NCBI GenBank assembly: GCA_947627425.1
Contig: CANQVZ010000007.1
Span: 1-64,000 of the forward strand
Length of the DNA stretch: 64,000 nt
Source: an uncultured Clostridia bacterium
GTDB lineage: Bacteria; Bacillota; Clostridia; Lachnospirales; CAG-274
Reading direction: 5' to 3'
A model generated the notes under the pieces. That model saw nothing but the letters and a program-made list of their open reading frames with translations, was not told where the DNA came from and made no database searches. The translations under genes and the position numbers were made by a program. Positions 1 through 64,000 of this stretch are shown piece by piece (positions within the stretch are counted from its first letter, which is position 1; each line of letters starts with the position of its first letter).

Positions 1-914
1 ATAGAAGGACTGCCTCTGTACGAGAGCTGAAGCATCTTCACATCGCCGTCCTCATAATAGCCGAAGCGGTCCTTTTGGTGCATGAAATCTATATCCGTTT
101 TGCTGCCGTTCCTGTCGGTGAAGGTCTGCTTTGAGGTCATAGCCTTATTGAATTGGCTTGACCATGTTCCTTTGAAGTACACCGCATTCACAAGCGCCGC
201 CAGAAAATCGGGCGAATCGATTATTTTGTCTATCTTGCCGTTTGTGCTCTCGCTGCACCACTTATTTATTTTTGAAACTGCGTCGCCGGAGCTTACCAAG
301 CCCATTTCTGCGTTGTAATATTCCTTCATTTTGTCGGCATAGGTCTTGTCAAATTCAATGCCCATCGCCCTTGTGGTGTTGAGCCAAATGCTGTCTGAAA
401 TTTTGAGCTGCGCCATATCCTCATTGGAATAACGCTCTATGAGCTTTTGTACATAGGCGTTAAATTCGTCTAAATCCTCTATGTCCAGAGCGGAAAGTAT
501 CTCCTGCCTTGTGTCGCCCTGCGCCCCGTTAGCCGCAAGCGCCAAAGCCAGCTTTATGCTTAAGGGCGAGAACATATAGTTTTTATTGTCGGGCATGAGA
601 GCGTTCAGCTTATAGGCAAAGCCGTCTGCCGTGTTGTCGGCGGGAACGACCGTTTCGCCCGCGTCGCTTCCCTGTCCGTCCGAATTTATGTAAGCCGTCT
701 TTGTGTCGCCGTTCCAGCTGACATTGAGCCCGAGCGCCTCGCCTACGGCTCTTAAGGGGATATACACCCTGTCGTTTAATATAACGGGCTCGGTGTCAAG
801 CTCCTTGTTATTCACGACAACGGAGGCAGCCCTGCCTCCGGCATAGCCCACAACACCCGCAGTAAGCACGGCGCAGAGCGTGAGAGCGCATATCCTTATA
901 AATTTACCCTTCAT
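1..914 (-). CDS. Secreted serpin with copper amine oxidase-type N-terminal domain (3' end outside window)
   Basis: The first 304 codons are visible; the gene runs off the left edge. The start is fixed by an AGGAGG site 6 nt upstream of the ATG. Residues 1-30 form a signal peptide. Residues about 31-75 match the copper amine oxidase N-terminal domain (VYIPLRAVGEALGL, then a VSWNGDTKTAYI strand), common in clostridial surface proteins. From about residue 95 the protein is a serpin: FSPLSIKLALALAANGAQGD and NAVYFKGTWSSQF are hallmark helix and strand sequences. Serpins trap serine or cysteine proteases by a conformational change. The reactive-centre loop, which sets the target, lies beyond the window. 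An extracellular protease inhibitor is inferred. The gene follows the CLC gene by 21 nt on the same strand. Confidence 0.88.
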   Translation of the reverse strand, partial: MKGKFIRICALTLCAVLTAGVVGYAGGRAASVVVNNKELDTEPVILNDRVYIPLRAVGEALGLNVSWNGDTKTAYINSDGQGSDAGETVVPADNTADGFAYKLNALMPDNKNYMFSPLSIKLALALAANGAQGDTRQEILSALDIEDLDEFNAYVQKLIERYSNEDMAQLKISDSIWLNTTRAMGIEFDKTYADKMKEYYNAEMGLVSSGDAVSKINKWCSESTNGKIDKIIDSPDFLAALVNAVYFKGTWSSQFNKAMTSKQTFTDRNGSKTDIDFMHQKDRFGYYEDGDVKMLQLSYRGSPS

Positions 915-935
915 AAAAAACCTCCTTTTTTATAT

Positions 936-2192
936 TTAATGCACCTGTCCGTCTATGGACTTTGCCCTGTACTTGGAATAGGCAAAGCGCTGACTGTGAT
1001 AAAGTCCGTAATAACCCGAAAGCATATAGCTTATGGATATAGAAAGCAGAAAATACGGCACAGCCTCTATGCCGAAAAGCTCAAGAGCTATGAGCAGAGA
1101 GGAAATGGGGCAGTTGGTGACTCCGCAGAATATGGACACCATGCCTATAGCCGCGCAAAGCGAGGGCGACATACCCATAACGCTGCCCATAAAGCAGCCG
1201 AAGGTCGCGCCTATGCAGAACGAAGGCACTATCTCTCCGCCCTTGTAGCCGCTTGCGAGCGTTATTGCCGTAAACAATATTTTCCAAACAAAGTCGAGAG
1301 GTCTTGCATTGCCCTCTATGGCTGTTTCTATAAGCTCCATTCCCGTGCCGGTATAGTCCCAGCAGCGCAGAAGAAGCGTCATAATTATAATTAGAGTGCC
1401 GCCTATCACCGCTCTTGCAAATACATTGGTGAAAAAGCCCGACATGAGCTTATGCATGGCTTTGAGCACTATGCAGAAAATAACGCTCACGCCTGCGCAG
1501 AGACAGGCGAGAAATATTGTCTTTACAGCCGTAATTGCCGAAAAATTGACTATTTCCGTTATTTGAAAGCTCTCGGGCACCGCGCCCAGCCTTACTGCCA
1601 CGGCGCTTGCCATAAGCGAGGCTATCGTGCAGGGAACAAGCGCGGAATACTGCATTATGCCCACGCTCACCACCTCCATTGAAAAAACGGCTGCGGCAAT
1701 GGGCGTGCCGAAAAGCGCAGAAAATGCGGCGCTCATACCCGACATTATAAATACCTTCTTGTCCTCGCTGTTGAGCTTGAAAAGTCCGCCGAAAAAGTTA
1801 CCTATACTTCCGCCTATCTGCAAGGCTGCGCCCTCGCGTCCCGCAGAACCGCCGAACGCCTGCGTTATGACGGTGGAAACAAATATAAGAGGCGTCATCC
1901 TAAGCGGTATTTCCTTGCCCGATTGTATGGACTCCAGCACAAGGTTTGTGCCTCCGTCCTTTGAATAGTCCAAAAGCTTATAAAAGCCCGCTATCAGCAC
2001 TCCGCCCAGAGGCAGGAGAAAAACCATTTCGGGAGAAGCCACTCTTGCGGCTATGCTACGCCTTAAACAATATGAAAAAGCGGCGCAGACAAGTCCCAGC
2101 ACTATGCCCGTATATATAGAAAAGCCTATCCATCTGCCAAGTATGCCCAGACGGTTGAAAATATGCTTGAAGAACCTAACCACATAGTCCAT
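936..2192 (-). CDS. CLC-family chloride/fluoride channel or antiporter
   Basis: A 418-residue polytopic membrane protein of the CLC superfamily. The family's external gating glutamate is in the GREG motif at residues 118-121, followed by ALQIGG. A second signature, GGEIVPSFCIGATFG, lies in the C-terminal half. The position of the internal proton glutamate of the E. coli exchanger (second Glu of IIEEM) appears to be Val here (FSMEVV), and the classical GSGIP anion-binding motif is not recognisable. Those features are known from channels and from fluoride-type CLCs, so chloride/proton exchange should not be assumed. A GAGGT site lies 8 nt before the ATG. The gene starts 16 nt after apgM and probably shares its transcript. 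Confidence 0.85.
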   Translation of the reverse strand: MDYVVRFFKHIFNRLGILGRWIGFSIYTGIVLGLVCAAFSYCLRRSIAARVASPEMVFLLPLGGVLIAGFYKLLDYSKDGGTNLVLESIQSGKEIPLRMTPLIFVSTVITQAFGGSAGREGAALQIGGSIGNFFGGLFKLNSEDKKVFIMSGMSAAFSALFGTPIAAAVFSMEVVSVGIMQYSALVPCTIASLMASAVAVRLGAVPESFQITEIVNFSAITAVKTIFLACLCAGVSVIFCIVLKAMHKLMSGFFTNVFARAVIGGTLIIIMTLLLRCWDYTGTGMELIETAIEGNARPLDFVWKILFTAITLASGYKGGEIVPSFCIGATFGCFMGSVMGMSPSLCAAIGMVSIFCGVTNCPISSLLIALELFGIEAVPYFLLSISISYMLSGYYGLYHSQRFAYSKYRAKSIDGQVH

Positions 2193-2208
2193 AAATTTAC
2201 CTCATATA

Positions 2209-3414
2209 TCAGCAGTTTATGAAATATTCCATTATCCTATAGCCGGGTTCTATGAAAAGTCCGCTGTCCTTAGCTCCCTTCTCGGTGAACACTCCGCCCT
2301 TCGCAGGCTCGCTCTTTTTGTAGATGAGGAAGGGAATGGGGTCGTTTGTATGCGTTCTGAGGCTAAGAGGCGTGGCGTGGTCTGGCATTATAAGCACCTT
2401 ATAGTCGTCATAGCCTTCAAGAGCCTTCAAAACGGGAGCAAGTATTTTTTCGTCTATTATTTCTATAGACTTCTTTTTATTTTCTATCTCGTTTCTGTGA
2501 CCGCACTCGTCGGGAGCCTCCACATGGATATAGACAAGGTCCTGTCCGTTTGCAAATTCCTTTATGGCTGCCTGAGCCTTGCCGTCGAAGTTGGTATCCA
2601 TATAACCCGTAGCGCCGTCTACATGAACAACATTCATTTCCGAAAACTTGCCTATGCCCTTGAGAAGGTCAACGGCTGAGATCATGGATGCATTGAGCCC
2701 GTATTTCTGCTTGAAGGGAGTGAGGCTCGCTCTTACGCCCTCGCCCCAGAGCCACATACTGTTGGCAGGTCTTAAGCCCTTTTCTATTCTCGCCTTGTTG
2801 ACGGGATGGTCCTTCAAGAGGTCGTAGGACTTCACCATGAGTTCATAGAGCTTCTTGGCGTTCTCGTGCTTGGGTATGTATTCCTTTATGGGCTTTCCCG
2901 TTATGTCGTGGGGAGGCGTAAGACTTCCCACATCGAGAGTGCCGTGGTCCCATATGAGGCAGTGGCGGTAGCTTACTCCGCTGTAGAGCTTGAATTCGTC
3001 ATTGCCGAGCTTTTCCTCGAGGTAGTCCACAAGTATTTTTGCCTCCTCCGTGCTTATATCGTCGGAGCAGTAGTCAAGTATGGTCTTGTCCTCATATTTT
3101 TCCTCATCGGAAAGAGTGACAAGGTTGCACCTGAACGAAATATCCGTATCCTTCATATCTATGCCTATAGAACCCGCTTCAAGAGGCGAGCGTCCCGTGT
3201 AGCACTCCTCGGGATCATAGCCGAGAACGGAGAGATTTGCAACATCGCTGCCGGGCTTCATCTTGTCGGCAACGGTCTTTACAAGACCTACCGTGCCCGT
3301 CCTTGCAAGCTTATCCATATTGGGCTTGTGTGCCGCCTCCATAGGCGTTTTGTCGCCAAGCTCGGGCACGGGATAGTCAGCCATGCCGTCGCAAAGTAAA
3401 ACCAGATACTTCAT
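2209..3414 (-). CDS. apgM: Cofactor-independent phosphoglycerate mutase, archaeal type
   Basis: Interconverts 3- and 2-phosphoglycerate in glycolysis without 2,3-bisphosphoglycerate. The 401-residue protein belongs to the alkaline phosphatase superfamily: an N-terminal metal-binding LLCDGMADYP segment, GSDVANLSVLGYDP at residues 55-68, and C-terminal metal ligands in HVEAPDECGH and MPDHATP. The length matches ApgM (about 400) rather than GpmI (about 510). An upstream in-frame ATG at 3432 exists, but the GAAGGA ribosome site lies between the two ATGs, so translation should start at 3414. A consensus promoter lies just upstream, making this the first gene of the apgM-CLC-serpin run. Confidence 0.93.
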   Translation of the reverse strand: MKYLVLLCDGMADYPVPELGDKTPMEAAHKPNMDKLARTGTVGLVKTVADKMKPGSDVANLSVLGYDPEECYTGRSPLEAGSIGIDMKDTDISFRCNLVTLSDEEKYEDKTILDYCSDDISTEEAKILVDYLEEKLGNDEFKLYSGVSYRHCLIWDHGTLDVGSLTPPHDITGKPIKEYIPKHENAKKLYELMVKSYDLLKDHPVNKARIEKGLRPANSMWLWGEGVRASLTPFKQKYGLNASMISAVDLLKGIGKFSEMNVVHVDGATGYMDTNFDGKAQAAIKEFANGQDLVYIHVEAPDECGHRNEIENKKKSIEIIDEKILAPVLKALEGYDDYKVLIMPDHATPLSLRTHTNDPIPFLIYKKSEPAKGGVFTEKGAKDSGLFIEPGYRIMEYFINC

Positions 3415-3454
3415 TTTTTTTCCTTCTTTCATTTTTTCTTTGATTTACCACTAC

Positions 3455-3483
3455 ATTTTACCACAATATTATTTTGTTAGCAA
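3455..3483 (-). promoter_or_regulatory. Sigma-A promoter of apgM
   Basis: TTGCTA and TAAAAT boxes separated by exactly 17 nt on the minus strand, about 40 nt upstream of the apgM start codon. Confidence 0.65.
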
Positions 3484-3610
3484 TAATTTAATATTTTTTT
3501 ATTAAAAAAAATTAAAGCACACTTCACACCCTGCAAAAAATTTTCAGAACGACCTGCCATCCGCCGCCTATGATCGGTCTTGATAAGCATTTTTACATAT
3601 CGATGTTTCC

Positions 3611-3639
3611 TTGACATATACTGCTTTTTATGCTATATT
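3611..3639 (+). promoter_or_regulatory. Sigma-A promoter of the acyltransferase gene
   Basis: Consensus TTGACA and TATATT boxes with a 17-nt spacer, about 50 nt upstream of the start codon. Confidence 0.75.
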
Positions 3640-3689
3640 ACAATTAAATTGAACTGTATTTTTTATAAATGTACAAAGGAAAAATGAGC

Positions 3690-4844
3690 ATGAAAAATAA
3701 AAATAACAAAAATTCAAATGAGATCACAAAGGAGATCTCAACCGAATACAATTATGGCATAGAGCTTTTCAGAATATTTTCTATGCTTATGATAATAATT
3801 ATACACATGAACTTAAAGGGCGGTCTTCTGGGCTGTTTCGGAAGTGAGCTTAACAACGGCTACAAAACCGTATGGTTCGGAGAAGCCTTTTGTTTTTGCT
3901 GTGTAAACTGCTACGCACTTATATCGGGATTTGTTATGTACAACCGAAAGGCAACTGCCGAAAAGCTTATAAAGACGCATTTGCAGGTGTTCTCAATATC
4001 GGCTGTATGCGCGGTGATATTCCTTATTATAAACGACCCCAACATACCAAGGACAAAAATAACGGATTGTTTTTTCCCGCTTATTAAACAGCAATATTGG
4101 TATTTTGTGGCATACTATGGTATGTATCTCTTGATACCCTTTTTTAATGCAGCCATAGAAAAAATGGAGAGAAAAACTCACCGTACATTATGCTTCATTA
4201 TTTTTGTTTTTTACACTGTTCTGCCCATTTCCATATCGGCGGATATTTTCCGTCACTCCAACGGTATGAGCGTATTTTGGCTTTCGCTCATGTATATTGT
4301 CGGAGCGTATTTCGGAAAATACGGTGTGCCGCATCCTAAATATTCACCCTTAAAGGCAATTTTGCTTGCTTTGCTCGTAGGCATAATATATGCTGTGACG
4401 GTAATATATCATTCTTATACATATTCGCTTGAAAACGGCAGTCTGGGCGATCAATTCAAATATCTTTTTTATACGCACCCGCTTAGCCTGCTTGAAGCCA
4501 TACTGTTTTTGATGGCATTTTCTCAGCTCAAATTTAAAAATGATAAGGTCAAAAAAATACTGAAATTTTTTGGCGCAAGCTCCTTTTCAGTGTATCTTAT
4601 CCATGTTAATCCGCTTATATTCGACATTGTTTTTGCGGGTAAATTTACTTTTTTGAGCAAATATAATTTTATTGTTATGGCTCTTATGGCAATACTTTGT
4701 GCCATGTGCATTTACGTGGTTTGTACGCTTGCAGATAAGATCAGGATATTGATACTTAAAATAACATATATCGACAGACTTCCCAAATATATTGCTAAGG
4801 CAGTAACATCAGTGTTTGATTTAATTGTTGACGCGCTTTCTTGA
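3690..4844 (+). CDS. Acyltransferase 3 family membrane protein
   Basis: An integral membrane O-acyltransferase with about ten predicted helices. The family signature near the N-terminus is GIELFRIFSMLMIIIIHMN, with the conserved Arg and the catalytic-type His. The usual last-helix sequence SFSVYLIHVNPLIF is near the C-terminus. Such proteins acetylate or succinylate surface polysaccharides or peptidoglycan; the substrate cannot be read from sequence. Three ATGs are in frame (3669, 3684, 3690). The AAAGGA site ends at 3680, which best fits the third. The first 20 residues are Asn/Lys-rich. The gene stands alone with its own promoter. The hairpin after its stop has been duplicated around an inserted element. 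Confidence 0.88.
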   Translation: MKNKNNKNSNEITKEISTEYNYGIELFRIFSMLMIIIIHMNLKGGLLGCFGSELNNGYKTVWFGEAFCFCCVNCYALISGFVMYNRKATAEKLIKTHLQVFSISAVCAVIFLIINDPNIPRTKITDCFFPLIKQQYWYFVAYYGMYLLIPFFNAAIEKMERKTHRTLCFIIFVFYTVLPISISADIFRHSNGMSVFWLSLMYIVGAYFGKYGVPHPKYSPLKAILLALLVGIIYAVTVIYHSYTYSLENGSLGDQFKYLFYTHPLSLLEAILFLMAFSQLKFKNDKVKKILKFFGASSFSVYLIHVNPLIFDIVFAGKFTFLSKYNFIVMALMAILCAMCIYVVCTLADKIRILILKITYIDRLPKYIAKAVTSVFDLIVDALS

Positions 4845-4863
4845 AAAATATTGTGTTATAATA

Positions 4864-4893
4864 AGGCAGAACAATTTATGATTTGTTCTGCCT
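4864..4893 (+). repeat. Terminator hairpin, left copy of a 30-bp direct repeat
   Basis: A perfect 11-bp palindrome (arms AGGCAGAACAA and TTGTTCTGCCT). It matches 5135-5164 at 29 of 30 positions. Read as RNA it is the terminator stem for the acyltransferase gene, but this copy has no T tract after it; the right copy does. This is the pattern expected if the hairpin was duplicated by an insertion. Confidence 0.8.
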
Positions 4894-5134
4894 CTGCGTG
4901 TCGATAAAATCGACACGCTTGAAAGAAATGCTTGCATTTCTTTCAGCTAGACTAAGGAAGGAACCAGCCGTGTTTTCTGAATTTTGGTGAATAAATCACC
5001 AAAATTACAGAAAAGTTCCTGTCCTCGGAGGAAGTGAATTCCTCCTGCGGATTTTAGTCTGCGACGCTTTTTTGATTGTACAAATCATATAACTTTTCAT
5101 TTTTTGTATTAAATTGTACTTTTTCGACAGACTG
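4894..5134 (-). mobile_element. 241-bp structured MITE-like element inside a duplicated terminator
   Basis: Non-coding DNA lying exactly between two copies of the terminator hairpin. Read on the minus strand it begins CAGTCTGTCGAAAAAGT and ends TTATCGACACGCAG. These termini match those of the element at 42858-43008 and are imperfect inverted repeats of each other around TGTCGAWAA. Inside are nested stems: AGACTAA (4949-4955) with TTAGTCT (5054-5060); AGGAAC (4959-4964) with GTTCCT (5015-5020); an 18-bp hairpin at 4973-5014; GGAGGAA/TTCCTCC at 5027-5045; and hairpins at 4897-4917 and 4921-4944. No ORF of useful size is present. It could be a non-autonomous mobile element or a structured RNA. 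It fills most of the 484-nt gap before pth. Confidence 0.6.
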
Positions 5135-5164
5135 AGGCAGAACAATTTTTGATTTGTTCTGCCT
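5135..5164 (+). repeat. Terminator hairpin, right copy of the 30-bp direct repeat
   Basis: Same hairpin as 4864-4893 with one mismatch in the loop. It is followed by TTTATTTAATTT, so this copy retains the T-rich tail of an intrinsic terminator. Confidence 0.8.
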
Positions 5165-5328
5165 TTATTTAATTTAATGATATGACATAAATATCCGTCT
5201 TGATATAATATTACGCCCTCGGCAATATTTTTTTTGCAAAAAAATAACTATTACACTTTTAAAAATATCCGAACTGTGTTATAATCAAACAATGATAACG
5301 AGCAGGCAAACGCAAAGGAGAGAACGAT

Positions 5329-5907
5329 ATGAAAGCCGTAATTGGACTGGGAAATCCCGGCAGGGACTACAAATGGACAAGGCACAATGTGGGCTTTGAG
5401 GTAGTAAACAAGCTGACATATGACAACAACATAGATATGAACAGGGAAAGGTTCAGAGCCGTAACGGGCGAAGGCATAATAAAGGGCGAAAAGGTGATAT
5501 TTATAGAGCCTCTGACATACATGAACCTAAGCGGCGAGAGCGTGAGGGAATTTGTGAGCTTCTATAAGCTTGAGCCCGAGGATATAATAGTAGTGTGCGA
5601 CGACATAAATCTGCCCGTGGGCTCCGTGCGCATAAGGACAAAGGGCAGCGACGGCGGTCAGAAGGGACTTAGGAACATAATATATCAGCTGGGCTATGAC
5701 AACTTTACACGCGTGCGTGTGGGCGTGGGCGAAAAGCCCGAAAAGTGGGACCTTGCAAACTATGTGCTGAGCAGGTTTCTGCCCGAGGAGGAAAACGACA
5801 TAATAAAGGGCATAACGGACGCGGGCGACGCCGTGATGATGATAATAGAGGACAGGGACGCCCAAAGAGCAATGAACACATACAACAAGAGAGGCATAGG
5901 AAACTGA
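5329..5907 (+). CDS. pth: Peptidyl-tRNA hydrolase
   Basis: Cleaves peptidyl-tRNAs released by abortive translation so that tRNAs are recycled. The 192-residue length is normal. The signature VIGLGNPGRDYKWTRHNVGF contains the substrate-binding Asn10 and catalytic His19. Further conserved residues are in LTYMNLSG (Asn), VVCDDINLP (Asp that polarises the His) and GLRNI. A strong AAAGGAG site precedes the ATG. A TATAAT box lies about 55 nt upstream without a good -35 partner. The stop codon is separated from mfd by one nucleotide, so the two are an operon, a common arrangement in Firmicutes. Confidence 0.96.
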   Translation: MKAVIGLGNPGRDYKWTRHNVGFEVVNKLTYDNNIDMNRERFRAVTGEGIIKGEKVIFIEPLTYMNLSGESVREFVSFYKLEPEDIIVVCDDINLPVGSVRIRTKGSDGGQKGLRNIIYQLGYDNFTRVRVGVGEKPEKWDLANYVLSRFLPEEENDIIKGITDAGDAVMMIIEDRDAQRAMNTYNKRGIGN

Positions 5908-5908
5908 A

Positions 5909-8900
5909 ATGAATATATTTTATGACTTTCCGTATAAAAACAAGGGCTTTGAAGCACTGAAAAAGCATATATCCCAAAACAATACGCCTGTGCTCGCATC
6001 GGGCGTTATTGACGCGCAGAAAAGTCATATAATGGCAAGGCTTATAAAGGAGAGCGAAAAAAGCGCTCTTATAGTGACAAGCTCGGAATTGAAGGCAAAG
6101 GAGATATGCTCCGACCTTGCTTTTTTTATGAAGGAAAGACCCCTTCTCTATCCCGCAAAGGATGTTATTTTTTACTGGGCGGATGTAAAGAGCCTTGACA
6201 TAATAAAGGAGCGCTTCAACATAATACGCCGACTTATGGACGGTGAAAAAATAACGGTGGTGCTTTCGGCAGAGGCGCTTATGGACAGGCTTGCAGTTCC
6301 CGAAAAATTCAGGGAATTTATATTCGATATATCCGTAGGCGACAGGCTGGAGCTTGAAAAGCTCTGTCAGAGGCTCGTACTCATGGGCTACGAAAGGTGC
6401 GAAATGGTAGAAGGACAGGGACAGTTTGCCCTAAGGGGCGGAATATTGGATATTTACCCCACCGCAGAGGAAAACGCCTACAGAATTGAGCTGTGGGGCG
6501 ACGAGGTGGACTCCGTGAGGACGCTTGACACGGTTTCGCAGAGGTCGATCGAAAAGGCAAGAAGCCTGACCGTATTCCCCATGAGAGAGCTTGTGTACGG
6601 CGAAGAAAACATAGAAAAGGCAGCGGAAAACATAAGAGCGGAGCTTAACTCCATGAAAAAGCCGTCGGATAAGCTGAGGCTTCTGGCGGAGGAAACTATA
6701 GAAAGGCTCAACACTCACAAAAGCTTCAGCGGTGTTGAAAAATATGTGGGCTATCTCTATGACGAGACCGCCTGCATTTTGGATTACTTCGACGAGCCTC
6801 TTATATTTGTCGACGAGCCAAACAGAGTGCGGGAGCACTGCGATTTTGTTATGCGCGAATTTGTAACAAGCATAGAAGGCAGGATAGAAAAGGACTGTAT
6901 GTTCCCTTCGCAGCTTAAAATGATATATACCTACGAGGAAATATCCGAAAAAATACAGCGTGGCAAAACCGTACTCATGACAAGCCTTATGTCCACAATG
7001 AAGGACTACAGACCAAAGGAGCTTGTGAGCTTTAAGGTAAAGAGCGCGGCGCTCGTTAAAAACGATATGGAGCTCATAGCGGAGGACATGAGGTCTCTTT
7101 GTAAGCTGGGATATAGGATAATTTTTCTTGCGGGCGGACATTCACACTGCATGAGAATACTCTCGGAGCTTCACGAAAGAGAGCTTAAGGCGGTGTATAT
7201 AGAAAGCCTGGAGGATGCCGAGATCGAAAAGGGCATTGTATATATAACGAGGGGAAGTCTTTCCCACGGCTTTGAATACACGGAGGATAAGCTTGCCGTA
7301 CTCACGGAAAAGGACGCCTTCGGCGAGGAAAAAAAGCGCAGGCACAGAAGGGGCAAAAAAAGGAGCGACGGTACTGCTATACAGAATATATCCGACCTCA
7401 AGCCCGGAGACTATGTTGTGCACGAAAACCACGGCATAGGTATATTCAGAGGAATAGAGCAGATAATAACGGACGGTGTGAGCCGTGATTTCATAAAAAT
7501 AGGCTATGCCAAGGAGGATGTGCTCTATGTTGCCATAAGTCAGATGGACATGGTGCAGAAATACATCGGCGGAGAGACCACAAAGCCCAAGCTCAACAGG
7601 CTGGGCGGAACAGGCTGGGAAAAGGCAAAGGCAAGAGCAAGACAGGCGGCTTATATATCCGCAAAGGAGCTTGTGGAGCTCTATGCCCAAAGACAGCAGG
7701 TACAGGGCTTCAAATATTCTCCCGACACACTGTGGCAGAGAGAATTTGAGGAGGACTTTGAGTACGAGGAAACGGAGGATCAGCTTACATCAATAGCGGA
7801 AATAAAGGAGGACATGGAAGCGGGCAAGGTGATGGACAGACTGCTTTGCGGAGATGTGGGCTTTGGCAAGACGGAGGTTGCCATAAGAGCCGCCTTCAAG
7901 ACTGTTCAGGACGGCAGGCAGGTGGCTTATCTTGTGCCTACCACGATACTTGCAAGTCAGCACTACACCACATTTACGCAGAGAATGGAGAACTATCCCA
8001 TAAATATAGAAATGCTCTCGCGTTTCAGAAGCCCAAAACAGCAGAAGGAGACCGTAGAGAACCTCAAAAAGGGCAAAACGGACATAGTCATAGGCACTCA
8101 CAGGATATTGAGCAAGGACATGGCGTTCAAAAATCTGGGACTTGTGATAATAGACGAGGAACAGCGTTTCGGCGTGAGGCACAAGGACACGCTGAAGGAG
8201 CTTAGAAAAAATGTGAATGTGCTCACTCTCTCCGCAACACCCATACCCCGTACACTGCACATGAGCCTTACGGGAATAAGGGACATGAGCGTGCTCACGG
8301 AGCCGCCCGAGGACAGGATACCCATACAGACATATGTTATGGACTATGACGAGGGAAGTGTGAGAGACGCCATATACAGAGAGCTTTCCAGAAACGGACA
8401 GGTGTATTATCTCTACAACAGGGTTACAAACATTGCCGACGTAACAAGGAAGCTTCAAAACCTCATACCCGAGGCGCGCATTGCTTATGCCCACGGACAG
8501 ATGGCGCAGAGAGAGCTTGAGGACATAATGATGGAATTTATAGCAGGGGAATATGATGTGCTGGTGTGCACAACGATAATAGAAACGGGACTTGACATTC
8601 CCAATGTGAACACCATCATAATATCCGACGCCGACAAAATGGGCTTAAGTCAGCTCTATCAGCTGAGGGGACGCGTGGGACGCTCCACAAGAACGAGCTA
8701 CGCCTACCTTATGTATGCAAGGGACAAGGTGCTCAACACAGAGGCGGAGAAAAGGCTACAGACCATAAAGGAATTTACGGAGTTCGGCTCGGGCTTCAGA
8801 GTGGCTATGAAGGACCTTGAAATAAGGGGTGCGGGAAATCTGCTGGGCGCAGAACAGCACGGACACATGGATTCCGTAGGCTATGAGCTGTACTGCAAGC

Positions 8901-9388
8901 TTTTAAGCGAGGCTGTAACGGAGCTTAAGGGTGAAAAAATACAGCCCGAATTTGAAACGCTCATAGACATAAGGCTTAACGCATTCATACCCGACAGCTA
9001 TATTTCAAGTGAGGAACAGAAGCTTGAAATGTACAAAAAAATATCGCTTATATCCTCAATAGAGGATTATTATGATGTTCAGGAGGAGCTGGAGGACAGA
9101 TACGGAGATATTCCGAGGGCTGTGAACAATCTGCTGGAGGTCGCCTATATAAAGGCGCTTGCGCATAAGCTTGGAGCTTCGAGCGTCAAGCATATGGGGG
9201 ATAAGGTGCTCATATATTTCAGAGCCGACGCGGGAGTGGACGGCGAAAAGCTCATAAGCGCCATAAAAAAGAACAGAGGCAGGATATTGTTCACAAACAC
9301 GGGCGGAGAGCCGTATATTACCTATAAGCTTAAAGAGGATAAGAGGATATTGGATGAGGTGAAGGAGCTTATATTGAGCTTGAATTAA
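5909..9388 (+). CDS. mfd: Transcription-repair coupling factor
   Basis: A full-length 1159-residue Mfd. It removes RNA polymerase stalled at DNA lesions and recruits UvrA. Domains in order: a UvrB-like N-terminal module (about 1-340, with GQFALRGGILDIYPTAEENA), the RNA polymerase-interacting domain around residues 490-560 (LKPGDYVVHENHGIGIFRGI), and RecG-like helicase lobes. The lobes carry Walker A GDVGFGKTEVA near residue 648, a DEEQ box (IIDEEQRFG) and motif VI QLRGRVGRS. A C-terminal TRCF domain follows. Translation is probably coupled to pth. An intrinsic terminator follows the stop within a few bases. Confidence 0.97.
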   Translation: MNIFYDFPYKNKGFEALKKHISQNNTPVLASGVIDAQKSHIMARLIKESEKSALIVTSSELKAKEICSDLAFFMKERPLLYPAKDVIFYWADVKSLDIIKERFNIIRRLMDGEKITVVLSAEALMDRLAVPEKFREFIFDISVGDRLELEKLCQRLVLMGYERCEMVEGQGQFALRGGILDIYPTAEENAYRIELWGDEVDSVRTLDTVSQRSIEKARSLTVFPMRELVYGEENIEKAAENIRAELNSMKKPSDKLRLLAEETIERLNTHKSFSGVEKYVGYLYDETACILDYFDEPLIFVDEPNRVREHCDFVMREFVTSIEGRIEKDCMFPSQLKMIYTYEEISEKIQRGKTVLMTSLMSTMKDYRPKELVSFKVKSAALVKNDMELIAEDMRSLCKLGYRIIFLAGGHSHCMRILSELHERELKAVYIESLEDAEIEKGIVYITRGSLSHGFEYTEDKLAVLTEKDAFGEEKKRRHRRGKKRSDGTAIQNISDLKPGDYVVHENHGIGIFRGIEQIITDGVSRDFIKIGYAKEDVLYVAISQMDMVQKYIGGETTKPKLNRLGGTGWEKAKARARQAAYISAKELVELYAQRQQVQGFKYSPDTLWQREFEEDFEYEETEDQLTSIAEIKEDMEAGKVMDRLLCGDVGFGKTEVAIRAAFKTVQDGRQVAYLVPTTILASQHYTTFTQRMENYPINIEMLSRFRSPKQQKETVENLKKGKTDIVIGTHRILSKDMAFKNLGLVIIDEEQRFGVRHKDTLKELRKNVNVLTLSATPIPRTLHMSLTGIRDMSVLTEPPEDRIPIQTYVMDYDEGSVRDAIYRELSRNGQVYYLYNRVTNIADVTRKLQNLIPEARIAYAHGQMAQRELEDIMMEFIAGEYDVLVCTTIIETGLDIPNVNTIIISDADKMGLSQLYQLRGRVGRSTRTSYAYLMYARDKVLNTEAEKRLQTIKEFTEFGSGFRVAMKDLEIRGAGNLLGAEQHGHMDSVGYELYCKLLSEAVTELKGEKIQPEFETLIDIRLNAFIPDSYISSEEQKLEMYKKISLISSIEDYYDVQEELEDRYGDIPRAVNNLLEVAYIKALAHKLGASSVKHMGDKVLIYFRADAGVDGEKLISAIKKNRGRILFTNTGGEPYITYKLKEDKRILDEVKELILSLN

Positions 9389-9418
9389 AAAGCCGACGCA
9401 TTCTGCATCGGCTTTTTC
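9387..9418. terminator. Bidirectional terminator between mfd and ychF
   Basis: Ten-bp stem AGCCGACGCA / TGCATCGGCT with one mismatch, flanked by A and T tracts on both sides. It can end mfd on plus and serve ychF on minus. Confidence 0.8.
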
Positions 9419-9450
9419 GTATTGATGAATATTGGTTGTATATGATTTTT

Positions 9451-9523
9451 GCGGGCGAGCAATGCTCGCCCCTACGAGTGATTAGCTCATTTATTGGTTT
9501 GTAGGGGCGTGCATTGCACGCCC
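9451..9523 (-). repeat. Palindromic intergenic repeat, core copy 1
   Basis: Two 19-bp palindromes, GGGCGAGCAATGCTCGCCC and GGGCGTGCATTGCACGCCC, enclose an outer stem CCCCTAC / GTAGGGG. It is the reverse complement of the cores at 40298-40370 and 42899-42970, with near identity. It lies immediately downstream of the mfd terminator. The terminal TGTCGA motifs seen with copy 3 are absent here. Confidence 0.85.
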
Positions 9524-9547
9524 ACTTACAACACTTTTTTAATATTA

Positions 9548-10645
9548 TTATACATTAAATCTAAAGAGTATGACATCTCCATCTTTTACAACATAATCCT
9601 TGCCCTCGCTCCTATAAACGCCCGCTTCCTTTGCGGCGGCTATGGAGCCTAGCTTTACAAGCTCGTCATATGTGACTACCTCCGCCCTTATAAAGCCTCT
9701 TTCAAAGTCGGAATGTATCTTGCCCGCAGCCTGCGGAGCCTTTGTGCCGTTCTTTATAGTCCAAGCTCTGACCTCCGTTTCACCCGCGGTAAGATAGCTT
9801 ATAAGCCCCAAAAGCGAATAGCTTGCCTTTATAAGTCGGTCAAGACCGCTTGTTTCGCAGCCGAGATCTGCAAGAAATTCCTGCTTTTCGTCGTTTTCAA
9901 GCTCGGCTATTTCTTCCTCTATCTTGGCGCATATGACAAACACGCCCGAGCCTTCCTTTGCGGCAAGCTCTCTGACTGCCTTTACATGAGGATTGCTGTT
10001 TCCGTCGTCAGCCATATCCTCCTCGCCCACATTTGCGGCATAGAGCACGGGCTTTCTTGAAAGGAGATCCAGACTGTCGGCAAAGGCGATGTCCTCGTCG
10101 CTTGAAAGCTCCACGCTTGCGGCGCTTTTGCCCTGCTCAAGAGCGGACTTTATATCCTTCAAAACGGCAAGCTCCTTTGCAAGCGACTTGTCGTTCATAG
10201 CCTGCTTCTGAGTCTTGGCTATTCTCTTGTCCACGACCTCCAGATCGGCAAGCATAAGCTCCAGATTGATGGTCTCAATATCCCTCACGGGGTCTACAAC
10301 GGCGTCCACGTGTACAATATTGCTGTCTTCAAAGCATCTCACAACATGGACTACGGCGTCCACCTCCCTTATGTGAGAGAGGAATTTATTGCCCAAGCCC
10401 TCGCCCTGACTTGCGCCCTTTACAAGACCCGCTATATCCACAAATTCTATAACGGCAGGGGTTATCTTGCGTGTAGAATACATATCTCCCAGAACATCCA
10501 GTCTTTTGTCGGGCACGGGCACAATGCCCACATTGGGGTCAATGGTACAGAACGGATAATTGGCAGATTCCGCGCCGCCGCCCGCAAGAGAGTTGAACAA
10601 TGTGCTCTTTCCTACATTAGGTAAACCTACTATTCCCAGTTTCAT
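9548..10645 (-). CDS. ychF: Redox-regulated ATPase YchF (Obg-like)
   Basis: A ribosome-associated P-loop ATPase of 365 residues. The P-loop GLPNVGKSTLFN begins at residue 6, and switch sequences IDPNVGIV and DIAGLVKGASQGEGLGNKFL follow. The G4 motif is NVGE instead of the NKxD of GTPases, which is the family's known basis for preferring ATP. A coiled-coil region lies around residues 130-200 and a TGS domain at the C-terminus (AWTIKNGTKAPQAAGKIHSDFERGFIRAEV). A good promoter and an AAAGGAG site precede the ATG. It is transcribed alone. Confidence 0.96.
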   Translation of the reverse strand: MKLGIVGLPNVGKSTLFNSLAGGGAESANYPFCTIDPNVGIVPVPDKRLDVLGDMYSTRKITPAVIEFVDIAGLVKGASQGEGLGNKFLSHIREVDAVVHVVRCFEDSNIVHVDAVVDPVRDIETINLELMLADLEVVDKRIAKTQKQAMNDKSLAKELAVLKDIKSALEQGKSAASVELSSDEDIAFADSLDLLSRKPVLYAANVGEEDMADDGNSNPHVKAVRELAAKEGSGVFVICAKIEEEIAELENDEKQEFLADLGCETSGLDRLIKASYSLLGLISYLTAGETEVRAWTIKNGTKAPQAAGKIHSDFERGFIRAEVVTYDELVKLGSIAAAKEAGVYRSEGKDYVVKDGDVILFRFNV

Positions 10646-10700
10646 AGCTTTTCTCCTTTATTGCGTATATATAAAAATTACATTAAATTCTCACCGATAT

Positions 10701-10729
10701 ATTATAGCAGAAAACAAAAATTATGGCAA
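10701..10729 (-). promoter_or_regulatory. Sigma-A promoter of ychF
   Basis: TTGCCA and TATAAT boxes with a 17-nt spacer on the minus strand, about 55 nt upstream of the start codon. Confidence 0.7.
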
Positions 10730-10781
10730 GGCTTTTTGATGCATTGATAAAACGGAGCGATTATAAACGGGAAATATATGT

Positions 10782-10815
10782 AAAAAATCTCCCGCGATGT
10801 TATGATCTGCGGGAG
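10782..10815 (-). terminator. Terminator of the CMD-cupin gene
   Basis: Arms CTCCCGC / GCGGGAG followed on the minus strand by ATTTTTTA, starting 34 nt after the stop codon. Confidence 0.8.
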
Positions 10816-10848
10816 AGTGTGCGTAAAAAATTTATTTTGTAATGAGGC

Positions 10849-11607
10849 TTATTTCAAGACATTATATTGCTCGTCATTGACGGGTTCAAGCCATTCATTG
10901 GAGCCGTTTTCGCCGGGGACCTCTATGGCAAGGTGTGAAAACCAGCTGTCGGGAGCGGCGCCGTGCCAGTGCTTAACGCCTGCGGGTATATTTATGCAGT
11001 CGCCCGGCTTCATTTCTATTGCCTCCTTGCCCCACTCCTGATAGTATCCTCTGCCGCCTACGCAAATGAGTATCTGACCTCCGCCCTTGTCGGCATGGTG
11101 TATGTGCCAGTTGTTGCGGCAGCCGGGCTCAAATGTAACATTGAACACGCCCACCTGCTCCTTTGAAACAGGCGCAAGATAGCTTTGTCCCGTGAAATAC
11201 TGCGCAAAGCCGTCGTTGGGCTCGCCTATGGGGAAAAGTACAGTGTTTTGATATTTTTCCTTTTCGCCGAGTGCTTCTTCCTTTTCGTTCCATACATTGA
11301 GGGCAAGACGGAACACAGCCCAAGCCTTCGGCCAGCCTACATAAAATCCCACATGGGTAATTATGGCAGCCATTTCAGCCCTTGTTACGCCATGAGCCTT
11401 TGCATTTTCAAGATGATAGGTAAGGGACGAATCCGTTATGCCCGATGACATGAGGGCAACGACAGTAATAATACAGCGGGTTTTGAGGTCTATATCCTCA
11501 TTGTTCCAGTTTTCGCCGAAGAGCACGTCGTCATTGAAATGCGCAAAGTCGGGCGCAAAGCCTCCGAGCTGATCTCTGCCTGCCGTCTGTGTGATTTTGT
11601 TTTTCAT
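10849..11607 (-). CDS. Carboxymuconolactone decarboxylase-like protein fused to a cupin
   Basis: A 252-residue cytoplasmic protein with two domains. Residues about 30-115 are a carboxymuconolactone decarboxylase/AhpD-like helical domain (TRCIITVVALMSSGITDSSL). Residues about 150-235 are a single cupin barrel with metal-ligand pattern WHIHHADKGGGQ, GDCINIPAGVKHWHG. Members of this fusion family are common beside aldo/keto reductases and flavoproteins, but their substrate is unknown. The ATG at 11607 is 8 nt from the GGAG core; the ATG at 11613 is too close. It lies 37 nt downstream of the aldo/keto reductase gene and ends the minus-strand redox run. Confidence 0.88.
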   Translation of the reverse strand: MKNKITQTAGRDQLGGFAPDFAHFNDDVLFGENWNNEDIDLKTRCIITVVALMSSGITDSSLTYHLENAKAHGVTRAEMAAIITHVGFYVGWPKAWAVFRLALNVWNEKEEALGEKEKYQNTVLFPIGEPNDGFAQYFTGQSYLAPVSKEQVGVFNVTFEPGCRNNWHIHHADKGGGQILICVGGRGYYQEWGKEAIEMKPGDCINIPAGVKHWHGAAPDSWFSHLAIEVPGENGSNEWLEPVNDEQYNVLK

Positions 11608-11644
11608 ATTCATTCTCCTTTCATATGATAAGCCTTTTTATAGA

Positions 11645-12655
11645 TTATACCACATTTCCTGCCTTTTGTTTACCGTTTTGTGCCATAACTCCCGCAAGGG
11701 CGTGGGGAATATACAGCTCCTCCAGATAATTTATTTCTTCCTCCGTCAATTCAATATCCACGGCTTTGGCGGCTCCGTCCACGTGCGGAAGCTTTGTTGC
11801 GCCCACAACGGGAGAATCGACCTTTGTAAGAAGCCAAGCCAGAGATATTTCCGTCATGGAAACGCCTCTTTTTTCCGAAAGCTCCTCTACACGGCTTATT
11901 ATTTTTCCGTCCGCCTCGGCTGTTTTGTCATATTTGAAATGCGCGTATGAATCCTCCTCAAGGCGCTTTGTGCTTTCTCCCGGGCGGCGTGAAAGCCTTC
12001 CGCTTGCAAGAGCGCTGTAGGGTGTGAGCGCAATATTTTGGTCCTTGCAGAAGGGCACCATTTCGCGCTCCTCCTCCCTCGCTATGAGGTTGTAATGACC
12101 TTGTATTGATATAAATTCCGTAAGTCCGTTTTCTCTCGCAAAGAAATTCGCCTTTGCAAGCTGCCATGCAAAGCAGTTTGAAATGCCTATATAGCGCGTC
12201 TTGCCCGACTTTACAGCCCTATGAAGTCCGTCCATTATTTCCTCCATGGGCGTGTGATAGTCCCACATATGGTAGATGTAAAGGTCGACATGATCCATAC
12301 CCAGATTTTTGAGGCTTTGGTTCAAATAGTTTTCAATATGCTGCTGTCCGCTTATATTGTTGTCTATTTCCTCCTGAGTTCTGGGCGTGAATTTAGTGGC
12401 CATAACATAGTCGTCGCGCTTTGCAAAGTCCCTCAAAGCCCTGCCGACATACTGTTCGCTTGTGCCGTTCTGATAGACTATGGCAGTGTCATAAAAATTG
12501 ATGCCCATATCCAAGCCATGCTTTATTATTTGTCTTGTGCTGTCCTCGTCCACCGTCCAGCTGTGCTGTCCCGTCGCGGCATTGCCGAAGCCCATACAGC
12601 CCATGCAAATGCGCGATACATTCAACTCCGATTTTCCAAGCTTTGTGTATTTCAT
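11645..12655 (-). CDS. Aldo/keto reductase
   Basis: A 336-residue NAD(P)H-dependent oxidoreductase with the (beta/alpha)8 fold. Catalytic tetrad positions are recognisable: Asp in INFYDTAIVY, Tyr in the following SEQYVGRAL segment, Lys in VMATKF and His in DLYIYHMWDY. The start at 12655 (KYTKLGKSELNVSRICMGC) is chosen because an AAAAGGAG site lies 9 nt upstream. The longer reading from 12688 has no site and would run into the flavodoxin gene. It is followed by the CMD-cupin gene and preceded by a flavin reductase-like gene, suggesting one redox or detoxification operon. Confidence 0.92.
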   Translation of the reverse strand: MKYTKLGKSELNVSRICMGCMGFGNAATGQHSWTVDEDSTRQIIKHGLDMGINFYDTAIVYQNGTSEQYVGRALRDFAKRDDYVMATKFTPRTQEEIDNNISGQQHIENYLNQSLKNLGMDHVDLYIYHMWDYHTPMEEIMDGLHRAVKSGKTRYIGISNCFAWQLAKANFFARENGLTEFISIQGHYNLIAREEEREMVPFCKDQNIALTPYSALASGRLSRRPGESTKRLEEDSYAHFKYDKTAEADGKIISRVEELSEKRGVSMTEISLAWLLTKVDSPVVGATKLPHVDGAAKAVDIELTEEEINYLEELYIPHALAGVMAQNGKQKAGNVV

Positions 12656-12671
12656 ATTAAATAGCTCCTTT

Positions 12672-13205
12672 TTATACAGATTTTCCAAGCCTATAGGCTT
12701 CCTCCATATGTATGCTGCCCGAAGTCATGGAGGGCGTGCCGCAGCCCGTACCGAGTATCATGCCCATATCCTTAAAGTGCATATATCGGCAGAGCTTTTT
12801 ATAATGCTCCGCAATATAGGGCATGACATCCGCATTTGAATCCCACGCCGCCGTTATGAGCGCCGTTTTAAGGCGCTTTGAAGAAAGCTTCATGGTATAG
12901 CTGTAAAAACGGTCGATAACGGCTTTTAGCTGTGCGGACATACCGAAGTAATAAACGGGCGTTACAAAAACAGCCATATCCGCCGAAAGCAAAGCGTCCC
13001 TTATAATAGCATTGTCGTCTTTCTGCGAGCACTCTCCGTTCATACCGCAGAAATCACAGCCTATACAGGGACGAATGTCCATGTGCGCCGCGTCAAGCTC
13101 TATTATATCGTGTCCGTTTTCCTTGGCACCCTTTATAAATTGACCCGCAAGCAAATTTGACGAGCCGTTTTTGTGCGGGCTGCCCTTTATTATAACTATT
13201 TTCAT
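12672..13205 (-). CDS. NADPH-dependent FMN reductase-like flavoprotein with Cys cluster
   Basis: A 177-residue flavodoxin-fold protein. The FMN phosphate loop is KGSPHKNGSSN near the N-terminus. Residues 46-58 have the pattern CxxCxxCxxxxxC (CIGCDFCGMNGEC) followed by DD. This resembles the compact cluster motif of iron-sulfur flavoproteins, so an Fe-S cluster is possible but not proven. A PVYYFGMSAQLKAVIDRFY segment is typical of the family. A GGAGG site lies 8 nt before the ATG at 13205. The stop is 16 nt before the aldo/keto reductase start, consistent with co-transcription. Confidence 0.88.
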   Translation of the reverse strand: MKIVIIKGSPHKNGSSNLLAGQFIKGAKENGHDIIELDAAHMDIRPCIGCDFCGMNGECSQKDDNAIIRDALLSADMAVFVTPVYYFGMSAQLKAVIDRFYSYTMKLSSKRLKTALITAAWDSNADVMPYIAEHYKKLCRYMHFKDMGMILGTGCGTPSMTSGSIHMEEAYRLGKSV

Positions 13206-13260
13206 AAACAATTCCTCCTTGGTCTATAAATATCGGAAATATACCCTTTTGATTAAGCAT

Positions 13261-14286
13261 TCAACCAAGTCCGAGAGAGCTTACCCAAGCGCTTACATCA
13301 TCGGAGGATGCACCCGCGCTGAAGCGTCTGCCATCAAGCCAATCTGCGCCGGATGTAAGACCTTGCATATTTTCTGCGCTGGAGCCTATGGGACTGCTGC
13401 CAGAGGTGCAGAAGGGAATTACGGTTTTGCCGCTGAAGTCGTAGCTTTCCATAAAGGTATACATTATCTTGGGCGCCTGTCCCCACCATATGGGATAGCC
13501 TATGAAAACGGTATCGTACTTATCCATATTTTCAACAGTGCCCGAAATTTCGGGGCGTGCGCTGTCGTCGTTCTGCTCTTTGTTTGCGCGGCACTCGGTG
13601 TTATAGTCAAGATCGGCAGAGGTATAAGGCACGGCGGGAGTGATGGCATATATGTCTGCGCCCGCAGCCTCGGCAATTTTTTCGGCTACGCCCTTTGTGT
13701 TGTTGGTTGCGGAGAAATATGCCACAAGTATATTGCCGTCATTCTGCGCCGTTGCTTCCTCGGCTGTGGTAGCTTCCGTTACAGCCTCCGCAGGCGAAGC
13801 GCTTTCACTTTGTGCATCGGAGCCTTTTACAAGAGTTATTGTTTGCTCCGCGCTGTCCCAGTTTACTTCAAGTCCGAAGCCCTCGGCTATGAAGCGTATC
13901 GGGAGCATGGTCCTGCCGCCTATAATGGTCGGCGGAGCGTCCAGAGTATGCGGCTCATTGTTAAGATAAGCCGTTGTGCTGTCTATTTCAAGCTTTATGT
14001 TGTTGTCTCCGCTTTGCAATTCTACCGTCCTTGTGTCTGCGTTCCATTCCACGCTGCCGCCTATTTCCTCAACTACGGCGCGCACGGGAAGAAGCGTTCT
14101 GCTGTTTAATATAACGGGAACGGTGCCGTTTTCATCAATGCTTTTTTCTTCATTGTTGACAAGCATAACGGGACTGTTTATTTTAAGCTGTATTGTCATA
14201 TCGCTGCCGGAGTCTACCGCATTTACAGCAACAGCCGCTATACAAAAGAATATCAATGTTAAAAGTGCCACTAAAATTTTTTTCAT
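13261..14286 (-). CDS. Exported flavodoxin behind copper amine oxidase-type domains
   Basis: A 341-residue protein. Residues 1-23 are a signal peptide (KKILVALLTLIFFCIAAVAV). Residues about 35-150 contain two copper amine oxidase N-terminal-type units (RTLLPVRAVVEEIGGSVEWN and RTMLPIRFIAEGFGLEVNWD). A Glu/Ala/Thr-rich linker spans about 155-180. The C-terminal half is a flavodoxin: VAYFSATNNTKGVAEKI for the FMN phosphate loop and FIGYPIWWGQAPKIM for the flavin-stacking loop. The layout implies an FMN protein at the cell surface. It is the upstream neighbour of the flavin reductase-like gene. Confidence 0.87.
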   Translation of the reverse strand: MKKILVALLTLIFFCIAAVAVNAVDSGSDMTIQLKINSPVMLVNNEEKSIDENGTVPVILNSRTLLPVRAVVEEIGGSVEWNADTRTVELQSGDNNIKLEIDSTTAYLNNEPHTLDAPPTIIGGRTMLPIRFIAEGFGLEVNWDSAEQTITLVKGSDAQSESASPAEAVTEATTAEEATAQNDGNILVAYFSATNNTKGVAEKIAEAAGADIYAITPAVPYTSADLDYNTECRANKEQNDDSARPEISGTVENMDKYDTVFIGYPIWWGQAPKIMYTFMESYDFSGKTVIPFCTSGSSPIGSSAENMQGLTSGADWLDGRRFSAGASSDDVSAWVSSLGLG

Positions 14287-14357
14287 AATATGACCTCCAT
14301 TTATAATTTACCGTTCTTTCGGTGTGTGAATATAAATTCAAAAAAACCAAGCTTTTA

Positions 14358-14561
14358 TTATATAATTTCTCTTTTCAGTCTGTTTATAATATAGTCGATT
14401 TTATCCACGGCTTGCTGTCTGATATGTATATCCTCCAAAATATGGGAGCGGAAAACTCTCAGACCGCGAACGACATCATCGCTGTTTTTATACTGCAAGA
14501 GTATTTCAGCCTCATCGGGCTTCATTCCTATACCCAAAAGGCTCTGGATATCAAGCTTCAC
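14358..14561 (-). CDS. Small conserved-looking cytoplasmic protein, function unknown
   Basis: A 67-residue protein starting at a GTG with AGGAGG 10 nt upstream. The longer reading from 14618 has no ribosome site. The sequence is helical, with no membrane segment: LLGIGMKPDEAEILLQYKNS, then HILEDIHIRQQAVDKIDYI. The C-terminus is rich in Lys and Arg. I do not recognise the family. It lies between the LysR gene and the exported flavodoxin, on the same strand as both. Confidence 0.6.
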   Translation of the reverse strand: MKLDIQSLLGIGMKPDEAEILLQYKNSDDVVRGLRVFRSHILEDIHIRQQAVDKIDYIINRLKREII

Positions 14562-14660
14562 AAATATGATACCTCCTCTCAAAAAAAGAAAATGTAAACA
14601 CAAGTCAACATATATCATGCTTTCCCTATGTTTACATTATAATCTTTTTAATAAAATATA

Positions 14661-15566
14661 TCAAATACTTGATTTGTATGTGTTATCTATGCCTAAAAAG
14701 CATTTTGAAAATTCTATAAACTTTGTCGCAGCAATGCCGAAGGGCTGTTCGCGTTTCCACGCAAGCACGCTTGTAGCCGTAAGCTTGGGCAGGAGTGGAA
14801 CACCGACGATCTTTTCCTTGTCCCAAAGGGATATATTTCCCTCAATTATAACGGGATAAGCAATACCCTTCTGTGCCATGACCGCCGCATTTGCAGTGAG
14901 ATTTGATGTAAATACTATATTCAGATCCTTGAAATCGTCGCCGAAAAGATTTGCAAGCTCACTGCGGATATTCAGACGCCTCGGCAGACATAAGGGCAGG
15001 TCTTTAAGCTCACTCACGGAAAGACTTTCCCTTTTGGCAAGAGGATCGGCTGCATTCATGAGTACACACCAGCGTTCCCTAAGCTTAAGCCTTATAAATT
15101 CAAACCTCTCCATTTCTATAGGCTCAAGCAAAAGCCCCACATCAGCCACACCGCGCTCTATCCTCTCCTTTATGACATCTGCGGTAGCCGTGTACATATC
15201 AAAGCGTACCTTGGGATATTTTTTGAGAAAGGCGCCGCAAAGCTCCGCAAGAATATTGACCGAATCCATTTCTCCGCAGCCTATATTGACATAGCCCTCC
15301 ACATGCTCTTCCTGCTCTATAAGCTCGCGCTCTGTTTTGTCCACAAGCTGGAGTATCTCCTCGGCGCGGCGGCGAAGAAGCATACCTTCATTTGTAAGTC
15401 TTATTTTTCTGCCTCCGCGTTCAAAAAGCTTTACGCCTATTTCTTCTTCCATTTGGGCAAGCTGACGCGAAAGCGTGGGCTGTGTGATGTGAAGGACCTC
15501 CGACGCCTTTGTTATGCTTTCTTCTCGAACGACAGTCAAAAAATATTTCAAAACCCTTATTTCCAT
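14661..15566 (-). CDS. LysR-family transcriptional regulator
   Basis: A 301-residue regulator. The N-terminal winged helix-turn-helix (residues 1-60) contains ITKASEVLHITQPTLSRQLA, and a periplasmic-binding-like effector domain follows (NIGCGEMDSVNILAELCGAF). LysR proteins usually act on neighbouring genes in response to a small molecule. The neighbours here are the minus-strand redox genes at 10.8-14.3 kb, so control of that set is inferred. It is the most upstream gene of the run and is not divergent from its presumed targets, which is less usual. Confidence 0.92.
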   Translation of the reverse strand: MEIRVLKYFLTVVREESITKASEVLHITQPTLSRQLAQMEEEIGVKLFERGGRKIRLTNEGMLLRRRAEEILQLVDKTERELIEQEEHVEGYVNIGCGEMDSVNILAELCGAFLKKYPKVRFDMYTATADVIKERIERGVADVGLLLEPIEMERFEFIRLKLRERWCVLMNAADPLAKRESLSVSELKDLPLCLPRRLNIRSELANLFGDDFKDLNIVFTSNLTANAAVMAQKGIAYPVIIEGNISLWDKEKIVGVPLLPKLTATSVLAWKREQPFGIAATKFIEFSKCFLGIDNTYKSSI

Positions 15567-15631
15567 ATATATCCGCCTTCCTTAGTCCGTTAATTACAAT
15601 ATATCACACAATTATGAAAAAAACAATTAAT

Positions 15632-15665
15632 GCAAAATTAAAAAGAGCGGTAAAATCCGCTCTTT
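15632..15665 (-). terminator. Terminator of the 59-residue membrane protein gene
   Basis: Perfect 9-bp stem AAAGAGCGG / CCGCTCTTT followed on the minus strand by TTTAATTTT. Confidence 0.8.
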
Positions 15666-15690
15666 AAGAACATTAGGGTATATTTATGAC

Positions 15691-15870
15691 TCAGTCGTTA
15701 GCGGCTGCGCCGAGGAAAAGTCCCATGAGGAAAACCATAACGGAGAGTCCTATTGCGCAGACTGCCAGCTTTGGCTTGTCCTCCTCGGGTATGAATGTGC
15801 CCTTGAGTGTATGCGCCTTTACTTCCTGCTCTGCGGCGCGGTAATGCTTTCTGGGTCTTGCATATCTCAT
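15691..15870 (-). CDS. Small single-pass membrane protein, 59 residues
   Basis: A short but well-supported gene. An AAAGGAGG site lies 9 nt before the ATG, a TATACT box is about 70 nt upstream, and a clean terminator follows. The N-terminal 35 residues are basic and soluble (RYARPRKHYRAAEQEV). Residues about 36-56 form one transmembrane helix (LAVCAIGLSVMVFLMGLFLG). The expected topology has a cytoplasmic basic head. It lies between the spoIIIA terminator and the LysR gene, with its own transcript. I do not recognise the family. Confidence 0.7.
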   Translation of the reverse strand: MRYARPRKHYRAAEQEVKAHTLKGTFIPEEDKPKLAVCAIGLSVMVFLMGLFLGAAAND

Positions 15871-15969
15871 TTTAAACTACCTCCTTTGGATCAAAGCTTT
15901 TTCTTTTTTAATATAGTATAACACATTTCGGGCAAATATAAAAGAGTAATTTTCAATAATTTGGCACAA

Positions 15970-16004
15970 AAAATATTGCCGTACTGCATACGCACGGCAA
16001 TATC
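15970..16004 (-). terminator. Terminator of the spoIIIA operon
   Basis: Ten-bp perfect stem ATATTGCCGT / ACGGCAATAT followed on minus by TTTTTTG, starting 24 nt after the spoIIIAH stop. Confidence 0.85.
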
Positions 16005-16027
16005 AAATGTACGCGAGGTATGTATAT

Positions 16028-16699
16028 TTATTTTTTGAGCGGAGTTATCCTTATTTTGTCCGCTTCAACACCCGTCTTTCTCTTGACTATATCCTCTATC
16101 TGAGCTATCTCGGCATCGGTAAGCTCCGCCTTGTCAACGACAACATCGACCGTATCGTCGTCTATCCTGACATATACCTCGTCAAAGCCCTTAGCTTCTA
16201 TCATGGCTTCGGCGGCGGTTTCCTTTTCTATCCTCTGCTGTATTTGGAGCATAGCGGTCGTGACCTCGTTTTTCTTCTCGCTGTCTATATTTTCGTTGTT
16301 GAGCATATCGTTGAGCATATCTCTCTGCTTTGTGCGCGACTGCTCTCTGTCAAGCTTTGCCTGAACAAAATAAGAGGAATCGTTTGAAGAATTCACAAAG
16401 ACAGCCGTGCCCGCATCGGGGCTTGCCGCCTCCTCGGTGTCGGCATCCTCATCCTCCGCAGTCTTGTCGGAGCTTTCCTTCTCTGACGAGGAAGTGGATT
16501 CAAGCTCCGCCTCGCCGAGTATTTCGGGGTTTTCATCATTCACCGCCACCTCGTCGGGCACGGCAGCCATATCCCCCTCGTCCGTGAGCATGACCTCGCT
16601 GACATCTCCCGGAGCGCTGTCCACATAGTTGAGATAGCCCGCCGCTCCTATCATAAGAACAAGCGCCGTAATAATAACATGATTTTTTTTGATAGACAT
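16028..16699 (-). CDS. spoIIIAH: Stage III sporulation protein AH
   Basis: A 223-residue mother-cell protein. Its extracellular domain meets SpoIIQ across the intermembrane space during engulfment and builds the feeding-tube channel. One transmembrane helix is at residues 6-24 (NHVIITALVLMIGAAGYLNY). A long acidic Ser/Glu-rich linker runs to about residue 100. The C-terminal 110 residues form the YscJ/FliF-like ring-building domain (VTTAMLQIQQRIEKETAAEA). It is the last gene of the eight-gene operon, 9 nt after spoIIIAG. No spoIIQ is in this window. Confidence 0.92.
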   Translation of the reverse strand: MSIKKNHVIITALVLMIGAAGYLNYVDSAPGDVSEVMLTDEGDMAAVPDEVAVNDENPEILGEAELESTSSSEKESSDKTAEDEDADTEEAASPDAGTAVFVNSSNDSSYFVQAKLDREQSRTKQRDMLNDMLNNENIDSEKKNEVTTAMLQIQQRIEKETAAEAMIEAKGFDEVYVRIDDDTVDVVVDKAELTDAEIAQIEDIVKRKTGVEADKIRITPLKK

Positions 16700-16708
16700 A
16701 ATGACCTC

Positions 16709-17206
16709 CTACTTCATCTTTAATACTTCTATTTTATGCTCCTCCACTCCCAATAATGCCACCGTACCCGCAATTAATTGTTTTTTTACGCTCTCTATGT
16801 TTCCGCCCTGTGCGACTATTATCACACCCTCGACCTTGGGCATATATTCCTTGAGCACAACGGGCATTTTGTTTCCGTCGTATACCACCTCGCTCTTTGA
16901 AGTGTTTTCCTTATTGCTGTCCTTTTCCTGTGTGTTGCTCTCCATATCGTAGGCGAGTATCTTCTCGCCCGACTGTCTGTAATTTATGAGCACTCTCACC
17001 CTGCCCGCGCCCTCCACGCGCGAGAGTATATTTTCAAGCCTCCTGTCAAGCTCGCCTGCGGTGCTTTCATTATCCGTTGAAGCGGAATATTTCACCGACC
17101 CGCCGTCCGTACCCATTATGAGCATTACGCCCACAATGAACAGCGCCGCAAGAATGCCCATACTTTTTTTATTTTTCAGAAGTCCTTGTATATCCAAGCC
17201 TTTCAC
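16709..17206 (-). CDS. spoIIIAG: Stage III sporulation protein AG
   Basis: A 165-residue ring-forming protein of the sporulation channel. A membrane helix lies at residues 16-32 (MGILAALFIVGVMLIMG). The ring-building domain includes LENILSRVEGAGRVRVLINY and ends with EGVIIVAQGGNIESVKKQLI. The first in-frame start is a GTG at 17206 that overlaps the spoIIIAF stop (GTGA), but GGAGG abuts it directly. A TTG at 17197 lies 9 nt from the same site and may be the true start, removing three residues. Translation is probably coupled to spoIIIAF. Confidence 0.92.
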   Translation of the reverse strand: MKGLDIQGLLKNKKSMGILAALFIVGVMLIMGTDGGSVKYSASTDNESTAGELDRRLENILSRVEGAGRVRVLINYRQSGEKILAYDMESNTQEKDSNKENTSKSEVVYDGNKMPVVLKEYMPKVEGVIIVAQGGNIESVKKQLIAGTVALLGVEEHKIEVLKMK

Positions 17207-17373
17207 CCTCCAAATAATGCGGATAACGGCTCCGTAACTATGCTTATGAGTACAGCGCCGAATATGAGCCTTATATATTTTCGGTAGCTGTTTGAAGGCA
17301 TAAGCACATCTATGTAAGCGCCAAGTATAACAAAAACCGTTATTTTTCCCGCATATTCTCTTATGATATCCAT
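17203..17373 (-). CDS. spoIIIAF: Stage III sporulation protein AF, membrane part only
   Basis: A 56-residue protein between spoIIIAE and spoIIIAG, the position of spoIIIAF. It has the two N-terminal helices of that family (AGKITVFVILGAYIDVLMPS and RLIFGAVLISIVTEPL). The usual soluble C-terminal domain is missing: SpoIIIAF is generally 180-200 residues. There is no leftover coding sequence, since the stop overlaps the spoIIIAG start. It therefore looks like a naturally short form rather than a recent frameshift. The ATG starts 1 nt before the spoIIIAE stop. Confidence 0.85.
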   Translation of the reverse strand: MDIIREYAGKITVFVILGAYIDVLMPSNSYRKYIRLIFGAVLISIVTEPLSALFGG

Positions 17374-17374
17374 T

Positions 17375-18448
17375 TCAGCTCACTCCGCACATAAGTATGG
17401 CGCACGACACAACGAACATAAGGCTTATTATGAAAAGCGCCGAAAGTATGAGCATATTGCCCTCGCCCACGGCGTCTATTATATCTATGGTCTGCTTGTC
17501 GCACACAGGCTCCAGCACAGCGGCTATAAGCCTGAAGGCAAATGCCGTTATGCCTATGTGCAGAAGCGGAGCCATAGAAATGAGTATTATAACTGCCATA
17601 AGCACAAGCCCTGCGCCGTTTCTGACTGCGCCCACGGTGCCTAAAGCTATATCTCCCGCGCCCGATATGACATCGCCTATGACGGGCACCATCTTCACAA
17701 GGGATTTGAATGTGCCTCCGACGGTCTTGTTTATTATGCCTCCGCTTATTTTTTCAACCGTTATGAGGAACACAAAAAAATAAGCGCACGCCTTCAGTCC
17801 CAAAGATACCGCAGACATAAAGAGAGCCGAAAGCTTGTCCAAAAGCTGTTTTTTGGAAAGTATGTTCAAAAGCCTCAGTGTTACGGCAGTTATGAGTACG
17901 GGCGTTATGACATCATTTACAAGAGATGCCGTCATTGAAGTGCCCAGCGAAACTATGCCCGCGCTGCCCACAGCCGAGACGCTGCCCGATGCCGTGAGGA
18001 GCATAAGTATAAATGGAACGGCGCTGTTTACCACATCGGTTATGTCGCAGGCGGCGGAGCTAAGCACCGACACGGAGCTTTTGAAGGATGCCGCCGCCGC
18101 GCCTATTATCATTATCCTGCCTATCAGCCCTATTATATCGCTTATGCTTTTGTCGCGTATATCCTGTGCGGCAATGTTTATGAATGCCGACATAATGCCT
18201 ATTATTACGATAAGCCGAAGATATGAGCGCTCCGAAAAAACGCCTTTTCTTACGGTATCGACCGCCTTTTCCTTCAATATATCCAATATGCCCCTGCCCG
18301 ACATAAGCTCCGACATGAGCTCGTCAAACGAGAGCTCCGCCTTTTCCTCGACTGCGGAATTGAGCTCGTCAAAGTCAAAGTCCTCCGCCCGCGCATCACA
18401 GGGCATGAAAACAAGCATAAAAACCAACAAAACAAATGAAAGCTTCAC
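17375..18448 (-). CDS. spoIIIAE: Stage III sporulation protein AE
   Basis: A 357-residue polytopic membrane protein of the SpoIIIA-SpoIIQ complex. The GTG start at 18448 overlaps the spoIIIAD stop (GTGA) and gives a good signal peptide (KLSFVLLVFMLVFMPCDARA). A longer upstream reading has no signal and would overlap spoIIIAD out of frame. The exported N-terminal region is acidic, followed by six to seven helices (SYLRLIVIIGIMSAFINIAA, IMIIGAAAASFKSSVSVLS and others). Length and order in the operon match the family. Confidence 0.94.
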   Translation of the reverse strand: MKLSFVLLVFMLVFMPCDARAEDFDFDELNSAVEEKAELSFDELMSELMSGRGILDILKEKAVDTVRKGVFSERSYLRLIVIIGIMSAFINIAAQDIRDKSISDIIGLIGRIMIIGAAAASFKSSVSVLSSAACDITDVVNSAVPFILMLLTASGSVSAVGSAGIVSLGTSMTASLVNDVITPVLITAVTLRLLNILSKKQLLDKLSALFMSAVSLGLKACAYFFVFLITVEKISGGIINKTVGGTFKSLVKMVPVIGDVISGAGDIALGTVGAVRNGAGLVLMAVIILISMAPLLHIGITAFAFRLIAAVLEPVCDKQTIDIIDAVGEGNMLILSALFIISLMFVVSCAILMCGVS

Positions 18449-18837
18449 CTTATGAACCCCAGCATTTCCTCTATAAGCTCCGTTATGACGCCCATAGTAT
18501 TGATAAGAATTATTATTTTGCCTCCCAGCTCTATCTTGTCGGCAATGCTGTTCTGGCTGAAATCCCTGCAAAGCTGTGAAGAGAACATGGACACATAGGC
18601 TATGCCCAAAGCCTTGAGCATGACGCCTATATAGCGGGAGCTTATGCCTATGCTGCTCTCAAGCTCATAAAAGGACGAAAATATATCCTTAAAGCACGGG
18701 AGAATGACAAAAAGCAGAACAATGCCCGTTGCAAGCGAGACCATGAAGCCTGCCGTGCGCTCCTCCTTAAGGGATATGGCGAGCACAGCGCCCGTAAGAC
18801 CTATTATGCCTATCCTGAATACATCCAAAGCCCTCAC
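18445..18837 (-). CDS. spoIIIAD: Stage III sporulation protein AD
   Basis: A 130-residue membrane protein with four predicted helices, including RIGIIGLTGAVLAISL and IIILINTMGVITELIEEML. It belongs to the SpoIIIAC/AD family, which resembles FliQ/EscS-type export gate subunits. The gene abuts spoIIIAC with no gap and overlaps spoIIIAE by 4 nt. It acts in the mother-cell membrane facing the forespore. Confidence 0.93.
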   Translation of the reverse strand: MRALDVFRIGIIGLTGAVLAISLKEERTAGFMVSLATGIVLLFVILPCFKDIFSSFYELESSIGISSRYIGVMLKALGIAYVSMFSSQLCRDFSQNSIADKIELGGKIIILINTMGVITELIEEMLGFIR

Positions 18838-19032
18838 CTACAATCTGAAAAGCGTCTGGACCTCGCTGAACAGGTCGCTTATGTACTGTATTATCCAATA
18901 GAGCACCACCACAAGCCCCGCAAGAGTTGTGAGCATTGCCTGCTCGTCCCTGCCCGCTCTTGTAAGAAGCTGATTCATGACGGAAACAAGTATGCCCACG
19001 GCGGCTATCCTGAAAACTATATTTATATCCAT
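18838..19032 (-). CDS. spoIIIAC: Stage III sporulation protein AC
   Basis: A 64-residue protein with two membrane helices (IVFRIAAVGILVSVMNQLLT and LTTLAGLVVVLYWIIQYIS). The length is normal for SpoIIIAC, the smallest subunit of the operon. A hydrophilic loop with Arg-Ala-Gly-Arg-Asp separates the helices, as in the family. The stop is adjacent to the spoIIIAD start and the gene begins 10 nt after spoIIIAB. Confidence 0.93.
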   Translation of the reverse strand: MDINIVFRIAAVGILVSVMNQLLTRAGRDEQAMLTTLAGLVVVLYWIIQYISDLFSEVQTLFRL

Positions 19033-19042
19033 GCCCGACCTC

Positions 19043-19549
19043 CTATATAAGCAGCAGCACTATAAAAAGACCTACGGTGAGGCTGACGCTCCTGTAGAGC
19101 TTTATGTCCCTTTCTATATCGGGCTTTATTATCTCCTCGCGGGAATCTATGTAATCTATGCAGTCCTTAACGCACCTCTCGCGCATATCGGCATCGGCGC
19201 TCTCAAAGCCCTCGCCCAAAAGTGAAAGCCTGTGTATGTCCTCGCTTGTCATATAGGAATTTGCCGAATTTTCCTCAAGGGCATATTTCCAAGCCGTTTT
19301 GACGGAGTTGTTATTTTTGAGCGCAGTATAAACGCTTCTGAAAAAGCCCTCGCTCTCAACATCCGCGCAGCGCCCGAGCGCCTGTATAAATGTAAGGCGT
19401 TCATATTCCAGCGCAGAATCAAGCTTTATGACGGCGCTCTTTATGCTCTCCAGCTCCTCCAGCCTGAGCCGTGAGCGTATGGAAAGCCTATAGCCCATGC
19501 AGAAGCAGGCGGTGAGAATGAGCAGAGAGCCTACTACTTTTCCTGCCAT
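19043..19549 (-). CDS. spoIIIAB: Stage III sporulation protein AB
   Basis: A 168-residue protein with N- and C-terminal helices and a soluble helical middle, like type II secretion GspF. Recognisable segments are ACFCMGYRLSIRSRLRLEEL and, at the end, LTVGLFIVLLLI. The ATG at 19549 lies inside the end of spoIIIAA. A GTG at 19555 is an alternative. A GGGAG site upstream serves either. The overlap implies translational coupling to spoIIIAA. Confidence 0.92.
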   Translation of the reverse strand: MAGKVVGSLLILTACFCMGYRLSIRSRLRLEELESIKSAVIKLDSALEYERLTFIQALGRCADVESEGFFRSVYTALKNNNSVKTAWKYALEENSANSYMTSEDIHRLSLLGEGFESADADMRERCVKDCIDYIDSREEIIKPDIERDIKLYRSVSLTVGLFIVLLLI

Positions 19550-20412
19550 ATACACATCAACTCCCTGTCGCATATTTTGCTTATCCTGTTTTTGGCATTT
19601 CTGCGCATAAAAATATATGTATCGAACACCCTGCCCCGTACAAGAGAGGAAATATCCTCTTTTCTGAGCATATCCTCCTCATCGCCCGAATGGAGGGTGG
19701 CTATTATCTCAACTCCGCAGTTGAGCGCCCTTCTTATGGAATACACATCCCCTTCTCCGCCTATTTCGTCCACGGCTATTATATCGGGCGCCATTGCCCT
19801 GAGCGCCATTTCAAAGCCCTCCGTCTTGCCTGCGTTTACAATGACATCGGTTCTTTCGCCCAGATCCATCTGACTGACACCCATAAATGTGGCGCTTATC
19901 TCGTTGCGCTCGTCCACAACGCATATGTTCCTGCCCCTGTTGCTCATGAGCCTTATTATATCCCTCAGAAGCGTAGTCTTGCCCGCGCCCGGAGGCGAAA
20001 CTATGAGCGTATTGCCCCGCACATAGTCTATTATTTTCTCGGAACAGCCCTTTATCTCGCGGGCTAACCTTATGTTCATTCCGTTTATGTCCTTTATGCT
20101 CTTTACCTTGCCCATTTCAAGGGCGACCGTACCCGTTATGCCCACTCGAAAACCGCCCTCAAGCGTTATGTAGCCCGAATTAAGCTCGTCCTTGAAGGCA
20201 TAGGGCGAATACTGCGTCATCCTGCCGTATATGCTTTCCATGTCCTCGGCGCTCACTATGTATGAAAGCTTTTCCTCCCTGTCGCCGTAGCGCACTCTGG
20301 GTGCTCGTCCCAGTCTTAGGCGTATCTCCTCCGCACCGTCAAGATCGAGAGATGTTATCTGCCGTCTTATGCCATCGCAGAGATAGCCCGCGCACATATC
20401 GTATAGCTTCAT
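19534..20412 (-). CDS. spoIIIAA: Stage III sporulation protein AA, ATPase
   Basis: A 292-residue ATPase related to secretion ATPases, proposed to power the SpoIIIA complex. Walker A is VSPPGAGKTTLLRD and Walker B is DIIAVDEIGGEGD. The GYITLEGGFRVGITG segment is a family signature. A GAGGTG site is 7 nt upstream of the ATG at 20412. The longer reading to 20502 crosses the upstream terminator and can be dismissed. As first gene of the operon it should have a sigma-E promoter between 20413 and 20475, but I could not identify one confidently. Confidence 0.94.
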   Translation of the reverse strand: MKLYDMCAGYLCDGIRRQITSLDLDGAEEIRLRLGRAPRVRYGDREEKLSYIVSAEDMESIYGRMTQYSPYAFKDELNSGYITLEGGFRVGITGTVALEMGKVKSIKDINGMNIRLAREIKGCSEKIIDYVRGNTLIVSPPGAGKTTLLRDIIRLMSNRGRNICVVDERNEISATFMGVSQMDLGERTDVIVNAGKTEGFEMALRAMAPDIIAVDEIGGEGDVYSIRRALNCGVEIIATLHSGDEEDMLRKEDISSLVRGRVFDTYIFMRRNAKNRISKICDRELMCIWQEK

Positions 20413-20473
20413 TTGTATCACCTCAATAGTATATATGAGACAAGCCATGAATTTATTACTTAAATCGGAGCAA

Positions 20474-20500
20474 TAAAAAAGGGAGACCATAAAGGTCTCC
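20474..20500 (-). terminator. Terminator upstream of spoIIIA
   Basis: Perfect stem GGAGACC / GGTCTCC with a T6 tail on the minus strand. It ends the transcript of the ABC transporter operon and insulates spoIIIA. Confidence 0.8.
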
Positions 20501-20557
20501 ACAGTTATATATCAATAAAATATTTTATTGTATGATTTTTTTGACATACAAAGTATA

Positions 20558-20696
20558 CCCCTTCAGTCAGGCTAACGCCTGACAGCTCCCCCAAAGGGGG
20601 AGCCAAGAATTTTGGGCTACCCGCTGCCTCTCGGCGCCCCCTTTGGGGGAGCTGTCAACTCGCAGAGTTGACTGAGGGGGCGTGCAGTGCACGCCC
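20558..20696. repeat. Large palindromic intergenic repeat with a core half-site
   Basis: A 123-bp imperfect palindrome: the outer arm CCCCTTCAGTCA pairs with TGACTGAGGGG, and inner hairpins are built on GCTCCCCC / GGGGGAGC and on short CTGACAG and GTCAACTC stems. This type is widespread in gut Firmicutes genomes by my recollection. It is followed directly by GGGCGTGCAGTGCACGCCC (20678-20696), a variant of one palindrome of the core family at 9451-9523. It fills the gap between the ABC operon and spoIIIA. Confidence 0.75.
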
Positions 20697-20709
20697 TAAA
20701 AATTTTATA

Positions 20710-21489
20710 TCAAAGTGAATTGCCCTTTTCAAGGCTTATCCTATTGAATATCTTGAGTATATCGTCCACATCGGCGTTTTTCTTTTCTTCCTCGTTAAGA
20801 TCCATTATGACATTGCCCTCGTGCATCATTACAAGTCTGTTGCCGTATTCGAGAGCATACCTGAGATTGTGAGTTACCATAATGGTGGTGAGCTGTTTTT
20901 CCCTTACCACCTTGTCGGTAAGCTCCATTATTATCTCTGCCGTCTTGGGATCGAGCGCAGCCGTGTGTTCATCCAAAATGAGAATATCCACGGGCGTCAT
21001 AACCGACATGAGCAGAGCAAGAGCCTGTCTCTGACCGCCCGAAAGCAAGCCCACCTTAACGCCCAATTTATCTTCAAGACCAAGATTGAGCTGTGAAAGA
21101 AGTTCTTTGTAGTGTTTTATTCTCTTTTTATCCGTGCCTCTTGTAAGTCCGAAGAGCTTGCCCTTGTTGTCGGCAAGCGACATATTTTCAAGTATGGTCA
21201 TGGACGAGCAGGTGCCCATAGCGGGATTCTGATAGACTCTGCCTATAGTGCGCGAACGCTGAAAATCCTTTAGCTTTACTATGGAATTGCCGTTTATTGT
21301 TATATCTCCGCTGTCTATGGGTATTGAACCGCATATGATATTGAGCATGGAGGTCTTACCCGAGCCGTTGCTGCCTATAATGCTTATAAATTCGTCCTTT
21401 TTGACCTCAAAATTGAAATCCGTGAAAAGGCAGGTCTCGTTTATTGTGCCGCTGTTGTATATCTTATTTATATTGCTTAGCTTTATCAT
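20710..21489 (-). CDS. ABC transporter ATP-binding protein (TrpXYZ-like)
   Basis: The 259-residue ATPase of an importer. Walker A is GSNGSGKTS, the signature is LSGGQRQALALLMSVM, Walker B is ILILDEHTAALDP, and the switch His is in TIMVTHNLRYAL. The ATG at 21489 overlaps the permease stop (ATGA). The longer reading from 21606 lies over the permease gene and is not used. With its partners it matches the family annotated as tryptophan/tyrosine importers (binding protein PF04392), but the substrate here is inferred from family only. Confidence 0.93.
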   Translation of the reverse strand: MIKLSNINKIYNSGTINETCLFTDFNFEVKKDEFISIIGSNGSGKTSMLNIICGSIPIDSGDITINGNSIVKLKDFQRSRTIGRVYQNPAMGTCSSMTILENMSLADNKGKLFGLTRGTDKKRIKHYKELLSQLNLGLEDKLGVKVGLLSGGQRQALALLMSVMTPVDILILDEHTAALDPKTAEIIMELTDKVVREKQLTTIMVTHNLRYALEYGNRLVMMHEGNVIMDLNEEEKKNADVDDILKIFNRISLEKGNSL

Positions 21490-22355
21490 CAGTCGGCACC
21501 TCCCTTTTTGACACTGCTTATTATGAGTATGACAAGGAAAAGCGCGCCCGTTATAAGCTTCATATCTATCGCAGCCATACCGCAGGTGATGGCTATGGCA
21601 ACGCACGCCTTATATATGACAGAGCCTATAATAACGGCTGTGGTCGCCTTTAAAAAGCTGAACTTGCCGAATACATTTGTGCCTATTATTACGGAGGCAA
21701 GACCTATAACTATAGTACCCGTGCCCATTGAAATATCAAAAAATCTCTGCTGCTGGCACATAACGCTGCCCGCAAGCGCCACAAGGGCGTTTGCTATGAC
21801 AAGACCTACTATCTTGACAGTGCCCTTGTCCTTTGCAAGAGATGTGACAACGGTCTCATTGTCGCCCACAGCCCTTAAAAGATAGCCCGACTTGGTATTT
21901 AGATAAAGATCCATTATTATCTTGCAAAGCAATGTTATAACAAATATGACTATGACCGTGTTGAAGGCTCCCGCCTTATCCCTAAAGGGCGAAAGCTTGA
22001 AAATGGTATCGTCGCTGAATATGGGGATATTGGCTTGTCCGCCCGTGATGTGCAGATTTATGGAGTAGAGCATAGTCATGGTGATTATGCCCGAAAGCAG
22101 ATCGCGCACCTTGAACTTGACATGAATAACGCCCGTAGCAAGTCCAGCCATACCGCCTGCCAAAAATGCCGCTGGAAGTGTTATATAGGGGTTCACTCCC
22201 GCCTTGATCATTACAGCACTGACAGCAGCTCCCAGTGGAAAGCTGCTGTCTACGCTAAGATCCGGAAAATCCAATATCTTATAGGTAATATATATACCGA
22301 GAGCAAGTATAGAATAAATAAAGCCCTGCTCAAAAACACTTAAAACCAAAGCCAT
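21489..22355 (-). CDS. ABC transporter permease (TrpXYZ-like)
   Basis: A 288-residue membrane subunit with eight to ten helices, related to branched-chain amino acid permeases. Typical segments are GLATGVIHVKFKVRDLLSGI and NALVALAGSVMCQQQRFFDI. It begins 11 nt after the binding-protein gene and overlaps the ATPase gene by one base. One permease is encoded, so the transporter is probably a homodimer in the membrane. Confidence 0.92.
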   Translation of the reverse strand: MALVLSVFEQGFIYSILALGIYITYKILDFPDLSVDSSFPLGAAVSAVMIKAGVNPYITLPAAFLAGGMAGLATGVIHVKFKVRDLLSGIITMTMLYSINLHITGGQANIPIFSDDTIFKLSPFRDKAGAFNTVIVIFVITLLCKIIMDLYLNTKSGYLLRAVGDNETVVTSLAKDKGTVKIVGLVIANALVALAGSVMCQQQRFFDISMGTGTIVIGLASVIIGTNVFGKFSFLKATTAVIIGSVIYKACVAIAITCGMAAIDMKLITGALFLVILIISSVKKGGAD

Positions 22356-22366
22356 AACGCTTCTCC

Positions 22367-23377
22367 TTATTCTTCTGCGGATACCTCGGTTGCCTCTGAC
22401 TTAAGCTCGTCCGGACAGCTCATATTGAGAGCCTCGAGAGCCTTAGAGTTGATGTAAAGGCTGTATTCCGTGATAGTTTCATAGGGTATATCCTGAGCCT
22501 TCTCGCCTGCAAGAACTCTGGCTGCCATTGCGCCCGTCTGCTTGCCGAGAGCGATATAGTCAAGTCCCTCGGTTGCTACACAGCCCTTTTCGACCTGCTC
22601 TATCTCGCTGCCGAATACGGGTATGCCTGCCTTATCCGCTGCGTCAAGCAGAGTTGCAAGAGATGATACTACAGTGTTGTCGGTAAGGTTTGAAATGCAG
22701 TCTACCTTTGAAGCAAGGTCGGCAGCTGCTAAGGGGATATCGCTTGTCTGGCTTATGCCGCTGTCAACTATCTCAAAGTCATAGTTGGGAGCAAGCTCCT
22801 TGTATTCCTCAATTGCGCTTACGGAGTTTGCCTCGCTTGTGGTATAGAGTATGCCTATCTTCTTTGCATCGGGCATAAACTTTCTTATCATTTCAAGCTG
22901 AGCGTCAATAGCAAGCTTGTCGCTTGTACCCGTAACATTACCTACGCTCGAGCCGTCCTCATTGGCAAGCTCAGCGGCAACGGGATCTGTAACAGCCGTG
23001 TAAATAACGGGTATTTCGCCGTTTGCGGCATTATAGCAGGCCTGAGCCATGGGTGTTGCGACACCGCAGATGAGGTCGGGCTTTGCGGCAGCCATAGACT
23101 GCGCTATCTGGTTTGCGTTAGCCATATCCGCCTGAGCGTTCTGGAGGTCGTAAGTAACATTTTCGCCCTCAACATAGCCCGCTTCCTCCATGCCGAGCTT
23201 GAAGCCCTCAACGCAGTTGTCAAGAGAACCGTGGGGTGCAAACTGAGCGATAGCAACATTGACCGACTCTGCGGGAGCGGAAGCCTCGCCCGATGCGTTA
23301 TCAGCCGCAGAACCGCAGCCCGAAAGCATTGTGAGCGCAAGCATTGACGCCGTAATAAGTGCTATAAATTTTTTCAT
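22367..23377 (-). CDS. ABC transporter substrate-binding lipoprotein (PF04392 type)
   Basis: A 336-residue extracellular lipoprotein. The lipobox LTMLSGC places the lipidated Cys at residue 21. A Ser/Ala/Glu linker follows. The two-lobe binding domain shows VNVAIAQFAPHGSLDNCVEG, VIYTAVTDPVAAEL and KIGILYTTSEANS, which are hallmarks of the family that includes TrpX. Ligand may be an aromatic amino acid, but this is family-level inference. It is the first and presumably most highly translated gene of the three-gene operon, with AAAGGAG upstream and a clear promoter. Confidence 0.93.
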   Translation of the reverse strand: MKKFIALITASMLALTMLSGCGSAADNASGEASAPAESVNVAIAQFAPHGSLDNCVEGFKLGMEEAGYVEGENVTYDLQNAQADMANANQIAQSMAAAKPDLICGVATPMAQACYNAANGEIPVIYTAVTDPVAAELANEDGSSVGNVTGTSDKLAIDAQLEMIRKFMPDAKKIGILYTTSEANSVSAIEEYKELAPNYDFEIVDSGISQTSDIPLAAADLASKVDCISNLTDNTVVSSLATLLDAADKAGIPVFGSEIEQVEKGCVATEGLDYIALGKQTGAMAARVLAGEKAQDIPYETITEYSLYINSKALEALNMSCPDELKSEATEVSAEE

Positions 23378-23413
23378 GTTGATTATCTCCTTTTTTTATT
23401 ATTTTATTTGGTA

Positions 23414-23442
23414 ATTATATCATATTTATATAAGTTTTACAA
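23414..23442 (-). promoter_or_regulatory. Sigma-A promoter of the TrpXYZ-like operon
   Basis: TTGTAA and TATAAT boxes with a 17-nt spacer, about 37 nt upstream of the start. The short leader has no room for a T-box or other riboswitch. Confidence 0.7.
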
Positions 23443-23510
23443 CATATTTTAATAAAATGGACATATTTTATTTTATAATTCATCGCCTGATTTTAATTAA
23501 CTTTGCGATA

Positions 23511-24119
23511 TTAATTATTATAGGCATTATAAACTCCGCGGCCGTTTTCGTTCCTATAGTAGAGCGAATTGTCCGTTTTGCTCACCACATCGAGATGAAC
23601 TGTAACATTTTCGGCATTGTTGTTTTTAAGAGTGCGCACAGCCTCGGAACAAAACTCATCATAAAGTCCGCACCTGTCGTTCCACTCCGTCTCAAATTCG
23701 CTGTCGTTTGAATTGATGCGAAGCGCGCTGTCGTCGTCTATATAAGCCGTTATCGTCGCAACATTTCCGTCGTATGAAAGCTCAAAGTCTGCGCCCTTTG
23801 CAAGGGAGTCAAGAGCCTTGTAAGCGGCGCTGTCCTTAAAATCGGCGCCTTTGTTTTCCGCCTCTTTATTGTCGGCGGGCTGCTCCTCCGACTTTTCATC
23901 GGCGTCCTGTTCGGGCTGCTTTTCGGCTTGTGTAAGCTCCTCGCCTTCGTCGGCTTCTGTTTTTTCCTCTGTCTCCTCACCGTCGGAGCCGACTTCATCG
24001 GTGTATTCCGTGGTGGTCTCCGAAGATATTTCTAAAATATCTCCGTCGTTCTCGGCTTTGCCGCAGCCTGCCGAAAGAGCAAGACCTACGGCAAGGGCAA
24101 GAGCCATATATTTTTTCAT
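23511..24119 (-). CDS. Lipoprotein with acidic linker, function unknown
   Basis: A 202-residue predicted lipoprotein: signal peptide with lipobox LSAGC and Cys at 19. Residues about 30-90 are a low-complexity Glu/Asp/Thr region of the kind that tethers a domain away from the membrane. The C-terminal 105 residues form a compact alpha/beta-looking domain (FELSYDGNVATITAYI, EFCSEAVRTLKNNNAENVTV). I do not recognise the domain. It lies 39 nt after pfkA on the same strand and may be read through from it. Confidence 0.75.
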   Translation of the reverse strand: MKKYMALALAVGLALSAGCGKAENDGDILEISSETTTEYTDEVGSDGEETEEKTEADEGEELTQAEKQPEQDADEKSEEQPADNKEAENKGADFKDSAAYKALDSLAKGADFELSYDGNVATITAYIDDDSALRINSNDSEFETEWNDRCGLYDEFCSEAVRTLKNNNAENVTVHLDVVSKTDNSLYYRNENGRGVYNAYNN

Positions 24120-24158
24120 ATATATCCCTCCCGTGTGAATGATAATATATCGATATGT

Positions 24159-25232
24159 CTATTTGTCGCCCAGAGATATGCCTATCTGTCTGGCGGCAAC
24201 TATCATCTGGCTGTCGGTGGGCACCGTCTTAAGTCTGCCTGCGACCTCGCTTAAGGGCACGGCGGTTATAACTCCGTCCTTCATGGCTACCATATTGCCG
24301 AACTCCCTGTTTATGATGAGATGAGCGGCATATGAGCCGAAGCGTGTGCAGAGCACTCTGTCATAGGGACTGGGCGCTCCGCCTCTCTGTATGTGTCCCG
24401 GAACGACAACTCTCACCTCGTAGTCGGTGTCCTGAGCTATCTCGTCGGCAACTCTGTAGGCTATAGAGGGCTGTTTCATTGCCTCTCTGTACGCCTTGAA
24501 TTCCTTTTTGCTCATTCTGCTCTCGGCAAGTGATATTGCGCCCTCGGCGACCGCAACTATCGAAAAGTCCTTATTTGCAGCCTCGCGCCTGTCTATCTCT
24601 CTCTTGACCGCCTTTATGTCATAGGGTATTTCGGGTATGAGTATGATATCCGCTCCGCCCGCAATGCCTGCGTAGAGAGTGAGCCAGCCTGCCTTGTGTC
24701 CCATTATCTCGACAACGAATATTCTGCCGTGGGATGTGGCTGTGGTGTGTATTCTGTCTATTACATCGGTGGCTATGTCAAGAGCCGAATGAAAACCGAA
24801 GGTAACATCCGTGCCCCAGAGGTCGTTATCTATTGTCTTGGGCAGTGTGATGACATTGAGTCCTTCCTCTCTTAAGAGGTTGGCGGTCTTGTGAGTGCCG
24901 TTACCGCCCAGTATGACAAGGCAGTCAAGCTTGAGCTTTTTGTAGGTCTCCTTCATTGCCTTTACCTTATCCACGCCGTTTTCCTCTATATCGCGCATTT
25001 TCTTGAACGGCTGACGGGATGTACCGAGTATTGTGCCGCCAAGCGTCAGGATACCCGAAAAATCGCTCTTTTTGAGCTTTTCATAATCCCCTTCTATAAG
25101 TCCTCTGTATCCGTCGGCTATTCCGTAGATTGTCATATCCTCCACTTCGCTGTAGAGAGTTTTGGCAACTCCTCTCATGGTGGCGTTAAGTCCCTGACAG
25201 TCGCCTCCGCTTGTAAGCATTGCAATTTTCAT
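24159..25232 (-). CDS. pfkA: 6-phosphofructokinase, PfkA family (ATP or PPi)
   Basis: A 357-residue enzyme phosphorylating fructose 6-phosphate. It has the N-terminal LTSGGDCQGLNA loop, substrate loop PKTIDNDLWGTD and MGHKAGWLTLYAGIAGGAD. The phosphoryl-donor motif is GGNGT. Family knowledge: Gly at the second-from-last position (E. coli 104) favours ATP, while Lys in PKTIDND (E. coli Gly124) is typical of PPi-using enzymes. The motifs are therefore mixed and donor choice is uncertain. The ATG overlaps the stop of the ATP-grasp gene (ATGA), so it is translationally coupled to it. Confidence 0.92.
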   Translation of the reverse strand: MKIAMLTSGGDCQGLNATMRGVAKTLYSEVEDMTIYGIADGYRGLIEGDYEKLKKSDFSGILTLGGTILGTSRQPFKKMRDIEENGVDKVKAMKETYKKLKLDCLVILGGNGTHKTANLLREEGLNVITLPKTIDNDLWGTDVTFGFHSALDIATDVIDRIHTTATSHGRIFVVEIMGHKAGWLTLYAGIAGGADIILIPEIPYDIKAVKREIDRREAANKDFSIVAVAEGAISLAESRMSKKEFKAYREAMKQPSIAYRVADEIAQDTDYEVRVVVPGHIQRGGAPSPYDRVLCTRFGSYAAHLIINREFGNMVAMKDGVITAVPLSEVAGRLKTVPTDSQMIVAARQIGISLGDK

Positions 25233-26098
25233 AGCTTGTCCTCCCTTATATTTTTCATACTTTTTATTATATATTTTACATAAATATCCACAATATCTAT
25301 ATCCGTATATGTATATACCATTCTGCTGCCCACGACATCCTCTATTTCGTTAAAAACGGGAACGCCGTTATGGAAAACAAAGTCTATGCCCGCAAAGTCG
25401 GGCTTGAAAAGCTCCGTTATCCTCCGTACCGCCCGTATTTCATCGGAATTTAATGTATATACCTCGGCAGAGCCTCCGAGCGAAAAATTGCTCCTTATGT
25501 CCTTATCTGAACGCCTTAGCATTGCCGTGACTATATCCCCGCCTATTACATACACTCTGAGGTCCCTGCCGATATCAGAGGCAAGCGCCTGAATGACATA
25601 TCCGTCGGGATAGAGGGGCAATAGGCTTATAAGCTTCTCCCTGCTCTCCGCCGAATACACCCTGTCGCCCCCGTGGGAACATGTGGGCTTTATGACAACG
25701 GGATATTCCCTTATATCGTCTATGTTATTATAAACGGGCATAATGTCTATGCCGTTTTGGCTTACATATTCATAGGTAAGCGCCTTGTCGTTGCCTATTT
25801 CGGAAACAAAGCCGCTGTTGAAGCAGCGCACGCCGAGAGCTTCAAGCCTTTTGGTCAGATCGGGACGCATAGCGCGCACTATAGCGAAATCGGGCGGGAG
25901 AGCATTACTCGCCCCTACGGGAAGGGCAGAGGAAATCAAGCCTGCATTGTCATAACCTTTCAAAACGCCGTAGTCTATTTCATCTGTTATTACAAGCTCC
26001 AGCTCGATATCCGCCGCCTTGAACTTATCTATATACCAATTTATATAGCCTGCGTTTTTATTGGCGCTCTCTTTTTCATATATTATAATGCCCCGCAT
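25229..26098 (-). CDS. ATP-grasp ligase, RimK-like, carrying a repeat-derived insert
   Basis: A 289-residue protein. The ATP-grasp core spans about residues 95-280: PVVIKPTCSHGGDRVYSA (ATP-binding loop), RDLRVYVIGGDIVTAMLRRS, FAGIDFVFHNGVPVFNEIED (metal ligands). It resembles the RimK/glutathione-synthetase group that joins an amino acid to a carboxylate. The substrate is unknown. Residues about 61-69 are encoded by a half copy of the palindromic intergenic repeat in frame. The start has GAAGGTGAG upstream. It lies between shikimate kinase and pfkA; I see no pathway link among the three. Confidence 0.85.
   Translation of the reverse strand: MRGIIIYEKESANKNAGYINWYIDKFKAADIELELVITDEIDYGVLKGYDNAGLISSALPVGASNALPPDFAIVRAMRPDLTKRLEALGVRCFNSGFVSEIGNDKALTYEYVSQNGIDIMPVYNNIDDIREYPVVIKPTCSHGGDRVYSAESREKLISLLPLYPDGYVIQALASDIGRDLRVYVIGGDIVTAMLRRSDKDIRSNFSLGGSAEVYTLNSDEIRAVRRITELFKPDFAGIDFVFHNGVPVFNEIEDVVGSRMVYTYTDIDIVDIYVKYIIKSMKNIREDKL
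25894..25919 (-). repeat. Half-site of the palindromic repeat inside a coding sequence
   Basis: Matches 9451-9476, one palindrome plus the CCCCTACG flank, at 23 of 26 positions. It encodes residues around VGASNAL of the ATP-grasp protein without breaking the frame. Confidence 0.75.
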
Positions 26099-26115
26099 AA
26101 GCTCACCTTCTCCGC

Positions 26116-26613
26116 TCAGTAAAAGAGCCTTGCTCTTATTTCCTCCACAATATCCCTTATTTCCTTTTTTCCGCAGTCTATCGTGATGTCCGCATATTTT
26201 TCATAGAGCGGTATTCTTTCATTATACAGATCCTTGAGCGTCTGACCCTCCCTTATGGTCACGCCCCTCTTGGCAAGATTGCCGAGCCTTTTCTTTATTT
26301 CGCCGTAGCTGTGGGCAAGATAAATGATACTGCCCATAGCTTTGAAATGCTCCATAGCGTCCCTGCCGTAGACTGCGCTGCCTCCCGTGGCTATGACGCA
26401 TCTGCGGGATTCTATGGATGCATTGATGTTGTTTTCAAGCTGTATAAAGGCGTCGCTGCCTATGTCGGAAATTATGTCGTGCAGTATCCTGCCCTCTTTT
26501 TCCTGTATCACAAGATCGGAGTCTATAAAGCCGTAGCCCATATTTTTGGCAAGCACAACGCCTATGGTGCTCTTGCCCGCGCCGGGCATACCTATAAGAA
26601 TAATATTGTCCAT
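26116..26613 (-). CDS. aroK: Shikimate kinase
   Basis: A 165-residue P-loop kinase producing shikimate 3-phosphate in aromatic amino acid synthesis. The P-loop is GMPGAGKST at residue 8. The shikimate-binding DSD motif is in YGFIDSDLVIQ, and the family's GGG motif appears as ATGGSAV. The lid has an Arg near LAKRGVTIREGQ. The length is typical for AroK/AroL. No other shikimate pathway gene is nearby. It follows pcrA by 8 nt and is probably co-transcribed with it. Confidence 0.88.
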   Translation of the reverse strand: MDNIILIGMPGAGKSTIGVVLAKNMGYGFIDSDLVIQEKEGRILHDIISDIGSDAFIQLENNINASIESRRCVIATGGSAVYGRDAMEHFKAMGSIIYLAHSYGEIKKRLGNLAKRGVTIREGQTLKDLYNERIPLYEKYADITIDCGKKEIRDIVEEIRARLFY

Positions 26614-26621
26614 ATATCCAC

Positions 26622-28835
26622 CTATATTTTCTTGAGATTGGCAAATCTGCTCATGAGCTTTTTGGTGCCTGCGTTTTTGAACTCCACGGTGACCTCATAG
26701 TCCGCGCCCGCGGGAGCAATATCCTTTACTGCGCCTATGCCGAACTTGATATGCTTTACCATATCGCCCACGGTGTAGTCTATGTCCACATTTTTGGGTT
26801 CGGGCATCTTATAGGGCTTGAAGGTGTTTTTGACGGGATTTCTGTAGTGCACGGTGCTTTCAAAGCCGAACGCGGAATCCGCCTTTCTTACGGTGAGTCC
26901 CTCCTCCTCGCGCTCTATGAGCGTGTGAGGTATCTCCTTTAAAAATCTGGAGGGCAGATTAAAAACTCTCTGTCCGTGCTGGAGCCTGTTCTTTGCTGCC
27001 GTAAGATAGAGATTTCTCTTTGCTCTGGTTATGCCGACATAGCAAAGGCGCCTTTCCTCCTCCATCTCTCTGAACGTGGGATCCTGCAAGGCTCTGTAGC
27101 CCGGAAATATGCTTTCCTCAAAGCCCACTATGAAAACGGTGTCAAATTCAAGACCCTTTGAGGAATGCAAAGTCATGAGCACAACCGTGTCGTCGCCCTC
27201 CGTGAAGTTGTCCACATCGGCAACGAGAGCGACCTCCTCCAAAAACTGCGAAAGCGAGGCGTCCTCGGCATTCTTTTCAAAATCCAGAGCCTTGTTTTCA
27301 AGCTCCTCAAGATTTTCAAGCCTGCTCTGCGCCTCAGCCGTATTCTGAGCTTCAAGCTCGGCTCTGTAGCCCGTGGTTTCGAGTATTTCCTCTATAAGGC
27401 TTGAAACAGGCAGCTCCAAAGCAATATCCATGAGGCTGTACGCAAGCTCCAGAAATTTGCCTATGGCGTTTTTGGTCCTCTGCGATATGCTGTCTATTTC
27501 GGCATAACGGCAAAGCGCTTTATAGAGGCTTATGCCGTTTTCATGCGCAAAGTCGCTTATCTTTGAAACGGTGGTGTCGCCTATGGCGCGCTTCGGCACA
27601 TTTATTATACGCTTTAAAGGCATTTCGTCGTCGGGATTGTTTATGAACCTGAGATAGCCCAGTATGTCCATTATTTCCATTCTGTCATAGAACCTTGTGC
27701 CGCTGAAAATGCGGTAGGGTATGTTGTTTTTTACAAGCTGCTCCTCCACGGCTCTTGAAAGGGCGTTGTTCCTGTAGAGCACGGCGAAGTCCTTATAGCT
27801 TTTGCCCTCATGTACGCCAGCGTTTATGGTCCTGCATATATACATGGCTTCTTCCCTGTCGCCCTCGGCATGGTAGAACCTGAGCTTGTCGCCCTCGCCC
27901 GCATCCGTCCAGAGCGACTTGGACTTTCTAGCCTTGTTCTGCTTTATGACGGCGTTTGCGGAATCAAGTATATGCGATGTGGAGCGATAGTTTTGCTCCA
28001 GCTTTATGACGGTGGTGTCCTTGAAGTCCTTTTCAAAGTCCAATATATTGTTTATGTCCGCGCCTCTCCAGCCGTATATGCTCTGATCGTCATCGCCCAC
28101 AACGCAAAGATTGTGGTACTTGTCGGCAAGGAGCCTCACAAGCTGATACTGCGCGTAGTTGGTGTCCTGATATTCGTCCACCATTATGTATCTGAAGCGT
28201 TCCTGATATTTGTCCAGAATATCCGCTCTTTCTCTGAAAAGCTCCACCGTCTTATATATGAGATCGTCAAAATCAAGGGCGTTGTTTTCCTTTAGTCTTG
28301 ACTGATAAATGGCGTATATTTCCGCCGCCTTCCTCATCCTGAAGTCCTTTTCGACAGACTTCATATATTCCTCCGGGGATGTGAGCTTGTCCTTGCACTG
28401 ACCTATTATGCTCATGAGCATTTTGGGCGGATAGAGCTTTTCGCTGACATTCAGCTCTCTTAAAATGTCCTTCAAAAGTCTTTCGCTGTCCTTAGTGTCG
28501 TATATCGAAAACTTGCTGTTCATGCCCGTTTTGTCTATCTCGCGCCTGAGTATCTTTACACAGGTGGAATGGAAGGTGCTCACCCACACCTCATCGCCGC
28601 GGGGAGTGATGGCGGAAACTCTTTCCTTCATCTCCCTTGCCGCCTTGTTGGTGAAGGTGATGGCAAGTATATTGAAGGGTCTCACGCCCTTTTCAATGAG
28701 ATAGGCTATCCTGTGAGTAAGGACTCTGGTCTTGCCCGAACCCGCTCCCGCAAGCAATAAAAGTGGTCCTTCTGTATGGAGGACCGCCTTTTGCTGCATA
28801 TCGTTAAGCCCCTTAAGCTTATCGTCATTAATCAT
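26622..28835 (-). CDS. pcrA: ATP-dependent DNA helicase PcrA/UvrD
   Basis: A 737-residue superfamily 1A 3'-5' helicase for repair and replication restart. The Q motif is LNDMQQKAV, motif Ia begins ITFTNKAAREM, Walker A is AGAGSGKT, motif II is VDEYQDTNYAQYQL, motif III DDQSIYGWRGA, motif V LMTLHSSKGLEFDTVF, motif VI YVGITRAKRNLYLT. The C-terminal Tudor-like tail present in PcrA is here too (VGDMVKHIKFGIGAVKDI). It overlaps yerC by 8 nt. Confidence 0.96.
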   Translation of the reverse strand: MINDDKLKGLNDMQQKAVLHTEGPLLLLAGAGSGKTRVLTHRIAYLIEKGVRPFNILAITFTNKAAREMKERVSAITPRGDEVWVSTFHSTCVKILRREIDKTGMNSKFSIYDTKDSERLLKDILRELNVSEKLYPPKMLMSIIGQCKDKLTSPEEYMKSVEKDFRMRKAAEIYAIYQSRLKENNALDFDDLIYKTVELFRERADILDKYQERFRYIMVDEYQDTNYAQYQLVRLLADKYHNLCVVGDDDQSIYGWRGADINNILDFEKDFKDTTVIKLEQNYRSTSHILDSANAVIKQNKARKSKSLWTDAGEGDKLRFYHAEGDREEAMYICRTINAGVHEGKSYKDFAVLYRNNALSRAVEEQLVKNNIPYRIFSGTRFYDRMEIMDILGYLRFINNPDDEMPLKRIINVPKRAIGDTTVSKISDFAHENGISLYKALCRYAEIDSISQRTKNAIGKFLELAYSLMDIALELPVSSLIEEILETTGYRAELEAQNTAEAQSRLENLEELENKALDFEKNAEDASLSQFLEEVALVADVDNFTEGDDTVVLMTLHSSKGLEFDTVFIVGFEESIFPGYRALQDPTFREMEEERRLCYVGITRAKRNLYLTAAKNRLQHGQRVFNLPSRFLKEIPHTLIEREEEGLTVRKADSAFGFESTVHYRNPVKNTFKPYKMPEPKNVDIDYTVGDMVKHIKFGIGAVKDIAPAGADYEVTVEFKNAGTKKLMSRFANLKKI

Positions 28836-29127
28836 ATTTATTCTCCAATCGTTTCAAAACAGTATTGTAACCGCCGTTGCCGTAGTTAAGACAGTGATTG
28901 ACACGGCTTATGGTAGCGGTCGAGGCTCCCGTAGCCTTCACTATAGCCTGATAGGTATCGCCCGCCTTAAGCATCTTTGCGACCTCAAGCCTTTGCGCAA
29001 TGGACTGTATTTCCTTTATTGTGCATAGATCCTCAAAAAAATCATAGCAATCTTCAATAGTTTCAAGAGTAAGTATTGCCTCGTACAAGGCCTCTATTCC
29101 CTTATCCTCTGCCAGTGCTTTTATCAT
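28828..29127 (-). CDS. yerC: YerC/YecD-family TrpR-related DNA-binding protein
   Basis: A 99-residue helical protein of the YerC/YecD family, with a TrpR-like helix-turn-helix: LEVAKMLKAGDTYQAIVKAT followed by GASTATISRVNHCLNYG. The tryptophan-repressor fold is shared, but targets and ligand are not established for the family. GAGGTG lies 9 nt upstream of the ATG. In many Firmicutes yerC sits next to pcrA, as here. Confidence 0.93.
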   Translation of the reverse strand: MIKALAEDKGIEALYEAILTLETIEDCYDFFEDLCTIKEIQSIAQRLEVAKMLKAGDTYQAIVKATGASTATISRVNHCLNYGNGGYNTVLKRLENKYD

Positions 29128-29171
29128 TTTTTATCACCTCAGCCCTTAATTTCCTTTTTTTGATATAATTG

Positions 29172-29200
29172 ATTATATCACTTTATTATATGAAAGTAAA
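29172..29200 (-). promoter_or_regulatory. Sigma-A promoter of yerC-pcrA-aroK
   Basis: TTTACT and TATAAT boxes with a 17-nt spacer, divergent from the fba promoter. Confidence 0.65.
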
Positions 29201-29228
29201 CAAATTTTATAAAAATAAATAAAATCGG

Positions 29229-29257
29229 TTGCTTAAAAAACAAAAATATGATATACT
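29229..29257 (+). promoter_or_regulatory. Sigma-A promoter of fba
   Basis: TTGCTT and TATACT boxes, 17-nt spacer, 43 nt upstream of the fba start codon. Confidence 0.75.
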
Positions 29258-29299
29258 GATGTTAATCTAAAATTTAACAATATTAAGGAGGAATTATTT

Positions 29300-30247
29300 A
29301 TGGCATTGGTTACATCAAAGGAAATGTTTGACAAGGCGTTTAAGGGAAAATACGCAATAGGCGCTTTCAACATCAACAATATGGAGATAGTTCAGGGCGT
29401 TATGAGGGGCGCAAAGGCTAAGAACTCCGCTATTATAATGCAGTGCTCAAAGTCAGCGCTCAACTATGCGGGTCCCAAGTGTCTTCTGGGCATGGTAGAG
29501 GCTCTCATTGACGAAACAGGCGTTGATGTTGCTCTTCACCTTGACCACGGTCCCGACCTCGACACTGTTAAGGTATGTGTTGAGAACGGCTTTACATCCG
29601 TTATGTTCGACGGTTCACACTTTGAATACGAGGAGAACGTTGCAAAGACAAAGGAAGTAGTTGACTACGCTCACGCTCACGGCGTTGTGGTAGAGGCAGA
29701 GCTCGGAAAGCTTGCAGGCGTTGAGGACGAAGTAAAGGTAGACTCCGCAAACGCTACCTACACCGATCCCGACCAGGCAGTTGACTTCGTTTCAAGGACA
29801 GGCGTTGACTCTCTTGCAATAGCTATAGGCACAAGCCATGGCGCTTACAAGTTCAAGGGCGAGGCTAAGCTCGACTTTGACAGACTGGCTACCATCACAG
29901 CAAAGCTTGAGGATGCAGGCTTCAAGAACTATCCCATAGTTCTTCACGGCGCATCAAGCGTTGACCCCGCTGTTATAGAGCTTTGCAACAAGTACGGCGG
30001 ACAGATAAAGGGCGCAAGCGGCATACCCATCGAGATGCTCAGAAAGGCAGCCAGCATGGCAGTCTGCAAGATAAATATGGATACCGATATAAGACTTGCT
30101 ATGACGGCAGGCATAAGAAAGTCATTCGCAGAAAAGCCCGACGCATTCGACCCCAGAGGCTACCTCGGAGTTGCAAGAGATATGGTTCAGGAGCTTGTTG
30201 AGTACAAGATCGAGAAGGTGCTCGGCTCCGTTGATTCAATGAAATAA
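29300..30247 (+). CDS. fba: Class II fructose-bisphosphate aldolase
   Basis: A 315-residue zinc-dependent aldolase cleaving fructose 1,6-bisphosphate. The first zinc His and catalytic Asp are in VALHLDHGPDLD. Other signatures are VMFDGSHFEYEENVAKTKEV, VEAELGKLAGVEDE and the phosphate-binding LHGASSVDP and KINMDTDIR. Codon choice (GTT, GCT, GAC, AAG) differs from the ATA/AGG-rich neighbours and fits very high expression. AAGGAGG precedes the ATG. It is monocistronic with its own promoter. Confidence 0.96.
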   Translation: MALVTSKEMFDKAFKGKYAIGAFNINNMEIVQGVMRGAKAKNSAIIMQCSKSALNYAGPKCLLGMVEALIDETGVDVALHLDHGPDLDTVKVCVENGFTSVMFDGSHFEYEENVAKTKEVVDYAHAHGVVVEAELGKLAGVEDEVKVDSANATYTDPDQAVDFVSRTGVDSLAIAIGTSHGAYKFKGEAKLDFDRLATITAKLEDAGFKNYPIVLHGASSVDPAVIELCNKYGGQIKGASGIPIEMLRKAASMAVCKINMDTDIRLAMTAGIRKSFAEKPDAFDPRGYLGVARDMVQELVEYKIEKVLGSVDSMK

Positions 30248-30301
30248 TACAAGGCTTGCAATAAGACATTTTTCGTATATATTTTGTTTACAAAAAATGT
30301 C

Positions 30302-30330
30302 TTGCAAGAGCGCATATAATATGTTATTAT
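30302..30330 (+). promoter_or_regulatory. Likely promoter of the IMP dehydrogenase gene
   Basis: TTGCAA and TATTAT with a 17-nt spacer; a TATAAT starts three bases further on. Transcription would give a leader of about 90 nt. Confidence 0.5.
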
Positions 30331-30359
30331 AATTAATAACTTTTGATCAGCTAACCCGC

Positions 30360-30403
30360 AAAAACGATTGTGAAAATTACTTTTGGCAATCGTTTTTGTT
30401 TTA
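30360..30403 (+). terminator. Candidate attenuator in the IMP dehydrogenase leader
   Basis: Perfect 11-bp stem AAAAACGATTG (30360-30370) / CAATCGTTTTT (30387-30397), 16-nt loop, then GTTTTA. It lies between the promoter and the AAAGGAG site, where it would stop transcription before the gene unless an upstream alternative fold forms. Confidence 0.6.
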
Positions 30404-30426
30404 CCATTACAAAGGAGACAAATAAA

Positions 30427-31938
30427 ATGGCATATTATTTCAAAGAACCTTCCCATACCTTCAGCGAATATCTGCTGGTGCCGGGCTATTCATCGGAGGA
30501 GTGCATACCCGCAAGGGCAAGCCTTAGAACGCCTCTTGTAAAGTACAAAAAGGGACAGGAGGAATGCCCCCTCACCATGAATATACCCCTCGTATCGGCG
30601 ATAATGCAGTCGGTATCGGACGACAACATGGCTATAGCGCTCGCAAAGGAGGGCGGCGTATCATTCATATACGGCTCGCAGACTATAGAACAGCAGGCGG
30701 AAATGATAAGGAGAGTAAAGAGCTACAAGGCAGGCTTTGTAAAGAGCGACTCCAACATAAGACCCGATCAGACGCTTGCGGACATAATAGCGCTCAAGGA
30801 AAAGACGGGACACTCAACGGTAGCCGTTACCGAGGACGGCACAGCTACGGGCAAGCTGCTGGGCATAGTGACGAGCAGAGACTACAGAGTGAGCAGGATG
30901 GATCCCTCCGTAAAGGTAGAGGAATTTATGACGCCCATAGAAAATATGATATATGCCAAGGAGGGCACTACCCTCAAGGAGGCAAACGACATCATATGGG
31001 ACAAAAAGCTCAACGCCCTGCCAATAATTGACGACAATCAAAGACTTGTAGCTTATGTTTTCAGAAAGGACTACGAAAGCCATAAGGAAAACACAATGGA
31101 GCTCCTTGACGACAGGAAGAGATACATCGTGGGCGCAGGCATAAATACAAGGGACTACGCAGAGAGAGTTCCCGCATTGGTAGAAGCGGGCGCGGATGTA
31201 ATATGTATAGATTCGTCAGAGGGCTTTACCGCTTGGCAGAAAAACACCATAAGCTGGGTAAGAGAGCACTACGGCGACAGCGTAAAAATAGGCGCGGGAA
31301 ATGTGGTTGACAAGGACGGCTTCAGATTTCTGGCAGAGGCAGGCGCCGACTTCATAAAGATAGGCATAGGCGGCGGCTCCATATGTATAACAAGAGAGAC
31401 AAAGGGCATAGGCAGAGGTCAGGCTACAGCCGTTATAGAGGTGGCTGCGGCAAGGGACGAATATTTCAAGGAAACGGGAATATACATACCTATATGCTCC
31501 GACGGCGGTATAGTACACGACTACCACATAACGCTGGCGCTTGCAATGGGCTGTGACTTCTGTATGCTGGGAAGATATTTCTCAAGATTTGAGGAAAGCC
31601 CCACAAACAAGGTGATAGTAAACGGAAACTATATGAAGGAATACTGGGGCGAGGGCTCGGCAAGAGCAAGGAATTGGCAGCGCTACGACATGGGCGGAGC
31701 AAGCAAGCTCTCGTTTGAGGAGGGCGTTGACTCATATGTGCCTTATGCGGGCTATCTGCACGACAACCTCGTGATAACGCTTTCAAAGATACGCTCGACA
31801 ATGTGCAACTGCGGAGCGCTTTCCATCCCCGAGCTACAGGAAAAGGCAAGAATAACGCTCGTATCCTCGACAAGTATAGTGGAGGGCGGAGCGCACGATG
31901 TTGTGCTGAAGGACCAGAATGCGGTTTCGGTGAAATAA
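30427..31938 (+). CDS. guaB: IMP dehydrogenase of the Tritrichomonas-like type
   Basis: Oxidises IMP to XMP, the committed step of GMP synthesis. The protein has 503 residues with two CBS domains at about 105-220. The catalytic Cys is Cys320 in [12 protein letters not shown], and the flap Arg419-Tyr420 is in NWQRYDMGG. The sequence [13 protein letters not shown] and the C-terminal [14 protein letters not shown] are those I know from the Tritrichomonas foetus enzyme (503 residues, Cys319, Arg418-Tyr419), long thought to be of bacterial origin. The ATG at 30427 has AAAGGAGAC upstream; the longer reading would pass through the leader hairpin. Confidence 0.95.
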
Positions 31939-31950
31939 AGGAATTTAAAA

Positions 31951-31973
31951 AGGGCGCGCGGCGCCCTTTTTTT
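31951..31973 (+). terminator. Terminator of the IMP dehydrogenase gene
   Basis: Stem AGGGCGC / GCGCCCT with T7 tail, 12 nt after the stop. Confidence 0.85.
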
Positions 31974-31989
31974 ATATTGTTTTTGAGGT

Positions 31990-32050
31990 TGGGGACAGTC
32001 CCGGCTTCGCAGGACAGTCCCCGTTATTGCACAATGCACGCCCCTACAAA
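31990..32050. repeat. Fragments of two intergenic repeat families
   Basis: GGGGACAGTCC-type inverted repeat (31991-32022), followed at 32028-32050 by GCACAATGCACGCCCCTACAA. The second part matches one palindrome of the core family at 40298-40370. The rest of the 270-nt gap to bioY (32051-32211) shows no gene that I can support. Confidence 0.65.
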
Positions 32051-32211
32051 GGTATAGGTTTACCTTATCATTTTGCCCAAAAGCCAAAAGCCCGTCATTA
32101 TCATTTCCGGAATCAGCCTTTTTTCAGATGATGGAGGAAATCGATAAGACGGGCGAGGGTACACTGCTTAAAACATTATAGCAGGGCGGAAGAATATCGC
32201 CCTGCTCCCCC

Positions 32212-32751
32212 TCAATTGGCATTTATGCGCCTTTTTATTTTCTCGCCGAAATACAAAGCGGCGAGCATTTTCAAAATATCAATGACTACAAACGGCGCGG
32301 CGCAGGCGAGGAAAGCCGTTTTCAGATCCGTCTGCATGACGAACGAAAACCACAGCATAGCCATAGCATACACCACGGCTATGCCCGCAAGCATACCCGC
32401 AAACCGTATAAATTTATTTCCGAAGCGATCTATAAAATATCCGCTCAGCAATATCATAACGAAAAATCCTACGAGGCAGCCGCCCGTAGGACCCACGACC
32501 TTTGCGACCCCTCCCGAAAAGCCCGAAAACACGGGCAGACCCGCAAGTCCGAGCAGAAAATAAACCGTATAGCTTAAAAATGTCCTTTTTGTGCCAAGAA
32601 TACAGAGCGAAAAATATATGACAAGGTTAGTGAAGGACACGGGCACGGGACCTATAGGTATCGACATGGGCGCAAGCACACACATAACGGCTGTCATAAG
32701 CGCTGTTTGCGTTATAGTCCTTGTGTTTAAAACGGATCTTCTTTCGTTCAA
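32212..32751 (-). CDS. bioY: Biotin transporter BioY
   Basis: A 179-residue S component of an energy-coupling factor transporter, with six helices. Characteristic sequences are SIPIGPVPVSFTNLVIYFS, SGGVAKVVGPTGGCLVGFF and the C-terminal DILKMLAALYFGEKI. The start is a TTG overlapping the bioB stop (TTGA). No ECF ATPase or EcfT gene is near, so it would use a shared module elsewhere. It forms a two-gene operon with bioB. Confidence 0.92.
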   Translation of the reverse strand: MNERRSVLNTRTITQTALMTAVMCVLAPMSIPIGPVPVSFTNLVIYFSLCILGTKRTFLSYTVYFLLGLAGLPVFSGFSGGVAKVVGPTGGCLVGFFVMILLSGYFIDRFGNKFIRFAGMLAGIAVVYAMAMLWFSFVMQTDLKTAFLACAAPFVVIDILKMLAALYFGEKIKRRINAN

Positions 32752-33701
32752 AGCTCAAACCCCATTTCCTTGAGCATTTTCTTGTCCCTTTGCGCAGCAG
32801 TGCCGTAGGTGGTGAGGAAGTTTCCCGTTATGGCAGAGTCGGCGCCTGCCGAAAACAGCGCCCGCCCGCTTTGCTTAAGCTCCTCCCTGCCCGCTGCCAT
32901 GCGTATGTCGGCAGTCTTGTTTATATATCTGAATACAGCGACCGTCCTTAATATTTCATCCTCGCTCAGAGACCTTGCATTTTCAAAGACTGTATTTTTT
33001 ATGGGCTTTAAAATATTTATGGGTATGGAGTCCGCGCCAAGCTCACGCAGAGCAAAAGCCATATCTATCCTGTCGTTCATGGTCTCGCCCATGCCTATTA
33101 TACCTCCCGAGCAGACCTCAAGCCCTGCTTTTTTGGCAAGCCTTACGGTATTTACCTTGTCCTTGAAGCTATGAGTGGTGCATATGTATTTAAAAAAGCT
33201 CTCCGAGGTCTCCAGATTGCAGTGATATCTTGTGACGCCGCTTCCCTTCAGCCTTTTAAGCTGTTCAAATGTGAGCAGTCCGAACGAGGCGCAAAGTCCT
33301 ATCCCGCTGCACTTGCTTTTCATGAGACGATACGCCCCAAGCGCCTTTTCAAATTCCTCGCCTCTGAGGCTCCTGCCCGAGGTGACCACGGAATAACGAT
33401 GTATTCCCATATCGCGGTGCTCCTTGCAGTCGGCGGTTATATAGTTTTCGTCCAAAAAAGTATACATTCTGACATCTGCGTTATTATGCGCGGACTGCGC
33501 GCAGAAACGGCAGTCCTCTCCGCAGCCTCCCGATCTGCCGTTTATGACGGAACAAAGCTCTGCCCTGTTCCCCTTGTATTTTTTCCTTATATCGTCGGCG
33601 CCCTTCATAAGGCTGCCGAGGTCGGCAGCAACAAGCGCATCTGCCTCCGACCTTGTTATATCCTCTCCGTTAAGCACTTTTTCGGTTATATTGTCTATCA
33701 A
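32748..33701 (-). CDS. bioB: Biotin synthase
   Basis: A 317-residue radical SAM enzyme converting dethiobiotin to biotin. The cluster motif CxxxCxxC is in GGCGEDCRFCAQSAHN. The HCNLETSESFFKYICTTHSF stretch and GGIIGMGETMNDRIDMA are family signatures. The TTG start has GGAGG 9 nt upstream. No bioA, bioD, bioF or bioW is nearby, so the operon has only the last step of the pathway plus an importer. Confidence 0.95.
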   Translation of the reverse strand: MIDNITEKVLNGEDITRSEADALVAADLGSLMKGADDIRKKYKGNRAELCSVINGRSGGCGEDCRFCAQSAHNNADVRMYTFLDENYITADCKEHRDMGIHRYSVVTSGRSLRGEEFEKALGAYRLMKSKCSGIGLCASFGLLTFEQLKRLKGSGVTRYHCNLETSESFFKYICTTHSFKDKVNTVRLAKKAGLEVCSGGIIGMGETMNDRIDMAFALRELGADSIPINILKPIKNTVFENARSLSEDEILRTVAVFRYINKTADIRMAAGREELKQSGRALFSAGADSAITGNFLTTYGTAAQRDKKMLKEMGFEL

Positions 33702-33824
33702 CTTATGTTTCCTCCGTATAATTGAAAATATATATTATTTTAACAGCATATGAGCATATTGTCAACTAATATTTTTTTATAAGTTTACAATCTGCCGCGG
33801 TATACTTAGCCGAAAAAAATGCAT

Positions 33825-33855
33825 AAAAAAACACCTCAGCTTTGACTGAGATGTT
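33825..33855 (-). terminator. Terminator of the sugar transferase pair
   Basis: Stem AACATCTCAG / CTGAGGTGTT (one wobble pair) with T tail on the minus strand. Confidence 0.75.
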
Positions 33856-33888
33856 TTTTTGATATATCTTATTTTTATACCTGTATCT

Positions 33889-34581
33889 TTAGCAGGCTCC
33901 GTCTCCCTTTATTACCGCGGGGATAGTAAGCAATATTATCTTGATATCCGTGAGCATACTCATTTCCTCTATGTACTTGATATCAAGCCTCATCCACTCG
34001 TCAAAGCCTATATTGCTTCTGCCGCTTATCTGCCAATAGCAGCTCAAGCCGGGCTTTACAAGCAGTCTTTTCTGTGAATAGCTGTCGTATTGCTCCACCT
34101 CGTTGGGAAGAGCGGGTCTGGGACCGACAACAGACATATCGCCCTTAAACACATTCACAAGCTGCATAAGCTCATCTATGCTGTATTTCCTTATAAAATG
34201 TCCCACCTTTGTTATTCTGGGATCTTTTTTTATTTTAAAGACAGGACCCTCTGCTTCGTTGAGATCAGCAAGCTCATCGAGCTTTTCTTCTGCGTCCATA
34301 CGCATACTTCTAAATTTGTACATCTTAAACGGTATACCGTTTTTCCCGACTCTTATCTGGGAAAAAACCACAGGTCCTCCATCCTCGCATTTGATGGCAA
34401 TTGCAGTAACAAGAAATATGGGTGAAAGCACTATCATTGCAATAAGCGATGAGAGCACATCAAACACTCTTTTTGAAATATGGTATAAAATCCCCTGTTT
34501 TGGTAAGACTTCACTATTAAACATATTATCACCCTCTATCGCCGTATCAACAAGCGCATTGCTGCCAAACTCAACATTCAT
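33889..34581 (-). CDS. Polyprenyl-phosphate sugar-1-phosphate transferase, copy B
   Basis: A 230-residue bacterial sugar transferase (PF02397), which loads the first sugar phosphate onto undecaprenyl phosphate for surface glycan assembly. A re-entrant helix is at about 37-60 (DVLSSLIAMIVLSPIFLVTA). The catalytic region has FSQIRVGKNGIPFKMYKFRS and RKYSIDELMQLVNVFKGDMS then VVGPRPALP. The N-terminal 30 residues are not conserved. Both this and the upstream copy start with Met-Asn-Val-Glu after near-identical leader sequence, so they arose by tandem duplication. No glycosyltransferase or flippase gene is nearby. Confidence 0.92.
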   Translation of the reverse strand: MNVEFGSNALVDTAIEGDNMFNSEVLPKQGILYHISKRVFDVLSSLIAMIVLSPIFLVTAIAIKCEDGGPVVFSQIRVGKNGIPFKMYKFRSMRMDAEEKLDELADLNEAEGPVFKIKKDPRITKVGHFIRKYSIDELMQLVNVFKGDMSVVGPRPALPNEVEQYDSYSQKRLLVKPGLSCYWQISGRSNIGFDEWMRLDIKYIEEMSMLTDIKIILLTIPAVIKGDGAC

Positions 34582-34694
34582 AATCTACTCATTCTCCTTA
34601 TGACTGAAGCTTTAGTAAAATTATCCGTCGTTATTATTCCCGAAGCTTAATTTCGGCATTTTAAACGGTGCACATACAATATAAACCGTTTTTA

Positions 34695-35429
34695 TTACTG
34701 CGCTCCATCCTTTTTCAGGACGGAAACTATTGTTTTTAAAAATATTTTTGTATCAAGCCATAATGATTGATTATCTATGTAATACAATTCCATACTCTGT
34801 CTTTTTCCATCCTCATAGCCGGCATTATTTCTTGCGTAAGCCTGCCAATAACCGGTAAGCCCGGGCTGAACACTAAGGAAACGCTCTTTGTCTTTTCCAT
34901 AATATTCAAGCTCATCCTCAACTATGGGTCTGGGGCCTATCAAGCTCATATCGCCCTTTAAAATATTCAACAGCTGAGGCAGCTCATCTATACTTGTCTT
35001 TCTCAGTACATTGCCCAAAGGAGTGATCCTGGGATCATCGTCGATCTTATATTCTTTCCTGTATTGCTCGATCTGTTCTTCCGTAAGTATTTCATCAAGA
35101 GGCTCGGATTTTGCAGACATACTTCTGAATTTAAAAAGTTCAAACGGCTTGCCGTCTTTTCCCAGCCTTGTGTGATGATATATAGGGCTGCCTCCGTCCT
35201 GAAGAAATATCAACAGCGCCAAAAACAACATTGGAATCACCAAAAAAATGATACCGATGAGAGAACCGACAAAATCAAAAACTCTTTTAAAAATATAGTA
35301 CATTTTTTTTGTTGTCTTTATGTCGTTGCCATAAGTATTCTCAGAAAGGGATGTATTTCTATTATTGTCAGTATATACTTTATCAATATTATTTATGTTA
35401 TCGGCTTCTTTAACGACCTCAACATTCAT
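34695..35429 (-). CDS. Polyprenyl-phosphate sugar-1-phosphate transferase, copy A
   Basis: A 244-residue paralogue of the downstream gene, with the same layout: variable N-terminus, hydrophobic segment (FDFVGSLIGIIFLVIPMLFL), YHHTRLGKDGKPFELFKFRS, RKTSIDELPQLLNILKGDMS and LIGPRPIV. Gene order suggests one transcript for both, with 113 nt between them. A ribosome site AAAGGAG precedes the ATG. The sequence upstream can form a terminator-like hairpin and contains an 8-nt G tract, so expression may be regulated or variable. Confidence 0.92.
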   Translation of the reverse strand: MNVEVVKEADNINNIDKVYTDNNRNTSLSENTYGNDIKTTKKMYYIFKRVFDFVGSLIGIIFLVIPMLFLALLIFLQDGGSPIYHHTRLGKDGKPFELFKFRSMSAKSEPLDEILTEEQIEQYRKEYKIDDDPRITPLGNVLRKTSIDELPQLLNILKGDMSLIGPRPIVEDELEYYGKDKERFLSVQPGLTGYWQAYARNNAGYEDGKRQSMELYYIDNQSLWLDTKIFLKTIVSVLKKDGAQ

Positions 35430-35503
35430 AATCGACTCAGTCTCCTTTTACGTTGAAGTAATTATACCACACAATATGTCCAAAAATTTGTCCATATATA
35501 TAC

Positions 35504-35600
35504 AAAAAAGTCAGTTACCCCCCCCTCAATAATGACAACTCACTATTCCGAAAGAACATCTGACTTGGGTCTGACCCGAAAGCCTTGCATAATGATACAA
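35504..35600 (-). promoter_or_regulatory. Candidate leader/attenuator upstream of the sugar transferases
   Basis: On the minus strand AAGTCAG (35566-35560) can pair with CTGACTT (35514-35508), which runs into TTTTTG. A GGGTC-A-GACCC hairpin (35577-35567) just before it offers a second GTCAG that could compete for the same partner. An 8-G tract at 35525-35518 lies in the loop. No known riboswitch motif was recognised. The remainder of the gap (35601-35811) is AT-rich with no gene that I can support. Confidence 0.4.
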
Positions 35601-35811
35601 AATACAACATCTTTCATCAAGTCAACCATAAATATAATAACACAACAGGCGATAAAAGTCAAACAATAATGTGTAGTAATATAAACCAAATTTAGATATT
35701 ATATTATAAATTTTTATTGCATATTTACCACTTATTTACAGTAAATAATAATTATTTTTATTTATCGTATACTACACAGTAAAAAGAAAGTATACAATAT
35801 CCTTCCACAAT

Positions 35812-35844
35812 CAAAAAGCGCCCCGTTTGAGGGGCGCAAAAAAT
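35812..35844 (-). terminator. Terminator of potABCD
   Basis: Stem GCGCCCC / GGGGCGC with T5 tail on the minus strand, shortly after the potD stop. Confidence 0.9.
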
Positions 35845-35850
35845 TAACAA

Positions 35851-36930
35851 TTATTCAGCCTTTACCTTTGCATAGAGCTCGGAGAGCTTAGCCCTTAACA
35901 CCTCGTTGTCCCTGAATATCTCATCCTTGTCATAGCCTGTTCTGGGGATATAAGCTTCATTTTCAAAATATGCTCCGCCTTCGCCGGAGAGGTCTGCCAC
36001 TACCTCGGCATTTGAGGAGGTGTAGCCAATTTCCTCCGAGCCTGCATAGGACGGGTCATACTGTATATACCAATTTATAAATTCATTGGCAAGCTTGGGA
36101 TTTTCGGCATTCTTGGGTATTACCATAGAGTCTGTCCAGCTGTTTGTGCCTTCCTTAGGTTCAAAATATCCCATATCGGGATTTTCCGAAAGTATGAAGG
36201 CTGCATCGCCGCTGTAAACTACCGCCAGATCCTTGTTGCCGTTTGCCATGGCGTCTATCACTTCGTCAAGCACATATGACGGCTCCATAGTGTCGTTAAG
36301 CTCCATGAGCCAGTTGTAAGCCTCGTTTATTTCTTCCTCGTTGTCGGTATTCATGGAGTAGCCGAGCGCCTTCAAAGCGACCATAAAGGCATCTCTCTCG
36401 GAGTCGTAAATATATACGCTGCCCTTGTACTTTGTGTCCTTTAGTATGTTGTAGCCCTCCGCTTCAAGGTCATCGAGCGAAACGTTGTTCTTGTTGTACA
36501 CAAGTCCCACATTGCCGTAGAAATAGGGTATTGAATATACATTGCCGGGGTCGAACTCCAGGTCCATAATTTCCGGTACGATATTTCCTATGTTGGTTAT
36601 GGCAGCCTTGTCTATAGGCTGGAGCATATCCTCTCTTATGAGCCTTTCTATCATATAGTCGGAGGGCACAAGCACATCATACTTATCGCCTGCCTGTAGC
36701 TTTGTGTACATTGCCTCGTTTGAGTCGTAGTATTCACATATGACATCTACGCCGAATTCCTCCTCAAAGTCGGATATGACATCCTCTCCTATATACTCGC
36801 CCCAGTTGAAGAGCTTGAGCGTGTCGGAGCCGTATTTTTCAACGGCAGCCTGTCTTGCCTCATCATTGGTGCCGCCGCAGCCCGAAACAATAAGCGCTGC
36901 GCCGAGTATTACCGCAAACAGTTTTTTCAT
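35851..36930 (-). CDS. potD: Spermidine/putrescine-binding lipoprotein
   Basis: A 359-residue extracellular binding protein. Lipobox VSGC puts the lipidated Cys at residue 18. Typical PotD sequence follows: LKLFNWGEYIGEDVISDFEE, DVLVPSDYMIERLI, and a ligand-site region with NVGLVYNKNN. It is the last gene of potABCD, 2 nt after potC. It should deliver polyamines to the PotBC channel. Confidence 0.94.
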   Translation of the reverse strand: MKKLFAVILGAALIVSGCGGTNDEARQAAVEKYGSDTLKLFNWGEYIGEDVISDFEEEFGVDVICEYYDSNEAMYTKLQAGDKYDVLVPSDYMIERLIREDMLQPIDKAAITNIGNIVPEIMDLEFDPGNVYSIPYFYGNVGLVYNKNNVSLDDLEAEGYNILKDTKYKGSVYIYDSERDAFMVALKALGYSMNTDNEEEINEAYNWLMELNDTMEPSYVLDEVIDAMANGNKDLAVVYSGDAAFILSENPDMGYFEPKEGTNSWTDSMVIPKNAENPKLANEFINWYIQYDPSYAGSEEIGYTSSNAEVVADLSGEGGAYFENEAYIPRTGYDKDEIFRDNEVLRAKLSELYAKVKAE

Positions 36931-36932
36931 AG

Positions 36933-37754
36933 TTATAGGTCCTCCTTTATCATTTTATTTTTAGCTTTTTTAAGCCTTCTTTCCTTTATTACGGGCGCAA
37001 CATTGGCAAAAATAAGAAACACTGTTATGACCAGCACAACAAGGCTTGAAACAGCGTTTATGGTAGGATTTACCCTCTTTGACATGGTATATATCATTAT
37101 GGATATATTGTTCACGCCGTTGCCCGTTACGAAGTAGGATATAACAAAGTCGTCAAAGCTCATTGTGAATGCTATGAGCGCGCCCGCAAGTATGCCCGAT
37201 GTTATCTGAGGCACTATCACCTTTGTAAGCGCGCCCGCGGGCGTACAGCCCAGATCCAGCGCCGCGTCCAGTATGTTGGGATCAAGCGAACGGAGCTTGG
37301 GCAGGACGCTTAATATAACATAGGGTATGCAAAACATGATATGCGCCAGCAAAAGCGTCGTAAAGCCCTTGTTTATAGCAAGGGAGCTGAAAAGCATCAG
37401 AAGCCCTATTGCCGTTACTATCTCGGGATTCATTACGGGCAGGTCGTTTATCTGACCTACTACTGCCTTTATGACCTTGTTTGACTTAGAAAGTCCTATT
37501 GCCGTTACCGTGCCCGCCACGGTGGAAATGACCGTTGCCAGAACAGCTATGACCACGGTATAGAATATGGAATCCATCATATCCGAATTTCTGAAAAGCT
37601 TGCCGTACCATTGCAGAGAAAAGCCCGCAAAACGGCTCAGCGACTTGGAGCTGTTGAACGAAAATATGACCGTATACACTATGGGCGCATAAAAGAAGAA
37701 TATTATAAAGCCCATGAGAAGCTTTGAAAAAATATGTCTTTTCTTTTTTTCCAT
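36933..37754 (-). CDS. potC: Spermidine/putrescine ABC permease PotC
   Basis: A 273-residue permease with six helices. The coupling (EAA) loop is LDAALDLGCTPAGALTKVIV. Helices include LMGFIIFFFYAPIVYTVIFS and AGALIAFTMSFDDFVISYFV; the FTMSFDDFVI sequence is characteristic of PotC. It abuts potB, sharing a base, so the two subunits are made in equal amounts. Confidence 0.95.
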   Translation of the reverse strand: MEKKKRHIFSKLLMGFIIFFFYAPIVYTVIFSFNSSKSLSRFAGFSLQWYGKLFRNSDMMDSIFYTVVIAVLATVISTVAGTVTAIGLSKSNKVIKAVVGQINDLPVMNPEIVTAIGLLMLFSSLAINKGFTTLLLAHIMFCIPYVILSVLPKLRSLDPNILDAALDLGCTPAGALTKVIVPQITSGILAGALIAFTMSFDDFVISYFVTGNGVNNISIMIYTMSKRVNPTINAVSSLVVLVITVFLIFANVAPVIKERRLKKAKNKMIKEDL

Positions 37755-38593
37755 CAGTCATTGCCTCCCTTCACGGAGACCTTCTTGTCCACATATCTTG
37801 TGAGATACATGGCAAGCACTATTATGACGGACATTATGAGTGATATGGCGCTGCCGAAGCCCCAGTTGCCCGTTATAAGGAACTGATTTTCTATTACATT
37901 TCCTATGAGCATATACTGTCCTCCGCCCAAAAGCCTGGGAATAAAGAAGCTCGACACCGCAGGCAGGAACACAAGCGCAATACCGCTTATAACTCCCGGC
38001 AGCGACAGGGGCAGAGTTACCCTTAAAAAAGACTGCACATTGTCCGCTCCCAGGTCGTTTGCCGCCTCTATGTAGCTGTAATCCATCTTGCAGAGCGAGT
38101 TATATATCTGTAGTATCATAAAGGGCACAAAGTTATACACCATGCCCAACACCACCGCAAAGGGCGTTTCCAAAAGCTTTATCGGACCTATGCCGAAAAG
38201 CCCCAATATGGAATTGACAACTCCCGTCTTGTCCAGTATGCCCCTTAAGGCATATGTTCTTACAAGCATATTTATCCAGGTGGGGAGAGTTATTATGAGC
38301 ACCATGAGCATCTGCGACGAGGGCTTAAGCCTTGCTATGACATAGGCTACGGGATATCCCAGAAGTATACACACAACGGTGGTTATGACGGCTATCATGA
38401 GCGAACGCCTGAGCACATCCACAAAAACCTTGTCCTTGAAAAAATAGGCAAAGTTTTCGAGCGTGAAGCGCACATTCATTACGGAATTGCCCTCCTTTGT
38501 GAAGGCATATATCACTATCATGAGCATGGGCATAACTATGAGCGCAAACGACCATATTATGTAGGGATAGACCATACCTTTGAAATCTCTCAT
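37754..38593 (-). CDS. potB: Spermidine/putrescine ABC permease PotB
   Basis: A 279-residue permease, partner of PotC. Six helices are predicted; the coupling loop is YIEAANDLGADNVQSFLRVT followed by LPLSLPGVISGIALVFLP. The sequence LPTWINMLVRTYALRGIL is typical of PotB. It begins 1 nt after potA. Confidence 0.95.
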   Translation of the reverse strand: MRDFKGMVYPYIIWSFALIVMPMLMIVIYAFTKEGNSVMNVRFTLENFAYFFKDKVFVDVLRRSLMIAVITTVVCILLGYPVAYVIARLKPSSQMLMVLIITLPTWINMLVRTYALRGILDKTGVVNSILGLFGIGPIKLLETPFAVVLGMVYNFVPFMILQIYNSLCKMDYSYIEAANDLGADNVQSFLRVTLPLSLPGVISGIALVFLPAVSSFFIPRLLGGGQYMLIGNVIENQFLITGNWGFGSAISLIMSVIIVLAMYLTRYVDKKVSVKGGND

Positions 38594-38594
38594 A

Positions 38595-40172
38595 TCAATA
38601 CCCCTTTCTCGACATAATATGGATATCGTCGGGAGCTATGCTTAAGCCTACCCTTTCGCCCGCCTCATATTTATCCGTGGTATCTATTTTATACTCTGCG
38701 CCGAGCGTCCTGAATGTGATGTCATACACTCCCGGCTCTATATTTTCGGGATCAAAGCTGTATTCCACATCCGTTATATCTATGCTCTCGGAGCCGTCCT
38801 TTGTCCACGCCTGGGCGTTCGCCCATGTCTTGAGGTCGGTCTCAAGAGCTATGCTCTCGCGTATATCGTCAATGTCCTTGTATATATTCACGGCATATAT
38901 TATCTCGTCATACTCCGTAGCCTCGACCTTGTTTTCATCGGCAACGGTGGCATGAACTGTCTTCATAGTGCCCGCTGCGGTGGAAAATGTGACGGGATAG
39001 CTGCCCTTTTCGGGCTTTATGTCATAGTCCACCTTTGTTATTGACACAAGCTGTTCCTCATTTGAATTTTTCCAGGCAAGAGCATTGGCACGGGCTATGA
39101 TGTCCGCCCTTGTAAGCTCCTCCTCAACATCGCTTATATCCAAATAAAAATCATTGGCTGTCATGGACTCGTCCGCCGACATATTGCAGACGGGCTTAAC
39201 GTCGTCCACCTTCATTTTGACGGTGATGCTTGTGCCAAGGCGGGTTTCGACTATTGTTTCGTAGTGCACGCCCTTAAAGAGCACGGACTTCACCTTGCCC
39301 GTTATGCTGCCCTTTTCAACGGGCACGATGTCTATATCCTCCGGTCTTATGACAACATCCACTCTCTCGTCCTTGTCAAAGCCGAAATCAACGCAGTCAA
39401 AAAGCCTGCCGTTGAAGGCGACCTTGTAGTCCTCTCGCATGATGCCCTCTATTATGTTGCTCTCGCCTATGAAGTCCGCAACATATCTGTTCACAGGCTC
39501 GTTGTATATATCGGTAGGCGTGCCTATCTGCTGTATCTCGCCTTCACGCATGACTACTATCTTGTCCGACATGGTGAGGGCTTCCTCCTGGTCGTGAGTT
39601 ACATATATGAATGTGATGCCGACCTCCTGCTGTATCTTTTTGAGCTCTCTCTGCATTTCCTTACGAAGCTTAAGATCCAGAGCGCCGAGAGGCTCGTCGA
39701 GCAAAAGCACCTTGGGTTCGTTCACAAGTGCCCTTGCTATGGCAACTCTCTGCTGCTGACCGCCCGACATTTCGCTTACGCTTCTCTTGCCGTATTCCTC
39801 AAGTCCCACAAGCCTAAGCATACGCATGACCTTCTGCTCTATTATATCCTTGGGCTCCTTCCTTATCTTAAGCCCGAATGCTATGTTGTCATACACATTG
39901 AGATGCGGAAAAAGCGCATACTTCTGAAACACGGTGTTAAGCTCTCTTTTATAAGGCGGGAGAGATGTTATATCCTTGCCGTCAAAGAGCACTGTGCCCT
40001 CGTTCTGCTTTAAAAAGCCGCCCAATATCCTTAAAAGCGTGGTCTTTCCGCAGCCGCTCGGACCCAGAAGCGTTACAAATTCGTTTTCATATATATCAAG
40101 GTTCACACCCTTTAGGACTATCTGTCCGTCAAATTCCTTAACAATGTTTTTAAACTGTATAAGCTTGTTCAT
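38595..40172 (-). CDS. potA: Spermidine/putrescine ABC ATPase PotA with two inserted repeats
   Basis: The ATPase half (residues 1-240) is standard: Walker [10 protein letters not shown], signature [16 protein letters not shown], Walker [12 protein letters not shown], His switch [12 protein letters not shown]. The total of 525 residues is much longer than the usual 350-380. The TOBE region begins near 275, is interrupted from about 325 to 505, and resumes with [16 protein letters not shown]. The insert has two related units of about 55 residues (354-410 and 442-497), each with an Ala-Trp motif (NALAW, NAQAW), then a DVEY/KVDYD strand and a Tyr-Pro-Val-Thr-Phe-like strand. I know of no such insert in PotA. 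Confidence 0.93.
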
Positions 40173-40220
40173 TTCTACCTCCCGTTCCTTTGTTTGGCAT
40201 TGCGTTTCCGCTTTAATGGT

Positions 40221-40249
40221 ATTATACAGTTTATGGCGTTAAATTGCAA
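40221..40249 (-). promoter_or_regulatory. Sigma-A promoter of potABCD
   Basis: TTGCAA and TATAAT with a 17-nt spacer on the minus strand, about 50 nt upstream of potA. Confidence 0.75.
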
Positions 40250-40297
40250 TAAAAATATTGGTATTAACATTTTTTTAATATATAAAATGTTATAAAC

Positions 40298-40404
40298 GGG
40301 CGTGCAATGCACGCCCCTACAAACCACAATATGAGCTAATCACTCGTAGGGGCGAGCATTGCTCGCCCGCAAAAATTTAATATAACAATGTGTTTTATCG
40401 ACAC
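40298..40404 (+). repeat. Palindromic intergenic repeat, core copy 2, with one element end
   Basis: Core 40298-40370 nearly identical to 42899-42970. The right flank continues the similarity to TTATCGACAC (40395-40404), the terminus of the elements at 4894-5134 and 42858-43008. This end abuts the metY terminator directly. The left terminus (TGTCGAAAAA) is missing. Confidence 0.8.
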
Positions 40405-40440
40405 AAAAAAAAGGCTCCCCACATCGGAGAGCCTTTTTTA
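40405..40440 (-). terminator. Terminator of cysK-metY
   Basis: Stem GGCTCTCC / GGGGAGCC with T8 on the minus strand. Confidence 0.85.
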
Positions 40441-40456
40441 ATTTCCCATATATATT

Positions 40457-41764
40457 TTATTTTACTGCCTTGAAAGCCTCGTCAAGGTCTTCGATTATAT
40501 CGTCTATATTCTCCGTACCTATTGAAAGGCGAATGGTGTTGGGCTTTATGCCCTGGCTCAAAAGCTCTTCCTCGGTGCACTGGCTGTGCGTGGTGGTGGC
40601 GGGATGGATAACAAGCGACTTGACATCCGCAACATTGGCAAGGAGTGAAAACAGCTCCAGATTGTCGATGAAGTCCTTTGCCTTCTGCTCGTCGCCCTTT
40701 ATCTCAAATGTAAATATAGAGCCGCCGCCCTTCGGGAAGTACTTGTTGTAGAGCGCCCTCTGGCTTGCGTCATCCGATACGCTCGGGTGATGAACAGCCT
40801 CTACCTGAGGATGCTTTGAAAGATATTCAACTACCTTGAGAGCATTTTCAACATGTCTTTCCACTCTCAGAGAAAGCGTTTCAAGCCCCTGGAGGAAGAA
40901 AAATGCGTGGAAGGGCGATATAGTTGCGCCCGTATCTCTTAAGAGTATGGCTCTTATCTTTGTGACAAAGGCGGCAGGACCTACAGCCTTCGTAAAGCTC
41001 ACGCCGTGATAGCTGGGGTTAGGCTCCGTGAGGGATGCAAACTTGCCCGAAGCCTCCCAGTCGAACTTGCCGCTGTCCACGATCACACCGCCCACGGATG
41101 TGCCGTGACCGCCTATGAACTTGGTTGCCGAATGTACCACTATATCTGCGCCGTATTCTATTGGTCTCACAAGATAGGGCGTTGCAAATGTGGAGTCCAC
41201 AACGAGGGGTATTTTGTGGCTGTGAGCTATTTCCGCTATTTTCTCAATGTCCACAACATCGGAGTTGGGATTGCCCAGAGTTTCGATATACACTGCCTTT
41301 GTGTTCTCCTTTATGGCATTTTCCACCTCGTCATAGTTAAATATATCCACAAATGTTGTGTCTATGCCGTACTGCGGGAGAGTATGCGCCAAAAGATTGA
41401 ATGTGCCGCCGTAAATATTTTTGGCTGAAACGATATGGTCGCCCTTCTGCGCAAGGTTCTCTATTGTGTATGTAACGGCAGCCGCGCCCGAGGCTACCGC
41501 AAGAGCCGCAACTCCGCCCTCCAAAGCGGCTATTCTCTGCTCAAATATATCCTGCGTGGGATTTGTGAGCCTGCCGTAAATATTGCCCGCATCGGCAAGA
41601 CCGAAACGCGCCGCAGCATGGTCGCAGTTCCTGAAAACATAGGACGAAGTCTGATAAATGGGTACCGCCCTTGAATCCGTAACGGGATCGGGCTTTTCCT
41701 GTCCTACATGAAGCTGCAGCGTTTCAAATTTTAAATTTCTTTGTTCTCTCGTTTTTTTGCTCAT
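40457..41764 (-). CDS. metY: O-acetylhomoserine sulfhydrylase
   Basis: A 435-residue PLP enzyme that makes homocysteine from O-acetylhomoserine and sulfide. The family sequence starts FETLQLHVGQEKPDPVTDSR, the PLP lysine is in VVHSATKFIGGHGTSVGG, and the GNIYGRLTNPTQDIFEQRIA and ALEGGVAALAVASGAAA segments are typical. The ATG at 41764 has AAAGGAG upstream; a longer reading to 41800 would run into cysK. It follows cysK by 25 nt and completes sulfide assimilation to both cysteine and homocysteine. Confidence 0.93.
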   Translation of the reverse strand: MSKKTREQRNLKFETLQLHVGQEKPDPVTDSRAVPIYQTSSYVFRNCDHAAARFGLADAGNIYGRLTNPTQDIFEQRIAALEGGVAALAVASGAAAVTYTIENLAQKGDHIVSAKNIYGGTFNLLAHTLPQYGIDTTFVDIFNYDEVENAIKENTKAVYIETLGNPNSDVVDIEKIAEIAHSHKIPLVVDSTFATPYLVRPIEYGADIVVHSATKFIGGHGTSVGGVIVDSGKFDWEASGKFASLTEPNPSYHGVSFTKAVGPAAFVTKIRAILLRDTGATISPFHAFFFLQGLETLSLRVERHVENALKVVEYLSKHPQVEAVHHPSVSDDASQRALYNKYFPKGGGSIFTFEIKGDEQKAKDFIDNLELFSLLANVADVKSLVIHPATTTHSQCTEEELLSQGIKPNTIRLSIGTENIDDIIEDLDEAFKAVK

Positions 41765-41789
41765 ATTATTCCTCTCCTTTCGATAAATG

Positions 41790-42719
41790 CTAATCCGCAA
41801 ACAACGGCGTTGAAAGATATCTGTCGCCCGTGTCGGGAAGCAATACCACTATGTTTTTATTTTTGTTTTCCTCTCTCTTGGCAAGCTCGACAGCCGCATA
41901 AAGCGCTGCGCCCGAGGATATGCCCACGAGTATGCCCTCTGTCTTGGCAAATTTATTGCCGTATTTAAAGGCATCGTCGTTCTCTACGGCTATTACCTCA
42001 TCATATATGCCGGTGTTTAAAGTATCGGGCACAAAACCTGCGCCTATGCCCTGTATCTTATGCGCTCCGCCGTGTCCCTCGGTGAGCACGGGAGAGCTCT
42101 TAGGCTCAACGGCAACTATCTTTATATCGGCTCTCTTGCTCTTTAAATATTCGCCTACGCCGCTGACCGTACCGCCCGTGCCAACGCCTGCAACGAAAAT
42201 ATCCACCTTACCCTCCGTAGCCTCCCATATTTCAGGACCCGTTGTGAGCTTATGCGCCTCGGGATTGGCAGGATTCACAAACTGACCGAGTATTACCGAG
42301 CCTTCTATTTCCTTGTTGAGCTCCTCTGCCTTCTGAATAGCGCCCGTCATGCCCTTTGAACCGTCCGTGAGCACCACCTGAGCGCCATATGCCTTAAGAA
42401 GATTTCTTCTTTCAACACTCATAGTCTCGGGCATTGTGAGTATAGCCTTATAGCCCTTAGCCGTGGCAACGGCGGCAATGCCTATGCCCGTGTTTCCGCT
42501 TGTAGGCTCTATGAGGGTTGCGCCGGGCTTGAGCTGTCCGCTCTCCTCAGCCTTCTTTATCATGGCTGCGGCAATTCTGTCCTTTACGCTGCCTGCGGGA
42601 TTGAAATATTCAAGCTTGGCGTATATATTGTCAACGCCCTCGGCTTTATTGAAATTGTTGAGCCTTAATATAGGTGTGTTGCCTATAAGCTCCGTCATAC
42701 TGTTATAAATTTTAGCCAT
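41790..42719 (-). CDS. cysK: Cysteine synthase A
   Basis: A 309-residue PLP enzyme making cysteine from O-acetylserine and sulfide. The PLP Lys is in [15 protein letters not shown], the substrate loop is [12 protein letters not shown], and the phosphate-binding [10 protein letters not shown] is intact. AAAGGAG precedes the ATG. The promoter is nearly perfect consensus and a palindrome follows it, suggesting repressor control in response to cysteine or sulfide. No T-box or S-box structure was seen. Confidence 0.95.
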
Positions 42720-42735
42720 TTTTAAGCTCCTTTCA

Positions 42736-42749
42736 TACTATTCATAGTA
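42736..42749 (-). promoter_or_regulatory. Possible operator of cysK-metY
   Basis: Inverted repeat TACTAT-TC-ATAGTA in the leader between the promoter and the ribosome site. Confidence 0.35.
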
Positions 42750-42772
42750 AATTAATATGTTTTATGTTAATG

Positions 42773-42801
42773 AGTATACCATTTTTTTCATATCGTGTCA
42801 A
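42773..42801 (-). promoter_or_regulatory. Sigma-A promoter of cysK-metY
   Basis: TTGACA and TATACT with a 17-nt spacer on the minus strand. Confidence 0.8.
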
Positions 42802-42823
42802 TAGGAAATTTCAATTTTTTTCA

Positions 42824-42857
42824 AAAAAAAATAAGAGAGCCGTTTTAAAGCTCTCTT
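42824..42857 (-). terminator. Terminator of the PHP gene, within a 25-bp direct repeat
   Basis: Perfect 8-bp stem AAGAGAGC / GCTCTCTT with a T9 tail on minus. Positions 42833-42857 match 43009-43033 at 22 of 25 positions. It is now separated from its gene by an inserted element. Confidence 0.85.
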
Positions 42858-43008
42858 CAGACTGTCGAAAAAGTCAAAATATAAAAAATGTTATAAACGG
42901 GCGTGCAATGCACGCCCCTACAAACCACAATGTGAGCTAACCACTCGTAGGGGCGAGCATTGCTCGCCCGCAAAATTTCATACAATAAGGTTGTTTATCG
43001 ACACGCAA
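42858..43008 (+). mobile_element. 151-bp MITE-like element carrying the palindromic core, copy 3
   Basis: Starts CAGACTGTCGAAAAAGT right after one copy of the direct repeat and ends TTATCGACACGCAA right before the other. The termini match those of the 241-bp element at 4894-5134, and contain inverted TGTCGAWAA motifs. The interior holds the core 42899-42970: two palindromes and an outer CCCCTAC/GTAGGGG stem. No ORF. Confidence 0.65.
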
Positions 43009-43033
43009 AAGAGATTTGTTTTAAAGCTCTCTT
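43009..43033 (+). repeat. Right copy of the 25-bp direct repeat (PHP gene end)
   Basis: Covers the last codons and stop of the PHP gene plus 12 bases beyond. Its three differences from 42833-42857 fall together and break the hairpin, so only the left copy can terminate. Confidence 0.75.
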
Positions 43034-43764
43034 GAAATCCTCTTTTTAAGCGATATAAAATCGTCAAACTTTTTTGTGTTGTAGTTTATTATAAGCTCAT
43101 CGGGCATATTTGCGCTCATAAGAACATCCCTGCAATTGTCAAAATTGCCGATGGCGGTGTGATAATGCGCATCGCTGCCGAGTATGACGGGGAGCGACTG
43201 TTTTATGCACTCCTTTAAAAGCTCCGCAACTATCTTCTCTCCTCCCTCTCTGCTGCCGCCCTTGGCAAAGGACGAATTGTTTATTTCAAGCAATGTGTTG
43301 TTATCCCTTGCAGCCGTGACCACCTTTTTTATATTTATGGGATAACGCGGATCCCCGGGATGTCCTATTATGTTGACAAAGGGATTTTTGACGGCGTTTA
43401 CTATGGCGGAGGTGTTTTCCTCCTCCGTGCCGGGCGCAATGCAGGGCAGATGAAGGCTGGCTATGACGATATCCAATCTTTTCAATATCTTCTTATATAT
43501 AGCCTTGTCAATTCTTCCCTCATAGTCCATAATATTCAGCTCTACGCCCTTGAATATCTTTACGCAGTCTATGTACTCCGGGAGCACCTTCAAGTTGAGA
43601 AAATGCAGATAACCGCAGGAGCCCGGCATTGCAGGAGCATGGTCGGTTATGCCCAGATATTCAAGACCTATGGATGCGGCATATTTGGCATTTTCCGTAA
43701 CTGTGCTGTAGGCGTGTCCGCTTGCGATGGTGTGGGTATGCATATCGAGCTTATAATGTGGCAT
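43021..43764 (-). CDS. PHP-domain phosphatase, YcdX-like
   Basis: A 247-residue metal-dependent phosphoesterase. PHP motifs: DMHTHTIASGHAYST at the N-terminus, GITDHAP, a Glu in FKGVELNI, ASLHLP, IIGHPGD and the C-terminal LGSDAHYHTAIG. It matches the YcdX-type histidinol-phosphatase-like group; the natural substrate is unknown. The ATG at 43764 follows AAAGG; a TTG at 43782 is less likely. The last codons (Ser-Arg-Glu-Leu-stop) originally formed the left arm of the terminator before an element was inserted. Confidence 0.9.
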   Translation of the reverse strand: MPHYKLDMHTHTIASGHAYSTVTENAKYAASIGLEYLGITDHAPAMPGSCGYLHFLNLKVLPEYIDCVKIFKGVELNIMDYEGRIDKAIYKKILKRLDIVIASLHLPCIAPGTEEENTSAIVNAVKNPFVNIIGHPGDPRYPINIKKVVTAARDNNTLLEINNSSFAKGGSREGGEKIVAELLKECIKQSLPVILGSDAHYHTAIGNFDNCRDVLMSANMPDELIINYNTKKFDDFISLKKRISREL

Positions 43765-43872
43765 ATAATCACAGCCTTTCAATTAATTGTCTGTATACAA
43801 ATAGGAATAAATGATTTATAATTAAGTTAGCTAAAAACATTCATATTATAAAAATAAGCGGAGGTGATAACG

Positions 43873-44112
43873 ATGAAGCTTTACAAAAAGGAAACTCATA
43901 CCATAGAAAGAATAGCCGAGGTAAGGTGCAATTGCTGCGGAAAAATAATCGAAAAAAACAAATACGGCTATTCGACCGACTATCTTTCGGTAGAAAAACG
44001 CTGGGGCTACGGGAGCAGTATGGACGGCGAAAGACACAGCTTTGACCTCTGCGAGGATTGCTACAAGCGTATCATCTCCGCCTTTAAGCTGGGCGTTGAA
44101 GGCGAGGATTAG
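43873..44112 (+). CDS. Small zinc-knuckle protein, function unknown
   Basis: A 79-residue cytoplasmic protein. Two Cys pairs, CNCC near residue 20 and CEDC near residue 60, could bind one zinc. Sequence between them is hydrophilic (YGYSTDYLSVEKRWGYGSSM). The ATG at 43873 has GGAGG at optimal spacing; the GTG at 43864 overlaps that site. It is the only plus-strand gene in this part of the window, convergent with comF, whose stop overlaps its end by 4 nt. Similar short proteins occur in many Firmicutes, without a known role. Confidence 0.75.
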   Translation: MKLYKKETHTIERIAEVRCNCCGKIIEKNKYGYSTDYLSVEKRWGYGSSMDGERHSFDLCEDCYKRIISAFKLGVEGED

Positions 44113-44834
44113 TCCTCCGCTCTACAGCTGAATGCCAAAAATTCCACTCTCAACGCGCCGTTTTTCTTAAGCACCCTTGCGCACTCGTTCACGGTGGCGC
44201 CCGTTGTGTAAATATCGTCTATGAGAAGTATGCTTTTGCCCTTTATTGCCTCCTTATCCTTAACGGCGAAGGCGTGCCTTATGTTTTTGAGCCTTTCCTC
44301 CCCGGAAAGAGAATTCTGCGGCTTTGTGTCTATCACTCTTTCAAGCACGACGGCGCAGGGCGTATTGAGCCTTGCAGCTACCATTGCCGCAGGTATATCG
44401 GACTGATTGTAGCCCCTTTGCCTCATCCTGTTTTTGTGAAGAGGAACGGCTGTGACCACATCAAAGCCATAAAGAGAATTTTTCTCAGCATAGTCCGCCA
44501 TAAGCTCTCCGAAATATATGCCTATATACTTCATATTTTTATATTTACAATTGAGCACAGCATTTCTCACATTGTCCTTATATTCAAACAAACTGTGTCC
44601 CTTGTCAAAATAGAGCTTTGTTTTGTTGCAGCTCCTGCACTTGCCCCTGTGGTATATTATCCTGCCGCACACGGGACACCTGCCAAGGTCGTGTTCGTCA
44701 AACTCGGCTCTGCACTCGGCGCACAGTATACCGCCTCCGACCGGCATAATGCTTCCGCACCCTATACAGATATGTGGATAGACCAACGAAACAATATCAC
44801 TCGCTATCTCCTTCATCAGCTTTATCAGCTTCAT
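44109..44834 (-). CDS. comF: ComF-family phosphoribosyltransferase-like protein
   Basis: A 241-residue protein. An N-terminal double zinc ribbon is at about 20-70 (CIGCGSIMPVGGGILCAEC and CPVCGRIIYHRGKCRSC). The rest is a phosphoribosyltransferase-like domain with the PRPP loop ILLIDDIYTTGATVNEC. In naturally competent bacteria ComF helps import single-stranded DNA; in others its role is unclear, and no other competence gene is in this window. The ATG lies 38 nt inside the end of ftsH, so it is probably translated by coupling. Confidence 0.9.
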   Translation of the reverse strand: MKLIKLMKEIASDIVSLVYPHICIGCGSIMPVGGGILCAECRAEFDEHDLGRCPVCGRIIYHRGKCRSCNKTKLYFDKGHSLFEYKDNVRNAVLNCKYKNMKYIGIYFGELMADYAEKNSLYGFDVVTAVPLHKNRMRQRGYNQSDIPAAMVAARLNTPCAVVLERVIDTKPQNSLSGEERLKNIRHAFAVKDKEAIKGKSILLIDDIYTTGATVNECARVLKKNGALRVEFLAFSCRAED

Positions 44835-46719
44835 TTTCGCTGTCCTCTGCCTTGTATTTCCTGAATATCTCCATAAATTCCTCACCCGAAATATTCTCTC
44901 TCTCGCAGAGGAATTCGGCTATTTCCTCAAGCGCCTGCTTGTTTTCAAGGAGCATTTGCTTTGCCTTCTCGTGGCACTCGCGTATTATGGAAAGCACCTC
45001 TTTGTCAAGCTCGGCTATTGTCTTTTCGCCCACAATGGCAACTCTCTCGCCCGAAAGATACCTGCTCTGTATGCTTTCAAGCGCCATCATATCGAATTTG
45101 TCGCTCATGCCGTAAAGACTTATCATGCTTCTGGCAAGGTCTGTGGCTCTCTCTATATCGTTTGACGCGCCCGTTGTGACGGAGCCGAACTCTATCTCCT
45201 CCGCGCTCCTGCCCGCAAGCAGAACGGTTATCTGCGCAAGTATTTCGTCCTTGCTCTGGAGGAAATGCTCCTCCTCGGGCATCTGCATGGTATAGCCCAA
45301 GGAACCCATTGTTCTTGGGATTATGGTTATCTTCTGCACGGGCTGTGTGTTTTTCTGCAAAGCCGTGGCAAGCGCATGACCTACCTCGTGGAACGAAACT
45401 ATCTTCTTTTCCTTTTCGGACATTATTCTGTCCTTCTTCTCCTTGCCCGCAATTACCACCTCTACGGACTCCATGAGATCCTCCTGTATTATCTTGTCCC
45501 TGCCAAGCCTTACAGCCCTTAATGCCGCCTCGTTTACTATATTGGCAAGGTCTGCTCCGCTGGCTCCGCTTGTGGCAAGACCTATCTTTTCAAGGTCTAT
45601 GTCGTCGCCCTGCTTCACATTCTTGATATGCACCTTCAACACGGCAACTCTGCCCTTTAAGTCGGGATTTTCAACAATTATGCGTCTGTCAAAGCGTCCC
45701 GGTCTCAAAAGCGCCTTGTCCAGCACCTCTGGTCTGTTGGTAGCGCCTATGATGACAACTCCGCCCGAGGAATCAAAGCCGTCCATCTCCGAAAGCAGCT
45801 GATTGAGCGTCTGCTCATTGTAGTTATAACGGCTGTCTCTTTTCTGACCCACTGCGTCAAGCTCATCTATAAACACTATACAGGGGGCATTCTGCTGCGC
45901 GCTCTTGAAAAGCTCTCTCACCCTGGAGGCGCCCACGCCCACAAACATTTCCTCAAAGTCCGAGCCCGAAAGGCTCATAAATGTGACCTTAGCCTCGCCC
46001 GCCACAGCTCTGGCAAGAAGCGTCTTGCCTGTGCCGGGAGGGCCTGCAAGCAAAGCGCCCTTAGGCTGCTTGGCGCCTATCTGCTTATATTTTTCGGGAT
46101 TATGCAGAAAGTCTATTATCTCCTGCAAGGACTCCTTTGCTTCCTCCTGTCCCGCAACATCGGCAAAGGTGACGCCCGTTTCCTTCTCCATATACACCTT
46201 GGCGTTAGACTTGCCCATTGCGCCCGCGCCCATTCTGCCCAGACCGAAGCGCATGAGGAACATAAAGCCAAGATACATTATAACAAGGGGAACTACCCAG
46301 CTTGTTATAAACGAAATGATCGGTGAATTATACTGTATGGGAGAGTAGAACTCTACATTGTGCTCTCTGAGTATGGGCACAAGCTCATCATAGGATATCC
46401 TGCCCACATTGAAATACTTATTGCCCGATGTGAGCTGTTTGTCGCCCTCCTCCAGCTTGTCGGCATAGGGATATACCACAAGCATATCGGAGCGGAACTC
46501 CACCTTTTCTATCTTGTCCTTCTCCACCATATTTACAAAATCGCTGTAATTAAGCTCGCTAAGCGACCTGAGAGATAAGGTGTGCATCACCACGTTGAAT
46601 ATGACGGTGAACACAAGTGAGACCACAAGTATTCTGAGAAAAAGCTTTATGTCCGAATTGTCCTTTCCTCCGCTTTCGTTATTTATATTGTCGTTGTTAT
46701 CACGGTTATCACTTTCCAT
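44797..46719 (-). CDS. ftsH: ATP-dependent zinc metalloprotease FtsH
   Basis: A 640-residue membrane AAA+ protease that degrades membrane and regulatory proteins. Order: Asn/Asp-rich cytoplasmic tail, helix at about 27-46, extracellular domain, helix at about 135-155, AAA domain ([35 protein letters not shown] Arg in [11 protein letters not shown]) and protease motif HEVGH. The ATG at 46719 has GGAGG 9 nt upstream. The upstream gene is spoIID, 123 nt away, and ftsH may have its own promoter. Confidence 0.96.
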
Positions 46720-46842
46720 TACAATATCCTCCGTTTTTCTGCGCACAGACCCGCGTCCGCGCGCATTAAAGAAATTATTTTGCGTTTGTCTTTTTTATTT
46801 TATAACAATAACCGCATATTTTCAACAAATATAATGTATATT

Positions 46843-47754
46843 TTATAATTTTTTAATAATTGCCGATTTGTAGTAATGGTTCAATATAGCCTTATAATCC
46901 GCTCCGTTATTTGCCATATAGCAGGCTCCGTACTGGCTCATGCCCACCCCGTGACCGTAGCCGCGCGTGTTTATTGTAAAGCCGTCTGCATTTTTTTGTA
47001 TGTCAAAGCTTGTCGAGCGAAGACCCAGAATACTTCTTACGCCTGCGCCCGTGTATTCCCTGTCCCCTATTTTTATATTGAGCACATAGCCCGCGGGACT
47101 TTTTTTGATGTCGCCTATGTCCGTACTGCCGAATACTGCCTTGAATTTCTCCTTTGACAATGTTATGCTGTCCTCAAAATAGGGCGAAAATTTATCGCCC
47201 TCGGACTCCACGCTCGAAAGATAGGGTATGTCCTGCGTCCAGACATTCTCGCACTCCTCCGTGCGTCCGTTCGTTGTGGAGCAGAAAACGGCAAGTATAG
47301 GCTCGTTGTCATATTCCAATATTTCGCCCGCCGTAGAATACACGGCATTTTTTATCTTATTATAGTTTTCATCGAAGCTTCTGCCCCACATGGCGCGCAT
47401 ACGCTCTGTATCTATATGCGCCTGCGCTATATCGTCATAATCGAGAGTCGGGTCCTTGCTAAGCTGTCTTAAGGCATATGTTCTTGCGGCGACCGCCTGT
47501 GCCTTGAGAGCCTCGTGAGGAAAATTGACGGGCATCTCTCCCGCCACAACACCCACAACATAGTCCTCCAGTTCAATGTCTATTGTGCCGACACCTTCCG
47601 TATTTTCGGCAGCCTCCGCCTTTTGCACAAGCTCCACACTGCACACGGGAAGAGCCTCCTCCGCTCCCGCATACCTGTCCTTTATTGCAAATGCGGGCAG
47701 CATAACGGCAAAAACGCTCACAGCTATGAATATTGTACCTTTCAGAACTACCAC
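46843..47754 (-). CDS. spoIID: Stage II sporulation protein D
   Basis: A 303-residue lytic transglycosylase acting during forespore engulfment. After a signal segment (GTIFIAVSVFAVMLPAFA) comes the SpoIID domain: EDYVVGVVAGEMPVNFPHEA, with the catalytic Glu of AGEM, ALKAQAVAARTYAL, and a C-terminal GYGHGVGMSQYGA. The position directly after murA is the one found in Bacillus and many Clostridia. The annotated start is a GTG at 47754, but the GAGGTG site would better serve an in-frame CTG 12 nt downstream, giving a cleaner signal peptide. Confidence 0.93.
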   Translation of the reverse strand: MVVLKGTIFIAVSVFAVMLPAFAIKDRYAGAEEALPVCSVELVQKAEAAENTEGVGTIDIELEDYVVGVVAGEMPVNFPHEALKAQAVAARTYALRQLSKDPTLDYDDIAQAHIDTERMRAMWGRSFDENYNKIKNAVYSTAGEILEYDNEPILAVFCSTTNGRTEECENVWTQDIPYLSSVESEGDKFSPYFEDSITLSKEKFKAVFGSTDIGDIKKSPAGYVLNIKIGDREYTGAGVRSILGLRSTSFDIQKNADGFTINTRGYGHGVGMSQYGACYMANNGADYKAILNHYYKSAIIKKL

Positions 47755-47761
47755 CTCTTTA

Positions 47762-49012
47762 TTAAGGGCATTTCACCCTTTTTATTTTACAGCCGAGGGC
47801 GGAGAGCTTTTTTTCTATCTCCTCATAACCCCTGTCTATATAATGTATATTGCCTATCTCCGTTGTACCCTCGGCGGCAAGAGCCGATATTATAAGCGCC
47901 GCGCCCGCCCGCAGGTCTGTGGCGTTCACCTCCGCGCCCGCAAGCCCTTCAACGCCCCTCACAACGGCAAGCTTGCCCTCTACGGTTATATTTGCGCCCA
48001 TTTTTATAAGCTCGCCCACATACATAAAGCGGTTTTCAAAAACGGTCTCGTTCACTATGCCCGTGCCGAGTCCCTTTGCCATGAGCGCTGTGAACTGCGC
48101 CTGCATATCCGTGGGAAAGCCCGGATAGGGAAGTGTCTTTATGTCGGTATTTACAACAATGCCATCGGCATATACCGTGAGAGCGTTTGTCTCCTCCTTT
48201 ATGTCTACCTCCATTTCGCGAAGCTTTGACATAACGGGTCTTATATGGTCTATCATTATATTTTCTATGCGACATTCCCCGCCCGCCGCAGCTGCGGCAA
48301 GCATGAATGTACCCGCCTCTATCCTGTCGGGTATTATGCTGTGGCTGACGCCCGTGAGAATAGGCGTGCCGTCCACCACTATGGTGTCGCTGCCTGCGCC
48401 CTTTATTTTGGCTCCCGCCTTGTTGAGAAAATTTGCAAGGTCTATTATTTCCGGCTCGGCGGCGCAGTTGCTTATGACAGTTCTGCCCTTTGCCATGACC
48501 GAAGCGAGCATTATGTTTTCCGTGGCGCCCACGCTGGGAAAATCCAGATATATCTCCCCACCACTAAGATATTTTCCGCTTATGTCAATTATTCCACCCT
48601 CCAAGGACTGGCTTGCGCCGAGAGCGCCGAAGCCCTTTAAATGCAGGTCTACGGGGCGCTGACCTATCTTGCAGCCTCCTGGCATAAACATGGACACCTT
48701 GCCGAATCTCCCCAAAAGGGCGCCCACTATTAGAAACGATGCCCTTATGTCCCTTACCATGGCGCTGGGCGGACGATTTTGTATATCGGAACAGTTTATA
48801 CTTATACATTCTCCCGTCTTTACATCGGCACCGTAATATTTTAAAAGCTCAAGCATGGTATAAACATCTCTCAGCGCAGGCACATTATATATATAGCAGG
48901 TATCGGGGATGAGGAGAGTTGCGGCAAGTATGGGAAGCACGGAATTTTTGGAGCCTGAGACCCTGACTGTACCGTTTATTTTGTTGCCTCCGTTTATAAT
49001 GAGCTTTTCCAT
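47762..49012 (-). CDS. murA: UDP-N-acetylglucosamine 1-carboxyvinyltransferase
   Basis: A 416-residue enzyme for the first committed step of peptidoglycan synthesis, transferring enolpyruvate to UDP-GlcNAc. N-terminal KINGTVRVSGSKNSVLPILA and the active-site Cys loop MPGGCKIGQRPVDLH are intact; the Cys is the fosfomycin target. The start at 49012 has GGAGG; the longer reading to 49102 does not. It precedes spoIID by 7 nt, so basal transcription of spoIID from the murA promoter is possible. Confidence 0.96.
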   Translation of the reverse strand: MEKLIINGGNKINGTVRVSGSKNSVLPILAATLLIPDTCYIYNVPALRDVYTMLELLKYYGADVKTGECISINCSDIQNRPPSAMVRDIRASFLIVGALLGRFGKVSMFMPGGCKIGQRPVDLHLKGFGALGASQSLEGGIIDISGKYLSGGEIYLDFPSVGATENIMLASVMAKGRTVISNCAAEPEIIDLANFLNKAGAKIKGAGSDTIVVDGTPILTGVSHSIIPDRIEAGTFMLAAAAAGGECRIENIMIDHIRPVMSKLREMEVDIKEETNALTVYADGIVVNTDIKTLPYPGFPTDMQAQFTALMAKGLGTGIVNETVFENRFMYVGELIKMGANITVEGKLAVVRGVEGLAGAEVNATDLRAGAALIISALAAEGTTEIGNIHYIDRGYEEIEKKLSALGCKIKRVKCP

Positions 49013-49123
49013 CGCTGACCTCCGAAATTGTATTTTTTTTAACAACAGTTTAATAATAGTGTTGCCACATACGAAACAACAAAACCTTGAAATTAGAGGC
49101 AAAATTTTAATAAATAAACAAAT

Positions 49124-49160
49124 AAAAAAAGCCGGGACACATTTCTGTATCTCGGCTTTA
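49124..49160 (-). terminator. Terminator of the GGDEF-EAL gene
   Basis: Imperfect 12-bp stem AGCCGAGATACA / TGTGTCCCGGCT with T7 on the minus strand, about 15 nt after the stop. Confidence 0.8.
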
Positions 49161-49173
49161 AAATGAAAATTTA

Positions 49174-52100
49174 TTATTTAATTTTATCAAACTCGCTCGA
49201 CATGAGCAGATTGATATAATCCTCTATGGGCATGGGCTTTGCGAAGTAATAGCCCTGAGCATATTTACAGCCTATGCTGGTGAGGAAATCCATCTGTTCC
49301 TTAGTCTCAACGCCCTCCGTGAGAACGGGGATATTGAGCATTTTAGCCATATACACCACGGATTCAACGAGCTTTGCACCCTTTCTGGTGTTTACAGCCG
49401 AAAGGAATACCATATCCAGCTTAAGCAGGTCTATGGATATATCCTTAAGAGTGTTAAGCGATGAATAACCGCTTCCGAAGTCGTCCATCTCAACGCTGTA
49501 GCCTATCTCTCTGAGGTTATCCACAACATTTATCATGACCTCGGGCTGCTCAACATAGAGTGACTCCGTTATCTCCAGACGAAGATCCTTTGTGGGGATG
49601 TCATACTTGGCTCTCGCCGCATTCAACTCCTCAATAAGCTTAGGTCTGAAAAGGTCGGCTCTGGAAAGATTTATGGCTATAGTGGGCGGCTCCACGCTCG
49701 GCAGCGCCTTTTTAAGAAGCGACATAACTCTGCACGCCTCCTCGGCTATGTAGTTGTCAAGCTGCGCTATGAGCGCGTTCTGCTCCAGAACTGGAATGAA
49801 GTTGCCGGGGGATATTATGCCCTTGTCGGGGTGTATCCACCTTACAAGCGCCTCCGCGCCTACTATCTTGCCGTTGAGCATATTGTACTGAGGCTGAAGA
49901 TACATATGGAACTGTCTTTCCTTCAATGCCTCCGGGAAGTCCCTCACTATCTCCTGCGTCTTTATGATGTCGGCTCTTATTCCTTCATCATATATACAGA
50001 ACGGTGTGAATGTCTTTTTAGCCTGATTGAGAGCTATTTCTGCTCTGTCGCACATAGTGATTACGGGTATATTCTTGTCGTTTACGATATAAATACCCGT
50101 GCTCAATATGAACTTATAGTCTATGGGATAAGAGTCCACTATTTCCTGTATCTGATGAGTGACGGTCTCTATGCTCTCTATCTTGTCTCCCGCATAGCAG
50201 GCTATGAAGTCATCTCCGCCGAGATAGCCGCAGCAGCCTCCCTTGTCGGTAATGATCTTTTTATAGTGTCTGCCGACATAGCTTAAGAACTCGTCTCCCG
50301 CCTTCCTGCCGTAGAGCTCATTGAACGCCTTGAAGTTGTTCAGATCCCTCTTTATTATAAAGAAATTCTTGTCGGGATTTTCGGCAAAGAGCTTTTTGCA
50401 CTCCAGACAGAAGCCATTTATGTTCAAAAGGCTTGTGAGGCTGTTTATATGAGCGTGCTTCAATATCTCCTCGCCTATCTGCTTGTACTTCTGCAAATAC
50501 TGCTCGGCGGCAACATCGTTGTCCAGCTTTTCTCCGTTTTCCTGCATTGAGGATGCCAGCACTCTGTCCTCCACGATGTCGGTAACGTCGCGCTGAGTGC
50601 AGAGTATAAGCTTTTTATCCTTATCCATATAGGAATATTTGAATTTCTTGTAGCGGCATATACCGTCTATTCCCGTTTCGGGGAAGACGAAGGAATATAT
50701 ATTCTTGCTTTCAAGCTCGCTCATTATCCTCAATATGGAAGTCCTCTCTTGTATGAACTCCCTGTCCTCGGGCATGAGCAGAGTTGTGACATATTTTTCT
50801 ATCTCGTCGGCATAATCGGGATAAAATACGGTCATTTCCTTGTCGGAGGCATTGTCCATTATGCTCCTTACTATAGAACCATGTACGGCGTCTATGCAGG
50901 CAACGACCTCGTATTCCTCCGAAACCTCCTGATTGATGGCAAGAGATATCTGCTTGTGGTTGTTTATATCCTTGAAGTATATGAACGCCTCTATATCCTT
51001 GCTGGAGGGATTTGCTCTGAGGCTTATTTCAAGTGACATCCAGAGGTTATAACCGCTCTCGTACTTAAAGAAGTATTCATAGAAAAGATTTTTGTTGCCC
51101 CTGTTGTAGCTTCTGAGAAGCACATTCCTGTCTATCCTCTTAGCAAGGAAGTTGTAGGTGTCCTTTGTGAGTTTTTCGCCGTGTCCGAGATGGTCGAGGC
51201 ATTCCTCTATGGTCATACCCACCTTTACACGCGATTCATCACCGTAGCGGCTGCTCCAGTCGATGATCATATCCTGCGTAACATTTATCTCACAGTAAGC
51301 CACCAGATTTTTGAGCACGGCGCTCTTGTGCTTGAGCTCCTGCTGATATCTTTCCTCTACAACGGTTTCCTTGAGCTTTCTCTCGGTAATGTCTATAAAT
51401 GTGGAATAGATATACTCCTGTCCGTCCTCCACAACAAAGGCGCTCTGGTCGATGACATACTTCACGGAGCCGTCCCTGCGCCTGAAGCAGAACTCGGACT
51501 TGGTGTAGTCCGTGCTCACAAGGTTGTGGTCTACGCTGCTTATTATCTGCGCGACCTGCGTCTTAGGAATGAGAGCGGCAAAGCTGTTATTCTTCTCCGC
51601 CTTGAACTGTTCGGGAGTGTAGCCTATCATATTGTAGAAATTCTCGTTTGCCTCCACAACGGTAAACGCGGTGTCCTTTATGCACTTCACTCTGCCGCAG
51701 GTCATCATCTCTACGGTGGCGTCAAAGTTGGTCTTGAGCATCTTGCTCTCCGTAGCGTCGGACATACAGGTTATGGCAAGTTCTCTGTTGTAATATATGA
51801 TATGGCTGCTCAAAACATCATAATTTCTGCCCTTATAGCGCATCTCATATGAAATATTGGGCTGATTTTTGAACTTGTCGGTATCGCAGAGATCGCACGC
51901 CTTGTCGCCCTCGTTGAATATCTCGTATACGGTCTGACCCGCCCTGAGCCTTTCGTTGTTCAAAAAGGTCTTTCTCAGCTTTTCGTTGGCATAGAGTATT
52001 TCCTTGGTATTAAAGTCCATTATAAAGGCTATCTCATCCACATTGTCGAGTATATCCTTGTAGGGCTTTGAATACCTGTCTATATTGTGTACAACACCGC

Positions 52101-52533
52101 AGCATATGACGGAACCGTCCTTCTGCCTGAGAGCAGCGCCGTTTACATTGAGCCACACAAGCTCCTTGTTTCTGTTGATTATTCTCATATTGAAGCTGAG
52201 ATTTGTTTCCTCCTCAACAGATCTCTGCACTACCTCTCTCATATGCTCCCTATCGGGCGTAAATATCTTGTCAATTTCAGACATTTTGTTTACTACCTTG
52301 TCGTAGCTTTCGGGATCTACGCCCAGCATTTCGAGAACATTCGGAGATATGTACAGCATTTCCGTCTTATCATCCTTGAGCTTGTACATAACAAGTCCGC
52401 CGGGAATAGCCGAAAATACATTTTCAATTTGTTTTCTGTTAAGAACAATAGCTTCTTTTCCGGGATCATCCTCCCCGATTATCCTGAAAAGCTTTTCGTA
52501 AACAGTTTTTTCCGAATCATTATTTTTTTTCAT
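49174..52533 (-). CDS. PAS-GGDEF-EAL cyclic-di-GMP protein
   Basis: An 1119-residue soluble signalling protein without membrane helices. The N-terminal 670 residues contain several PAS-type sensor units (LEMLGVDPESYDKVVNKMSE; NFYNMIGYTPEQF; GQEYIYSTFIDITERK). A GGDEF domain at about 690-850 has the altered motif GGDDF. The EAL domain (about 870-1110) keeps all catalytic positions: EALVRW, the Asn of AINLSR, EITES, DDFGSGYSS, the Lys of LLKLD and TEGVE. Phosphodiesterase activity is therefore likely and cyclase activity doubtful. An 8-nt G tract lies in its ribosome-binding region. Confidence 0.93.
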   Translation of the reverse strand: MKKNNDSEKTVYEKLFRIIGEDDPGKEAIVLNRKQIENVFSAIPGGLVMYKLKDDKTEMLYISPNVLEMLGVDPESYDKVVNKMSEIDKIFTPDREHMREVVQRSVEEETNLSFNMRIINRNKELVWLNVNGAALRQKDGSVICCGVVHNIDRYSKPYKDILDNVDEIAFIMDFNTKEILYANEKLRKTFLNNERLRAGQTVYEIFNEGDKACDLCDTDKFKNQPNISYEMRYKGRNYDVLSSHIIYYNRELAITCMSDATESKMLKTNFDATVEMMTCGRVKCIKDTAFTVVEANENFYNMIGYTPEQFKAEKNNSFAALIPKTQVAQIISSVDHNLVSTDYTKSEFCFRRRDGSVKYVIDQSAFVVEDGQEYIYSTFIDITERKLKETVVEERYQQELKHKSAVLKNLVAYCEINVTQDMIIDWSSRYGDESRVKVGMTIEECLDHLGHGEKLTKDTYNFLAKRIDRNVLLRSYNRGNKNLFYEYFFKYESGYNLWMSLEISLRANPSSKDIEAFIYFKDINNHKQISLAINQEVSEEYEVVACIDAVHGSIVRSIMDNASDKEMTVFYPDYADEIEKYVTTLLMPEDREFIQERTSILRIMSELESKNIYSFVFPETGIDGICRYKKFKYSYMDKDKKLILCTQRDVTDIVEDRVLASSMQENGEKLDNDVAAEQYLQKYKQIGEEILKHAHINSLTSLLNINGFCLECKKLFAENPDKNFFIIKRDLNNFKAFNELYGRKAGDEFLSYVGRHYKKIITDKGGCCGYLGGDDFIACYAGDKIESIETVTHQIQEIVDSYPIDYKFILSTGIYIVNDKNIPVITMCDRAEIALNQAKKTFTPFCIYDEGIRADIIKTQEIVRDFPEALKERQFHMYLQPQYNMLNGKIVGAEALVRWIHPDKGIISPGNFIPVLEQNALIAQLDNYIAEEACRVMSLLKKALPSVEPPTIAINLSRADLFRPKLIEELNAARAKYDIPTKDLRLEITESLYVEQPEVMINVVDNLREIGYSVEMDDFGSGYSSLNTLKDISIDLLKLDMVFLSAVNTRKGAKLVESVVYMAKMLNIPVLTEGVETKEQMDFLTSIGCKYAQGYYFAKPMPIEDYINLLMSSEFDKIK

Positions 52534-52542
52534 CAGAGTCTA

Positions 52543-52550
52543 CCCCCCCC
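52543..52550 (-). promoter_or_regulatory. G8 tract in the ribosome-binding region of the GGDEF-EAL gene
   Basis: Eight consecutive G on the minus strand, 9 nt before the ATG, where the Shine-Dalgarno sequence belongs. No other ribosome site is present. Length change by slippage would alter spacing. Confidence 0.55.
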
Positions 52551-52721
52551 ACTCTTTTTTTACAAAAAGAGCATTGTTATCCAATTATCCATAATGATAT
52601 TATTACACATTTTTACAACTTTTACAATAGTTTTTTTATATAAATATAAAAATTTAATATAATTATATAATATATTCACACACACCATTACGGTTATTTG
52701 TAAAAAGAACACAATAAGAAC

Positions 52722-52751
52722 AAAAAGAACTCCGCATACAATGCGCAGTCC
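52722..52751 (-). terminator. Terminator of the aminotransferase operon
   Basis: Eleven-bp imperfect stem GGACTGCGCAT / ATGCGGAGTTC, TGT loop, tail TTTTTGTTCTT on the minus strand. The rest of the 314-nt gap (52534-52847) holds the GGDEF-EAL promoter region; an ATG here at 52757 opens an unconvincing 65-codon frame without a ribosome site. Confidence 0.75.
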
Positions 52752-52847
52752 TTTCATTTTTGCCGACGGGGGAGAGGGGATTGCCCGCCGCCGAATAAAC
52801 GGGAGTTTTGCCTCCTTGTATTATTATATTTTTATGGCTATCAAGTG

Positions 52848-54017
52848 TTACACATTTTTTATTATACCGCTTTTGCCTATATTCTCCGCGGCTCTTTCGA
52901 GCACATCGCAGGGACAGACGAGAGCGGCTCGCACATAGCCCTCGCCCAAGGCTCCGAATGAGGCTCCGGGAACGACCAGCACTCCCGCCTTTTCAAGCAT
53001 TTCAAGGCAGAAATCATAGGATGATGTATAGCCGTCCGGCAGAGGGAGCCACACAAACATAGTGGCAGGCGTTTTCTCGACCCTCCAGCCTACGGAATTG
53101 AGAGCGTCTATAAAGGTATCGCGCCTTTTTTTGTACTCCAGCCTAAGAGCTTCAACACAGCCTTGATCGCCCGTTAGCGCTGCGACCGCTCCCAGCTGTA
53201 TGCCTCTGCACACGCCGTAGTCTATCTGTGAGCGGAATGCCTTGAAGCGCTTTATTATTTCCGCATTTCCAAGAGCAAAGGAAAGCCTCAGACCCGTGAG
53301 ATTATATGACTTTGAGAGCGAGTTGAACTCTATGCCCACATCAAAAGCGCCCTCCGTTTCAAGGAAGGATATGCCCCTTTCGCCGTCATACACAAGCTCC
53401 GAATAGGCATTGTCATGAATAATGATGATATCATACTTCTTGGCAAAAGCCACAAGCTCCTTGTAAAAGCTCACGGGAGCAACGGACGCCGTGGGGTTGT
53501 TGGGATAGGACACCACCATTATTTTGGCGCGCCTTGCAATATCCTCGGGTATGGCTTTCAGATCTATCACATAGTTGTTTTCCTTCAAAAGCGGCATATA
53601 ATAAAGCTCTGCGCCCGCCATCGAGGGACCGAACGAAAAGATCTGATAGCAGGGATCCGGCACGAGAACAACATCGCCGGGATCACAGAGAGGAAAGGCA
53701 ATGTGCGCTATTCCCTCCTGCGAGCCGTTTACAACAGCTATATTTTCTTTTTCGAGCAAAACATCATATCTTCTTTTATACCAAAGCTTTACGGCATCAA
53801 TGAGTTCTTCGCTCTCCGTTATACCGTATTTGTAGTTTGCGGAGTCCTTGAACGCCTCGCTCACAGCCTTTATGACATGGGGCGCGGGAGGGAAATCGGG
53901 CGTGCCTATGGAGAGGTTTATGACCTCTCTGCCCTGCGAAATGAGCTCCTTGCTCCTTATGTCCAGCTCGACAAGTATATTCTCCTTTATTTCTCCAAAT
54001 TTATCCGAAAAACGCAT
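52848..54017 (-). CDS. Class I/II aminotransferase (DapL-like)
   Basis: A 389-residue PLP enzyme of fold type I. The PLP Lys is in SLSKSYNLTGLRLSFALG, the PLP-stacking and phosphate contacts in NGSQEGIAHIAFPLCDPGD, and the cofactor Asp/Tyr region in IIHDNAYSELVYDG. Substrate-binding Arg is in GYVRAALV. The sequence resembles the group annotated as LL-diaminopimelate aminotransferases, but other amino-acid specificities are possible. It is 9 nt downstream of tsaD, in the sigma-anti-sigma-tsaD run. Confidence 0.88.
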   Translation of the reverse strand: MRFSDKFGEIKENILVELDIRSKELISQGREVINLSIGTPDFPPAPHVIKAVSEAFKDSANYKYGITESEELIDAVKLWYKRRYDVLLEKENIAVVNGSQEGIAHIAFPLCDPGDVVLVPDPCYQIFSFGPSMAGAELYYMPLLKENNYVIDLKAIPEDIARRAKIMVVSYPNNPTASVAPVSFYKELVAFAKKYDIIIIHDNAYSELVYDGERGISFLETEGAFDVGIEFNSLSKSYNLTGLRLSFALGNAEIIKRFKAFRSQIDYGVCRGIQLGAVAALTGDQGCVEALRLEYKKRRDTFIDALNSVGWRVEKTPATMFVWLPLPDGYTSSYDFCLEMLEKAGVLVVPGASFGALGEGYVRAALVCPCDVLERAAENIGKSGIIKNV

Positions 54018-54026
54018 ATTTTATCC

Positions 54027-55052
54027 TCATCTTTCTCCAAGCTTCAATCCCGGATAGGCATTGAGCGACATATCCGCGATATTGCCTTTTATATATTCAT
54101 AATAGCCCGCAGAGCCTATCATGGCGGCATTGTCCGTGCAGAGCACAATATCGGGAACGCAAAGCTCTATGCCCTCCTTATTGCAGGCGGAGAGCATTTC
54201 CGCCCTAAGGTGCGAATTTGCGGACACACCGCCCGCAAGCGCAAGCTTTTTGAGCCCTCTTTCATTGCAGGCGCGCACAGCCTTTTCCACAAGCACATCC
54301 ACGACAGCCTGCTGAAAGCTTGCCGCAATGTCCGCTCTGTTGTATTCCTCGCCCTTCATTTCAGCCTTGTTGACATAGTTCAAAACAGCGGATTTAAGTC
54401 CGCTGAAGCTGAAATCATAGGTATCGCTTTCAAGCACGACTCTGGGAAAGGGAACAGCTTCGGGGTCGCCCTCCTTGGCAAGGGCGTCTATGCGCGGACC
54501 TCCGGGATAGGGAAGTCCCAGCACTCTTGCCACCTTGTCGTATGCCTCACCCGCAGCATCGTCGCGGGTATGACCCAATATCTCAAAGTCGCTGTAATCC
54601 TTTATATGCACTATATGAGTATGACCTCCGCTTATTACCTCGCATATGAAGGGAGGCTCCCAGTCCCTGCGCTGTATATAGTTTGCCGCTATATGTCCCT
54701 CTATGTGGTGAACGGGCACAAGGGGCTTATCAAGAGCAAAGGCAAGAGCCTTAGCCTCGGAAAGTCCCACCAGCAGAGTGCCCACAAGTCCGGGACCGTA
54801 TGTGACGGCTACGGCGTCTATGTCCTCTTTTTTAACGCCCGCCTCGTCAAGCGCCGCGTCTATGACCCAGTCTATTGCCTTTATATGCTGTCTTGAAGCT
54901 ATTTCGGGCACCACTCCGCCGTAAAGGCTGTGAGTGGCTATCTGCGACGAAATGACATTTGATAACACCTCTCTGCCGTTTCTTACGACTGCGGCAGCCG
55001 TTTCATCGCATGAGCTTTCTACAGCAAGTATGGTTATGTCCTTATTGTCCAT
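54027..55052 (-). CDS. tsaD: tRNA N6-adenosine threonylcarbamoyltransferase
   Basis: A 341-residue ASKHA-fold enzyme, final step of t6A modification at position 37 of ANN-decoding tRNAs. Signature [19 protein letters not shown], the iron-binding His pair in [13 protein letters not shown], and [14 protein letters not shown] are present. Its ATG overlaps the end of the upstream anti-sigma-like gene. tsaB and tsaE are not in the window. Confidence 0.96.
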
Positions 55053-55398
55053 TTTTTCTCACTCCGTAAATTTCAGATACAAAGATATATATGCCCGCCA
55101 TTATAACGGCAGCCGACACAAGAGGCGTTATGAACGAGCTGTCGAAAAGTCTTGAAGCAAGGTCCTCAAGAGTATAGGTATATCTGCCCAATATGGCGTA
55201 AAGTCCTTCGTTTTTGAGCCAAAGTCTGAAATAATCACTGTTCAAGCCCACAGCGCACAGCAGAGCTATAGCACCGCTTACGAGCGCAAACACAGCCGCC
55301 TGCGGACTGAGCGCAGCCTTTATTTCTTCCTTTTCTATCCTGTCCATAACAAGGGCATTGAAATTATCGGGCGGTAATATATTGTTTTCGTCCTTCAT
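55042..55398 (-). CDS. Probable membrane anti-sigma factor, no recognised domain
   Basis: A 118-residue protein overlapping the sigma gene by 4 nt. The first 30 residues are soluble ([20 protein letters not shown]) and could bind the sigma factor. Two helices are predicted at about 33-53 ([20 protein letters not shown]) and about 92-110 ([20 protein letters not shown]). I do not see a ZAS zinc motif (HxxxCxxC). Position makes it an anti-sigma candidate; sequence alone does not show it. Confidence 0.6.
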
Positions 55399-55943
55399 TC
55401 CGTCGCCTCCTCACTGTCCTCATAACTCATTTTAAGCATTTTTCTTGCGCGGTATATCCTGTTTTTCACCTTTGAAAGGGGTATGCCCAGCTCCTCGGCT
55501 ATCTCCTTGTACTTCATGCCTCCGCTGTAATACATCACAAGCGGAAGTCTATATTTATCGGAGAGCATGGCTATTGCGCCGTTGAGCTTTTGCCTATCCT
55601 CCTTTGCAAGATATTCCTGTTCGGGTGACGCCTCGCTGCGCAAAAGCTTATACTCCGCCTCGTCAAGAGGGAGAGTTTCAAGCTTATTTTTGCGCATATA
55701 ATCTATGGTGTGATTGACTGCTATGCGCATTGCCCATGTTGCAAAGCTGTAACGGCTGTCATAGCGCGCAAGAGAGCGATATATCTTGACAAATATCTCC
55801 TGCGAGAGGTCAAGCGTGTCCTCATAGCTGTTCGTAAGCGCATATACCTTTGAAAAAACCAGATTCTTATATCGTGTAACTATTTCGGAAAATGCCTGTG
55901 TGTTACCCTTAAGACATTCTCTTACAAGGTCGTGATCCGTCAT
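55395..55943 (-). CDS. ECF-type RNA polymerase sigma factor
   Basis: A 182-residue sigma-70 family factor with regions 2 and 4 only. Region 2 has YEDTLDLSQEIFVKIYRSLA and SFATWAMRIAVNHTIDYMRK. Region 4 has YKEIAEELGIPLSKVKNRIY, the helix-turn-helix for the -35 box. It resembles SigW-like factors. The downstream overlapping membrane protein is the likely antagonist. Just before the ATG is TATAAT, so the transcript may be nearly leaderless or start further upstream. No self-type ECF promoter was found. Confidence 0.9.
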   Translation of the reverse strand: MTDHDLVRECLKGNTQAFSEIVTRYKNLVFSKVYALTNSYEDTLDLSQEIFVKIYRSLARYDSRYSFATWAMRIAVNHTIDYMRKNKLETLPLDEAEYKLLRSEASPEQEYLAKEDRQKLNGAIAMLSDKYRLPLVMYYSGGMKYKEIAEELGIPLSKVKNRIYRARKMLKMSYEDSEEATE

Positions 55944-55976
55944 TATATTATACTCTCTTTTGTAAGATCAAAAAAA

Positions 55977-56885
55977 CTATTCCTCGTCAAATCTGAGCGT
56001 AACGCTCTTTCTGTCCTTTCCAAGCTTGGTGTTGGGAAATATGCTTCTTGCATTATTAATATAAGCCTCGGGAAAAGGCATGGCGGGACTGAAATGGGTG
56101 AGCCAAAGCTCGGATACCTCCCCCGCAAGCGCAAGCCCTGCCGCCTCGGAGAATATCATATGCTTATATTCCTTAGCCTTTTCAAGCTTTTCCTCCTCGC
56201 CGTACATACCCTCGCACACAAAGAGATCGGAGCCCTTTATAAAGTCGGGCAGAGCCTCTACGGGTCTTGTGTCCGTGCAGTATGAAACGCTGAGTCCGCG
56301 CCTGTTTCTGCCAAGCACCATATCGGAGGTGTACAGCTTTCCTTCATATTCCGCCTCGCTCTGCTTTTGAAGCACAGACCACATCCTCTGCGGCACATTG
56401 TTTTTAAGCGCCTTTTCAACATCGAACCTGCCCGCTCTTCTGACATTTATTCTGTAGGCAAGGCAGGTCACCTTGTGGTTGACCTTAAGAGAGCTTATGC
56501 AAAAAACGCTCTCCTTTATACTCTCGCCGCCGTCGATCTCCCTGAGCACCACGGGAAAGGGAAGCTCGGGGCATATGGTACGCAAGCCCTCATACACCCT
56601 TGAAAGCCCCTTGGGACCAACGAGCGTAAGAGGCTCCGTTCTGTCGGAATTGCCTATGGTGAGCAGGAGTCCCGGAAGACCCGAAATATGGTCTGCGTGG
56701 TAGTGTGTAAAGCATATGACATCTATGTTCTTAAAGCCCCAGCCAAGCTGTTTCATAGTGACCTGAGTGCCCTCTCCGCAGTCTATCACGAGCATACGCC
56801 CCTCAAGCCTAAGCATGAGAGAGGTCAAGGCTCTGTCGGGCAAGGGCATCATACCGCCTGTGCCGAGAAGCGCAGCATCCAGCAT
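55977..56885 (-). CDS. rnz: Ribonuclease Z
   Basis: A 302-residue metallo-beta-lactamase-fold endonuclease maturing tRNA 3' ends. Zinc motif THYHADHISGLPGLLLTIG is intact, and N-terminal LLGTGGMMPLPDRALTSLML plus C-terminal LWLTHFSPA fit the family. The start at 56885 has AAAGGAG 10 nt upstream; the GTG at 56894 overlaps that site. It lies 33 nt upstream of the sigma gene. Confidence 0.92.
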   Translation of the reverse strand: MLDAALLGTGGMMPLPDRALTSLMLRLEGRMLVIDCGEGTQVTMKQLGWGFKNIDVICFTHYHADHISGLPGLLLTIGNSDRTEPLTLVGPKGLSRVYEGLRTICPELPFPVVLREIDGGESIKESVFCISSLKVNHKVTCLAYRINVRRAGRFDVEKALKNNVPQRMWSVLQKQSEAEYEGKLYTSDMVLGRNRRGLSVSYCTDTRPVEALPDFIKGSDLFVCEGMYGEEEKLEKAKEYKHMIFSEAAGLALAGEVSELWLTHFSPAMPFPEAYINNARSIFPNTKLGKDRKSVTLRFDEE

Positions 56886-56911
56886 GACAAGCACTCCTTT
56901 CTCTCTTTACA

Positions 56912-56944
56912 TAAAAAACTAAGGTGTGGGCAAAGCCACACCTT
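56912..56944 (-). terminator. Terminator of yajC
   Basis: Perfect 9-bp stem AAGGTGTGG / CCACACCTT followed on minus by AGTTTTTT. Confidence 0.85.
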
Positions 56945-56950
56945 TCTACG

Positions 56951-57409
56951 CTACTTCGTTTCCTCATCGGGCACATTGGGCGCCTTGTTGCCAAGTATCT
57001 CGCTCTTTTTTACGGGTATTCTTACGCCTCTGTTGGTGCCGAATTCGACCGTAACAATCTGGTCGTTCAGCTCAACCACCTTGCCGTAGAAGCCCGATGA
57101 AGTCATAACATCGTCGCCGACCTTTATAGACGCCTGTATCTCCTTGAGCTCCTTCTCCCTCTTTCTGGAGGGTCTTATGGCAAGGAAATAGAATATAGCT
57201 ACAAGGGCAAGGATGTAGAGTATCATACCCATTGTGCCGAAGCCGCCGGCTCTGCTCTGCTGAGGCTGCTGCGCCTGTGCATTCTGCGCGGAGCTGTCAA
57301 CGGTGCCTGCGCTCTGCTGCGCCTGCTGAGCCTGTGCGTCCGCCTGAGCCTGTCCGCTGTCCATGACCACGGAAAGCTCGTTATTGTCAAGTATAGCTAA
57401 ATAAGTCAT
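56951..57409 (-). CDS. yajC: Preprotein translocase subunit YajC with Gln/Ala-rich extension
   Basis: A 152-residue protein associated with SecDF. The YajC core is at about 55-150: one helix (MGMILYILALVAIFYFLAIR), the conserved RPSRKREKELKEIQASIKVG, and DDVMTSSGFYGKVVELNDQI. Ahead of it, residues 15-55 are a low-complexity Gln/Ala/Ser stretch not seen in the usual 85-110-residue YajC. The ATG at 57409 has AGGAGAG upstream. secD and secF are not adjacent. Confidence 0.92.
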   Translation of the reverse strand: MTYLAILDNNELSVVMDSGQAQADAQAQQAQQSAGTVDSSAQNAQAQQPQQSRAGGFGTMGMILYILALVAIFYFLAIRPSRKREKELKEIQASIKVGDDVMTSSGFYGKVVELNDQIVTVEFGTNRGVRIPVKKSEILGNKAPNVPDEETK

Positions 57410-57475
57410 TTGTTTATCTCTCCTATGTTTTAAATATATTTTCTTTATTTTAACAGAATACAAAGCAAATGTCAA

Positions 57476-58243
57476 TCAATTGTAGAGCATATTCATATAT
57501 AAATCGTCGGCATTTATGGGAGTGTGGGCTCTCAGCATACCGAAGGGTATGTCTTTGCCCCTTTCGGCGTATTCCACGCTGTCCTTTCTGAGATAAGCGC
57601 ATATAAAGTCGAGAAGCGCATTTTTGTCCTCCTCGTCCTTATACATTATCTCCTCTGCATTTTCATATACAAAGGCATAGGCGTTTCCGCTCAGAAACAC
57701 CTCTCCGCCGAGCGCCCGTATCATATCCATCTGTGTTTTCCAGTAGTCCTCGTCCCTTTCTATATCCCCCGAATATATGGCTGAAATAATGGGTATGTCC
57801 TCATATGACGCCTTTCTTGCTAAGGCGTCGGCAGACCTCATTTTATGAGTGTTCCTTGATATATAAAACGCCGTTTTATAGCCTATCTTTTTGTAATAAT
57901 CAAAAAGATGCTTCTCGGCGGGTATGAGTATGGAGGCTATAACGCCGTTTTTTATGTCAATATCAAACGAAGCCTTTAAAAGCTCCGTCATAAGCCCCTT
58001 TTTTCTATGGTCGGGGTGTGTGGCTGCGCCGTATATATAGGTGGCTTTGCCCAAGCCCTTTATAACGCAGGGTATCATCTGCGCCATTGAGAGCAGTCTG
58101 CCGTTTTCCTTGAGTATGAGCGTATTTCTGAAATCAAATATATTTTCAAAAAAATAGTTGTTGAAGTCCTTGTCCTCGCCGAAGGCTATGTCCCAAAGCC
58201 TTCTTATAGCCTCGGCGTCGCTTTTTTCCGCAAAATTTATCAT
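57476..58243 (-). CDS. GNAT-family N-acetyltransferase
   Basis: A 255-residue protein. Acetyl-CoA-binding motif A is YIYGAATHPDHRKKGLMTEL with the Arg/Lys-x-x-Gly turn; the following HLFDYYKKIGYKTAFYI is motif B. The C-terminal part (residues 140-255) is a second domain without clear match, similar in layout to Eis-like acetyltransferases. It overlaps the upstream DUF2156 gene by 4 nt. The pair is often found together in Clostridia; substrate unknown. Confidence 0.87.
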   Translation of the reverse strand: MINFAEKSDAEAIRRLWDIAFGEDKDFNNYFFENIFDFRNTLILKENGRLLSMAQMIPCVIKGLGKATYIYGAATHPDHRKKGLMTELLKASFDIDIKNGVIASILIPAEKHLFDYYKKIGYKTAFYISRNTHKMRSADALARKASYEDIPIISAIYSGDIERDEDYWKTQMDMIRALGGEVFLSGNAYAFVYENAEEIMYKDEEDKNALLDFICAYLRKDSVEYAERGKDIPFGMLRAHTPINADDLYMNMLYN

Positions 58244-59124
58244 TTGAGCACGGCTGAATAGTTGAGGGTTATAAACTCGGGATAATATGATTCCTTTGCC
58301 TTTCTCAAGCCCTCAATACCCATGTCCTCCTCTCTGTCGACATACTTCACGCCCTCGCAGCTGTGCAGGACAAACTGCTGATTTATCACCTGATAAGCGC
58401 CGTTTATATTGTGGTCTGCCTTTTCGATATGCACTATCATGGTGTCGTCAAAGGACTTAGAGCCGAGAGTGACTGCAACTATACTGCCGTCAACACGCAG
58501 TATACCGCCCGACACGCCCAGCGCCTTATAATTCTTGAGCGCAACGGAGGCGGCGCACAGCTCGCCCAGGAATTCGTCGTCATGCTCGCACCAGTCCAGC
58601 TGATAGCCGAAAAATTCCTTTATATTGTCATCGTTCAGCTCCTCGTAGCTCCAGCGTCCTTCAAAGTCCTTATAAAATCTGTTGACATGGTTTTTCTTCT
58701 TGTGGAGCTTTTTGCCCGAAAGATTGGCAAGCCTTTCGGCAAGATATATATAGTCGCCGTTGTCCCTCTCCTCGTGAAATTCAAAGCGGTCGGGGAAAAC
58801 AGCCTCCAGCTTCTGCTTCATTTCCTCATACACGGAGAGAAAGCGCCATTTTTTGCCCGTGCCGTTGGCATAGTCTATGAGCTTTTCAACAGACGACTTA
58901 AAATCGCCCTCGCCCTCGGGGGCAAAATACGCCTCGGTGTTTTCGTCCTCGTCGTCGCTCTTGACGAAAATAAAACCGTCGTCCACGGCATACTGTGTGT
59001 TGTAGTGCTTTGCCCATATAAAGAGATTGGTAAAGCAGAACTCACATATAAAGTGATTTTTCTTTCTGAAATATTTTTCTATTATTTCCTTGTCCTCAAG
59101 CTCGACAGGTTTAAAATTAAGCAT
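58240..59124 (-). CDS. DUF2156-domain protein (lysyl-phosphatidylglycerol synthase C-terminal-like)
   Basis: A 294-residue soluble protein with two GNAT-like halves, as in the C-terminal domain of MprF. It has no membrane helices. Conserved-looking segments are KKKNHVNRFYKDFEGRWSYE, MIVHIEKADHNINGAYQVIN and YVDREEDMGIEGLRKAKESY. MprF homologues transfer aminoacyl groups from tRNA to lipids; for stand-alone forms the substrate is not known. First gene of the pair with the GNAT acetyltransferase. Confidence 0.87.
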   Translation of the reverse strand: MLNFKPVELEDKEIIEKYFRKKNHFICEFCFTNLFIWAKHYNTQYAVDDGFIFVKSDDEDENTEAYFAPEGEGDFKSSVEKLIDYANGTGKKWRFLSVYEEMKQKLEAVFPDRFEFHEERDNGDYIYLAERLANLSGKKLHKKKNHVNRFYKDFEGRWSYEELNDDNIKEFFGYQLDWCEHDDEFLGELCAASVALKNYKALGVSGGILRVDGSIVAVTLGSKSFDDTMIVHIEKADHNINGAYQVINQQFVLHSCEGVKYVDREEDMGIEGLRKAKESYYPEFITLNYSAVLK

Positions 59125-59224
59125 TGCATGACCTTCATTTCCATTGATTTTATTATATTATTTATTGTGTATCCTTCAGTTAATTAGTATAACTCATTTT
59201 TATACATTCGTCAATTTATGTTTA

Positions 59225-59260
59225 CAAAAAAACGGGAGAGCCAAAACATGGCGTCTCCCG
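59225..59260 (-). terminator. Terminator of the DUF4364 gene
   Basis: Stem CGGGAGACGCC / GGCTCTCCCG with one bulge and T7 on the minus strand. Confidence 0.8.
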
Positions 59261-59274
59261 CGAACAAATACAAG

Positions 59275-59859
59275 CTATACCTCATCCTCGGCATCCTTTA
59301 TCTTTATATCCTCGTCTATTTCACTGCTCTGCTCCGTGAGGAGGGCTTTGAGGGTATTGTTATATATATCGCTTACATTCTGTTTCCAGTTTTTCTTGAC
59401 CTTCTTTGCCATTTCCTTTGTGGCAACGGTGAGGTTTATCTCCATAAGCGTTATATCGTCCTCTATAAAGCTGCACTTCACGACATACTCGTCGTCGCCG
59501 TACATAAAGTAATTTGCCGACACGGAATATTCCTTCTTTATCTTGCCCTTGTTCTTGCGCACATATGATATTATGCTGTTGCGCTTTGATTCGGGTATGA
59601 ACTTGAGGAAGGCGTTTATCGTCTTTTCGCCGTCGTCCGTGAGGGAATAATAATTGACATTATTTTCCCTGTTGGAATATATTATGCCGTTGCGCTCCAT
59701 CTCGCTTATATAGGTCTGGAACTCCATATAGTCCATATAATCGTCTACGGCAAATTCAAATATATGCTCCCATGAAAGGGGCATATCCATTTGATACATG
59801 AGATATAATATCAAAAGCCTGCTTTCCGTCACAAGCCTATTGGATTTATAAAACGTCAT
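59275..59859 (-). CDS. DUF4364 winged-helix protein
   Basis: A 194-residue protein of the DUF4364 family. The N-terminal 90 residues form a winged helix (RLLILYLMYQMDMPLSWEHI, FQTYISEMERNGIIYSNREN), the C-terminal half a mixed domain (YSVSANYFMYGDDEYVVKCS). It is thought to be a DNA-binding regulator; targets unknown. The start is probably the ATG at 59859; a GTG at 59868 is possible. The leader contains two hairpins, one (arms AAGGG/CCCTT) lying just before the start where a ribosome site is expected, so translation may be controlled. Confidence 0.82.
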   Translation of the reverse strand: MTFYKSNRLVTESRLLILYLMYQMDMPLSWEHIFEFAVDDYMDYMEFQTYISEMERNGIIYSNRENNVNYYSLTDDGEKTINAFLKFIPESKRNSIISYVRKNKGKIKKEYSVSANYFMYGDDEYVVKCSFIEDDITLMEINLTVATKEMAKKVKKNWKQNVSDIYNNTLKALLTEQSSEIDEDIKIKDAEDEV

Positions 59860-59930
59860 AGCGATCACACAAGGGCAAATGACCCTTCCTTTTTCTCAGA
59901 ATTCCGACCGAAAAAGGTCGAATTACAACT

Positions 59931-59958
59931 ATTATACTCCTTTTGTATGACGCTGTAA
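59931..59958 (-). promoter_or_regulatory. Promoter of the DUF4364 gene
   Basis: TTACAG and TATAAT boxes with a 16-nt spacer on the minus strand. Confidence 0.55.
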
Positions 59959-60088
59959 ATCTGTTAAAATATAAAATTTTTCGGCAATATTTTGTGTAAA
60001 TATACTAAAATTACGACTGTTAAAAATATATGGTCTTTTATTTTTGGTATTTTGAATAATCAAACGGCTTTACAATTGTATACTTTTC

Positions 60089-62449
60089 CTACACAAGCCC
60101 TATAAGCGAGCCTATGAGCCTGACCGCAAAGGCGGCAAGCCAAGCCACGGTGCACTGGAGCACGACCACTACAAGCGCGCCCCTCCTGCCCATCTCCCGC
60201 CTTACGGCGCCCACGGCGGCAACGCAGGGGGTATAAAGCAGAGTAAACACCAAAAACACAATGGCGGTAAAGGGCGTGAAGAAAGCGGAGAGAGCGGAAA
60301 CATTGCCGCCTATGAGCACCGTAAGAGTGCTGACAACGCTTTCCTTAGCCGTAAAGCCCGTTATAAGCGCCGTGGATATCCTCCAGTCTCCGAAGCCAAG
60401 AGGCTTGAATATGGGCGCAACTATACTGCCCAAAAGCGCAAGAAGGCTCTGCGAGGAATCCGAAACTATGTTGAGCCTTGTGTCAAAGGACTGCAAGAAC
60501 CATATTATGATGGTGGCAAGGAATATTATTGTAAACGCCTTCGTTATGAAGTCCCTTGCCTTTTCCCACATTAGCCTGCCGACATTTTTAATGCCGGGCA
60601 GTCTGTAATTGGGAAGCTCCATAACAAAGGGTACGGGGTTGCCCCTAAATGCCGTCACCTTCATGAAAAGCGCAAAAAGCACGCCCGTGACTATTCCCGT
60701 TATGTACATTGCTATCATTATAAGCGCTCTGTATTTTGGGAAGAACGCCGCCGTAAAAAAGGCGTAAATGGGGAGCTTTGCCGAACAGCTCATAAAGGGC
60801 GTAAGCATTATGGTCATCTTTCTGTCACGCTCGGACGAGAGCGTCCTTGCCGACATTATGGCAGGCACGGAGCAGCCGAAGCCTATAAGCATGGGCACAA
60901 AGCTCCTGCCCGAAAGACCTATCTTTCGCAGAATGCTGTCCATAACAAAGGCTACCCTTGCCATATATCCGCTGTCCTCCAATATGGAGAGGAAGAAGAA
61001 AAGCACCACGATGACGGGCAAAAAGCTCAGCACACTGCCCACTCCCGCAAATATACCGTCTATCACAAGGGAATGTATGACGGGATTTATGCCGTATGCC
61101 GTAAGTCCCATATCGCAAATATCGGTGACCTTTTCTATGCCCAGCTCCATTATATCCGACAGGAAAGAACCTATCAAGCCGAAGGTCAGCCAAAAAACAA
61201 CGCCCATTATCACTATAAAGGCGGGTATGGCTGTAAATCTTCCCGTGAGTATTCTGTCAAAGGCTGCGCTCCTCTTGTGCTCTATGCTCTCCTTGGGCTT
61301 AACGACTGTGCGCTCGCAAAGCTCCTCTATAAAGCCAAAGCGCATATCCGCAATGGCGGACATTCTGTCGCGTCCGCCCTCCTCCTCCATCTGCACGATC
61401 ATGTGTTCAAGGGTCTCCTCCTCGTTCTTGTCCAGATGAAGCGCATCAAGTATGAGGCTGTCGCCCTCCACAAGCTTTGCCGCGGCAAAGCGCAGAGGTA
61501 TGTCATAGAGCTTTGAATGGTCCTCTATAAGGTGGCTGACGGCGTGTATGCATCTGTGGAGCGCTCCGCTGTCGCTGCCCTGAGGGTCGCAGAAATCCAG
61601 CCTGCCGGGGCGCTCGCCAAAGCGCGTGACATGGAGAGCATGGCTTATAAGCTCGTCTATACCCTCGTTCTTTGAGGCTGAAATGGGTATAACGGGTATG
61701 CCCAAGGACGCCTCCATAGCGTTTATGTTTATGGTCCCGCCGTTTTGCCTTACCTCGTCCATCATATTGAGCGCAAGCACCATTGGCACATTAAGCTCTA
61801 TGAGCTGCATTGTAAGATAGAGATTTCTCTCTATGTTTGTGGCGTCCAATATATTGATTATGCCGTCGGGCTTTTCCTTCAATATAAATTCTCTTGTGAG
61901 TATTTCCTCGCTCGTATAGGGAGAGAGGGAATAAATGCCGGGAAGGTCTGTCACAACGGCGTCGCTGTGACCTCTTATGGTGCCGTCCTTCCTGTCAACG
62001 GTCACGCCCGGAAAGTTGCCCACGTGCTGATTGGCGCCCGTGAGCTGATTGAAAAGCGTTGTCTTTCCGCAGTTCTGATTGCCCACAAGGGCAAAGCTTA
62101 TGGTCCTGCCCTCGGGTATGGTATAGCCCGATTTTTTGGGGCGGTATCTGCTCTCGCCCACTCCGGGGTGCTTTATCTTCTCGGCAGGGCGGGATATGCG
62201 CCTGTATTCGTGCATATCGTGTATGTTTTTAAGCGTTATGTTGGCTGCGTCCGCCTTTCTCAGGGTAAGCTCATAGCCCCTTACTCTCAGCTCCATAGGG
62301 TCGCCCATGGGCGCGCACTTCACAAAAGTGACCTCCGTGCCGGGAGTAAGTCCCATATCCAGAATATGCTGTCTTAAAGCCGGCTCGGCGCAATTCACCT
62401 CGTCTATAACGGCGTCCTTGCCTATTTCAAGCCTGTCAAGAGTCATCAT
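60089..62449 (-). CDS. feoB: Ferrous iron transporter FeoB with fused FeoA domain
   Basis: A 786-residue membrane protein. Residues 1-78 are a FeoA/SH3-like domain (LTPGTEVTFVKCAPMGDPME), fused to FeoB. The GTPase follows: G1 GNQNCGKTTLFN, switch FPGVTVDRKDG, G3 DLPGIYSLSPY, G4 ALNMMDEV. The membrane part has two Gate repeats, including GFGCSVPAIMSARTLSSERD with the conserved Cys. It imports Fe(II). The start overlaps the ArsC/Spx-like gene (4 nt), and no separate feoA is present. Confidence 0.95.
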   Translation of the reverse strand: MMTLDRLEIGKDAVIDEVNCAEPALRQHILDMGLTPGTEVTFVKCAPMGDPMELRVRGYELTLRKADAANITLKNIHDMHEYRRISRPAEKIKHPGVGESRYRPKKSGYTIPEGRTISFALVGNQNCGKTTLFNQLTGANQHVGNFPGVTVDRKDGTIRGHSDAVVTDLPGIYSLSPYTSEEILTREFILKEKPDGIINILDATNIERNLYLTMQLIELNVPMVLALNMMDEVRQNGGTININAMEASLGIPVIPISASKNEGIDELISHALHVTRFGERPGRLDFCDPQGSDSGALHRCIHAVSHLIEDHSKLYDIPLRFAAAKLVEGDSLILDALHLDKNEEETLEHMIVQMEEEGGRDRMSAIADMRFGFIEELCERTVVKPKESIEHKRSAAFDRILTGRFTAIPAFIVIMGVVFWLTFGLIGSFLSDIMELGIEKVTDICDMGLTAYGINPVIHSLVIDGIFAGVGSVLSFLPVIVVLFFFLSILEDSGYMARVAFVMDSILRKIGLSGRSFVPMLIGFGCSVPAIMSARTLSSERDRKMTIMLTPFMSCSAKLPIYAFFTAAFFPKYRALIMIAMYITGIVTGVLFALFMKVTAFRGNPVPFVMELPNYRLPGIKNVGRLMWEKARDFITKAFTIIFLATIIIWFLQSFDTRLNIVSDSSQSLLALLGSIVAPIFKPLGFGDWRISTALITGFTAKESVVSTLTVLIGGNVSALSAFFTPFTAIVFLVFTLLYTPCVAAVGAVRREMGRRGALVVVVLQCTVAWLAAFAVRLIGSLIGLV

Positions 62450-62796
62450 TTGTTAAGCACTTCCTCCCACTGCTTTTCTCTGAAGCCCGTGAGCACAAAG
62501 TCATCACCCACGAGCACGGGACGCTTAACGAGCATACCGTCGCTTGCAAGCACGGCTATAGCCTCATCCTCGCTCATGGCGGGCAGCTTATCCTTAAGTC
62601 CCAGCTCTCTGTACTTCATACCGCTTGTGTTGAAAAGCTTTTTAAGCTCCACGCCCTTTTCAAGCCAAAGCTTTATTTCCTCCGCCGTGGGATTGTCCTC
62701 TACAATGTGCCTGTCCTCAAATGAAATTCCCCTGTCCATGAGCCACTTTTTTGCCTTCTGACAGGTGCTGCACTTCGGATATTCGATAAATAACAT
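62446..62796 (-). CDS. ArsC/Spx-family thioredoxin-fold protein
   Basis: A 116-residue protein of the ArsC/Spx/YffB family. The redox site is YPKCSTCQKAKKWL with Cys at 10 and 13. The family's arginine-rich anion site is only partly seen (LVKRPVLVG and FREKQWEEV). It could be an arsenate-reductase-like enzyme or an Spx-type regulator; the sequence does not decide. It is the first gene of the operon with feoB, so a role in iron or thiol stress response is suggested by context. Confidence 0.87.
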   Translation of the reverse strand: MLFIEYPKCSTCQKAKKWLMDRGISFEDRHIVEDNPTAEEIKLWLEKGVELKKLFNTSGMKYRELGLKDKLPAMSEDEAIAVLASDGMLVKRPVLVGDDFVLTGFREKQWEEVLNK

Positions 62797-62823
62797 AAGT
62801 ATACCTCATTTCCTGTATATTTT

Positions 62824-62836
62824 ACTTATGTTAAGT
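62824..62836 (-). promoter_or_regulatory. Possible operator of the arsC-feoB operon
   Basis: Inverted repeat ACTTA-TGT-TAAGT partly overlapping a TATACT box about 35 nt before the start codon. A metal-responsive repressor is a guess from context. Confidence 0.3.
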
Positions 62837-62900
62837 ATAGCACATAAAAATACTTTTTTAAACAATAAATTGAAGATTATTGAAAAAGAGGGATAGAAAA

Positions 62901-62921
62901 CGGGCTGAGGAAAACCTCAGC
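62901..62921. repeat. Hairpin repeat, left copy
   Basis: CGGGCTGAGG-AAAA-CCTCAGC; nearly identical to the hairpin at 63327-63349. It lacks the closing CCG arm and T tail of the right copy. The two bracket the small-ORF locus. Confidence 0.6.
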
Positions 62922-62923
62922 TC

Positions 62924-62952
62924 TTGCTTTTGTTTATGTATTATGCTATAAT
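62924..62952 (+). promoter_or_regulatory. Sigma-A promoter of the 40-codon ORF
   Basis: TTGCTT and TATAAT with a 17-nt spacer, about 140 nt upstream of the start codon, giving a long structured leader with hairpins GGC-GAAA-GCC (62966-62975) and CCTAT-GAG-ATAGG (63044-63056). Confidence 0.7.
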
Positions 62953-63093
62953 AGGTTTAGGGATAGGCGAAAGCCTTGATCTCACAAAGGGAAATGATAT
63001 AGCGGTTGTTCCTCACTTTTACATAATTCTTGGGGATATGATGCCTATGAGATAGGATAAATGTTTTTGGGATTTTATGAAGGGAGGTAAAAT

Positions 63094-63216
63094 ATGACAA
63101 ATGAAAGATTATTTAAAGCTGATATTATTCTTGCTATTATGTCAGAATATATTGGTATTGATATTTCTGATAATGCTCATATTACAATAGCCGCTTTCAG
63201 TCCTTCCAAAAACTAA
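63094..63216 (+). CDS. 40-residue peptide, candidate type I toxin
   Basis: Well-formed small gene: strong AGGGAGG 6 nt before the ATG and an upstream promoter. The peptide is moderately hydrophobic and acidic, with FKADIILAIMSEYIGIDI and AHITIAAFSPSKN. It uses ATT for seven of its eight isoleucines, unlike most surrounding genes, which favour ATA, so it may be acquired. The last codons and stop lie in a perfect 10-bp hairpin (63186-63195 with 63219-63228). Leader positions 63005-63014 are exactly complementary to 63250-63259 downstream of the stop, allowing the mRNA to fold back. I do not recognise the peptide. Confidence 0.55.
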   Translation: MTNERLFKADIILAIMSEYIGIDISDNAHITIAAFSPSKN

Positions 63217-63278
63217 ATAGCGGCTATTAATAATAAATGCTTTTTATTTGAGGAACAACTGTGTTGTTTCTCTTTGTG
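63180..63278 (-). ncRNA. Predicted antisense RNA to the 40-codon ORF
   Basis: Inferred from a consensus promoter at 63284-63312 pointing into the end of the ORF. The RNA would begin near 63278 and first contain the GAGAAACAAC / GTTGTTCCTC hairpin (63272-63250), complementary to the 3' region of the sense RNA. I could not find a clear terminator, so the far end is uncertain. Confidence 0.35.
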
Positions 63279-63283
63279 TTTAT

Positions 63284-63312
63284 ATGATAACATATTTTTT
63301 ACTATATGTCAA
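63284..63312 (-). promoter_or_regulatory. Sigma-A promoter of the predicted antisense RNA
   Basis: TTGACA and TATCAT with a 17-nt spacer on the minus strand, with no minus-strand ORF downstream. Confidence 0.65.
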
Positions 63313-63326
63313 GTGATAATAGATAG

Positions 63327-63353
63327 CGGGCTGAGGAAACCTCAGCCCGTTTT
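63327..63353 (+). terminator. Terminator, right copy of the hairpin repeat
   Basis: Perfect 10-bp stem CGGGCTGAGG / CCTCAGCCCG followed by TTTTAATTT on plus. Confidence 0.75.
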
Positions 63354-63362
63354 AATTTATCA

Positions 63363-63521
63363 TCAGCTCTTAAGATTATGAAGCTTAAATGATTCACCAC
63401 TTATGCCATTGCCCTTATTATAAGTAGCAACAGCCATTGATGTAACAAGTGTAAGATTATTTGTAGCATCCATAGCATTATAGCAAGTAACTATCATGCA
63501 GGGCTTTTCATATATTCTCAT
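63363..63521 (-). CDS. 52-residue peptide gene, function unknown
   Basis: ATG with AGGAGG 9 nt upstream; 52 codons and a TGA stop. The peptide starts MRIYEKPCMIVTCYNAMDA, then a Thr/Ala-rich middle and a basic tail. It has two Cys near the N-terminus and no obvious membrane segment. It lies 19 nt after the stop of the larger gene at 63541, on the same strand, with similar GCT/ACT/AAT-rich codon use, so the two are probably an operon. A short secreted or modified peptide is possible, but no processing enzyme is visible. Confidence 0.55.
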   Translation of the reverse strand: MRIYEKPCMIVTCYNAMDATNNLTLVTSMAVATYNKGNGISGESFKLHNLKS

Positions 63522-63540
63522 AATTCATTACCTCCTATAA

Positions 63541-64000
63541 CTAATTTGTCTTTGTTGAAAGTACCTTTACATTGTTCTCTTTGCCTCCGGTCTTTTCAAT
63601 TTTTGAATATACCTTCGGAGAGTCAGCGCTTGTGTACTGTACCCAAGGCACAAGCACTACAGCTGTATCAGGCTTAAGAGCATAGAACGTCTGGCAGAAT
63701 ATGCTGTCATTACTTACTTTGTTCAATTCTCCTACACCATTTGTTATAGTGGACCCTTCGGGTTTTTCCGTACCAAAATCTATTGCAGAGTTTACAATAT
63801 CGGAGAATGTTATTGTTTCCTTTATTGTTGCTTCAACTCCTTCTGCTGTAGTAGCTCCAGCATAATAATGATAAGTTATAGAAGCCTTATCTGCCGTGTC
63901 ATAATCGTCCTTCTCATATACATCATAGCCTACGGCATAAATATCCGAAAGAGCAGCCCTTATCTGAGCCTCTGTAGTGCCCTTTACATCTATCTTACCT
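63541..64000 (-). CDS. C-terminal part of a protein of unknown function (5' end outside window)
   Basis: The frame is open from the right edge to a TAG at 63541, giving 152 residues. Sequences include GKIDVKGTTEAQIRAALSDI, DKASITYHYYAGATTAEGVE and SDIVNSAIDFGTEKPEGSTI. Thr, Ala, Lys and Tyr are frequent and one Cys is seen, a composition like secreted or surface proteins, though no anchor motif or membrane helix is at this end. An internal TTG at 63726 could be mistaken for a start, but the open frame continues upstream. I do not recognise a domain. Confidence 0.65.
   Translation of the reverse strand, partial: GKIDVKGTTEAQIRAALSDIYAVGYDVYEKDDYDTADKASITYHYYAGATTAEGVEATIKETITFSDIVNSAIDFGTEKPEGSTITNGVGELNKVSNDSIFCQTFYALKPDTAVVLVPWVQYTSADSPKVYSKIEKTGGKENNVKVLSTKTN

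Follow-up and report, generated by a model that had tools for sequence, protein, structure and literature searches.

Organization of the locus and coding frame

The window, a stretch of 64,000 nucleotides from an uncultured Clostridia bacterium, carries in its last part a compact locus in which two promoters face each other around a short peptide gene. Its features are listed below, with the RNA ends of both strands predicted from sequence features.

62924..62952, plus strand: sense (toxin) promoter, with TTGCTT, 17 nt and the extended -10 TGCTATAAT
62958..62983, plus strand: 5' end of the toxin mRNA (predicted start site) and leader hairpin P1 (AGGGATAGGCGAAAGCCTTGATCTC)
62984..63014, plus strand: leader arm of the long-distance pairing, AGCGGTT overlapping GTTGTTCCTC
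63044..63056, plus strand: small leader hairpin CCTATGAGATAGG, recognisable as GnTGCCTATGATTTAG in other genera
63080..63087, plus strand: Shine-Dalgarno (SD) site AAGGGAGG, with the toxin ATG 13 nt downstream
63094..63216, plus strand: 40-codon ORF of the preliminary description, in an overlapping frame and probably not a selected protein
63101..63190, plus strand: putative toxin gene MKDYLKLILFLLLCQNILVLIFLIMLILQ, 29 amino acids with a single hydrophobic segment, homologues in seven genomes
63180..63277, minus strand: predicted antisense (antitoxin) RNA of ~95 nt, ends placed from promoter and terminator hairpin
63186..63228, minus strand: hairpin 2, directly after the toxin stop, likely antisense terminator with a variable loop
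63229..63249, no strand assigned: linker separating hairpin 2 from hairpin 1, of hypervariable sequence (mean identity 41%) and a candidate for setting specificity
63250..63281, plus strand: hairpin 1 with TTTGTGTTT, which likely terminate the mRNA and supply the 3' arm for pairing with the leader
63284..63312, minus strand: antisense promoter, with TTGACA, 17 nt and TGTTATCAT
63325..63351, no strand assigned: bidirectional terminator-like hairpin common to the neighbouring minus-strand gene, outside the repeat

The preliminary description had placed two facing promoters with 17-nt spacers here; their coordinates are confirmed, and both recur among the copies of the locus described below. On the plus strand, TTGCTT (62924-62929) is followed by TATAAT (62947-62952). 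This promoter is absent from the listing of a promoter scan because its -35 box matches the consensus at only three of six positions; the -10 box is extended (TGCTATAAT), and TTGnnn-17-TGnTATAAT is present again in the aligned copies inspected. On the minus strand, TTGACA (63312-63307) and TATCAT (63289-63284), with TG, agree with the consensus at 11 of 12 positions. TTGACA is invariant in 16/16 aligned antisense sequences, in which the -10 box is TATCAT or TATTAT, and the loci outside this alignment have near matches.

The ribosome site lies where it had been put, and the structured sense RNA is borne out by structure prediction: the transcript 62957-63355 folds at -129.8 kcal/mol, with z of -9 against dinucleotide shuffles. 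Leader hairpin P1 has 95% mean pairwise identity among copies, with 99.4% of its alignment cells paired. In all subtypes of the locus the order is sense promoter, leader, SD site, toxin, hairpin 2, linker, hairpin 1 and minus-strand antisense promoter. Hairpin 2 always begins at the toxin stop codon; the window copy has a weak version (TATTGTAATA) of the minus-orientation U-run that follows it in most copies, and most others have a better one (TTATTTTAATA). The location of hairpin 1 is likewise constant, and plus-strand TTTGTGTTT directly follows it in most copies.

The preliminary description took a 40-codon ORF as the coding frame and pointed to its ATT-rich codons. The ORF is present; the conserved frame, however, is a 29-codon one, offset by seven bases with its start downstream. 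Translation of all copies in the genus gives a hydrophobic peptide with a common last codon and always 29 codons from MK[KDE][YF]L. Parsimony changes among 18 distinct copies fall on codon positions 1, 2 and 3 of this frame as 26/10/48 (chi-square p = 2e-6), and the Nei-Gojobori means are dN 0.18 and dS 1.13, a dN/dS of about 0.16. The 40-codon frame has dN 0.35 above dS 0.23, a ratio confounded by the frame overlap, and its C-terminus varies between copies. Position 2 of the hydrophobic frame, which would be the free third position of the 40-codon frame, is nevertheless the most constrained. Codon positions, dN/dS and the variable C-terminus rule out the 40-residue product as the toxin, and by these sequence comparisons the 29-codon frame is the conserved one and the longer ORF its shadow. 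The ATT-rich, T-ending codons of the shadow ORF are genuine, and arise because the adjacent Leu/Ile-rich frame consists of NTN codons, which also leave few stops; an out-of-frame shadow of this kind is able to mask a leucine-rich toxin gene.

The objection that the peptide is not a typical membrane toxin, raised earlier as the weak point, falls away since the putative toxin is hydrophobic and read in the other frame. The locus thus holds a short hydrophobic peptide gene under protein-level selection, as expected of a type I toxin-antitoxin system. We also note that the shadow ATG, at 6 nt from the SD site, is better spaced than the toxin ATG, whose 13 nt are wider than usual and span the out-of-frame ATG, a point against the mechanism proposed below. 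The genus conserves the shadow ATG, which the divergent loci inspected from other genera lack; its retention in the genus may reflect use as a decoy start or pairing of AUAUG with CAUAU near the toxin end.

Toxin variants include MKNYLKLILLLLLVQNILALSIYLIYLLK, MENYLKLILLLMLIQNILALLIYIIK, MNGFYKFLLVLILITIILALIAYIIK and MDDYYKFLLVLIIILDLLVVIAYIIK, as well as the 20-residue MTETQITLLLLLLIIIYIKK. Searches of Pfam, NCBIfam, PADLOC and PHROGs, of low sensitivity for very short peptides, give no match for the genus toxins, and the divergent toxins have only sub-threshold, chance-level Pfam matches. Similarity to TxpA/BsrG, Fst/Ldr or other catalogued families was not detected, within the sensitivity that peptides of this size permit.

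Dispersed copies and long-distance pairing

A DNA search matches 18 pieces each in the genome of the window and in G001, and 13 in G006, all three genomes being of the same genus. The repeated unit begins at the sense -10 (~62941) and ends at the antisense -35 (63314), and the flanks outside it differ between copies. About 10 dispersed copies are present in the own genome and 8-10 in two sister genomes, and in three further genera of this family divergent copies occur singly or in small numbers; these numbers are lower bounds, since contigs often end inside copies, as repeats in short-read assemblies should. In the own genome, a toxin frame of the window's subtype is present in seven copies (contigs 7, 3, 61, 17, 14, 63 and 45); contig 34 has a copy fragment at its end, and contig 1 carries two tandem copies of a short-leader subtype (~129770-130440). 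Divergent loci were recognised by leader model and toxin alignments in G031 and G025 (one genus), G023 and G026, and G003 retains only a degraded antisense hairpin. The genomes compared are draft assemblies, mostly metagenome-derived, and the loci, being related copies, do not count as independent tests.

Among 84,980 species genomes scanned for the leader pattern, only uncultured Clostridia MAGs match, and viral contigs give no leader-pattern match. A phage or plasmid origin is rejected for the sets searched, in which neither phages nor plasmids match at the DNA level and plasmids do not match at the peptide level. Order- and class-wide toxin searches return only weak isolated matches outside the family, and those inspected lie without such a locus; this absence is weak evidence because searches with 20-29-residue peptides have low sensitivity. 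Rfam gives no match at gathering scores and only chance-level ones below, and a tRNA scan is empty.

The exact 10-nt complementarity reported earlier between leader and 3' end is confirmed: GTTGTTCCTC (63005-63014) is the reverse complement of GAGGAACAAC (63250-63259). RNAalifold applied to 18 mRNAs pairs leader columns 27-61 with 3' columns 304-332. In this structure 96.4% of cells are paired, and a slide of the partner by one column lowers the value to <50%. Cells changed on both sides number 30 as against 13.0 +/- 2.9 in shuffles, none of 500 shuffles being as high, although the main change, UA to CG, divides the copies in two groups and independent events are therefore fewer than the cell counts. 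The best independent evidence comes from another genus. In locus L061 of G031 the leader (GGGAATAAC...TATCCTGCTT) and the 3' end (AAGCGGGATA...GTTATTCCC) are wholly different in sequence and the pairing is retained. Cognate leader/3' duplexes in 26 loci of seven genomes have energies of -30 to -50 kcal/mol (z -3.2 to -10.3).

The leader contains a second such element, AGCGGTT, GACGGTT or GGCGGTT. In most loci it complements the sequence behind the toxin stop and changes in step with this partner (AGCGGTT/AACCGCT, GACGGTT/AACCGTC, GGCGGTT/AACCGCC); rows L028 and L031 of this comparison are uninformative, a wrong small ORF having been taken as reference. Perfect matches have lengths of 5 to 8 nt; a few copies, among them the window copy, require a G-U pair. 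With AGCGGTT complementary to the post-stop sequence and GTTGTTCCTC to the mRNA 3' end, the leader arm 62984..63014 resembles the 5' region of the antisense RNA, and the leader is in this respect antitoxin-like.

Every complete locus possesses an antisense promoter TTGACA-17-TATNAT, a post-stop antisense terminator hairpin and the leader/3'-end pairing. Homologous loci lacking antisense promoter and complementarity, which the preliminary description named as grounds against its reading, were looked for and not found. At the level of genes, an antisense gene with its own conserved promoter and terminator-like hairpin overlaps the toxin mRNA, as in type I systems, and conservation across >25 loci supports an antisense RNA overlapping the sense 3' end. 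This bears on whether the unit could be a non-coding dispersed repeat of MITE-like type with incidental ORFs and promoters. Such a repeat would likewise be multicopy, short and strongly structured, and some copies do lie at rearranged sites; the codon-position pattern (26/10/48, p = 2e-6) already disfavours it, as do promoters conserved on both strands and an architecture that persists where DNA similarity is lost, and we find it hardly credible.

Mean pairwise identity is 76% for the toxin ORF, 69% for the hairpin 2 loop and 41% for the linker. Loop and linker could set cognate specificity or be simply unconstrained; the data do not separate the two. A second antisense unit without a toxin occurs in L021, L022, L023 and L042. 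For this unit, L022 and L023 show a clear promoter and L021 a plausible one (TTGACT-17-TATTAT); the assignment in L042 is the least certain of the four. The unit in L022 is similar to the antisense gene of L035 (G006), with an upstream flank common to both, as would result from replacement of a toxin with retention of its antitoxin. The toxin-less genes may be cross-protecting antitoxins.

These genes also weigh on the reading of the peptide as a small membrane protein that is regulatory rather than toxic and is under cis-antisense RNA control. Sequence cannot reveal toxicity, and the peptides, at 20-29 aa, are very short and have no long charged tail such as is found in many Gram-positive type I toxins. 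Nevertheless, many redundant dispersed copies fit an addictive or toxic product better, and the same holds for IS insertions and the degraded remnant, for toxin-less antisense genes and for the tight translational control predicted at every copy. We regard a purely regulatory role as improbable.

Accessibility of the Shine-Dalgarno site and proposed mechanism

The effect of the pairing on the ribosome site was assessed by thermodynamic folding, which ignores kinetics and proteins. CCTC within GTTGTTCCTC is predicted to double as an anti-SD clamp: the leader CCUC pairs with GGAGG of the SD site in the absence of the 3' end and with the 3' GAGG when that end is present. The mean cost of opening the SD site is 4.3 kcal/mol in the full-length mRNA, 8.7 without hairpin 1, 7.0 without both hairpins and 7.7 in the nascent form. 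The native 3' end reduces the cost in 25/25 loci (mean 4.35 vs 8.64 kcal/mol with shuffled ends), and 4/350 shuffled ends reach the native value. Removal of the antisense overlap raises the mean from 4.3 to 7.0 kcal/mol over the loci, whereas the window copy responds weakly (3.5 to 4.4, a gain of only 0.9 kcal/mol); its SD site is partly freed in the full-length fold, with a mean unpaired fraction of 0.34, and still often paired.

The fold-back that the preliminary description took as inhibitory is accordingly conserved, and its inhibitory role is doubtful, given the predicted freeing of the SD site in 25/25 loci. We lean slightly towards a fold-back that frees the site, with the antisense RNA re-clamping it. 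In a type I module of the hok/Sok or AapA/IsoA kind, end-to-end pairing would instead be the inert, protected state, in which full-length pairing hides the SD site and 3' trimming activates. The topology is indeed that of aapA3, with 5'-3' long-distance pairing, here supported by covariation, and CU-rich anti-SD elements (PMC6733600), and end-to-end pairing also hides part of the antisense target. Removal of hairpin 1, however, raises the mean SD opening cost from 4.3 to 8.7 kcal/mol, and the thermodynamic prediction is opposite to hiding by pairing and exposure by 3' loss in 25/25 loci. Because of these opening costs an activating 3' end with a re-clamping antitoxin is favoured over an inert end-to-end state, which is considered unlikely.

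The mechanism proposed for the activating 3' end builds on anatomy, coding frame, conservation, covariation and predicted energetics as direct results, and presumes transcription, repression, RNase III involvement, antisense instability and a toxic peptide. The plus strand would yield an mRNA of ~325 nt encoding a 29-residue membrane peptide, presumably toxic, and the minus strand an antisense RNA of ~95 nt over the 3' UTR, reaching from the mRNA end back to just past the toxin stop. As long as the mRNA is nascent or its 3' end unavailable, leader CCUC/CUUUU would pair with the SD site and block initiation. Once made, the free 3' end would engage this leader segment in ~30 base pairs and so open the ribosome site in part, the translatable form being full-length mRNA not bound by antisense RNA. 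The leader-like antisense RNA would compete for the 3' end, restore the clamp and offer a duplex to RNase III, and loss of this short-lived RNA would allow stored mRNA to be translated. Cleavage of the mRNA/antisense duplex by RNase III is likely in addition; such cleavage is known for TxpA/RatA and BsrG/SR4.

Like BsrG/SR4 of Bacillus subtilis, the locus has convergent genes, an antisense overlap at the 3' end only and a small hydrophobic toxin. Binding of SR4 at the bsrG 3' end, far from the SD site, extends the SD stem from 4 to 8 nt (PMC4147584); a similar strengthening of SD sequestration is predicted here on average over the loci, though weakly for the window copy, and by this analogy the antisense RNA over the 3' end should restore the clamp. 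This is in contrast to BsrG/SR4 in other respects: the toxin has 29 rather than 38 aa and no similarity detected in family searches, the leader resembles the antitoxin and would compete with it for the 3' end, and the copies are dispersed in the chromosome with no phage match. TxpA/RatA is also convergent, with a ~75 nt 3' overlap that spares the translation start (PMC4147584); TxpA, however, has 59 aa, RatA acts mainly via mRNA decay, and no sequence relation was found. Clostridioides difficile modules (CD2517.1-RCd8 and others) share the Clostridia host, the convergent arrangement and the presence of several related modules per genome, and type I modules of that species show antitoxin specificity (PMC6563280). 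Their toxins of 34-59 aa have charged C-terminal regions and many are prophage linked, whereas those described here have 20-29 aa, carry one or two charged residues at their ends and match no phage or plasmid.

The window locus is very probably a type I toxin-antitoxin module, as first described, and its conservation across >25 loci points the same way. That it represents a new multicopy chromosomal type I family with an activating 3' end and antitoxin re-clamping, taken whole, we consider rather likely. The family appears new as an uncatalogued toxin paired with antisense RNA, set apart by sequence searches of limited sensitivity. More tentatively, and with some doubt, an inverted end-to-end logic can be envisaged: the leader, an antitoxin mimic, clamps the SD site, the finished 3' end releases it and the antitoxin removes that end, while toxin-less antisense genes with altered loops cross-protect and the hypervariable loop and linker keep ~10 modules per cell distinct. 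The family would add uncatalogued type I toxins down to 20 residues, in multicopy, to uncultured gut Clostridia, where few type I systems are characterised. Its covariation over 26 loci in seven genomes offers a ready test of a 3'-pairing antitoxin that silences a distant ribosome site, and its copy number a test of how many near-identical modules avoid cross-talk.

Flanks, insertions and neighbouring genes

On the left, the flank matches two sister genomes as far as 62890, beyond which the sequences diverge; a clean empty site in these genomes is rejected, since more than the module differs there. The hairpin GGGCTGAGG...CCTCAGCCC lies outside the repeat unit and is also present at other module-free sites of the genome.

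An insert, ATTGAATCGGAAAGATTTATCCGA...AGTTCTGAT, at the antisense 5' end is rejected as part of the antitoxin, being present also in module-free intergenic DNA of G003 (L142, L146); it is better read as a MITE-like insertion. It is short and hairpin-rich, and lies repeatedly between hairpin 1 and the antisense -10, with a preference for that spot (L023 near 1985-2060, L028, L043, L047, L051, L120 and L129), and in one case (L070) within a leader. IS-end-like sequences (TGTACTGACCCCAAAAAGTTAGACAAA; ATGAACCCCGTTTGTTAGACAAAA) break the hairpin 2 loop in L026, L041 and L048 (3' ends) and in L027, L050 and L051, usually at contig ends.

To the left of the module (60089-62796, minus strand) lie genes for a FeoA-FeoB-fusion-like protein (786 aa) and an ArsC/Spx-like protein (116 aa), their translations judged by eye. 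A gene for a 52-aa peptide (MRIYEKPCMIVTCYNAMDATNNLTL...), without family match, lies tail-to-tail with the module at 63363-63521 on the minus strand, and its relatives adjoin other copies on contigs 61 and 63 of the own genome and contigs 53, 83 and 93 of G006. Upstream of it (63541-64000, minus strand; 2542-6552 in L135) is a gene for a 1336-aa protein, which by its signal-like N-terminus is probably secreted or surface-attached.
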